This document shows, piece by piece, positions 1-34,846 of a DNA stretch of 34,846 nt. The stretch is from Chloroflexota bacterium (GTDB lineage Bacteria; Chloroflexota; Limnocylindria; Limnocylindrales; CSP1-4). Every line of letters begins with the position of its first letter. Within the stretch, counting starts at the first letter, position 1. The notes beneath the pieces were generated by a model. The model did no database searches and was not told the origin of the DNA. It saw only the letters and a program-made list of their open reading frames with translations. The position numbers and the translations under genes are program-made. Where the stretch lies: the NCBI GenBank assembly GCA_025351245.1, contig JANXWH010000064.1:1-34846 (forward strand). Reading direction: 5' to 3'.

Positions 1-186
1 GTCAGCCGCACCCGGACGGTCACCAACGCGTCGGGGGCCGTGATCCACCGCGACGTGTTCAACTCGAACTACGCCCGGGTCGACGGCCTCACCCTCATCG
101 GCCAGGCCGCCTCCAGCACCGGTGGCAGTGCGCCGATCCCGGGCCCGAGCCCGATCGCCACGCCCTACCCCTCGGCGGCGCCCTAG
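1..186 (+). CDS. VanW-family protein, C-terminal end (partial)
   Basis: Frame 1 is open from the window edge to a TAG at 184-186 and gives 61 residues. The first part (VSRTRTVTNASGAVIHRDVF, then SNYARVDGLTLIG) resembles the end of VanW domains, where a V-x-R-x-V strand is followed by a D-x-F-x-S-x-Y segment and a final V/I-G. A low-complexity tail rich in Ser, Pro, Gly and Ala follows (SAPIPGPSPIATPYPSAAP). VanW proteins are usually secreted or membrane-anchored and often carry peptidoglycan-binding or G5 domains; their role is poorly defined. The start and most of the protein lie outside the window. It converges on the metal ATPase gene, whose stop lies 23 bp away. The family call rests on a short stretch. 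Confidence 0.6.
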   Translation, partial: VSRTRTVTNASGAVIHRDVFNSNYARVDGLTLIGQAASSTGGSAPIPGPSPIATPYPSAAP

Positions 187-209
187 CCGACGTTCCGGGC
201 GCCCGCCCG

Positions 210-2582
210 TCAGGCGGCCGCGCCGGCTGCGTCGACGACGCCGGCCTCGCCGGCCTCGTCGCCGAGCGAGACGTAGAGTTCCTCCTCCTGTGCCATGTGC
301 AGTCGCAGGATCGCGTCCAGGCCGTACAGGACGCGCCGCAGGTCCACGAGGTCCTCGCGCGCCGGGCCTTCCGGTGGGAGGTCCCCCACCAGCCGATCGT
401 AGAGCCCGATCAGGTGAAAGATCTCCGTGTGCGTCCGATGGAGCGCGGCGGTGGCGTCGTCGTTGCCGATCGCCTGGGCCAGCATCGGGTAGATCGTCCG
501 GTCCTCCTGGCGCTCGTGCCGCATGAGGTCGTCGACGAGGAATGACCGGGTCGCCTCCAGCTCTACCGCCGCGCCGCCGGCCGGGAGCGCGTCGATCCCA
601 TCGGCCAGCCGCCGGATCCGCTCGAGGGCCGGTGCAAGCTCGCGGTGCTCGGTACGCAGGCCGGCGCTCGTCTCCGCCCAGCCGGGCACGTGGGCCCGCA
701 CCTCGGTGCCGCCGCGCAGCGCGCGGAGGGCGTTCAGGATGACGGCCACGTCGATCGCCTCCTGGATCAGCGCCCCGGCCACCACGGGAAGGGCGCCCAG
801 TGCGGCGAACCCCATCGCCACGAGCGACATCCCCATCCCGGCGATGACGCTCTGGACGGCGATCTGGCGAGACCGCTTCGCGAGGCGGATGGCCTCCGCG
901 AGCCGGTCCAGGCGATCCACCGTGATCACGAGGTCGGCTGCCTCGGAGCTGGCAGTCGCGCCGCGGGCGCCCATCGCCACCCCCACGTCCGCGATGGCGA
1001 GGGCCGGGGCATCGTTGATGCCGTCGCCGACCATGACCACCGGGCCGAGCGCGTCCGCCATCTCCTGGCGGACCGCGTCCACCTTGTCGGCCGGGGTCCG
1101 CTCGGCCAGGACGCCGTCCACGCCGATTGCCGCGCCCACCATCTCCGCGACGGAGGCGTGGTCGCCGGTCACCATGACGATTCGCGTGATCCCGGCCCGC
1201 CGGAGCGAGCGGATCGCGCGCGGTGTCTCGGGGCGGATCGGATCGTCGAGTACGAGCGCGCCGGCCAGGCGATCGTCCGCCCGCACGAAGACGTGGGTGC
1301 TCCCCTCCACGGCGCCGCGCCGGCGCAGCTCGCGCGCCCACGCGGGGAGGCTTCCACCGCCGGCGCCGACGTGGCCCGCGAAGTCCGCGGATCCGACCTG
1401 GACCTCCCGGCCGTCGACGCGGCCGGAGACGCCCGAGCCGGGCGTCTCGACGACGTCGGTCGGGAAGGAGAGCGTCAGCCCCCGCTCGCGCGCCCCGTGG
1501 ACGATGGCGGCGGCCAGGACGTGGGGGCTGACCTGGTCGACGGACGCGGCGAGACGCAGGACGTCATTCGGGTCGACACCGGGCGCCGCCTCGACCCCTG
1601 CCAGGCGCGGCCGCCCGGCGGTGAGCGTGCCGGTCTTGTCGAAGAGGAGCACGCGGGCCCGGGCGAGCGTCTCCAGCGGCCCGCCGCCCTTCACGATAAT
1701 CCCGCGTCGGGCCGCTCGACTGAGGCCCGCCACGATCGCGATCGGCGCGGCAAGGAGCAGCGGACAGGGCGTCGCGACGACGATCACAGCCAGCGCCCGG
1801 ACGGGATCGCCCGAGATCAGCCAGGCGAAGCCCGCCACGGCGAGCGTGAGCGGGACAAAGAGGAGCGCGTACCGGTCCGCGAGCCGCACGAACGGCGCCT
1901 TCGAGCCCTCCGCCTCACGGACCAGCCGGACGATGCCGGCATACGTCGACTGCTCGGCGGCGGCGATCGCCCGGAGGTCGAAGGGGCCCCCCGCGTTCAG
2001 GGTCCCCGAATTGACCTGGTCCCCCTCGGCCCGCGTGACGGGGCGCGCCTCGCCGGTGAGGGCCGCCTCGTCGAGGACGGCCGCGGCGCCCTCGACCAGG
2101 CCGTCCACCGGGACGACCTCACCGGGCTTGACCATGAGCCGGTCGCCGATGACCACAGCGTCGATCGGCCGCGTGACGAGCTCGTCGTCCTCGTAGCGGT
2201 GGACGTCGCGCGGCGCCCGGCTCAGGAGTGCAGTCAGCTCGCGGTGCGCGCGCCCAGCCGCATACCGCTCGAGCGCCTCGCCGGTGGCGAGCATCAGGGC
2301 GATGATCGCCGCCGCGACGAACTCCTCCATTGCCAGCGCCCCGCCGATCGCAAGGACTGCGATGACGTCAACGCCAGCCTCGCGGGCGAGCAGGCGGCGG
2401 AGGATCGACCACGCCAGGCGGACCCCGACGATCCCGGATGGGACGACCCAGGCGATCGTGGCCAGGTCGTCCTGACCGGCCCAGGCGAAGGCCAGTCCCA
2501 GCGCCAGCCCGGCCGCGCAGAGAGGGAGCAACACGCTGCTGAAGACACCAAGGACGCGGGCGGGCAGGCTAGGCGATGTCAT
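210..2582 (-). CDS. P1B-type metal-transporting ATPase with C-terminal hemerythrin-like domain (P1B-5 type)
   Basis: 790 aa. The order is N-terminal membrane helices without a CxxC metal-binding domain, actuator domain (TGEA at 176-179), a membrane metal site TPCP (271-274), phosphorylation motif DKTGT (Asp315), SPH (352-354) in place of the usual HP region, MVTGDH (470-475) and GDGINDAP (519-526). After the last helices, residues about 632-775 form a hemerythrin-like domain with His and acidic residues at EHRE (646), RHERQED (689-695), HRTHTEIFH (715-723) and LHMAQEEE (762-768). A TPCP site plus a C-terminal hemerythrin domain is the known signature of the P1B-5 group, whose studied member Nia (Sinorhizobium) exports Fe2+ and Ni2+. 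Export of iron or nickel, gated by the di-iron or O2-sensing tail, is inferred. The ATG lies 6 nt after a TAGACT box, so the mRNA may be leaderless. It diverges from the SIS gene. Confidence 0.92.
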   Translation of the reverse strand: MTSPSLPARVLGVFSSVLLPLCAAGLALGLAFAWAGQDDLATIAWVVPSGIVGVRLAWSILRRLLAREAGVDVIAVLAIGGALAMEEFVAAAIIALMLATGEALERYAAGRAHRELTALLSRAPRDVHRYEDDELVTRPIDAVVIGDRLMVKPGEVVPVDGLVEGAAAVLDEAALTGEARPVTRAEGDQVNSGTLNAGGPFDLRAIAAAEQSTYAGIVRLVREAEGSKAPFVRLADRYALLFVPLTLAVAGFAWLISGDPVRALAVIVVATPCPLLLAAPIAIVAGLSRAARRGIIVKGGGPLETLARARVLLFDKTGTLTAGRPRLAGVEAAPGVDPNDVLRLAASVDQVSPHVLAAAIVHGARERGLTLSFPTDVVETPGSGVSGRVDGREVQVGSADFAGHVGAGGGSLPAWARELRRRGAVEGSTHVFVRADDRLAGALVLDDPIRPETPRAIRSLRRAGITRIVMVTGDHASVAEMVGAAIGVDGVLAERTPADKVDAVRQEMADALGPVVMVGDGINDAPALAIADVGVAMGARGATASSEAADLVITVDRLDRLAEAIRLAKRSRQIAVQSVIAGMGMSLVAMGFAALGALPVVAGALIQEAIDVAVILNALRALRGGTEVRAHVPGWAETSAGLRTEHRELAPALERIRRLADGIDALPAGGAAVELEATRSFLVDDLMRHERQEDRTIYPMLAQAIGNDDATAALHRTHTEIFHLIGLYDRLVGDLPPEGPAREDLVDLRRVLYGLDAILRLHMAQEEELYVSLGDEAGEAGVVDAAGAAA

Positions 2583-2588
2583 TCCCCC

Positions 2589-2607
2589 AGTCTACGGGGA
2601 CCGGTCC
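2589..2607 (-). promoter_or_regulatory. Leaderless-type -10 box and palindrome before the metal ATPase
   Basis: On the minus strand TAGACT (2594 to 2589) is followed by GGGGGA and the ATG at 2582. A start site 6-7 nt after the -10 would coincide with the ATG. Just upstream, GGACCGGTCC (2598-2607) is a perfect 10-bp palindrome lying where a repressor would block the -10/-35 spacer. No good -35 is visible. The operator role is inferred. Confidence 0.45.
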
Positions 2608-2740
2608 GGTGCTTCGCGGGTCCCCGGTCCCGCGTCGCCGGGCCGTTCAGCCTGCGCGCCACCCAATGCGCCCGCGTGGCGCAGAATCGGGCCGACCGTC
2701 GGGCGCGCCCGTCCCGGTCCGCGTTCACAGGAGACCCAGC

Positions 2741-3772
2741 ATGACCATGCGCCTGGAGCTTGCCGAATCGCCCGCGGTTGTTGCGGGCCTCCTCGCGAGC
2801 GCACGGGCGCCGCTTGCCCGCGTGGCCGACGAGGTCCGTCGCCGCGGGACCCGGTTCGTCGTGATCGCCGCGCGCGGCACGTCCGACCACGCCGCCACCT
2901 ACGCCCAGTACGTGCTGGGCGCGCGGAATGGCCTCCCCGTGGGGCTGGCCACGCCGTCACTGTCGTCGCTCTACCGGAACGGGCCTCGAGTCCGGGACGC
3001 GCTCGTGGTCGGGATGAGCCAGTCCGGGCGCTCACCGGACATCGTCGCGGTGCTCGACGACGCACGCAGCCAGGGCGCGTTGACGCTCGCGATCACGAAT
3101 GATCCGGGATCGCCGCTTGCCATCGTCGCCGACGTCGTGGTGCCGCTGGAAGCCGGGCCGGAGCTGGCGGTCGCGGCCACGAAGACATACGTCGCCCAGC
3201 TCGCCGTGGTCGCCCTCCTGTCGGAGGCGCTGCGCGGCGGCGATCCGGACCCCGCGCTCGCCCGGCTTCCCGCGGCGCTCGCCGGGATCATCGAGCTGGA
3301 GGCTCGGATCGTCGGTCTCGCGGGCCGACTGGCGCACGCGCCGGCCTGCGTCGTCCTGGCCCGGGGCTTCCAGTACGCGACCGCGCGCGAATGGGCGCTC
3401 AAGCTCAAGGAAGTGGCCGGCGTCTTCGCCGACCCGTATTCGGCTGCGGACTTCGAGCACGGACCGATCTCGCTGGTCGAGCCCGGGCTGCCGGTGTTGG
3501 CAGTCGTGTCGAGCGGGCCGACGCTGCCCGGCCTCGTGACGCTGCTCGGGCGGCTGGCAGCGGACGGCGCGGACCTGCTGGTCGTGTCGGACGCCGCCGG
3601 GGCCCGCGCACTGGCGAGCGGCTCCCTCGCGCTCCCCGCCGATCTCCCGGAATGGCTGGCGCCGATCGTTGCGATCCTGCCCTGCCAGCTCTTCGCCTAT
3701 CACCTGGCGGTCGCGCGCGGGCGCGACCCGGAGACTCCGCGCAATCTCCACAAGGTGACGCTGACCCGGTAG
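2741..3772 (+). CDS. Double-SIS-domain sugar phosphate deaminase/isomerase (NagB-II/AgaS-like)
   Basis: 343 aa. The ATG at 2741 is chosen because CAGGAGA ends 6 nt upstream; the frame is open further 5' but without family similarity. Two SIS domains are visible, about residues 25-165 and 190-335. Motifs are ARGTSDHAATYAQY, MSQSGRSPD, TNDPGSPLA and ELAVAATKTYVAQL in the first, and GFQYATAREWALKLKE and DPYSAADFEHGP in the second. This is the isomerase half of GlmS without its glutaminase domain, as in glucosamine-6-phosphate deaminase type II (NagB-II) and AgaS. It probably interconverts an amino-sugar phosphate and a ketose phosphate in the cytoplasm. The exact substrate cannot be read from the sequence, and no nagA or sugar transporter is adjacent. 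It stands alone, divergent from the metal ATPase. Confidence 0.85.
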   Translation: MTMRLELAESPAVVAGLLASARAPLARVADEVRRRGTRFVVIAARGTSDHAATYAQYVLGARNGLPVGLATPSLSSLYRNGPRVRDALVVGMSQSGRSPDIVAVLDDARSQGALTLAITNDPGSPLAIVADVVVPLEAGPELAVAATKTYVAQLAVVALLSEALRGGDPDPALARLPAALAGIIELEARIVGLAGRLAHAPACVVLARGFQYATAREWALKLKEVAGVFADPYSAADFEHGPISLVEPGLPVLAVVSSGPTLPGLVTLLGRLAADGADLLVVSDAAGARALASGSLALPADLPEWLAPIVAILPCQLFAYHLAVARGRDPETPRNLHKVTLTR

Positions 3773-4352
3773 ATCGCGGGCGTGCGGTCCGCCGTCGGGC
3801 CGCGCCCGGCGCTCGAGTTCTGCGCGGCGGCACGCCGCCGACCGGCGCCCGCGGCGTGCTCGTCACCAAAGTCGTTTGGGGAATCGGCCGCAATGTCCCC
3901 GGGAGCGGCCAGATGGCAGGAACGGGTAACGACGTGACCGACGCGCCCCGCGCTCGGACCCGCGGATCCTGTCAGATGAACGCTCCGCGAGCCGTATGCC
4001 GGGTCGGCTGGGATCCGATCCTCTGACGCGCGCCGGCGGGGCACGTCAAGCGGCCGCGAACCCTGTCACGTGCTCGTCCGGCGCGTCACGTGATCGGGTT
4101 CGGCCGTCTTGGCGGGCCCCGTGACCGCTCGGCGCACCGCCCGCACGCGTCGCCGCGACGAGCGACGCGCCGTACGGTTCGCGACGCGCGCATCTGATAC
4201 GAACGAGAGCACGCGGGGCGGGTCGGCGGGGCCAACAGACACGGCGTCCCGCGGTATCCGGGGGACGCGCGAGCCATGCTCATCTCTCCATGGCCGGCTC
4301 GGGGAGGACCAGGTGTGCTCGGAACTTCCGGCGACCCGTCGGACGAACAAAC
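3773..4352. other. Non-coding region between convergent genes
   Basis: No convincing gene was found: the open frames here are Arg-rich shadows with no recognisable motif. It holds a 6-bp hairpin CGGCGG-CACG-CCGCCG at 3825-3840, without a T-tract, which could end the SIS transcript. It also holds two GTCACGTG octamers starting exactly 20 bp apart (4065-4072 and 4085-4092). No tRNA-like 3' end was seen. Confidence 0.5.
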
Positions 4353-4380
4353 ACGCCGGGCGGCTGGCGCCGCCCGGCGT
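4341..4380 (-). terminator. Intrinsic terminator of the UPF0261/PEP-hydrolase operon
   Basis: Perfect 12-bp inverted repeat ACGCCGGGCGGC / GCCGCCCGGCGT (4353-4364 and 4369-4380) with a 4-nt loop. On the minus strand it is followed by GTTTGTTC. It lies 57 bp after the stop codon of the 4437-5270 gene. This is the clearest terminator in the window. Confidence 0.85.
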
Positions 4381-4436
4381 GGATGCGCCGGTGCCCGGGC
4401 GCGCTGCGACGGGCGCCAGCAGCGACGATTGAGCCG

Positions 4437-5270
4437 TCAGGCGAGCTTGAGCAGCTTGAACTCCTGGACCTGGCCGCGGATGGCGCGCTCCGTTGGGAGC
4501 CGCTCGATGCTCGAGGCGCCGAAGAAGCCGTTCACGCCGGGCATCCGGAGGAGCGCCTTCCCCACGTTCTCCGGCTCGTCGAAGGGCCCGCCGTGGCAGA
4601 TCACGATGATGTCCTTGCGGACACTCCGCCCGGCCTCGGCGATTGCCATGACCCGGTCGATCGCGTCGTCGAGGGAGAAGGCCACCCCGGCGCCGATTGA
4701 ACCGGCCGTGGTCAGGCCAACGTGGGCGACGAGCTGGTCGGCCCCCGCCTTGGCCATCGCCCGCGCGTCGTCGGGGTTGAAGACGTAGGGAGAGCAGAAG
4801 AGGTCGATCTCGGAGGCAAGGCGGATCGCCTCGATCTCCTTGTCATAGCCCATCCCGGTCGCTTCAATATTCTTCCGGAAGTCGCCGTCGATGAGGCCCA
4901 CAGTGGGGAAGTTCTGGACCCCGTCGAAACCCATCTCCTTGAGCTGCTTGAGGAAGACGGGCATGAGGCGGAACGGGTCCGTGCCGCATACGCCGGCGAG
5001 GACCGGCGTGTCCTTCACCACCGGCAGCACCTCGGCGGCCATCTCCACGACGATCCCGTTGGCATCGCCGTAGGGCATCAGGCCGGCGAGCGAGCCGCGG
5101 CCGGCCATCCGGTAGCGGCCCGAGTTGTAGATGATCATCAGGTCGGCGCCGCCGGCCTCGGCCATCTTCGCGGTGATGCCGGTGCCGGCGCCGCAGCCGA
5201 CGATCGGCGTGCCGGCATCGATCTGTGCCCGGAGGCGCCGCTGGATCTCCTTGCGTGGAATGAACGGCAT
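4437..5270 (-). CDS. TIM-barrel PEP-hydrolase-like protein (PF09370 family; Tm-1 C-terminal half)
   Basis: 277 aa. The ATG at 5270 has AAGGAGG 6 nt upstream. The sequence carries the hallmarks of the phosphoenolpyruvate hydrolase-like TIM barrel: [19 protein letters not shown] near residue 24, [67 protein letters not shown] and [12 protein letters not shown]. In plants this domain is the C-terminal half of Tm-1, the tomato mosaic virus resistance protein; in bacteria and fungi it is usually paired with a UPF0261 domain. Here the UPF0261 partner is the gene just upstream (27-bp gap), so the two products probably act as one complex. The true reaction is not established for the family, and the PEP hydrolase name should be taken as a label. 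A strong terminator follows. Confidence 0.88.
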
Positions 5271-5297
5271 GGTTGTCCTCCTTCGGACTGTTGGTTG

Positions 5298-6512
5298 TCA
5301 GCGCCCGGCGAGCATCTCGAGAAGGGTCTCCGCGACCTTTCCCGAGAACTCCGGATCGTTGATGTTGGCGTCGACTTCGATGAGGGGGATCCCCGGCTTG
5401 AGCCCGGAGCGGATGGCGTCGAAGCACGCACCGTCCGCAGCCGGATCCCAGAACTCGTGGCCCTCGGAATCCAGCATGGACACGCCCTTGAGGGGCAGCA
5501 GCACGGCGACCGGCGCCGTCGCGGCGTTCGCGGCAGCGGCGATCTTCTCGCCCATCCAGCGGTTCTCCTCCACGTTCGTGCGGAGGAGGGTGATGTTCGG
5601 GTTCCACTTGTAGAGGGTGCGGGTGTGGTACTTCTCGGGGACCGTCTCCATGCCCCCGAAGTTGGCCATGTCGACGCAGCCCGGGACGAGAACCGCCGGG
5701 ATGCCGGCCCGCGACGCCGCCAGGCACCGCTCCGGGCCCGCGCTCAGCATGCCGCCGCAGATCTCGTCGGCGAGCTCGGTCGTGGTCATGTCAAGCGACG
5801 CGGTGATGAAGCCGTCTGCGATGAGGCCCTCCATTGCGCGCCCGCCGGAGCCGGTGGCATGGAAGACCAGGACCTCGTAGCCCTTCGCCTCGACCAGCCC
5901 CTTGGCGTGCTCGACTGCCGCCGTCGTGTTTCCGAACATGGACGCGACCACCAGCGGCTTGTCGGTACCGGCGGCCGGAGCCTCCATCTTGACCATGCCG
6001 GCGATGGCGCCCGCCGCATTCGCGTAGATCGCGCGGCTGAGCCGGTTGAAGCCGGCGACGTCGACGATGGAGGGCATGAAGGTGATGTCCTTCGTGCCGG
6101 CGAACGCGCTCACGTCCCCGCCGCCCATCGTGGAGACCATCAGCTTCGGGACGCCCACCGGGAGGACCCGCATCGCGGTCGTCGCGATCGAAGTCCCGCC
6201 GCTGCCGCCCATGCCCATGATCCCGTCGACCTTGCCCTCCGCGTAGAGCTTGCCGACAACGGCCGCCAGCCCGGCAGCCATCGTCTGCATGGCCTCGTCC
6301 TTGTGGTCGCCGGAGGTGATGCGGGCGAGGTCGCCACCGACCGCCGCCACGACGACCTCGCGAGCGACGTCCGGCGCAAATGCCGGCGGCCCCATGACCC
6401 CAAAGTCGACCACGAGCGTGGCCAGGCCCTGGCCCTCGATGAGCTCCTTCACGTACCGGAAGTCCTCGCCCTTCGTGTCGAGGGCTCCCACGATCACGAC
6501 CGTCTTTGCCAT
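5298..6512 (-). CDS. Tm-1-like ATP-binding domain protein (UPF0261)
   Basis: 404 aa from the ATG at 6512, which has AGGAGG 6 nt upstream. An in-frame ATG 40 codons earlier (6632) adds only a Pro/Ser-rich segment without a ribosome site and is not preferred. Motifs include VVIVGALDTKGEDFRYV at the N-terminus, VVDFGVMGPP, ITSGDHKDEAMQTM, GIMGMGGSGGTSIAT, KLMVSTMGGGDV, FGNTTAAVEHAK, VLVFHATGSGGRAMEGLI and VPGCVDMANFGG. These match the UPF0261/PF06792 domain that forms the N-terminal ATP-binding half of Tm-1. It is the first gene of a two-gene operon with the TIM-barrel partner. The biochemical role is unknown; metabolism of a small carboxylate or lignin-type compound has been suggested for some relatives, but nothing here decides it. 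Confidence 0.88.
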   Translation of the reverse strand: MAKTVVIVGALDTKGEDFRYVKELIEGQGLATLVVDFGVMGPPAFAPDVAREVVVAAVGGDLARITSGDHKDEAMQTMAAGLAAVVGKLYAEGKVDGIMGMGGSGGTSIATTAMRVLPVGVPKLMVSTMGGGDVSAFAGTKDITFMPSIVDVAGFNRLSRAIYANAAGAIAGMVKMEAPAAGTDKPLVVASMFGNTTAAVEHAKGLVEAKGYEVLVFHATGSGGRAMEGLIADGFITASLDMTTTELADEICGGMLSAGPERCLAASRAGIPAVLVPGCVDMANFGGMETVPEKYHTRTLYKWNPNITLLRTNVEENRWMGEKIAAAANAATAPVAVLLPLKGVSMLDSEGHEFWDPAADGACFDAIRSGLKPGIPLIEVDANINDPEFSGKVAETLLEMLAGR

Positions 6513-6824
6513 CGCTGCCTCCTGCGGCGCGGGCGAAGGCCCGGCCAGCGTGCTGGGTTGCGCCGCAGGCCCGCTTCCGAGGTTCGTGGGGGACGTGTGC
6601 GAGGGGAACGGGGCCGGCGCCTGGAGGCTCATGAAAGCGCGACCGCCCAGGCCCTGCCAGTGCCATCAGGCACCTTGACCGAGGATTCTCGATGATCGAT
6701 CGGCGATCACGGACCGGGCGCCAATCCGCGGAGCGCGCCGCCCAGTGCGAAGCCGGGGACGGGCAGGGGCTGGTCCGTTGGGAACGCGGGATCGCGCGAA
6801 CCCGGGCACGCCGCCAGGGAATGG
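6513..6824. other. Intergenic region between tmRNA and the UPF0261 gene
   Basis: 312 bp with no supported gene. It should hold the 3' end of the tmRNA transcript and the promoter of the UPF0261 operon (minus strand). I see a short inverted repeat GTGCC-ATCA-GGCAC near 6659-6672 but no T-tract and no convincing -35/-10 pair. Confidence 0.4.
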
Positions 6825-7198
6825 TGGTGGAGATGGGGGAGGGTCGAACTCCCCGTCCGAAACCCGTGACTCGGGCCCACTACGAGCGTGTCCGATGCTT
6901 GATCTCGACCGACCCACCCCCATCGGCAGGGGCGATGATCGGTCCAGCTACGTGTCCCTAGATCGGGCTTCGCTCCCGGCTACGCGGCGCTTGCCGGGGC
7001 TGCATCCCCGCTGAGTGACGCTTCCACGGCCCACGAGGAGGAGGCCGCTTCCACGCTCACCTTACCGCCTAAGCGGCGAGGGCGAGAGCAGGCTGCTTGT
7101 TGGCAGTTACTTCGTTTTGCCGCCTTTTAACGAGGCCAGAGCGGCATCCTCGGCTCGCGTTCCCGGGCTGCAGGGCCCCGTCGAGACCACGCATCCCC
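6825..7198 (-). ncRNA. ssrA: tmRNA (transfer-messenger RNA)
   Basis: 374 nt, rescuing stalled ribosomes together with SmpB. The ends pair as an alanyl tRNA-like acceptor: 5' GGGGATG (7198-7192) with 3' CATCTCC (6835-6829), one G-U pair, then encoded ACCA (6828-6825). The T-arm GACGGGGAGTTCGACCCTCC is near the 3' end, and GGTCTCGACGGGG is near the 5' end. The tag reading frame lies at 7104-7069: resume codon GCC after GTAACT, peptide ANKQPALALAA, stop TAG. The ALAA end is the usual ClpXP degron. smpB lies 148 bp upstream on the same strand. Short paired blocks between tag and tRNA-like part (such as GGATGCAGCCCC, GGGAGCGAAGCCC) look like the pseudoknot chain. Confidence 0.96.
7069..7104 (-). 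CDS. tmRNA proteolysis tag reading frame
   Basis: 11 sense codons and TAG inside tmRNA, encoding ANKQPALALAA. The upstream GTAACT matches the kind of hexanucleotide that sets the resume codon. The hydrophobic ALALAA end should direct tagged proteins to ClpXP and related proteases. Confidence 0.88.
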   Translation of the reverse strand, partial: ANKQPALALAA

Positions 7199-7251
7199 AC
7201 CGATCGAACCGGCGCTCCGCCGGCTCGCGCCGACCCAGGGCCGGCGAGGGC

Positions 7252-7257
7252 ATTGTA
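7252..7257 (-). promoter_or_regulatory. Possible -10 box for tmRNA
   Basis: TACAAT on the minus strand (7257 to 7252) lies about 54 nt before the mature 5' end, leaving a short leader for RNase P to remove. No good -35 is visible, so the call is tentative. Confidence 0.4.
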
Positions 7258-7346
7258 CGCCGAGTTGGCGGCACCCCACGCGGAGGCGCTCGGCATCGGC
7301 TCGCGGGGGTTGCGGCCCACGCCGGGGAGCTCCCCGCCCGAGCTGC

Positions 7347-7814
7347 CTACGATCGGCCCCGGGCCGTGTCCGCCATCGTTCGGGCCAGGTCGCGCTTGGC
7401 ATCGCGCTCGGCGATCTCCCGACGACGGTCGTGGAGCTGCTTCCCGCGTCCCAGCCCGATCTCCAGCTTCGCGTGCCCGCGGCGGTCGATGAACAGGCGG
7501 AGTGGGACGATCGTCAGGCCCTTCGACTTCGTCTTGCCGAGCAGCTCGTCGATCTCGTCGCGATGAAGGAGCAGCTTTCGCGACCGCTTCGCCTCGTGGT
7601 TGAGGCGGTTGCCGCCGGCGAACGGGGCGATGTGGGCGCCGACGAGCCAGGCCTCGCCGCGGTCGATCCGCGCGTAGGCCTCCTGGAGGCTCACATGACC
7701 CGCCCGGATCGACTTGATCTCCGTGCCGGTCAGGACGAGGCCGGCCTCGAACGTATCCTCGATGGAGTACTCGTGGCGGGCCTTGCGGTTGAGGGCGATG
7801 GTCGATTCGCCCAT
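7347..7814 (-). CDS. smpB: SsrA-binding protein SmpB
   Basis: 155 aa, the normal length. SmpB binds the tRNA-like part of tmRNA and brings it to stalled ribosomes. Typical elements are NRKARHEYSIEDTFEAGLVL near the start, TGTEIKSIRAG, GEAWLVGAHIAPF, HRDEIDELLG, GLTIVPLRLF and a basic C-terminal tail GKQLHDRRREIAERD that enters the mRNA channel. The ATG has GAGGAG 9 nt upstream. It is transcribed toward ssrA, 148 bp downstream, a common pairing. Upstream lie a promoter, a possible leader ORF and a hairpin (see those entries), which suggest control of the smpB transcript. Confidence 0.97.
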   Translation of the reverse strand: MGESTIALNRKARHEYSIEDTFEAGLVLTGTEIKSIRAGHVSLQEAYARIDRGEAWLVGAHIAPFAGGNRLNHEAKRSRKLLLHRDEIDELLGKTKSKGLTIVPLRLFIDRRGHAKLEIGLGRGKQLHDRRREIAERDAKRDLARTMADTARGRS

Positions 7815-7878
7815 CGGTGGCTGCTCCTCGTCGTGGCTCTGCGGTTGCTGACGCCGGAGTGAATCCGGGACGCACGAA

Positions 7879-7904
7879 GGCCGGCTCCGCTGCCGGAACC
7901 GGCC
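7879..7904 (-). promoter_or_regulatory. Hairpin in the smpB leader
   Basis: On the minus strand GGCCGGTTCCG-GCAG-CGGAGCCGGCC forms an 11-bp stem (one G-U pair) with a 4-nt loop, between the possible leader ORF and smpB. The following TTCGTGCG is not a real T-tract, so termination would be weak or factor-assisted. An attenuator role is inferred. Confidence 0.45.
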
Positions 7905-7944
7905 CTCGAACGCGTCTCGAGTTGCCCACCCGCTGGGGCGTCCG

Positions 7945-7998
7945 TCAGGCGGATGCTCCCTGCGAGGTGGTGCAACAACGCGGACTACTGTCTGTCAC
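7945..7998 (-). CDS. Possible 17-aa leader peptide upstream of smpB
   Basis: GTG at 7998 opens MTDSSPRCCTTSQGASA and a TGA. The sequence AAAGGAGGTGAT (8015-8004) just upstream is fully complementary to the usual 16S rRNA 3' end, with GGAGG 9 nt from this GTG, the best spacing among nearby starts. Two other starts overlap: an ATG at 8005 (MCSDRQ) too close to the site, and a GTG giving only two codons. A Shine-Dalgarno this strong in front of such a short frame, followed by a hairpin and then smpB 130 nt later, suggests a translated leader. The adjacent Cys pair might be the sensed codons. No homologue is known to me. Confidence 0.4.
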   Translation of the reverse strand: MTDSSPRCCTTSQGASA

Positions 7999-8026
7999 TG
8001 CACATCACCTCCTTTCGGTTGGCGGA

Positions 8027-8055
8027 ACCGTACATGACGACCCGGGATCTGGCAA
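8027..8055 (-). promoter_or_regulatory. Promoter of the smpB transcript
   Basis: TTGCCA (8055-8050), 17-bp spacer, TACGGT (8032-8027) on the minus strand. The predicted start near 8020 lies just before the strong AAAGGAGGTGAT site. The -35 and spacing are good, the -10 moderate. Confidence 0.55.
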
Positions 8056-8081
8056 GAGCTCCGAGGTCGGCAGAGCTCCGA

Positions 8082-8158
8082 CGCCGGCGACAGGGATCCG
8101 ACGCCGGACTGTCGGCGGCGACACGCGGGCCTCGCCGGCGACAGGGATCCGACGCCGG
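8082..8158. repeat. 26-bp perfect direct repeat, two copies
   Basis: Copies at 8082-8107 and 8133-8158, start-to-start 51 bp, beginning CGCCGGCGACAGGG and ending CCGACGCCGG. They lie just upstream of the smpB promoter. Confidence 0.85.
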
Positions 8159-8220
8159 GGGTGCCGTAGCGCGGACCCGGCCGCCCCGCGCCCGGGGTCG
8201 GGTGTCGCCCGCAGGGCCCG

Positions 8221-8257
8221 GGTTATCGGCTGGGCTTCGGTTATCGGCTGAGCCGAT
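8221..8257. repeat. 18-bp tandem repeat and 15-bp palindrome
   Basis: GGTTATCGGCTG occurs at 8221-8232 and 8239-8250. The second copy continues into the palindrome ATCGGCT-G-AGCCGAT (8243-8257). It could be a regulator binding site; no regulator is identified. Confidence 0.65.
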
Positions 8258-8279
8258 CATCCGGAGCCATAGCGCGCTC

Positions 8280-8315
8280 GGAAACGCGGCTAACCTCTCG
8301 ATTGGCCGCGTTTCC
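8280..8315. repeat. 11-bp inverted repeat
   Basis: GGAAACGCGGC (8280-8290) and GCCGCGTTTCC (8305-8315) are perfect arms around a 14-nt loop. It may be the 3' hairpin of the S41 peptidase transcript (minus strand), but no T-run follows. Confidence 0.6.
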
Positions 8316-8466
8316 ACGCTCCGCGACAACGGATCCGATCGTGCCATCCGATCACGGGGTTCCCGGCACAGCGGATGAGATGCTCCCGGGCCCCGGGGCC
8401 GAAGCGGGTCCAGGCCGCCGGTTCCGGGTCGGCCCCGGCCGTGGCCCCAGGCTGCCGGCTGTGACG

Positions 8467-9849
8467 TCAGGATGCCCGGGGCAGTGCCCCTATCGCGGCC
8501 GGCGCCCCGAGGGCCTTGAGCGCCGCGTCAATGTACGGGTCACCGGTCGGGGTGGTCGACGCGACGTTCGCCGCGACCGCGACGTCCGGGGTGAGGCCCT
8601 TCGTGTGGATCCAGCGCTTGGCCGGCGTGAGCCACTTCGCGATCGTCAGGCGGAACCCGCCCGAGTTGTCGGCCAGGTCCACCCACTGCTGGACGGTGCC
8701 CTTGCCGAAGGTAGTCTCGCCGACCAGCATGCCCCGCTTCGTGTCCTGCAGGGCGCCGGAGACGATCTCGCTGGCCGAGGCGCTCCCCTTGTTGACGAGC
8801 ACCATGACGCGGATGCCGGGGTCCGTGGCGACGCCGCCAGGCGAGGCGTCCGTCGCGACCTGTGTGCCGTCGGCGCTCTCCTCCCAGAAGAGGGGCCCAC
8901 CGGCGATGAACTGGCTGGCGATGGTGCGCGCCGCCGTCACGTAGCCGCCCGGGTTGTCGCGCAGGTCAACGATCACCGACCGCTCGCCCTTCTCGAGGCC
9001 GGCCCGGAGCGCGTCCGTGAAGTCCTTCGCCGCGTTGTCGGAGAACGCGGCGACCCGGATGTAGCGGACGCTGGCGTTCGCCAGGTCGCGCGTCTCCACC
9101 TGGGTCTGGACGATCGTGTCGCGGACGATCCGCAGGTCGAACGGCGCCTGCCCGGTGCGGGCGACGGTCAGCACGACCGGCGTGCCCTTCTTCCCCCGCA
9201 CCTTCGCGATCGCCTGGTCCAGCGTGAGGCCGTCCACGCTGGCACCCTCGATCGCGGTGACCACGTCGCCGGCGCGCAGGCCTGCCGCCTCCGCCGGTGA
9301 CGCCGCGATCGCGGAGACGACCGTCATCCGGCAGGTTGGCCCGAGGGTGGTGCAGGCACCGCCGACCGCGGCCGAGGAGCGAGCCGAGATCACGGCGCCG
9401 ATCCCCTCGAACTGGCCACCCAGGGCCTCGCGGGCGCGCTGGAGGTCGTCGGGGCTCATGTACAACGAGTAGGGGTCGCCCAGGGCCTTGATCATCCCGT
9501 CGATCGCGCCCTCGACGAGCTTCTTCCTATCCACCTGGCCGACGTAGCTCCGGTTGATCGAATCCCACGTGTCCCAGAACGGCCCGAAGAGCGCCTGGTC
9601 GGCGGCCGGCGTCCCCGGCGTTGTCGCCGTTCGCGCCCCGAGCGTGAAGCCGGAGAGAAACAGCGCGGCGCCGGCAAGCAGCGCCACGACCGCGAGGGCC
9701 AGCTGGAGCGACCCGACCCCGCGGCGAGGCGGCTGGCCGGGCGGGACGGCCGGGGTGACGGGTGGCAGGACGGCCGGAGTGACGGGCGCGGCAACCGCTT
9801 CGTCGCTCGAGGGCTCGGGGGGCGTGAAGTCTGGGTCAGGCGTGGTCAT
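8467..9849 (-). CDS. S41-family C-terminal processing peptidase (CtpA-like)
   Basis: 460 aa from the ATG at 9849, which lies 7 nt after the ftsX stop with GAGG upstream. A Pro-rich cytoplasmic tail precedes one membrane helix (about 48-71, LALAVVALLAGAALFLSGF), making it a membrane-anchored extracytoplasmic protease. Then come a helical region with DPYSLYMSPDDL, a PDZ domain (about 135-240; SPAEAAGLRAGDVVTAIEG) and the S41 core with VIVDLRDNPGGY. The catalytic pair fits Ser358 in NKGSASASE and Lys383 in FGKGTVQ, 25 residues apart as in B. subtilis CtpB. It ends a compact ftsE-ftsX-peptidase unit, so cleavage of cell-wall or division-related proteins is a reasonable guess. The substrate is unknown. 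Confidence 0.93.
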   Translation of the reverse strand: MTTPDPDFTPPEPSSDEAVAAPVTPAVLPPVTPAVPPGQPPRRGVGSLQLALAVVALLAGAALFLSGFTLGARTATTPGTPAADQALFGPFWDTWDSINRSYVGQVDRKKLVEGAIDGMIKALGDPYSLYMSPDDLQRAREALGGQFEGIGAVISARSSAAVGGACTTLGPTCRMTVVSAIAASPAEAAGLRAGDVVTAIEGASVDGLTLDQAIAKVRGKKGTPVVLTVARTGQAPFDLRIVRDTIVQTQVETRDLANASVRYIRVAAFSDNAAKDFTDALRAGLEKGERSVIVDLRDNPGGYVTAARTIASQFIAGGPLFWEESADGTQVATDASPGGVATDPGIRVMVLVNKGSASASEIVSGALQDTKRGMLVGETTFGKGTVQQWVDLADNSGGFRLTIAKWLTPAKRWIHTKGLTPDVAVAANVASTTPTGDPYIDAALKALGAPAAIGALPRAS

Positions 9850-9856
9850 GGCAGGC

Positions 9857-10768
9857 TTACCTCGTGAGATAGCTTCGCACCGAGAGCCACGACCCCAGGA
9901 CCCCAACCCCCAGGCCGGTTCCGACCACCAGCAGGACCACGTCTCGCTGGAGGGAGCCGAACTCGAGGGGGAGGATCCGGAAGAAGCCGTACATGAAGTC
10001 AGTGACCGGCCCGGAGGCGACCGCGAGGACGGCCAGCGCTGCCGCGGCCCCCAGGAGTCCCACGAACGCGCCCTCGAAGATGAACGGCCAGCGGATGAAC
10101 GCGTCCGACGCGCCGACGAGCCGCATGACCTCGATCTCTTCGCGCCGGGCGACGACCGCCAGCCGGATCGTGTTGACGATGATGAAGAGGACCACGAAGC
10201 CGACGAGCACCAGGAGCACGAAGCCTCCGGTCCGCAGCACGCCCGTCACCGTCGTCAGCTGCTGGACCAGTTTCTGGACCTCGACCACGTCGTCGACGAC
10301 GCGGCTGCGGTCCTGGAGCAGCTGGACGATCGGCTGGTACTCCCGCGGGTCAACCAGCTTGACCTCCAGGCTGGCCGGGAGCGGGTTGCGGTCCAGGAAT
10401 CCCGTCAGGTCCACCTGGCCGCGCTGTCGCAACCGATCGCGGAATCGCGCCAGGGCCTCTTCCTTCGAGACGTAGGCGACGGACCGGACGGAGGGCAGCG
10501 CCGCGACGTCCGCGGCGAGGGCCACGGCCTGCACGGTGAGGGACCCCTCGGCGCCCGCAACGTCGTGGAGGTCCGCGACGATCTCCACCTTCTGCTCCAC
10601 GTACTGGACGCCCGCCGCCAACCCCGCCTGGACCAGCCAGAAGCCCGCGAGCAGGAGAAGCATCAGGAGCATCGTCGCGGTGGCCGCGAGAGTCATCAGG
10701 CCGTTGCGGCGGAGCCCCTGCAGGCCGCGGGTGACGCTGAACGTGACGAAACGGAGGAAGCCGAACAC
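9857..10768 (-). CDS. ftsX: Cell division protein FtsX
   Basis: 303 aa, starting with GTG at 10768 only 3 nt after the ftsE stop. FtsX is the membrane half of the FtsEX complex, which couples ATP hydrolysis to activation of peptidoglycan hydrolases at the septum. The layout is typical: first membrane helix (about 24-48, LMTLAATATMLLMLLLLAGFW), an extracytoplasmic domain (about 50-165, including VAYVSKEEALARF and LPASLEVKL), then three helices (about 180-300) with RREEIEVMRLVGAS, the conserved cytoplasmic loop that contacts FtsE. The hydrolase partner is not obvious here; the next gene is a membrane protease rather than an EnvC- or RipC-type protein. Confidence 0.95.
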   Translation of the reverse strand: MFGFLRFVTFSVTRGLQGLRRNGLMTLAATATMLLMLLLLAGFWLVQAGLAAGVQYVEQKVEIVADLHDVAGAEGSLTVQAVALAADVAALPSVRSVAYVSKEEALARFRDRLRQRGQVDLTGFLDRNPLPASLEVKLVDPREYQPIVQLLQDRSRVVDDVVEVQKLVQQLTTVTGVLRTGGFVLLVLVGFVVLFIIVNTIRLAVVARREEIEVMRLVGASDAFIRWPFIFEGAFVGLLGAAAALAVLAVASGPVTDFMYGFFRILPLEFGSLQRDVVLLVVGTGLGVGVLGSWLSVRSYLTR

Positions 10769-10771
10769 GGC

Positions 10772-11545
10772 TCAGTCGTCGCGGTGGTAGCCGCCGACCT
10801 CGTCGCGGACGACGCGCCCCTCCTCGAGCGCGACGACCCGGCGGCGGAGGGCGGTCACCACGCCGGCGTTGTGGGTGGCAATCAGGATCGTGACGCCCAG
10901 CTCGTTGATCCGGAGCAGGAGCTGGAGGATCTCCCAGCTGATGAGCGGGTCCAGGTTCCCCGTGGGCTCGTCGGCGATGATCAGGCGCGGCTCGTGGACC
11001 AGGGCGCGGGCGATCGCCGTCCGCTGCTGCTCGCCGCCGGAGAGCGTGGGCGGCAGCTGGTCCGCCTGCGCGCCGAGCCCGACCACCGCGAGCGCCCGAT
11101 CGACGGCCGGCCGGATCCGCCCACGCGGCGTGCCGGTCACCTCGAGAGCGAACGCGACGTTCTCCCGGACCGAGCGCGCCGGCAGGAGCTTGAAGTCCTG
11201 GAAGACGATCCCGATCTTGCGGCGCAGCTCGGGGACTTTCCGGCGCGGCACGCGCGCGAGGTCACGCCCGTCAAGGATCACCTCGCCGGTCGTCGGCAGC
11301 TCGTCGCGGATCAGGAGCTTGAGGAGCGTGGACTTGCCGGCGCCGGATGGCCCGACAAGGAAGACGAACTCACCTTCCCCCAGGCTGAGGTCAACGTCGC
11401 GGAGGGCCGCCGTGCCGTTCGGGTAGACCTTGCCGACGCCACGCAGTGCGACGACCGGACGGGCCACTCCTGACGTGCCCGCGGCCGCGTGGTCCGGCGA
11501 TGGATCGAGCGCGGCGGCAGGTCGGAGGATGGTGGGGGTCGTCAC
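10772..11545 (-). CDS. ftsE: Cell division ATP-binding protein FtsE
   Basis: 257 aa. ABC ATPase with Walker A GPSGAGKS (65-72), the FtsE-like Q-loop VFQDFKLLP (Gln116), signature LSGGEQQR (168-175), Walker B LIIADEP and switch His225 in ATHN. About 30 extra residues precede the usual FtsE start (VVALRGVGKVYPNG). The GTG at 11545 is taken because a TGG-TAGCCT extended -10 box ends 9 nt before it, giving an almost leaderless mRNA; a shorter protein is possible. It pairs with ftsX directly downstream, and the pair is followed by the S41 peptidase. Confidence 0.94.
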   Translation of the reverse strand: MTTPTILRPAAALDPSPDHAAAGTSGVARPVVALRGVGKVYPNGTAALRDVDLSLGEGEFVFLVGPSGAGKSTLLKLLIRDELPTTGEVILDGRDLARVPRRKVPELRRKIGIVFQDFKLLPARSVRENVAFALEVTGTPRGRIRPAVDRALAVVGLGAQADQLPPTLSGGEQQRTAIARALVHEPRLIIADEPTGNLDPLISWEILQLLLRINELGVTILIATHNAGVVTALRRRVVALEEGRVVRDEVGGYHRDD

Positions 11546-11554
11546 GTCCGGTCG

Positions 11555-11563
11555 AGGCTACCA
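11555..11563 (-). promoter_or_regulatory. Possible extended -10 box before ftsE
   Basis: TGG-TAGCCT on the minus strand (11563 to 11555) lies 9 nt before the GTG start. No -35 is recognised. Confidence 0.3.
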
Positions 11564-11614
11564 CCGGCCCGCCGATCCGTCCGGTCCGGCCACGCCCAAG
11601 AGGCCGCGCAGCCG

Positions 11615-12625
11615 CTACAGGACCGCCAGCGTGATCGGCACGTAGCGCTCGAAGTCGGCGAAGGGTCGGTCCCAGCAGACGAGCGCCGGGAAATCCTCCA
11701 GTCGAAGGCCGGCTGCGAGGAGCGTTGCCACCGCCGCGCTCGCCGACCCGGGGATCCAGGCAGAGAAGGCGCCGGCCGGTCGAACCGATCCCAGGAGGTG
11801 TCCCATGACGGGCCCCATCAGGATGGCATCCTCGACGGCGATCGGACCCAGCCGGCCGACCTCCGAGGCGTACCCGTACCCGACGACGCTCCCATCACCG
11901 CTCTCGTACAGGTAGCCGAGGCGGCCCTGCGCACCCAGGTAGGCATGGTCCTGCGGATGCGCGTACCCGAGGGTCCCGCGATCCAGGCGGTCGAGCGCGG
12001 CAGCCAGCCGGCGCGGCCCCGCCCCGTCGGTCGGCCCGGCGCGCAGCAGGTCGAATGGGACCGCACGGATCCCGTCCGGCAGCCCGGCCACGGGGCGCTC
12101 GGGACGGCCGACCAACTCCAGCACCGGCAGGCGCGGCACCATCCCGAAGCGGCTGTACAGGGCGTTCGAGATCGGCTGGGCGCTGTCGGTGCACGTCGCG
12201 TGGGTGGCATCGTCGGCGCCGGCCAGCACCTGGGCCAGGAGGCGCCGTCCCAGGCCGCGCTCCTGGTGGGCCGGTTGCACGAAGAGCATGGAGAGGAACC
12301 AGACGTGCTCGCGCCGGAGCGCGGAGACGAACGCGACGATGGGGCCTTCGGCGCTGGCCGGATCGTGGGCTGCCATGGCCCCGGCAGGGTGGGGAGCGTC
12401 CGCCACGGCAACCCAGAAGCCGTCCGGGTCGGTCGCGAGCAGGTGGCCCAGCAGCCCCAGCAGCGGTCCGAAAGTGGGCGGCATCTCCGGCCGTCCCACC
12501 CTGACCCCGTACTCGGTGAGGCCGGCGTGCCAGACGCCGACGCATGCCGGTAGATCGCCGGGCTGGGCGGGTCGCAGCCGGATCGCCGGCGCTCCACCCG
12601 GCGCTCCACCCGGCGCGGCCGTCAT
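11615..12625 (-). CDS. GNAT-family N-acetyltransferase
   Basis: 336 aa from the ATG at 12625, 19 nt after the prfB stop; the same frame is open further upstream but there it overlaps prfB. The N-terminal half (about 13-170) carries a GNAT core: IRLRPAQPGDLPACVGVW at the start, FLSMLFVQPAHQERGLGRRLL as the acetyl-CoA-binding strand-helix (Q-x-x-G-x-G/R pattern), and SNALYSRFGMVPRLPVLEL near its end. The C-terminal half (about 190-336; GYLYESGDGSVVGYGYASE) looks like a second, degenerate GNAT fold. The substrate cannot be told. It follows prfB in one transcript, so a role in modifying a translation component is possible but unsupported. A Gly/Ala/Pro repeat (PGGAPGGAP) sits at the N-terminus. 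Confidence 0.82.
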   Translation of the reverse strand: MTAAPGGAPGGAPAIRLRPAQPGDLPACVGVWHAGLTEYGVRVGRPEMPPTFGPLLGLLGHLLATDPDGFWVAVADAPHPAGAMAAHDPASAEGPIVAFVSALRREHVWFLSMLFVQPAHQERGLGRRLLAQVLAGADDATHATCTDSAQPISNALYSRFGMVPRLPVLELVGRPERPVAGLPDGIRAVPFDLLRAGPTDGAGPRRLAAALDRLDRGTLGYAHPQDHAYLGAQGRLGYLYESGDGSVVGYGYASEVGRLGPIAVEDAILMGPVMGHLLGSVRPAGAFSAWIPGSASAAVATLLAAGLRLEDFPALVCWDRPFADFERYVPITLAVL

Positions 12626-12644
12626 GCGCGAATGCTCGGCGCGA

Positions 12645-13767
12645 TCACGCTGGCTCGGCCGTGCCGCTGACCGGGGCGCCGGTCGCCTCGCGCTCCAGCT
12701 CGGCCGCCATGAAGACGTCCAGGTCGCCGTCGAGCACCGCCGCCGTGTTGGACGTCTCCACGCCGGTCCGGTGGTCCTTGACCATCTGGTACGGGTGCAG
12801 GACGTAGCTCCGGATCTGGTTGCCCCAGCCGGCCTCGACGTGCTCGCCCTTGATGAGCCGCAGCTCGACCTCCTTCTCCTCCAGGCGACGCTCCAGGAGC
12901 CGGGCGGCAAGGACCTTGGACGCGGTCTCGCGGTTCTGCGTCGCGGAGCGCTCGTTCTGGCAGGTCACCACGATCCCGGTGGGGACGTGGGTCAGCCGCA
13001 CGGCCGAGTTCGTCTTCTGGACGTGCTGCCCGCCCGCCCCGGACGATCGATACATCTCCACCCGGATCTCGTCCCAGTTGAGCTCCACCTCGGCCTCGTC
13101 CTCCACCTCGGGCATCACCTCGATGAGCGCGAACGTCGTCTGGCGGCGCTTCTGCGAGTCGTACGGGCTGATCCTGACCAGCCGGTGCACGCCGCGCTCG
13201 GGGCGCAGCCAGCCGTACGCCCGCCGGCCGTCCACGCTGAACGTGACGCTCTTGAGGCCGGTCTGCTCGCCCTCCGTCTGGTCCACGACCTCCGTCGAGA
13301 AGCGATGGCGCTCGGCCCAGCGCAGGAACATCCGGAGGAGCATCTCCGCCCAGTCCGTCGCCTCGGTCCCGCCGGCACCCGCGCTGATCGTGACCAGCGC
13401 GCCGCGCTGGTCGTATTCCCCCGAGAAGAGGAGGGCGGTGCGCTCGCGCTCGAACGAGACGCGGAGCGCATCGGCGTCGCGATCGATCTCGGCGAGCATC
13501 TCGGCGTCGTCGGCCTCGGCGGCGAGGTCGGCCAGCTCCTCGAGCCCCGTGGCGCGCGACTCCAGGTCCTGCCAGAGGGTCAGCTCCCCCTGGAGTCCGT
13601 CGGCCTCGCGAAGGATCCTCTGGGCGCGCCGCTGGTCATCCCAGAACCCGGGAACGCCGATCAGCGCGTTGAGCTCCGCGACGCGCGCTTCCTTCGCGGG
13701 GAGGTCAAAGACGCCCCGAGGTCGCGTGGATCCGCCCGGCAAGATCGCGGAGGCCGGCCCGGTCCAT
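12645..13767 (-). CDS. prfB: Peptide chain release factor 2, with +1 programmed frameshift
   Basis: The first frame starts with ATG at 13767 and runs 20 codons to TGA at 13707-13705. The site reads GGGG-CGT-CTT-TGA-C, matching the known RF2 frameshift signal (Shine-Dalgarno-like GGGG three nt before CTT TGA C). Skipping T13707 joins the rest (13706-12645, GAC CTC on), giving about 373 aa, normal for RF2 (E. coli 365). RF2 reads UGA and UAA stop codons; low RF2 favours the shift, so it regulates itself. GGQ (catalysis) is at 245-247. The stop-recognition loop is SPY (200-202) instead of SPF, followed by RRQTTF. The gene starts directly after the stop of the Cys-rich ORF (no gap) and is followed by the GNAT gene. 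Confidence 0.96.
13704..13717 (-). promoter_or_regulatory. prfB +1 frameshift site
   Basis: GGGGCGTCTTTGAC on the minus strand (13717 to 13704). The slippery CTT, the in-frame TGA and the following C are all present, with an internal GGGG at the spacing used in other bacteria. Confidence 0.92.
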
Positions 13768-13992
13768 CTAGGCTCGGCCTCGCACGTCCTGGAGGAGGAT
13801 CGGCCGGAGCTCGATGAGCCGCAGGGCGGTCTTGCTCCGGGCGACGACGGGGTTCACGCATGCGCAGTACGCGTTGTGAGCGCAAACGCCGCAATTTCCA
13901 TCGCAGTCCAGCGCCGCAGCGTAACTGCAGTTCCTGCAGTCTCGCTCACAGGCGATGAGATCGACGAACGCGGCGTCAGTGATCTGCTTCAC
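13768..13992 (-). CDS. Small cysteine-rich protein encoded directly upstream of prfB
   Basis: 74 aa from GTG at 13992, with GAGGGAG just upstream. The reading frame is open further 5', but the promoter lies inside that part, which rules out an earlier start. Eight Cys fall within 31 residues, at positions 15, 19, 22, 30, 34, 37, 43 and 45: CERDCRNC, CDGNCGVC, then CAC. The two C-x3-C-x2-C groups plus CxC suggest metal or Fe-S binding, or a redox function. The remainder (SKTALRLIELRPILL) may be a helix. The stop TAG abuts the prfB ATG with no gap, so translation is probably coupled. I do not recognise the family. The dense, regular Cys spacing argues that it is a real protein. Confidence 0.65.
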   Translation of the reverse strand: MKQITDAAFVDLIACERDCRNCSYAAALDCDGNCGVCAHNAYCACVNPVVARSKTALRLIELRPILLQDVRGRA

Positions 13993-14083
13993 CGCTCCCT
14001 CAAGCACTGCAGTGGCGACGTCTGGCCGGTCGAATTCCCGCCGGGACGGGAGCTGGGCATCGCCGGTCGGTGATAATGGTGTG

Positions 14084-14112
14084 AGTATACGAGGGCAACG
14101 CAAAGCGGCCAA
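14084..14112 (-). promoter_or_regulatory. Promoter of the Cys-rich protein / prfB / GNAT operon
   Basis: TTGGCC (14112-14107), 17-bp spacer, TATACT (14089-14084) on the minus strand. The predicted start near 14077 gives an 85-nt leader before the GTG at 13992. Confidence 0.7.
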
Positions 14113-14143
14113 GAGGGAGTTTTCGGCAGAGGGAGTTTTCGGC
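14112..14143. repeat. 16-bp perfect tandem repeat abutting the prfB-operon -35 box
   Basis: AGAGGGAGTTTTCGGC occurs twice head to tail (14112-14127, 14128-14143). It sits directly upstream of the -35, where an activator would bind, and contains AAAA runs on the minus strand that could also act as UP elements. Confidence 0.85.
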
Positions 14144-14220
14144 ATTCGCAACCAGGCCGGGAAGCGGATCGTCCCGGGGCCCGCGTCGGGCGCCGAAGGA
14201 CCGGCCGCCCGACCGGTTGG

Positions 14221-14883
14221 TCACGGCGAGCCGGCCACCCCGAGCTCCGGGCCGATCGCCCCGCCCACCAGGCCGTAGAAGGCCAGCGCGCCAAGCTCGT
14301 GCAGGGTCGCATCCAGGCGCTGTCCCAGGCCGGCATCGGTCGGGCTTGTCGTCGTCGGTGAGCCGTACGCCTGGATCTTCAGGTCCTTGCCCATCCGCAT
14401 CACGCGCAGCATGTGCGTCCGGTCCGAGACGAAGAGCGCGCTTCGCAGCCCATGCGCGCGGAGGATGCCGGCCACCGACTCGAGCGATTCGAGCGTGGAC
14501 CGGCCGCGATCCTCCTCGAGAATTGCGGCGTCGGGAACGCCGTGGGCGACCGCGTAGGCGCGCGCGACCGCGGCCTCCGTCGTCCGGTCGCCCTCGCGCC
14601 GACCGCCAGTCACGATGAGGACGGGCGCCACACCGTCCGCGTAGAGGCGCACCGCGTGGTCAAGGCGGCTGGCGAAGACCGGTGACGGCCGCCCGTCGTA
14701 CTGCGCCGCGCCCATCACGACGATCGCGTCCACCGGCCGCGTCTCGTCCACGGTGCCGTGCTGCCAGATCTGAAAGGTCGCGTAGCCGATGACGAGGACG
14801 CCGCCGACGACCACGGCCAGGCCCACGAGGGCGAGCTCGCGGACCGGCGACCGCCCGACGTGATCCCTCAGCGGCCGTGACAT
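14221..14883 (-). CDS. YdcF/SanA-like DUF218 membrane protein
   Basis: 220 aa from an ATG at 14883 that overlaps the secA 3' end by 16 nt; the site lacks a clear ribosome-binding sequence, so the start is provisional. A single membrane helix (about 16-36, ELALVGLAVVVGGVLVIGYA) anchors an outer DUF218 domain: DAIVVMGAAQYDGRPSP (52-68), HAVRLYADGVAPVLIVTGG, then EDRGRSTLESLESVAGILRA and ALFVSDRTHMLRVMRMGKD. DUF218 proteins of the SanA/ElyC/YdcF group are linked to envelope integrity in E. coli, with an unknown reaction. The gene is translationally coupled to secA. Confidence 0.82.
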   Translation of the reverse strand: MSRPLRDHVGRSPVRELALVGLAVVVGGVLVIGYATFQIWQHGTVDETRPVDAIVVMGAAQYDGRPSPVFASRLDHAVRLYADGVAPVLIVTGGRREGDRTTEAAVARAYAVAHGVPDAAILEEDRGRSTLESLESVAGILRAHGLRSALFVSDRTHMLRVMRMGKDLKIQAYGSPTTTSPTDAGLGQRLDATLHELGALAFYGLVGGAIGPELGVAGSP

Positions 14884-17800
14884 TTCTTGAACTTGAGCCC
14901 CGACCCGCAATAGCACGGGTCGTTGCGGCCGAGCTTCGCGGCCGCGGGGTTCGCGCCCCTGGCGGAGTCGGAGCGGGCCTCGTCGCCCAGCCGCTCCTGC
15001 ATCGCCCGGAGGGCGGGCGCCGCGGGGAGGTTTCGAGCGGCCGCCACGGCCGCAGGCGAGGGCCCCGAGGGTCGGGCGCTCGAGGTGGAGGCCCCACCGC
15101 CCGAGAACGTGGCGCTCGTCGGAGCCGTGCCGCTCACGCTCGGCTGGGTGGCAGCGCCCGCGGCGCTTGCAGACCGGACCGCCGCGGCGCCGGCAGCGAG
15201 GCTCGCGACGAGCTCCGCCTCGTCGGCCGTAGGGGTCGAGGGCTGCCGGACCACCGAGACGCGGAAGATCGTCGTCGCCACCTGGTGGCGGATCAGGTCG
15301 CTCAGCTGGTCGTAGAGGTTGAAGGCCTCCTTCTTGAACTCGTTGAGCGGGTCCTGCTGGGCATAGCCGCGGAGCCCGATCCCGCGCCGCATGTCGTCGA
15401 GCTCCGTCAGGTGCTCGATCCAGAGCGAGTCGACCGTCCGGAGCAGGACGAGGCGCTCGATCATCGACCAGTCCTCGGCGCCAACCTCGGCCGACTTCTC
15501 CTGGAGCTTCGCGTCGGCCAGGTCGCGGAGATGACCCGCCAGCGCCTCGCGGCCGCCCATCTCCCAGAGCTCGTCCTCCGAGGTTCCCGGCCCTTCCAGG
15601 CCCATGGCGTTCAGCGCCGCGGCGAGCCCTTCCATGTTCCAGTCATCGGGGATCTCGGCCGTGCAGTACGTGGCGAGGAGCGCGTCCACCTCCTCGTCGA
15701 GGAACGCGTGGGTCGTCTCGGTCAGGTCCTCGTTGCGGAGCACCTTGTCGCGCTCGGCGTAGATCGTCTCGCGCTGCTTGTTGATCACGTCGTCGAACTC
15801 GACGACGCGCTTCCGGATGTCGAAGTTGTAGCCCTCGACCCGCGTCTGGGCGCTTTCGATGGTCTTGCTGACGATGCGCGATTCGATCGCGACGTCGTCC
15901 TCCAGCCCCAGCCGCTCCATCAGGCCCGCCACCCGCTCGGAGGCAAAGCGCTTCATGAGGTCGTCTTCGAGCGAGAGGTAGAAGCGCGACGAGCCGGGGT
16001 CGCCCTGCCGCCCGGCGCGGCCGCGGAGCTGGTTGTCGATCCGGCGCGAGTCGTGGCGCTCGGTACCGATGATGTGGAGCCCGCCCGCGGCCACCACCCG
16101 TTCGTGGTCGGCGTCGCAGATCGCCTTCGCCTCGGCGAAGGCCTCGTCGTAGGTCGCCTTGTCCACCTCGGCAGGGTTCAGCCCGCGCTGATGGAGGATC
16201 TCCGAGGCCATTCCGGCGGGGTTGCCGCCCAGCTGGATGTCCGTCCCTCGGCCGGCCATGTTCGTCGCGATCGTGACGGCGCCCGAACGGCCCGCCTGGG
16301 CGACGATCGGCGCCTCCTTCTCGTGGAACTTGGCGTTGAGAACCTCGTGCTTGATGCCGCGCCGCCCGAGGAGCTCGGAGAGGATCTCGGACTTCTCGAC
16401 GCTGACCGTGCCCACCAGGATCGGCCGGCCCGCATCCTGCATCTCGACGGTCTCGTCGATGAGCGCCTTGTATTTGCCCTGCTCGTTGCGGAAGACCAGG
16501 TCCTGCTCGTCGTCGCGGATCATGGGCTGGTTGGTCGGGATCGAGACCACCTCCAGCTTGTAGATCTTGTGGAACTCCTCGGCCTCGGTCATCGCGGTAC
16601 CGGTCATGCCGGCGAGCTTCGCGTAGAGGCGGAAGTAGTTCTGGAACGTGACGGTGGCGAGGGTCACGGACTCGCGCTGGACGCGCAGCCCCTCCTTTGC
16701 CTCCATCGCCTGGTGGATGCCCTCGCTCCAGCGCCGGTCGGGCATCTGGCGCCCGGTGAACTCGTCGACGATGACGATCTCGCCGTCCCGGACGATGTAG
16801 TCGCGATCGCGCTTGTAGAGCGCGTGGGCCTTGAGCGCCGCATCGAAGTAGCGGGTCAGCCGCGGATCGTCGTAGAGGTTCTGGACGCCGAGCCACTGCT
16901 CGATCTTCGTGATCCCCTCTTCCGTCGGCGAGACCGCCCGATCCTTGAGGTCGACGAAGTAGTCGCCGCCCTCCTCCTCGCCCTCCGCTCGCGCCCGAAG
17001 ACGGGGCACGAGCCGGGCGAACTGGAAGTACAGGTCCGCCGACTCTTCAGCCTGGCCGCTGATGATCAGCGGCGTGCGCGCCTCGTCGATGAGGATGTTG
17101 TCCACCTCGTCGACGATCGCGAAGTAGTGGCCCCGCTGGACGCGCTGGTCCATCTCCGTGACCAGGTTGTCGCGCAGGTAGTCGAACCCGAAGTGATGGT
17201 TCGTTCCGTACGTCACGTCCGCCGCGTAGGCCTCGCGGCGCGAGCACGGGCGGAGGTTGATCAGCCGTTCGTCGGTGGTGGGGTAGCCGGGCTCGAAGCG
17301 GTACGCTTCCTCGCCCACCACGATTCCGACCGAGACGCCGAGGAAGTGGAAGATCGGGCCCATCCACTGCGCGTCGCGGCGGGCCAGGTAGTCGTTCACG
17401 GTCACGACGTGGACGCCCTGGCCGGTCAGTCCGTTGAGGGCGGCGGCCATCGGTGCGATGAGGGTCTTGCCCTCGCCGGTCCGCATCTCCGCGATCTTGC
17501 CCTGGTGGAGCACGCAGGCGCCCATCAGCTGGACGTCGAAGTGGCGCATTCCGAGCGTCCGGCGCATCCCTTCGCGGGCGGCGGCGAAGACCTCCGGCAG
17601 GACGTCGTCGAGCGCCGCCTGGAGTTGGGCGGTCTCCTTCGTCAGTCGATCCGTCTTGAGATCGCGGCGGCGGGCGGGTTCGTCCTGCTCGAGCTCGTCG
17701 GTGGTCGGGCCGAATCCCGCCTGGAGCTCCGCCAGCTCCGCCCGGATCTCGTCCATCCGAGCCTGGACCTGGGCATCGGACTCGCCCTGGAGATCCGGTT

Positions 17801-17891
17801 CAAGGGCGTTCGCGGCATCCACGAGCGGCTGGACGCGCCGGACTTCGCGGTCATTGGAATCGACGAAACGGGAGAGGAAGCCGAGCACCAT
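14868..17891 (-). CDS. secA: Protein translocase ATPase SecA
   Basis: 1007 aa. SecA drives preproteins through SecYEG by ATP hydrolysis. Walker A MRTGEGKT (136-143), DEVDNILIDEART (261-273) for Walker B, TGTAMTEAEEFHKIY, and helicase motif blocks ATNMAGRGTDIQLGG and QLRGRAGRQGDPGSSRFYLS are all present. A linker rich in Ala/Ser/Pro (about 895-985) leads to the C-terminal zinc motif NDPCYCGSGLKFKKCHGR, which binds SecB or ribosomes in other bacteria. The ATG at 17891 lies 9 nt after a TATACT box, so the mRNA is nearly leaderless. It starts its own unit after the gyr/prs operon, and the DUF218 gene overlaps its end. Confidence 0.98.
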   Translation of the reverse strand: MVLGFLSRFVDSNDREVRRVQPLVDAANALEPDLQGESDAQVQARMDEIRAELAELQAGFGPTTDELEQDEPARRRDLKTDRLTKETAQLQAALDDVLPEVFAAAREGMRRTLGMRHFDVQLMGACVLHQGKIAEMRTGEGKTLIAPMAAALNGLTGQGVHVVTVNDYLARRDAQWMGPIFHFLGVSVGIVVGEEAYRFEPGYPTTDERLINLRPCSRREAYAADVTYGTNHHFGFDYLRDNLVTEMDQRVQRGHYFAIVDEVDNILIDEARTPLIISGQAEESADLYFQFARLVPRLRARAEGEEEGGDYFVDLKDRAVSPTEEGITKIEQWLGVQNLYDDPRLTRYFDAALKAHALYKRDRDYIVRDGEIVIVDEFTGRQMPDRRWSEGIHQAMEAKEGLRVQRESVTLATVTFQNYFRLYAKLAGMTGTAMTEAEEFHKIYKLEVVSIPTNQPMIRDDEQDLVFRNEQGKYKALIDETVEMQDAGRPILVGTVSVEKSEILSELLGRRGIKHEVLNAKFHEKEAPIVAQAGRSGAVTIATNMAGRGTDIQLGGNPAGMASEILHQRGLNPAEVDKATYDEAFAEAKAICDADHERVVAAGGLHIIGTERHDSRRIDNQLRGRAGRQGDPGSSRFYLSLEDDLMKRFASERVAGLMERLGLEDDVAIESRIVSKTIESAQTRVEGYNFDIRKRVVEFDDVINKQRETIYAERDKVLRNEDLTETTHAFLDEEVDALLATYCTAEIPDDWNMEGLAAALNAMGLEGPGTSEDELWEMGGREALAGHLRDLADAKLQEKSAEVGAEDWSMIERLVLLRTVDSLWIEHLTELDDMRRGIGLRGYAQQDPLNEFKKEAFNLYDQLSDLIRHQVATTIFRVSVVRQPSTPTADEAELVASLAAGAAAVRSASAAGAATQPSVSGTAPTSATFSGGGASTSSARPSGPSPAAVAAARNLPAAPALRAMQERLGDEARSDSARGANPAAAKLGRNDPCYCGSGLKFKKCHGR

Positions 17892-17900
17892 GGGACGGTC

Positions 17901-17906
17901 AGTATA
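17901..17906 (-). promoter_or_regulatory. -10 box of secA
   Basis: TATACT on the minus strand (17906 to 17901), 9 nt before the secA ATG. A start about 7 nt downstream would leave a 2-3 nt leader. The -35 region (GGGTCT at 17-bp spacing) is poor. Confidence 0.55.
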
Positions 17907-17945
17907 GGCGTGGGGCCCCGCGGAGACCCTCCGATCACCCGTTGC

Positions 17946-17960
17946 TGGGGCCGCGCCCCA
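17946..17960 (-). terminator. Possible hairpin at the end of the parA-to-prs operon
   Basis: TGGGGC-CGC-GCCCCA (17946-17960) forms a tight 6-bp stem between the small membrane protein gene and secA. No T-tract follows, so intrinsic termination is doubtful. Confidence 0.3.
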
Positions 17961-17975
17961 CGAGGTGGCCCCCGG

Positions 17976-18206
17976 CTACTTCCAGAACCCGGAGCCGTAC
18001 CCGGCCAGGAGCAGCACGAACGTCAGGGCGCCCAGCGCCAGCCAGAAGAGGACCGAGACGGACGTTCGGGTCGGGTTCATCTCCCGGTTCGCGAGCGGCG
18101 ACGCGTTCCAGCGCGGCGAGCGGAGCTGGGTGCGCCAATCCTTCGGCGTCTCCGTGCGGGGCTCCAGGCCGCCCTGGCCGTCGGGTTGATGCAGTTGGAG
18201 GGTCAT
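17976..18206 (-). CDS. Small single-pass membrane protein, unknown function
   Basis: 76 aa. Its ATG overlaps the prs stop as ATGA, the same arrangement used through this operon, which supports it as a real gene. The first 45 residues are polar (RTETPKDWRTQLRSPRWN), followed by one hydrophobic helix (about 51-70, VLFWLALGALTFVLLLAGYG) and a short SGFWK end. The N-terminus is probably cytoplasmic. I do not recognise a family, and nothing in the sequence links it functionally to prs beyond co-transcription. Confidence 0.65.
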   Translation of the reverse strand: MTLQLHQPDGQGGLEPRTETPKDWRTQLRSPRWNASPLANREMNPTRTSVSVLFWLALGALTFVLLLAGYGSGFWK

Positions 18207-19315
18207 CGGTCTCCGAACGTGCGAGCCGGCGCCACGCCGGCGATATCGGCCGGATGGTCGGGGTCGTGCCGCGTCGTCAGGTGCTCCGGCGGCAGGATGG
18301 CGCCGGTCCGGGCGTCCAGCGTCTGCTCGACGCCGTCCTCCCAGAGGATCATCTCCTGCGTCAGCGACGCCTCGCTGCTGAAGAGCGCGCCAACCGACTC
18401 GCCGCGATGGATCCGGCGGATCGCCTCACCGATCAGGGGCGCCACGGAGAGCGTCGTGATCTGGGGGATCCGCTTCTCGGTTGGGAGCGGCACGGAGTCG
18501 GTCAGGACGAGCTCCCGGATGGGGGAGCCCGCGATCCGGGCGATTGACCCCTCGGACAGGATCCCGTGCGTTGCGCAGGCGTAGATCTCCTCGACGCCCT
18601 CCCTGACCAGGGCCCGCACGATCTCCATCAGCGTCCCGGCGGTGTCGACCTCGTCGTCCACGATGATCGCGCGCCGCCCGCGGACATCGCCGATGACGTT
18701 CAGCAGCTCGGCCCGATCCAAATTGCCCACACGGCGCTTCTCGATGATTGCGAGCGGCGCGTCCAGCAGCTCGGCGAAGGTCCTGGCGCGCTTCGCGAAG
18801 CCCAGGTCCGTGACGACGACGATGTCGGTCAACGCTTTCTGGCGGAAGTAGTTGGAGAGGAGGTGGACGGCGGTCAGCTCGTCGACCGGGATATTGAAGA
18901 AACCCTGGATCTGGCCCTGGTGCAGGTCCATCGTGAGGACGCGGTCGGCGCCGGCCACCGTGATCATGTCGGCAATGAGGCGCGCGGTGATCGGGACGCG
19001 CGGCTGGTCCTTCTTGTCGGAGCGCCCGTAGCTGTAGTACGGGACGACCGCCGTGATCCGCCCCGCGCTCGCCCGCTTGAAGGCGTCGATCATGATCAGG
19101 AGTTCCATGATCGACTGGTTGACCGGGTGGCAGGTCGGCTGGACCAGGAAAACATCCTTCTCGCGGACGTTGTCGAGGATCTTGACGAAGATGTTCTCGT
19201 TCGCGAACGAGAAGACCTCGGCGTCGCCCAGACGGACGCCCAGGTAGCGGCAGATCTTCCGGGCAAGGCCGTCGTTGGCGTTGCCCGTGTAGACGTCGAA
19301 CGAGTCGGAGTACAC
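18203..19315 (-). CDS. prs: Ribose-phosphate pyrophosphokinase (PRPP synthase), divergent loop
   Basis: 370 aa from GTG at 19315, which has GGAGGAGG at good spacing. An upstream ATG at 19345 overlaps the gyrA stop (ATGA) but has no spacing to its GGGAGG, and would add 10 residues. The enzyme makes PRPP from ribose-5-phosphate and ATP. FANENIFVKIL, VPYYSYGRSDKKDQPR, TMDLHQGQIQGFFNIP, IIEKRR (catalytic loop) and the PRPP site IIVDDEVDTAGTL are present. The usual SPD-x-GG-x-x-RAR segment reads VTDLGFAKRAR here, one residue shorter and without the GG pair. A C-terminal extension of roughly 55 residues follows the normal end (GESVGALF). Last but one gene of the parA-gyr operon. Confidence 0.92.
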   Translation of the reverse strand: MYSDSFDVYTGNANDGLARKICRYLGVRLGDAEVFSFANENIFVKILDNVREKDVFLVQPTCHPVNQSIMELLIMIDAFKRASAGRITAVVPYYSYGRSDKKDQPRVPITARLIADMITVAGADRVLTMDLHQGQIQGFFNIPVDELTAVHLLSNYFRQKALTDIVVVTDLGFAKRARTFAELLDAPLAIIEKRRVGNLDRAELLNVIGDVRGRRAIIVDDEVDTAGTLMEIVRALVREGVEEIYACATHGILSEGSIARIAGSPIRELVLTDSVPLPTEKRIPQITTLSVAPLIGEAIRRIHRGESVGALFSSEASLTQEMILWEDGVEQTLDARTGAILPPEHLTTRHDPDHPADIAGVAPARTFGDR

Positions 19316-19341
19316 GAGCGCCTCCTCCGCGCCGAAGGCCG

Positions 19342-21906
19342 TCATCCTCCCGACGGATCCCCTCCCGGCCCGGTCGGCCCCGCGTCGGGACCGCCATTGT
19401 CGCCCATACCCTCCCGCTCTGCCAGCCCCTCGCGGAACGCGGCAATGCCGACAACCCGGTCGCCCTCGTTCAGGCGCATCGTGATGACGCCGCGTGCCCC
19501 GGACGAGTACCGGTTGATGGTCTGTGTCTCGGTCCGGACCACCTGCCCGCCGGCGGAGATGAGCAGGAGCTCCTCGTCCGCCTCGGTCACCTGCTGGACC
19601 GCCGCCACGCGGCCGGTCTTGCGACCCTCCAGGGGGATCAGCATCACGCCCTGGCCACCGCGGTGCTTGCGCCGGAACTCGCGCAGCGCCACGCGCTTCC
19701 CGTAGCCCGTCTCGGTCAGGACCAGCAGGTCCGTCCCGGGCTGGACCACGCTCATCGCCACGACCTCGTCGCCGGCGCGTGCAAGACGGATCCCGATGAC
19801 GCCGGCGGCGTCGCGGCCCATGGCCCGGACCTCGCTCTCTGCGAACCGGGCCAGCTTGCCCTGGGCGGTGGCGATGATCACGTCGTCGCTCCCCGTCGCG
19901 ACGTCCACCCAGGCCAGCTCGTCGCCGTCCGCGAGGGTGATCGCCCGGATCCCGGACGAGCGGACCTTCTCGAACTGCTCCAGCGGCGTCTTCTTGACGG
20001 TGCCCTTCCGGGTGGCCATCACGAGGTAGGACGCGGCGGTGAAATCCGGCACCATGAGCGTGGCGGTCGGGACTTCTCCGGCCTCCACCTGGACGCCCGG
20101 CAGGTTGATGATCGGGATTCCCTTCGCCTGGCGGCTGGCGTCCGGCACGAGGTGCACCTTGGCCGAGAAGACGCGCCCACGGTTCGTGAAGAAGAGCGCC
20201 CAGTCGTGGGTGTTGGCGACGAGGAGGCTGTCCACCGCGTCCTCCTCGCGGGTGACGTGCCCGATGATCCCCTTGCCGCCGCGGCCCTGGCGTCGGTAGG
20301 TGGCCACCGGCTGGCGCTTGATGTAGCCGCGGCGGCTGATCGTGACGACGACGTCCTCGTCGGCAATCAGGTCCTCGTCGGTCATCTCGCGCGAGGAGTC
20401 GTCGACGACACGCGTGCGCCGCTCGCCGGCGTACTTCCGCTTCAGCTCGGTGAGCTCATCCTTGATGATCGCGAGGATCCGGGCCGGGTTGGCGAGGATG
20501 TCCTCCAGCTCGGCGATCTGCTGGATCACCGCCAGGTACTCATCCTCGATCTTCTTCCGCTCGAGGGCGGCGAGGCGGGCCAGTCGCATGTCCAGGATCG
20601 CCTGGGCCTGCAGCTCGCTCAGGGTGAAGCGCTCCATGAGATTGCGCCGGGCGGTCTCCACGTCCGCCGACTCGCGGATCGTCCGGATCACCTCGTCAAG
20701 GTGGTCCAGCGCGATCTTGAGCCCCTCCAGGATGTGGGCCCGCTCGCGGGCCTTGCCCAGCTCGAACTCGGTCCGCCGACGGACGATCTCGCGGCGATGG
20801 TCCACGTGGTGCTGGATCACGGCCTTGAGCGGAAGCGTCTGCGGCTGGCCGTCAACGAGCGCGAGCATGTTGAGGTTGAACGCGAGCTGCATCGGCGTGT
20901 GCTTGAACAGGTTGTTCAGCACCGTATGCGGGTTCGCATCGTTCTTGATCTCGATGTAGATCCGCATCCCGTCCCGGTCGGACTCGTCGCGGAGGTCGGC
21001 GATCCCGTCGATGCGCTTGTCCTTGACGAGGTCGGCGATCTTCTCGAGGAGCGACGCCTTGTTCACCTGGTAGGGCAGCTCGCTGACGATGATCGCCACC
21101 CGGTCGCGGCGTGCCTCCTCGAAGGCGACCTGGGCCCGCATGATCACCCGGCCGTGGCCGTGGGCGTACATCTGGCGGATCGCGTCGACCGTCTCGGTGA
21201 CGCCGGTGAGCGCGTTCTTCTGCTGCTCGTAGCGGAAGATGGAACCGGCGGTCGGGAAGTCGGGCCCCTTGATGAACGCGCACAGGTCGTCGGTCGTCAG
21301 CTCCGGGTCGTCGATGAGCGCGATCGTCGCGTCGACGACCTCGCCGAGGTGGTGCGGCGGGATGTTCGTGGCCATCCCCACGGCGATGCCGGAGCTCCCG
21401 TTGACGAGCAGGTTCGGCAGCCTCGCGGGCAGGATGACCGGCTGCCGATGCTGGCCGTCGTAGTTGTCGACGTAGTCGACGGTGGCCTTGTCGATGTCGG
21501 CGAGCATCTCGGCCGCGATCGGGGCGAGCCGCGCCTCCGTGTAGCGCATCGCGGCGGCCGAGTCGCCGTCGACGGAACCAAAGTTGCCCTGCCCGTCCAC
21601 CAGCGGGTAGCGCATGGAGAAGTCCTGGGCCAGGCGGACAAGGGTGTCGTAGATCGCCTGGTCGCCGTGCGGGTGGTACTTGCCCATCACCTCGCCGACG
21701 ATCGCCGCGCACTTGCGGTACGAGGCGTTCGAGGCCAGGCCCATCTCGCCCATGGCGTAGAGGATTCGGCGGTGGACCGGCTTGAGGCCGTCGCGGACAT
21801 CCGGGAGCGCGCGGGCCACGATCACGCTCATCGCGTAGTCGAGGTAGCTCGTCCGCATCTCGTCCTCGATGCGGATCGTTCGGATGTTGCCCAGGTCGTC
21901 GGTCAC
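19342..21906 (-). CDS. gyrA: DNA gyrase subunit A
   Basis: 854 aa, starting with GTG at 21906 that overlaps the stop of the AlkD-like gene (GTGA). Gyrase adds negative supercoils; GyrA cuts and rejoins DNA. The catalytic Tyr is Tyr122 in AMRYTEARL, the same number as in E. coli. The quinolone-determining region reads [12 protein letters not shown] (76-87): position 83 is Gln where Ser is usual, while Asp87 is kept. The C-terminal domain holds a GyrA-box-like RQGRGGKGI plus repeated beta-pinwheel blades, so it is gyrase rather than ParC. The tail is Gly/Pro/Asp-rich. Partner gyrB lies two genes upstream in the same operon. Confidence 0.97.
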
Positions 21907-22916
21907 GGAATGGGTCTCCGGTTCAGGTCCAGCGGGGTTCCGGGCGTGGCCGTCCCACGACCCGCGTGCACGAAGGCGGCGGCGGTCGCGCCGGCAGCGG
22001 ACGTGTTGGCGGCGCCGGACGTCCGGCGGACGCCCGCGAGCAGGGTGCGAATTCCGGCGGCGTCAGCCGGAGCAAGCTTGGCGAGCGCGTCGCGCACCAC
22101 CCATGCGCGGGCCCCATCGGCCGTCGCAGCGGCACGCCCGCCCTCCCGCCGGCAGAACGCGGTCACGGCGGCCGGGTCAACGGCCGTCAGGTTGCGGAGC
22201 GCCCAGCTGAGCGCTTTCTGGACGTCCGGCTCGGGATCGCCGATCAGGAGGCCGATGAGCCCCAGGCCGCGTACGGCGACGTCCGGCGTCCGCCCGGCCG
22301 CCCGGTCCACGAACGGGATCGTCGCGACCGTGGAGCCAACGAGCCGGCGCTCCCAGCGGCTGGGGCTGTAGACCAGCTGCTCCAGCTCGGCCCAGCGGTA
22401 GGGCTCGCGGAGGATTCCCGGCCCGATCGTCGCCGCCAGCGTATCGACGGTGATCCAGTCATCCGCCTCCGCGGTGAGCTGGCGGAGCACCTGCCAGGCG
22501 CGTTCCGGATCGTCCGGCAGGATCCGGCCGAGGAGCCAGCAGGCGAACCAGCGCAGCTCCCTGAGCGGATCGCGGGCGAGCGCCTCCGCGACCGGAAGGA
22601 GCCGGGCGGCGCGAACGCCCCGCAGCTCGTCCGCCAGCGCTCGGTGCACGGATTCGAGGAGCGGCAGCCGAACGCCGAGCAGCGGTCCGATCCCGGGCGC
22701 CACCAGCCGCTGGCCGGCCAGGTAGGTCGGATCGGCGAGCGTTGCCAGGCCCTCGCGGGTGGCCGCCACGAAGCCCGCCGGACCGTCGACCTCGTCGGCA
22801 AGCCTGTGGCCCAGGTCGCGTGCCGCCTCTATGTGCGTCGCGACGAACGCATTGGATGCGAGGGTCGTGGCGCTCGGCGTCCGGGCGGCTGCGGCCGCGG
22901 CCGCGACGGCGGTCAT
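21903..22916 (-). CDS. DNA alkylation repair (AlkD-like) HEAT-repeat protein
   Basis: 337 aa. The ATG overlaps the thioesterase stop (ATGA) and has GAGG 7 nt upstream; the end overlaps the gyrA GTG. Helical HEAT-like pairs run through most of the length. Diagnostic stretches are [17 protein letters not shown] (118-134), a WITVDTLA repeat unit, [18 protein letters not shown] and [16 protein letters not shown], matching the PF08713 AlkD pattern of a W-x-x-S-x-x-x-W-x-x-R block and a K-A-x-x-W-x-L-R block. AlkD enzymes remove N3- or N7-alkyl purines. I did not confirm the catalytic Asp/Trp, and a non-enzymatic homologue is possible. The first 15 and last 50 residues are Ala-rich and low in complexity. 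Confidence 0.75.
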
Positions 22917-23452
22917 GGTGCCGCCTCGTGCGGATGATCGAGCGTGCGCGCGGGCACCGGCGTGGGCACCGGCGTGGGCACCGCGTCGCCCTCCGGAACG
23001 AGGCGGAACCGGTACCGATCCTTCAGTGCCTGCTTACGGTCCGGGGGCGCTGCCACGTACAGGGCATCGGCCGTGGCCAGGAGCTCGCCCGTCTCCGCGT
23101 CCGCCAGCTGCGCCCGCGTCGTCAGCAGTCGCCGGCGGCGCTCGACCAGGCGCCCCTCGGCGCGCAGCCGGCGCCCGATCGGCGTGGGGCGGCGATACGC
23201 GATCGTCAGCTTCGCGGTATACCCCCACGAGTCCGCACTCGCGAGCGCCCAGCCCATCACCTCGTCGAGGATGGTGGCAACGATGCCGCCGTGGGTGATG
23301 TCCTCCCAGCCCTGGAAGTCGGGCGCCAGGGTGGTCTCGGTCCAGCAGGTGTCGCCGGCCACGTGCAGGATGAGGCGAAGGCCGACCGCGTTCAGCTCGC
23401 CGCACGCGAAGCAGCTGTGGGGTGCGACCTCGAACCGCCCGGCCGCGGTCAC
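22913..23452 (-). CDS. PaaI-type hotdog-fold thioesterase
   Basis: 179 aa from GTG at 23452, 4 nt after the gyrB stop. An alternative TTG at 23467 overlaps gyrB and would add 5 residues; neither has a clear ribosome site. The hotdog core is clear: CFACGELNAVGLRL near the start, WEDITHGGIVATILDEVMGW (HGG motif with the helix that binds the pantetheine), LTIAYRRPTPIGRRLRAEG and ADAETGELLATADALYV. It should hydrolyse acyl-CoA thioesters in the cytoplasm; the acyl group is unknown. The C-terminal tail has three VPTP-like units from a 12-bp tandem repeat around 22956-22982. It sits between gyrB and alkD with stop/start overlap. Confidence 0.85.
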   Translation of the reverse strand: MTAAGRFEVAPHSCFACGELNAVGLRLILHVAGDTCWTETTLAPDFQGWEDITHGGIVATILDEVMGWALASADSWGYTAKLTIAYRRPTPIGRRLRAEGRLVERRRRLLTTRAQLADAETGELLATADALYVAAPPDRKQALKDRYRFRLVPEGDAVPTPVPTPVPARTLDHPHEAAP

Positions 23453-23456
23453 GACA

Positions 23457-26292
<2,836 letters not shown>

Positions 26293-26296
<4 letters not shown>

Positions 26297-27204
26297 GCGG
26301 CGCCTCCGGGCACGCCCGCGCCGGGGACGACCGGCAGATGCGGTTGCGGAACGGTGATCGCGGACGCCGCGCCCCAGGTCGCGGCGGATCCCGGTGGCGG
26401 GGCCGCCTCACCGTGCTCCCCGTGCGGCCGGCCGGCCTCGTGGTCGAGTCGGCTCCGAAGCTCGGTCGCGAGCGCCCGGTAGGCGATGGCGCCCCGACTG
26501 TCGGGTGCATACCCGGCGATCGGACGGCCGTGGCTGGGTGCTTCCGCGAGCCGAACGCTCCTTGGCACAACGGTCTGGAAGACCGCCGACCCGAGGTGCT
26601 CACGGACCTCTGCGGCAACCTCCGCGGAGAGATTCGTCCGGGCGTCGAACATCGTGAGAACGACGCCTCGCACCGCCAGCGCGGGGTTCAGATGATCGCG
26701 CACGAGGTGGATCGTCGCGATCAACTGGGAGAGACCCTCCAGCGCGTAGTACTCGCACTGCATCGGGATCAGGACGGCGTCAGCAGCCGTCAACGCGTTC
26801 ACGGTGAGCAGGCCGAGGGATGGCGGGCAGTCGATGAAGACATCATCGAAATCGGAACGGACCGACGCCATCACGCGGGTCAGCCGGCGTTCTCGCTGCG
26901 GCACGATCGCAAGCTCCACCTCGGCGCCGGCCAGGGCGATCGATGATGGGACCAGCGAGAGTCCGGGCGTCTCCGTCGGCACGATGAGCGCGCGGAGATC
27001 CACGCCACCCATCAGGGCGTCGTAGACCGACGAGCCGGCAGCCGCGCGATCCGCGCCAAGGCCACTGGTGGCGTTCCCCTGGGGGTCGAGATCGACCACG
27101 AGCACCCGCCGACCATCCCCGGCGAGGTAGGCCGCGAGGTTGACGACGGTTGTGGTCTTCCCGACGCCGCCCTTCTGGTTGGCGCACGCAAGCATCTGGC
27201 CCAC
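26293..27204 (-). CDS. parA: Chromosome partitioning ATPase ParA (Soj)
   Basis: 303 aa from GTG at 27204. The transcription start predicted from the TAGACT box lies near 27230, which rules out the in-frame ATG at 27246; an ATG at 27195 remains possible, but GAGGAG (27221-27216) is closer to the GTG. The deviant Walker A KGGVGKTTT is at 11-19, LVVDLDPQGNATSGL follows, and DDVFIDCPPSLGLLT is the Walker B region. The C-terminal 35 residues (HGEHGEAAPPPGS and on) are a low-complexity addition after the normal end near ALATELRSRL. First gene of the eight-gene operon; ParB follows with a 4-nt overlap. Confidence 0.96.
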
Positions 27205-27236
27205 TAGAGGCCGTTCTCCTCGGGAATCACGCACCA

Positions 27237-27245
27237 AGTCTACCA
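27237..27245 (-). promoter_or_regulatory. Extended -10 promoter of the parA-to-prs operon
   Basis: TGG-TAGACT on the minus strand (27245 to 27237). The TGn extension may make up for a poor -35 (GGGGTC at 17-bp spacing). The predicted start near 27230 leaves about 26 nt before the GTG start. Confidence 0.55.
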
Positions 27246-27395
27246 TTCCGGCCCCTTCCGACCCCTGGACGAGAGCGTGACAGCCGCGCCTTCCCTTCCG
27301 CGTATCGCCGCCTTACGTCAGGCTGCACCGGTCGACTCGCCCGTGCCGCGTGGCCCCAGCCCCGGCTCGCGGGCCCCCGCCTCGCACCTTGGCCG

Positions 27396-27411
27396 CGTTT
27401 CACGTGAAACA
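27396..27411. promoter_or_regulatory. parS centromere site 1
   Basis: cGTTTCACGTGAAACa matches the bacterial parS consensus TGTTTCACGTGAAACA at 15 of 16 positions, with a perfect 14-bp palindrome at 27397-27410. It should be the loading site for ParB encoded nearby. Confidence 0.95.
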
Positions 27412-27467
27412 TCGCCGTCCCGTGCCGCGCGGCCGCCGTCCCGTGCCCCGCCTCGGCACCTTGGCCG

Positions 27468-27483
27468 CGTTTCACGTGAAACA
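27468..27483. promoter_or_regulatory. parS centromere site 2
   Basis: Same 15 of 16 match, palindrome at 27469-27482, exactly 72 bp from site 1. Confidence 0.95.
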
Positions 27484-27547
27484 TCGCCGTCCCCGTGCCG
27501 CGCGGCCGAAGCATTCCCGCGCCAGCCGACGATTTGGCCCCCCTCGG

Positions 27548-27553
27548 TATACT
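27548..27553 (+). promoter_or_regulatory. -10 box of the mreD-mrdA-rodA operon
   Basis: TATACT, 73 bp before the mreD ATG. The -35 (GCCGAC at 17-bp spacing) is weak. Confidence 0.45.
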
Positions 27554-27626
27554 CGCTGAGCAGAGTGCCGGCGGTTCGCGCGGATGCCGTGCTGCCGGGC
27601 TGCCGGTTCACTGAGGAACGACCGCC

Positions 27627-28133
27627 ATGAGCCTGGTTCTCGCAGCGGTCGGGGCGGCAGTGGCTGCGCTGATCCAGTCATCAATCCTCCCGTTCACCGC
27701 TGCTGGTGGCGCCGGGCTCGATCTCGTCCTCGTTCTCGCCGTCGTCTGGACGATGACGGTGGGCCTCGAGGGTGGCCTCATCTGGGCCTTCCTCGGAGGG
27801 TTGATCATCGACGTACTGCTCATGCGGCCACTCGGCCTCACCGCGTTCGTGCTCCTCCTCGCCGTCGGCGCCGCGTGGCTCGTCGGCCGCATCTCCCGGC
27901 GCGCCTTCTACCCGATCGTGGTCGCCACGGCGGCCATCACGGCAGGAATCGCGTCCGTCCTGACCGTCGTGCTCGTCGGTGCGCTTCGTGGGCTTCCCTC
28001 GGGCGTGGAGCCGCTGGCACAGGCGGTCCCGACCGGCCTGCTCGCGGGCCTCGCGGCTGCCGCGATCGCACCGGTGCCCGTCCTCATCCAGCGGCGCCGG
28101 TTAGGCGACGAGACCGAGCGGGGCGACTGGTGA
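27627..28133 (+). CDS. mreD: Rod shape-determining protein MreD
   Basis: 168 aa, almost wholly membrane: about five helices, the first at residues 3-22 and others near 30-50, 55-85, 90-115 and 130-148. The LQ-x-x-I-x-P-type start seen in MreD proteins appears here as ALIQSSILPF, followed by DLVLVLAVVWTMTVGLEGGLIWAFLGGL, broken by no polar loop, and IDVLLMRPLGLTAFV (D-x-x-x-x-x-P-L-G). GAGG lies 10 nt before the ATG. MreD belongs to the elongasome that directs lateral wall growth. It overlaps mrdA by 4 nt (GTGA). mreB and mreC are not directly upstream, where they usually are. Confidence 0.88.
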   Translation: MSLVLAAVGAAVAALIQSSILPFTAAGGAGLDLVLVLAVVWTMTVGLEGGLIWAFLGGLIIDVLLMRPLGLTAFVLLLAVGAAWLVGRISRRAFYPIVVATAAITAGIASVLTVVLVGALRGLPSGVEPLAQAVPTGLLAGLAAAAIAPVPVLIQRRRLGDETERGDW

Positions 28134-30067
28134 GCATCCTCGAGACGCCCCTCACCCATGAGCGACGGCCGGCGCGCTTCGTCGCCTTTGCCCTGACGGC
28201 CGTGCTCGTCCTGGGCGGCCTGACGACGCGCCTCTTCGCCATGCAGCTGGCCGGCAGCCCGGTGTCGGCGCCGGTTCCGGCAGCGGTCCTGCCGGCGGTC
28301 GAGGCCGGCCGCCGGGTCATGACGGAGCCCGTGCCGTCGACGAGGGGACTGATCTACGACCGGACGAAGGGGCTCCTCGTCGAGAACGTGCCGACGTTCA
28401 CCGTCTCGGTTCGACCCGCCGACCTTCCGCTGACCCAGCGACCGCAGGTGGTCGGGCGTCTGGCCGGACTGCTCGACATCTCCGCCACCACGATCACGGA
28501 AACGCTCGACGGCGCCACCGGCTCGCGGTTCGACCCCGTGCCGATCGCGCACGACGTTCCCCAGCAGACGGCGCGCCTGATCTCCGAGGACAGCCTGACC
28601 CTTCCGGGCGTCGAGGTCGCCGTGGAGGCGCGCCGCGACTACCTTGACGGGTCGTTATTCACCCAGTTGATCGGCTGGACGGGATCCATTGACGCGGCCG
28701 GCTACGCGTCGCTGAAGAGCCAGGGGTACCTCCCCGATGACCGGATCGGGAAAGCCGGGGTCGAGTCCGTCTACGAGTCCACGCTGCGCGGGACGTACGG
28801 GGTTCGCGAGGTCGAGAAGGACGGAACCGGACGCACCCTCCGCGTCCTCTCGACGACGACGGCGCCACAGGCCGGCAACTCGCTCGTCCTGACGATCGAC
28901 GCCAAGGAGCAGCGGCTGGCGCAGCAGGCGCTCGACTGGGGTCTCAAGAAGGCGGGGCTCAAGCGCGGCGCGATCGTCGTCATGAACCCACAGACGGGCG
29001 AGATTCTCGCCATGGTCAGCCAGCCCACGTACGACGCGAACCTGTTCTCGCGCGGCATCAGCACTGCGGATTTCCAGAAGCTCCTCGCAGACAAGGACCT
29101 TCCGCTCATCAACCATGCGATCGGCGACATCCAGCCGCCCGGGTCCACGTTCAAGCTGGTCACGGGCTCGGGCGTGCTTGCCGACAAGAAGCTCGGCCTG
29201 ACCGAGACCGTGCTGAGCAAGCCGTACGTCCAGCTCGGATCTAGCCGGTTCTACGAATGGAACCAACGCGGGTGGGGACCCCTCGACATCAAGTCGGGCT
29301 TCGCCCATTCCAGCGATACCTTCTTCTACCAGCTGGCCCAGCGGCTCGGGATCGATCGCCTCGCATACTGGGCCGGCCAGTATGGTTTCGGCCAGAAGAC
29401 CGGGATCGACCTTCCCGGCGAGGCTGCCGGCCTCATCCCGACGGACCAGTGGAAGCTGGACACGTTCGGCCAGGCCATCTTCCCGGGCGAGGTCCTCCAG
29501 GCCGGAATCGGCCAGGGCTACGATCTCGCCACGCCGCTCCAGCTGCTCAACGCATACGCGGCCCTGGCGAACGGCGGCACGCTCTACCAGCCGCAGGTCG
29601 TCCGCGAGATCGTGAGCCCGGACGGCACCGTCGTTCGACCGTTCACCCCGAAGGTGATCCGGAAGATCGCCGCGCCGAGCTGGGTGTTCACGACCATGCG
29701 CGAGGCCGCCCGGCGCGTCGTCACGAGCCGGCACACGTACAACCTGGCAGATCTTCCGATCGTGGTTGCGGGCAAGACCGGGACGGCCGAGTTCGGCCTC
29801 CGCGACAAGAACGGCGTGCTGCCGTACCACAACTGGTTCGCGGGGTTCATTCCGAAGGGCGCCTGGAAGAAGGACAACCCGACCGGCGACGTCTCCAAGC
29901 CCGACTCGGAGCTGGCCTTCGCCGTCTTCATCTACAACTCCGGCACGCTCGGCAACACGGCGACGGAGGTCGCCAAGTACTACCTCCAGCTCCACTACGG
30001 GATCACGAAGGATTACCGGCTGCCGCAGCTCCTCAAGCACACGAACTTCTACGCAGGCGGCCGCTGA
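28130..30067 (+). CDS. mrdA: Penicillin-binding protein 2 (elongation-specific transpeptidase)
   Basis: 645 aa from GTG at 28130, overlapping the mreD stop. One N-terminal helix (about 16-36) is followed by a pedestal domain with RGLIYDRTKGLLVENVP (72-88) and GKAGVESVYESTLRGTYG (207-224). The transpeptidase domain has Ser339 in PGSTFK (STFK 339-342), HSSDTFFY (SSD 394-396) and KTGT (549-552). It crosslinks peptidoglycan outside the membrane during elongation, paired with the RodA glycosyltransferase encoded next (1-nt overlap). A late insert (KGAWKKDNPTGDVSKPDSE, near 586) separates the last strands of the active site. Confidence 0.95.
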   Translation: MSILETPLTHERRPARFVAFALTAVLVLGGLTTRLFAMQLAGSPVSAPVPAAVLPAVEAGRRVMTEPVPSTRGLIYDRTKGLLVENVPTFTVSVRPADLPLTQRPQVVGRLAGLLDISATTITETLDGATGSRFDPVPIAHDVPQQTARLISEDSLTLPGVEVAVEARRDYLDGSLFTQLIGWTGSIDAAGYASLKSQGYLPDDRIGKAGVESVYESTLRGTYGVREVEKDGTGRTLRVLSTTTAPQAGNSLVLTIDAKEQRLAQQALDWGLKKAGLKRGAIVVMNPQTGEILAMVSQPTYDANLFSRGISTADFQKLLADKDLPLINHAIGDIQPPGSTFKLVTGSGVLADKKLGLTETVLSKPYVQLGSSRFYEWNQRGWGPLDIKSGFAHSSDTFFYQLAQRLGIDRLAYWAGQYGFGQKTGIDLPGEAAGLIPTDQWKLDTFGQAIFPGEVLQAGIGQGYDLATPLQLLNAYAALANGGTLYQPQVVREIVSPDGTVVRPFTPKVIRKIAAPSWVFTTMREAARRVVTSRHTYNLADLPIVVAGKTGTAEFGLRDKNGVLPYHNWFAGFIPKGAWKKDNPTGDVSKPDSELAFAVFIYNSGTLGNTATEVAKYYLQLHYGITKDYRLPQLLKHTNFYAGGR

Positions 30068-31230
30068 TGGGCGTCCTCCGCGTCGAGCGCGACGCTCCCA
30101 CCGGCATCGCGGCCCGCGTCGGCGGCGTCGCGTGGCGCGACTTCGATCTGCAGCTCTTCGTCTACGCCGTCCTGCTCGCCACGCTGGGGCTGACGATGGC
30201 GTACAGCAACACGGCCGTCCAGCTCGGCGGCGAGGCGCTGCAAGGCGGGACCACGTTCGTCCGCGGGCTCATCTGGGCGATGGTTGCCCTGGTTGCCTTC
30301 GCGGCCGCGGCGGCCTTCGACTACACGTGGCTGAAGGCGTTCTCCTGGCCCATCTACCTCGTGAACCTGGCGCTCCTGGTGGCCTCGCTCGCGCTCGGCA
30401 GCTCCGATGCGGCGTCCGCCCGCTGGGTCTCGATCTTCGGGCTCCAGTTCCAGTTCAGCGAGATCGCCAAGATCCTCATGATCGTCGTTCTCGCGCGGTA
30501 TCTCGCGGACCGCGAGCAACGCCTGGACTCACTTTCGGCGATCGTTGGTGCGTGCCTGATCGTGATCCCGCCGTGGGTCCTCGTGCTCCTGCAACCGGAC
30601 CTCGGGACGTCGCTCGTCTTCATCGCCGTCCTGGCCGGGATGCTCTTCATGGCGGGCGCGAGCCTGCGCTGGCTCGGGGCGCTGGCGGTGGCGACGTTCG
30701 CAGCCCTGCCGCTGATCTGGACCTACGTGCTCCACGACTACCAGAAGGAGCGCCTGACGAGCTTTCTGGACCCGGCGAAAGATCCGCTCGGTGCGGGCTT
30801 CCAGCTCCTGACCGCCCAGAAGGCCGTGAGCTCCGGCGGGCTCCTGGGGGCGGGCCTGACGAACGGCGCGCAGAACCAGTCGAACCTGCTTCCCGTCCAG
30901 GCGACGGACTTCGTCTTCGCGATCCTGGCAGAGGAGCTCGGCTTCATCGGGTGCGTCGTCGTCTTCCTGCTGTTCGCGGCGCTCCTCTGGCGGATCCTCA
31001 CGATCGCCTGGCGGTCCAGGGACCCGTTCGGCCTGATGATGGGCGCGGGCGTGGCCTCGATGATCCTGTTCCAGATCGCCGTCAACGTCGGGATGGTGCT
31101 GGGCCTGATGCCGATCACCGGCATCCCGCTCCCGTTCATCACGCACGGCGGCGCCTCGCTCGTCAGCATCGCCATCGGGCTCGGAATTCTCCAGAGCATC
31201 GCCATGCGCCAGCACCGTGCCGAATGGTGA
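30067..31230 (+). CDS. rodA: SEDS peptidoglycan glycosyltransferase RodA
   Basis: 387 aa, starting in TGATG with the mrdA stop. About ten membrane helices. SEDS marks include SARWVSIFGLQFQFSEIAKI (a W-I-x-x-x-x-x-x-Q-x-S-E-x-x-K block, near 116-136), LLQPDLGTSLVF (near 175), ERLTSFLDPAKDPLGAGFQ, SSGGLLGAGL, LPVQATDFVFAILAEELGF and the end MPITGIPLPFITHGGASL. RodA polymerises glycan strands with PBP2. An N-terminal cytoplasmic stretch of about 25 residues precedes the first helix. It completes the mreD-mrdA-rodA operon. Confidence 0.96.
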   Translation: MGVLRVERDAPTGIAARVGGVAWRDFDLQLFVYAVLLATLGLTMAYSNTAVQLGGEALQGGTTFVRGLIWAMVALVAFAAAAAFDYTWLKAFSWPIYLVNLALLVASLALGSSDAASARWVSIFGLQFQFSEIAKILMIVVLARYLADREQRLDSLSAIVGACLIVIPPWVLVLLQPDLGTSLVFIAVLAGMLFMAGASLRWLGALAVATFAALPLIWTYVLHDYQKERLTSFLDPAKDPLGAGFQLLTAQKAVSSGGLLGAGLTNGAQNQSNLLPVQATDFVFAILAEELGFIGCVVVFLLFAALLWRILTIAWRSRDPFGLMMGAGVASMILFQIAVNVGMVLGLMPITGIPLPFITHGGASLVSIAIGLGILQSIAMRQHRAEW

Positions 31231-31371
31231 TGCGCCCGGCCGACTACCCGGCCCAGACTCGCGGTCTGCCCGTCCAGGTGGACACGCCTGCGGGTCGCTG
31301 CCTGCCTCGCCGGCGATTGCGCCCTCGCCCGTGACCGAGGACCTCGTGTCGCCGCCGCCGGCGTCAGCCGC

Positions 31372-32205
31372 ATGACCGAGCGGCGCCCGTCGTCAGGACC
31401 GCCGGACGCCGGGAGCGTGCCGGCCGCGCCGCCGGCCGTTCCGCCCGCCGTCCCGCTGAGCGCGCCGCCGGCCGACTTGTCGACATCCGGGCCGGTTGTG
31501 CGGCCCTCGAGCAGCCCGCGCCAGCGCTGGCGCCTCTACCTGCGGTTGCCGGCGGTGCAGGTGCCCGGCGAGCTTCCTGCCGGAGCCGGTGCCTGGGCCT
31601 CGCTTCTGGAGCGAAGCGGGCTGCCGTTGGCCGGCGAACCTGGGCGGGGCCGCGCCGTGCCGGCCGCGCAGCTCCCGCTCGGCATCGCCGGCGAGCGCGA
31701 GATCGTCGACGTGGTCCTTGCGGCGCGCCTTCCGGCCGCCGAAGTCCGGGAGCGGGTTCGTGCCGGGCTCCCGCCGCTCGTCGAGCTGGTCGACCTCCAC
31801 GACGTCTGGATCGGGGCACCTTCGGCGTCGGCCGCCCTGGTCGCCGCCGACTACCGGGTGGAGGTTGCGGGCGCGTCGCCGCTCGGGCTGCGGGTCGCGG
31901 CAGAGGCGCTCCTGGCCGTCGCCACCCTGCCGCGCGAGCGACGTCGCGAGAAGAAGACGCAGACATTCGATCTGCGGCCGCTGATCGTCTCGCTCTCGGT
32001 GGCGGCCGTGCTCCCGCCCGCCGGTGCCGGCGCGGACGCACCCACAGCCCTGCTGCGGACCCGTCTCCGCCACCGCCCGGACGCCGTGGGGCGCCCGGAG
32101 GACGTAGTCGCGGCACTCGCCGAGCCGCCGGCGCCCCCGCTCGACGGGGAAGTCCGCGTGCTCCGGATCGTGCGCGAGCGGTTGCTCACCGGGGACGACG
32201 CCTGA
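31372..32205 (+). CDS. DUF2344 (radical-SAM-associated) protein, stand-alone
   Basis: 277 aa; ATG at 31372 with no clear ribosome site, so the start is provisional. The first 48 residues are a Pro/Ala/Ser spacer. From RQRWRLYLRLPAVQVPG the DUF2344/TIGR03936 pattern begins: a short strand, SLLERSGLPLAGEPGRGRAV, AAQLPLGIAGEREIVDVVL, AAEVRERVRAGLPPLVEL, then FDLRPLIVSLSV and LLRTRLRHRPDAVGRPEDVV. Usual members start RVRFAKTGRLRFLSHLDL; here the SHLDL part is lost, which suggests divergence. The family sits next to a radical SAM protein, RNase G and rplU in many genomes. In this window rplU follows 2 kb later, but no radical SAM gene is present. Function unknown. Confidence 0.7.
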   Translation: MTERRPSSGPPDAGSVPAAPPAVPPAVPLSAPPADLSTSGPVVRPSSSPRQRWRLYLRLPAVQVPGELPAGAGAWASLLERSGLPLAGEPGRGRAVPAAQLPLGIAGEREIVDVVLAARLPAAEVRERVRAGLPPLVELVDLHDVWIGAPSASAALVAADYRVEVAGASPLGLRVAAEALLAVATLPRERRREKKTQTFDLRPLIVSLSVAAVLPPAGAGADAPTALLRTRLRHRPDAVGRPEDVVAALAEPPAPPLDGEVRVLRIVRERLLTGDDA

Positions 32206-32277
32206 CGCTCGTCGTCGGGGACGGCCGACCCCTCAGCCCGGGCCGTCCGGGCCGTCCGTTCCGGCCGAGCGGCCCTC

Positions 32278-32296
32278 CCGGGATGGCCCATCCCGG
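32278..32296. repeat. 8-bp inverted repeat between DUF2344 and the ABC genes
   Basis: CCGGGATG-GCC-CATCCCGG, no T-tract after it on either strand. It may be an operator or weak terminator. A GGGCCGTCC pair (32240-32257) lies just before it. Confidence 0.5.
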
Positions 32297-32359
32297 TGCA
32301 CGCTGAATAGTTGGTGGTCCGTCCGGACCGCCCACGTTCCCGCGGATCGGAGGTGCGGC

Positions 32360-33307
32360 GTGCCCGAGGCGATCGAGCTGCGCAGCCTGACGCGGTGGTA
32401 CGGCAAGCGCCGCGGCGTCATCGACCTGGAGGCGGACGTCCACGAGGGCGAGGTCTTCGGGTTCCTGGGCCCGAACGGTGCAGGCAAGACCACCACGATC
32501 CGGATGCTCCTGGGCCTGATCCGGCCCAGCGGGGGCAGCGCCCGGATCCTGGGGCTGGACCCCTGGACGCAGGCGCCCGCCGTGCATCGGCGGCTCGCCC
32601 ACCTTGGAAGCGACCCGGGCTACCTCGGCGACCTGGATGCCGCGTCGCTCCTGGACCACCTGGGCGCGCTTCGTGGGCTGCAGAAGGGCGCCTGGCGATC
32701 GCTCGCAGAACGCCTCGACCTGGATCCGAGGGTGCCGCTGAAGAAGCTGTCGCGCGGCAACCGCCAGAAGGTGGGCGTGGTCTCCGTGTTCATGGGCCGC
32801 GAGCCACTCCTTGTCATGGACGAGCCGTCCACCGGCCTGGACCCGCTCATGCAGCGGGAGTTCCTGGCGCTCGTGGCGGAGGCGCGCGCGGATGGCCGCA
32901 CGGTCTTCCTCTCGTCCCACAACCTGCCCGAGGTGGAACGGGCCTGCGACCGGGTGGCGATCATCCGGGAGGGCCGCATCGTCAAGATCGCCACCGTGGC
33001 CGCCCTGGTGGGGGACCACACGCGCTCCGTCAACCTGGTGCTCGGGCGGCCGGCGGCGGAGGGTGCGTTTGCCCTGCCCGGCGTCACGGTCCTCTCGAGC
33101 ACCGGGCAGGACGTCCACGTGATGGTCCGGGGCGATATCAACCCGCTCCTCCGCTGCCTTGGCGACCTGGACGTCCGCGACATCGCGATCAGCACACCCG
33201 ACGTCGAAGACCTCTTCTTCCGGTACTACGAGGGCACGGTTGCCGGGTCGGAGGGACGGGTCGTCGCGACCGGCGGCACCGGGATCCACGCGGAGGCCGC
33301 CCCGTGA
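32360..33307 (+). CDS. ABC-2 type exporter, ATP-binding subunit
   Basis: 315 aa from GTG at 32360, with GGAGGTG upstream. Walker A GPNGAGKTT (about 37-45), Q-loop region HLGSDPGYLGDL, the signature variant LSRGNRQKVGVV instead of LSGGQ, Walker B LLVMDEPSTGLDP, and switch His in SSHNLPEVERA. A C-terminal accessory domain (about 215-315) follows, as in DrrA/NatA-like exporters. It overlaps the permease gene by 4 nt (GTGA), and together they should form a homodimeric exporter. The substrate cannot be read from the sequence; drugs, lipids or antibiotics are typical for the group. Confidence 0.92.
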   Translation: MPEAIELRSLTRWYGKRRGVIDLEADVHEGEVFGFLGPNGAGKTTTIRMLLGLIRPSGGSARILGLDPWTQAPAVHRRLAHLGSDPGYLGDLDAASLLDHLGALRGLQKGAWRSLAERLDLDPRVPLKKLSRGNRQKVGVVSVFMGREPLLVMDEPSTGLDPLMQREFLALVAEARADGRTVFLSSHNLPEVERACDRVAIIREGRIVKIATVAALVGDHTRSVNLVLGRPAAEGAFALPGVTVLSSTGQDVHVMVRGDINPLLRCLGDLDVRDIAISTPDVEDLFFRYYEGTVAGSEGRVVATGGTGIHAEAAP

Positions 33308-34107
33308 CCGCGCTCTCGTTTCGCCTCGAGCTTCGACGCAGCCGGATCCTCGCCGTGGGGCTGGCGGTCGTCGTCCTGGTGTACGGCGGGCTGATCGCCG
33401 CGCTGTACCCGATCCTGCTCGCCAACACGGCGCAGATAGAGGACTACATGAAGCTCTTCCCGAAGGGATTCATGGCGGCCTTCGGGATCACGGGGAGCCT
33501 GGCCGACCCAGGCATCTTCTTCACGACGTACATCGGCAGCTTCCTCTGGCCGATCGTGGCGGCGATCGGCGCCATCGTCCTCGCAACCCGGCCGACGGCC
33601 TCGGACGCCGAGCGTGGCTGGGCCGACCTTCCCCTCGCGACGCCGTTGACGCGCGGACGCTACCTCGGCGCGGCGATCCTTGGCCAGGTGGTGGTCCTCG
33701 CCGCCCTCGCGCTCGCGACGGTCGGGGGCGTGCTGGCGGTGGGCACGCTCGTCGGGGCCGGCTTCGACGTCGCCCGGTTCACTGCCGCCGGCGTCGTTCT
33801 GTGGCTCTTCGCGTGCGCCATCGCCGGCATGACCTCGCTGCTGGCCGTGATCACGCTGAGCCGTAGCGTGGCCGCGGGGGTCGCGGCAGGAGTCCTGATC
33901 GCGATGTACCTGTTCAACATCGTTGCGCAGGTCCAGCCCGACTTCGCCTGGCTCGGCGACCTGTCCGCGTTCCGTTACGCTGGGGTTGGCGCGCTGATCG
34001 ACCGCGGGACGGTGGACTGGGTCGGCATCGGGGTGCTCGCCATCGTCGCCGTGGCCGGCTGGACGGCGTCGCTCGTGCTCTTCCGGCGGCGAGACCTCCT
34101 GCCCTGA
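33304..34107 (+). CDS. ABC-2 type exporter, permease subunit
   Basis: 267 aa from GTG at 33304 inside the ATPase stop. Six membrane helices can be seen (about 18-40, 75-97, 120-145, 155-180, 185-205 and 240-260). The loop after helix 2 contains RPTASDAERGWADLPLATPL (about 100-119), the coupling-helix type region that fits the ATPase in ABC-2 permeases. A central loop PKGFMAAFGITGSLADPGIFF sits outside. It lacks any large periplasmic domain. It works with the ATPase encoded upstream; nothing here shows what it carries. Confidence 0.9.
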   Translation: MTALSFRLELRRSRILAVGLAVVVLVYGGLIAALYPILLANTAQIEDYMKLFPKGFMAAFGITGSLADPGIFFTTYIGSFLWPIVAAIGAIVLATRPTASDAERGWADLPLATPLTRGRYLGAAILGQVVVLAALALATVGGVLAVGTLVGAGFDVARFTAAGVVLWLFACAIAGMTSLLAVITLSRSVAAGVAAGVLIAMYLFNIVAQVQPDFAWLGDLSAFRYAGVGALIDRGTVDWVGIGVLAIVAVAGWTASLVLFRRRDLLP

Positions 34108-34120
34108 ACCGGGCTGTCGT

Positions 34121-34149
34121 TTGACCGGAACGGCGGAGCGCCGTACACT
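34121..34149 (+). promoter_or_regulatory. rplU promoter
   Basis: TTGACC (34121-34126), 17-bp spacer, TACACT (34144-34149). This is the best -35/-10 pair in the window. It gives an approximately 85-nt leader before the rplU ATG at 34240, long enough to hold an L21 autoregulatory site, though no such structure was resolved. Confidence 0.8.
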
Positions 34150-34239
34150 CCCAATTCGCGCCCGAGACAAGCGGGCGGTTTGTTTCGCGCCCACCCGCGG
34201 CCGGCACTTCACGCCCGCCGAGCACCCACCCGGAGACCC

Positions 34240-34846
34240 ATGTACGCAGTCATCGAGACCGGCGGGAAGCAGTATCACGTCGAAGTCGGCACGGAGCTCG
34301 CGGTCGAGCTCCTCGACGTCGAGCCCGGTCAGGAGATCACCCTCGACCGCGTTTTGCTGGTCGCGGACGGGGACGAGGCGGCCATCGGCCGGCCGCTCGT
34401 TGCCGGGGCCGTCGTCAGCGCCACGGTCCTGCGGGCCGACCGCGCCGACAAGGTGATCTCGTTCAAGTACAAGCCAAAGGCCCGCCGCCGCGTCAAGAAG
34501 GGCCATCGCCAGGAGCAGACGATCCTGCGCATCACGGACGTCGCGCTCAACGGCAAGAGCGCCGCCGCGACCGAGAAGCTCGCGGCGGAGGCGCGCAAGA
34601 CGGAGCGCGAGCGACTCGCCGAGGCCGCCGCCACGCTGGCGGCCGCCGACGCCGCCCTCGCCGCGACCCTTGCATCGAAGGCCGCGGCCGCCGAAGCAGC
34701 CGCCGAAGCAGCCACTGGCCCCGCGGACGCGGCGAAGAAGCCGGCGAAGAAGCCGGTTCGCGCGCGAAGTGCGGAGGCGGAGACGCCCGCAGCCGACGCG
34801 GCGAAGCCCGCCGCCAAGCGCCCTCGCGCCGTGAAGAAGGAAGACT
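34240..34846 (+). CDS. rplU: Ribosomal protein bL21 with long Ala/Lys-rich tail (partial)
   Basis: 202 codons to the window edge, no stop reached. GGAG lies 4 nt before the ATG. The first 104 or so residues are a normal L21: MYAVIETGGKQYHVEVGTEL, ITLDRVLLVADG, GAVVSATVLR, DKVISFKYKPKARRRVKKGH, RQEQTILRITDV. L21 is a large-subunit protein bound to 23S rRNA and usually ends near residue 103. Here it continues with a helical Ala/Glu segment (about 110-150, EKLAAEARKTERERLAEA) and a Pro/Lys/Ala tail with KKPAKKP and KRPRAVKK, like a histone H1 tail. Tails of this sort occur on other ribosomal proteins of high-GC bacteria and may bind RNA. rpmA probably follows outside the window. Confidence 0.95.
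   Translation, partial: MYAVIETGGKQYHVEVGTELAVELLDVEPGQEITLDRVLLVADGDEAAIGRPLVAGAVVSATVLRADRADKVISFKYKPKARRRVKKGHRQEQTILRITDVALNGKSAAATEKLAAEARKTERERLAEAAATLAAADAALAATLASKAAAAEAAAEAATGPADAAKKPAKKPVRARSAEAETPAADAAKPAAKRPRAVKKED

Follow-up and report, generated by a model that had tools for sequence, protein, structure and literature searches.

A conserved Cys-rich protein encoded directly upstream of prfB in the bacterial class Limnocylindria

The autoregulation of prfB, the gene of release factor 2 (RF2), is a textbook case of recoding, and ArfA, BrfA and ArfT are small rescue factors that recruit RF2 and work with it; to our knowledge, none of the three is Cys-rich. The metallothioneins of prokaryotes, like further small metal proteins rich in Cys, are likewise short and carry a C-x-C motif at their end. 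The protein described here shares its small size with the RF2-recruiting factors, and its shortness, its abundance of Cys and a final C-x-C with the metallothioneins and similar metal proteins, but it differs from the former in having no Pfam or NCBIfam match and from the latter in that 18 members scanned against Pfam gave nothing up to E 10 besides a single weak and unrelated match (E 0.075).

In the surveyed prfB +1 frameshift systems the site CTTTGAC is accompanied by a G-rich, Shine-Dalgarno (SD)-like element a few nucleotides upstream (PMC12421855). We see the same arrangement in this locus and in those relatives that we inspected, and the shift site itself is ordinary. The locus appears to differ from the surveyed systems in its probably coupled upstream ORF and in the predicted pairing of the SD-like element, neither of which came up in a keyword search of that survey. 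Nor did our search of the open-access literature turn up any description of a Cys protein coupled to prfB from upstream.

The Cys-rich gene and its family

The window analysed here, a stretch of 34,846 nt, contains the following features around prfB:

13768..13992, minus strand: Cys-rich ORF, 74 aa, eight Cys, with GTG start (at 13992) and TAG stop (at 13768)
13995..14001, minus strand: SD sequence GAGGGAG of the Cys-rich ORF, just 5' of the GTG
14112..14084, minus strand: promoter TTGGCC-N17-TATACT, kept in relatives
12645..13767, minus strand: prfB (release factor 2), its ATG immediately following the TAG, with PCRF and RF-1 domains
13710-13704, minus strand: CTTTGAC, programmed +1 frameshift site of prfB, starting 57 nt past the stop of the Cys-rich ORF, present in relatives
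14221..14916, minus strand: DUF218 (YdcF-like) gene, between secA and the Cys-rich ORF, outside the unit
14868..17891, minus strand: secA, recognised by eye from the sequence and its SEC-C tail, found nearby in most relatives, not part of the unit

The Cys-rich ORF lies on the same strand as prfB and its translated product is VKQITDAAFVDLIACERDCRNCSYAAALDCDGNCGVCAHNAYCACVNPVVARSKTALRLIELRPILLQDVRGRA*, with Cys residues at 15, 19, 22, 30, 34, 37, 43 and 45, which form two C-x3-C-x2-C triads and a last C-x-C. A previous sequence-only reading of this DNA had given exactly these positions, leaving the strand unstated, and its further observations on the gene agree with our data as well. It had let the ORF end where prfB begins, and the TAG indeed occupies 13770-13768 and the prfB ATG 13767-13765; it had assigned the ORF its own ribosome site, and a purine-rich, GAGGGA-like element is kept in the family; and it had placed the ORF first after a good promoter, of which a corresponding TTG.../TA...T pair is found at a similar place in 76 of 107 distinct relatives, compared with 1.2% of shuffled sequences. 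The -35 end of this promoter is abutted by a tandem 16-bp repeat at 14112-14143 (AGAGGGAGTTTTCGGC in plus-strand reading), which is possibly an operator or possibly a product of chance.

The family, which the same reading had not recognised, is new to the libraries searched. Pfam, NCBIfam and PHROGs profiles, including those of prokaryotic metallothionein and radical SAM proteins, gave no family match, and in a profile search of the PDB nothing came up beyond chance hits to profilin and beta-galactosidase. AlphaFold models from alignments of 36 and 20 rows had a mean pLDDT of 46 and 50 and were uninformative. Of the Rfam 15 covariance models only tmRNA reached threshold in the window (RF00023, 6825-7198, minus strand, E 1.4e-43), and no known RNA leader family was found.

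Within the sampled Chloroflexota genomes, relatives of the protein are confined to one class. With tblastn, 81 of 101 related genomes matched at the loose limit of E <= 1, and nearly all genomes of the same family (f1) and of the same class outside family f2 at E <= 1.8e-9, far better than chance would give; identity to the window protein is 73-99% in f1 and 49-63% in the families f3, f4 and f5, which belong to the same class. No convincing match came from f2, whose genomes measure about 1 Mb. A Cys-ORF match is also missing from five f1 genomes and one f4 genome, which we treated as missing sequence, since their prfB is likewise not found, cut short or situated at a contig edge. When 400 Chloroflexota genomes were searched with a profile, 48 matched, every one in Limnocylindria. 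All sampled families of this class except f2 possess the protein, and it was found in no other class. Of the 139 stretches confirmed by a pattern scan across 84,980 species genomes, the 80 best are titled Chloroflexi (Chloroflexi bacterium CSP1-4 among them), Chloroflexota or Limnocylindrales, with one exception titled Thermomicrobiales; searches of plasmids, phages and viral contigs found no relative. Four clades, CSP1-4, Limnocylindraceae, QHBO01 and P2-11E, are given in PMC13212565, and we infer that f1, the family of the window, is CSP1-4 and f2 Limnocylindraceae, and more loosely that f4 is QHBO01 and f3 P2-11E. Provided that the inferred tree holds, the protein dates back to the ancestor of Limnocylindria and was lost a single time, in f2.

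The sequence-only reading had named a loss of the Cys pattern in relatives and a dN/dS near 1 as evidence against its proposal, and our data reveal the opposite in both respects. In an alignment of proteins with 37-91% identity to that of the window, all eight Cys are invariant, together with I13, E16, Y24, L28, D31, G32, Y42 and V46, while S23, D29 and P44 are nearly so. The median dN/dS is 0.066 for codons 15-69 (3,055 pairs) and 0.051 in the Cys core. The Cys-rich ORF is thus confirmed as a genuine gene, and its protein is conserved and under purifying selection.

Partnership and contact with prfB

Wherever a locus contains both genes, 68 loci in all, the Cys-rich ORF is the gene immediately preceding prfB in the same orientation; conserved synteny had been named by the sequence-only reading as something that would support its proposal. 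Even in two loci with secA oriented opposite to the pair (L067 and L068), the pair remains intact despite the rearrangement. Among 18 prfB loci taken as controls from genomes not in the class (L214-L231), upstream sequence is present in 17; inspected by eye, none of their small upstream ORFs has the motif, and several have secA next to prfB. These observations support a permanent pairing of the Cys-rich protein with prfB.

The two genes are also in close contact. Among 87 f1 sequences, the stop of the Cys-rich ORF and the start of prfB overlap by 1 nt in 61 and abut exactly in 19; the TTG start of prfB is located 14 nt inside the Cys-rich ORF in 9 of 9 f4 sequences, and a gap of 0-13 nt separates the genes in f3, with prfB start codons picked by a simple rule for all these counts. 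The f4 proteins are 98-103 aa long and share the MKQ beginning, with a GGAGG-type site before it. Mean SD duplex energies at the Cys and prfB starts are -6.5 versus -4.7 in f1, -9.6 versus -4.9 in f4 and -5.9 versus -0.6 in f3; the ribosome site of prfB is therefore weaker than that of the Cys-rich ORF in all three families, yet it is not absent. The locus resembles translationally coupled overlapping cistrons in the contact of stop and start (here as TAGTG, TGATG or TAGATG), and it may resemble them in the site of the second gene, here prfB, as well. Judged by the contact, the Cys-rich protein and RF2 are probably made together by translational coupling. Unlike in coupled cistrons generally, the first gene here encodes a Cys-rich protein seen exclusively together with RF2, and the stop of this gene tends not to be TGA.

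This bias is considerable: TAG or TAA ends the Cys-rich ORF in 64 of 87 f1, 9 of 9 f4 and 8 of 11 f3 sequences. Only 23 of the 87 f1 ORFs use TGA, compared with 72 of 89 prfB, 63 of 83 secA and 50 of 77 ydcF genes of f1, a background taken from genes of the same loci; all these counts are raw and include the effect of shared ancestry. The preference may be read as avoidance of RF2-dependent termination before the RF2 gene.

As the protein is never found apart from prfB, it would act with RF2 or in termination. On the other hand, it could be a general metal or redox housekeeping protein unrelated to RF2, whose position in the prfB operon was simply inherited from the ancestor of the class. Small Cys-rich proteins commonly bind metal, a direct functional link to RF2 was not found, and f2 lost the whole Cys core but retains prfB and its frameshift site, so that RF2 synthesis as such does not depend on the protein. 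Inheritance of position does not readily account, however, for a pair that stays while its neighbours secA and DUF218 move or vanish, nor for an overlap geometry that varies by family with contact or near-contact kept, and we regard this explanation as somewhat unlikely.

Predicted pairing with the frameshift site

In f1 a second connection between the two genes may exist at the RNA level, where a long-range helix, P1, is predicted from two segments:

13841..13852, minus strand: CCCCGUCGUCGC, codons 47-51 of the Cys-rich ORF, predicted 5' arm of P1
13714..13725, minus strand: GCGACCUCGGGG, the SD-like element that stimulates the prfB frameshift, predicted 3' arm of P1

The G-rich SD-like element just upstream of CTTTGAC is CGGGGCGTCTTTGAC, and CCCCG-UC-GUCGC of the Cys-rich ORF is predicted to pair with GCGAC-CU-CGGGG of this element. 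The predicted probability of P1 is near 1 in a folding window cut to the region and averages 0.59 in a wider one. Codons 46-54 of f1 (GTG AAC CCC GTC GTC GCC CGG AGC AAG) show few synonymous changes: all 62 distinct sequences have CCC for Pro48, as opposed to 28 of 49 for Pro38, and synonymous excess identity amounts to 0.77 at residues 46-54 versus at most 0.55 in prfB windows (windows holding Cys gave no value, which leaves 46-54 unaffected). Of the 62 distinct f1 sequences, 61 also encode Val46 (13855-13857, minus strand) by GTG, a synonymous constraint at a codon placed outside the predicted pairing.

Further analyses of the fold gave a mixed picture. Synonymous recoding of f1 left overall folding stability about unchanged (mean z -0.29), and covariation in helices P1-P4 was no greater than in shuffles; both arms of P1 are nearly invariant, and because of this invariance covariation cannot prove P1 in f1. 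Mean folding z-scores are -2.9 in f2, -1.85 in f1, -1.3 in f4 and -0.5 in f3; a control stretch taken from the ORF gave 0.04. A consistent P1 pairing was sought in f3 and f4 and not found. In several f3 loci (L040-L050) the start of the Cys-rich ORF, AUGAAGGAA, is predicted to pair, over a distance of about 260 nt, with UUCCUUU of the prfB shift site, which may be chance, with both sides conserved for other reasons. The predicted P1 pairing is thus restricted to f1 and f2, whereas the protein and its contact with prfB extend to f3, f4 and f5, so that the protein layer and the RNA layer differ in age.

The leaders of f2 (L180-L186, L191 and L232-L238) are predicted to fold into one long hairpin around the prfB start, closed by CCCCG/CGGGG on the frameshift SD-like element. 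Two-sided changes in this hairpin number 17, compared with 6.9 in shuffles, and its covariation score is 0.213 against 0.137 in shuffles (0 of 500) and at most 0.072 when slid. Several f2 members keep a short ORF, such as MKQQNPVVAFVRPSERPR in L238 (by eye), which has AACCCCGTCGTCGCC identical to f1 and a TGA that overlaps the GTG of prfB (by eye). Some f2 leaders hold an 18-codon remnant of the Cys-rich ORF without cysteines. Three members (L182, L233 and L235) have lost the start codon of the small ORF, with GCG in place of GTG, so that the ORF is seemingly decaying.

An alternative explanation is that the ORF acts in cis only, its translation as a leader setting prfB expression, for instance by slowing at its many Cys codons under cysteine shortage, with an inert peptide as product. 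The overlap of stop and start and the RNA pairing would suit such a leader, as would the short ORF without a Cys core in part of f2. We nevertheless consider it quite unlikely, because a pure leader has no need of the invariant non-Cys residues listed above, and because the low dN/dS of the Cys core goes along with a free choice between TGC and TGT. Attenuation at Cys codons in particular is unlikely, as the non-Cys residues are equally conserved. That the ORF is untranslated and conserved as an RNA element only, to which the synonymous constraint at codons 46-54 might point, is extremely improbable given strong codon-level purifying selection across the core with third positions free there, and a conserved start codon and SD sequence.

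A proposed mechanism and its meaning

We consider it fairly probable that Limnocylindria possess a class-specific metal protein that is coupled to prfB and, in the Limnocylindrales, combined with a pairing in the leader. The sequence-only reading had suggested that a metal- or redox-binding protein before the release factor could link RF2 level to Fe-S, zinc or oxidative state, and our data support its interpretation in part: the gene, its selection, synteny, overlap, promoter and stop-codon bias are established, coupling and pairing are predictions, and metal binding and an action on RF2 are hypotheses. The product of the Cys-rich ORF would be a small folded protein specific to Limnocylindria, whose two C-x3-C-x2-C triads and final C-x-C most likely build two sites for metal, either zinc or iron-sulfur; the eight invariant Cys are suggestive of such metal binding, and the exclusive partnership with prfB of an action on RF2 or in termination. 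Leading a transcription unit that it shares with prfB, the Cys-rich ORF would be loaded with ribosomes at its GAGGGAG site, and these would finish at the stop in contact with the prfB start and so be delivered to prfB. With the usual stop TAG or TAA, which is read by RF1, a shortage of RF2 need not block this delivery. For the order Limnocylindrales (f1 and f2) we predict a pairing of the SD-like element of prfB with the 3' part of the ORF, whose translation would open the structure. A more far-reaching version, which we hold to be unlikely as it stands, has two linked layers set the level or activity of RF2, namely a co-translated Cys-rich metal or redox sensor of the cellular state, acting on RF2 or the ribosome, and an mRNA structure that hides the frameshift stimulator as long as the ORF of the protein is untranslated, and supposes that freshwater streamlining dropped the protein and kept the RNA.

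An apparent natural deletion in f2, in which some members keep the pairing codons and drop the cysteines, would make roles in cis and in trans separable and testable. The bearers of the Cys-rich ORF are one class of uncultured soil bacteria, Limnocylindria, and the whole class has fixed an additional protein before prfB. If this protein binds metal and acts on RF2, the reading of stop codons in these bacteria would be linked to their metal or redox state.
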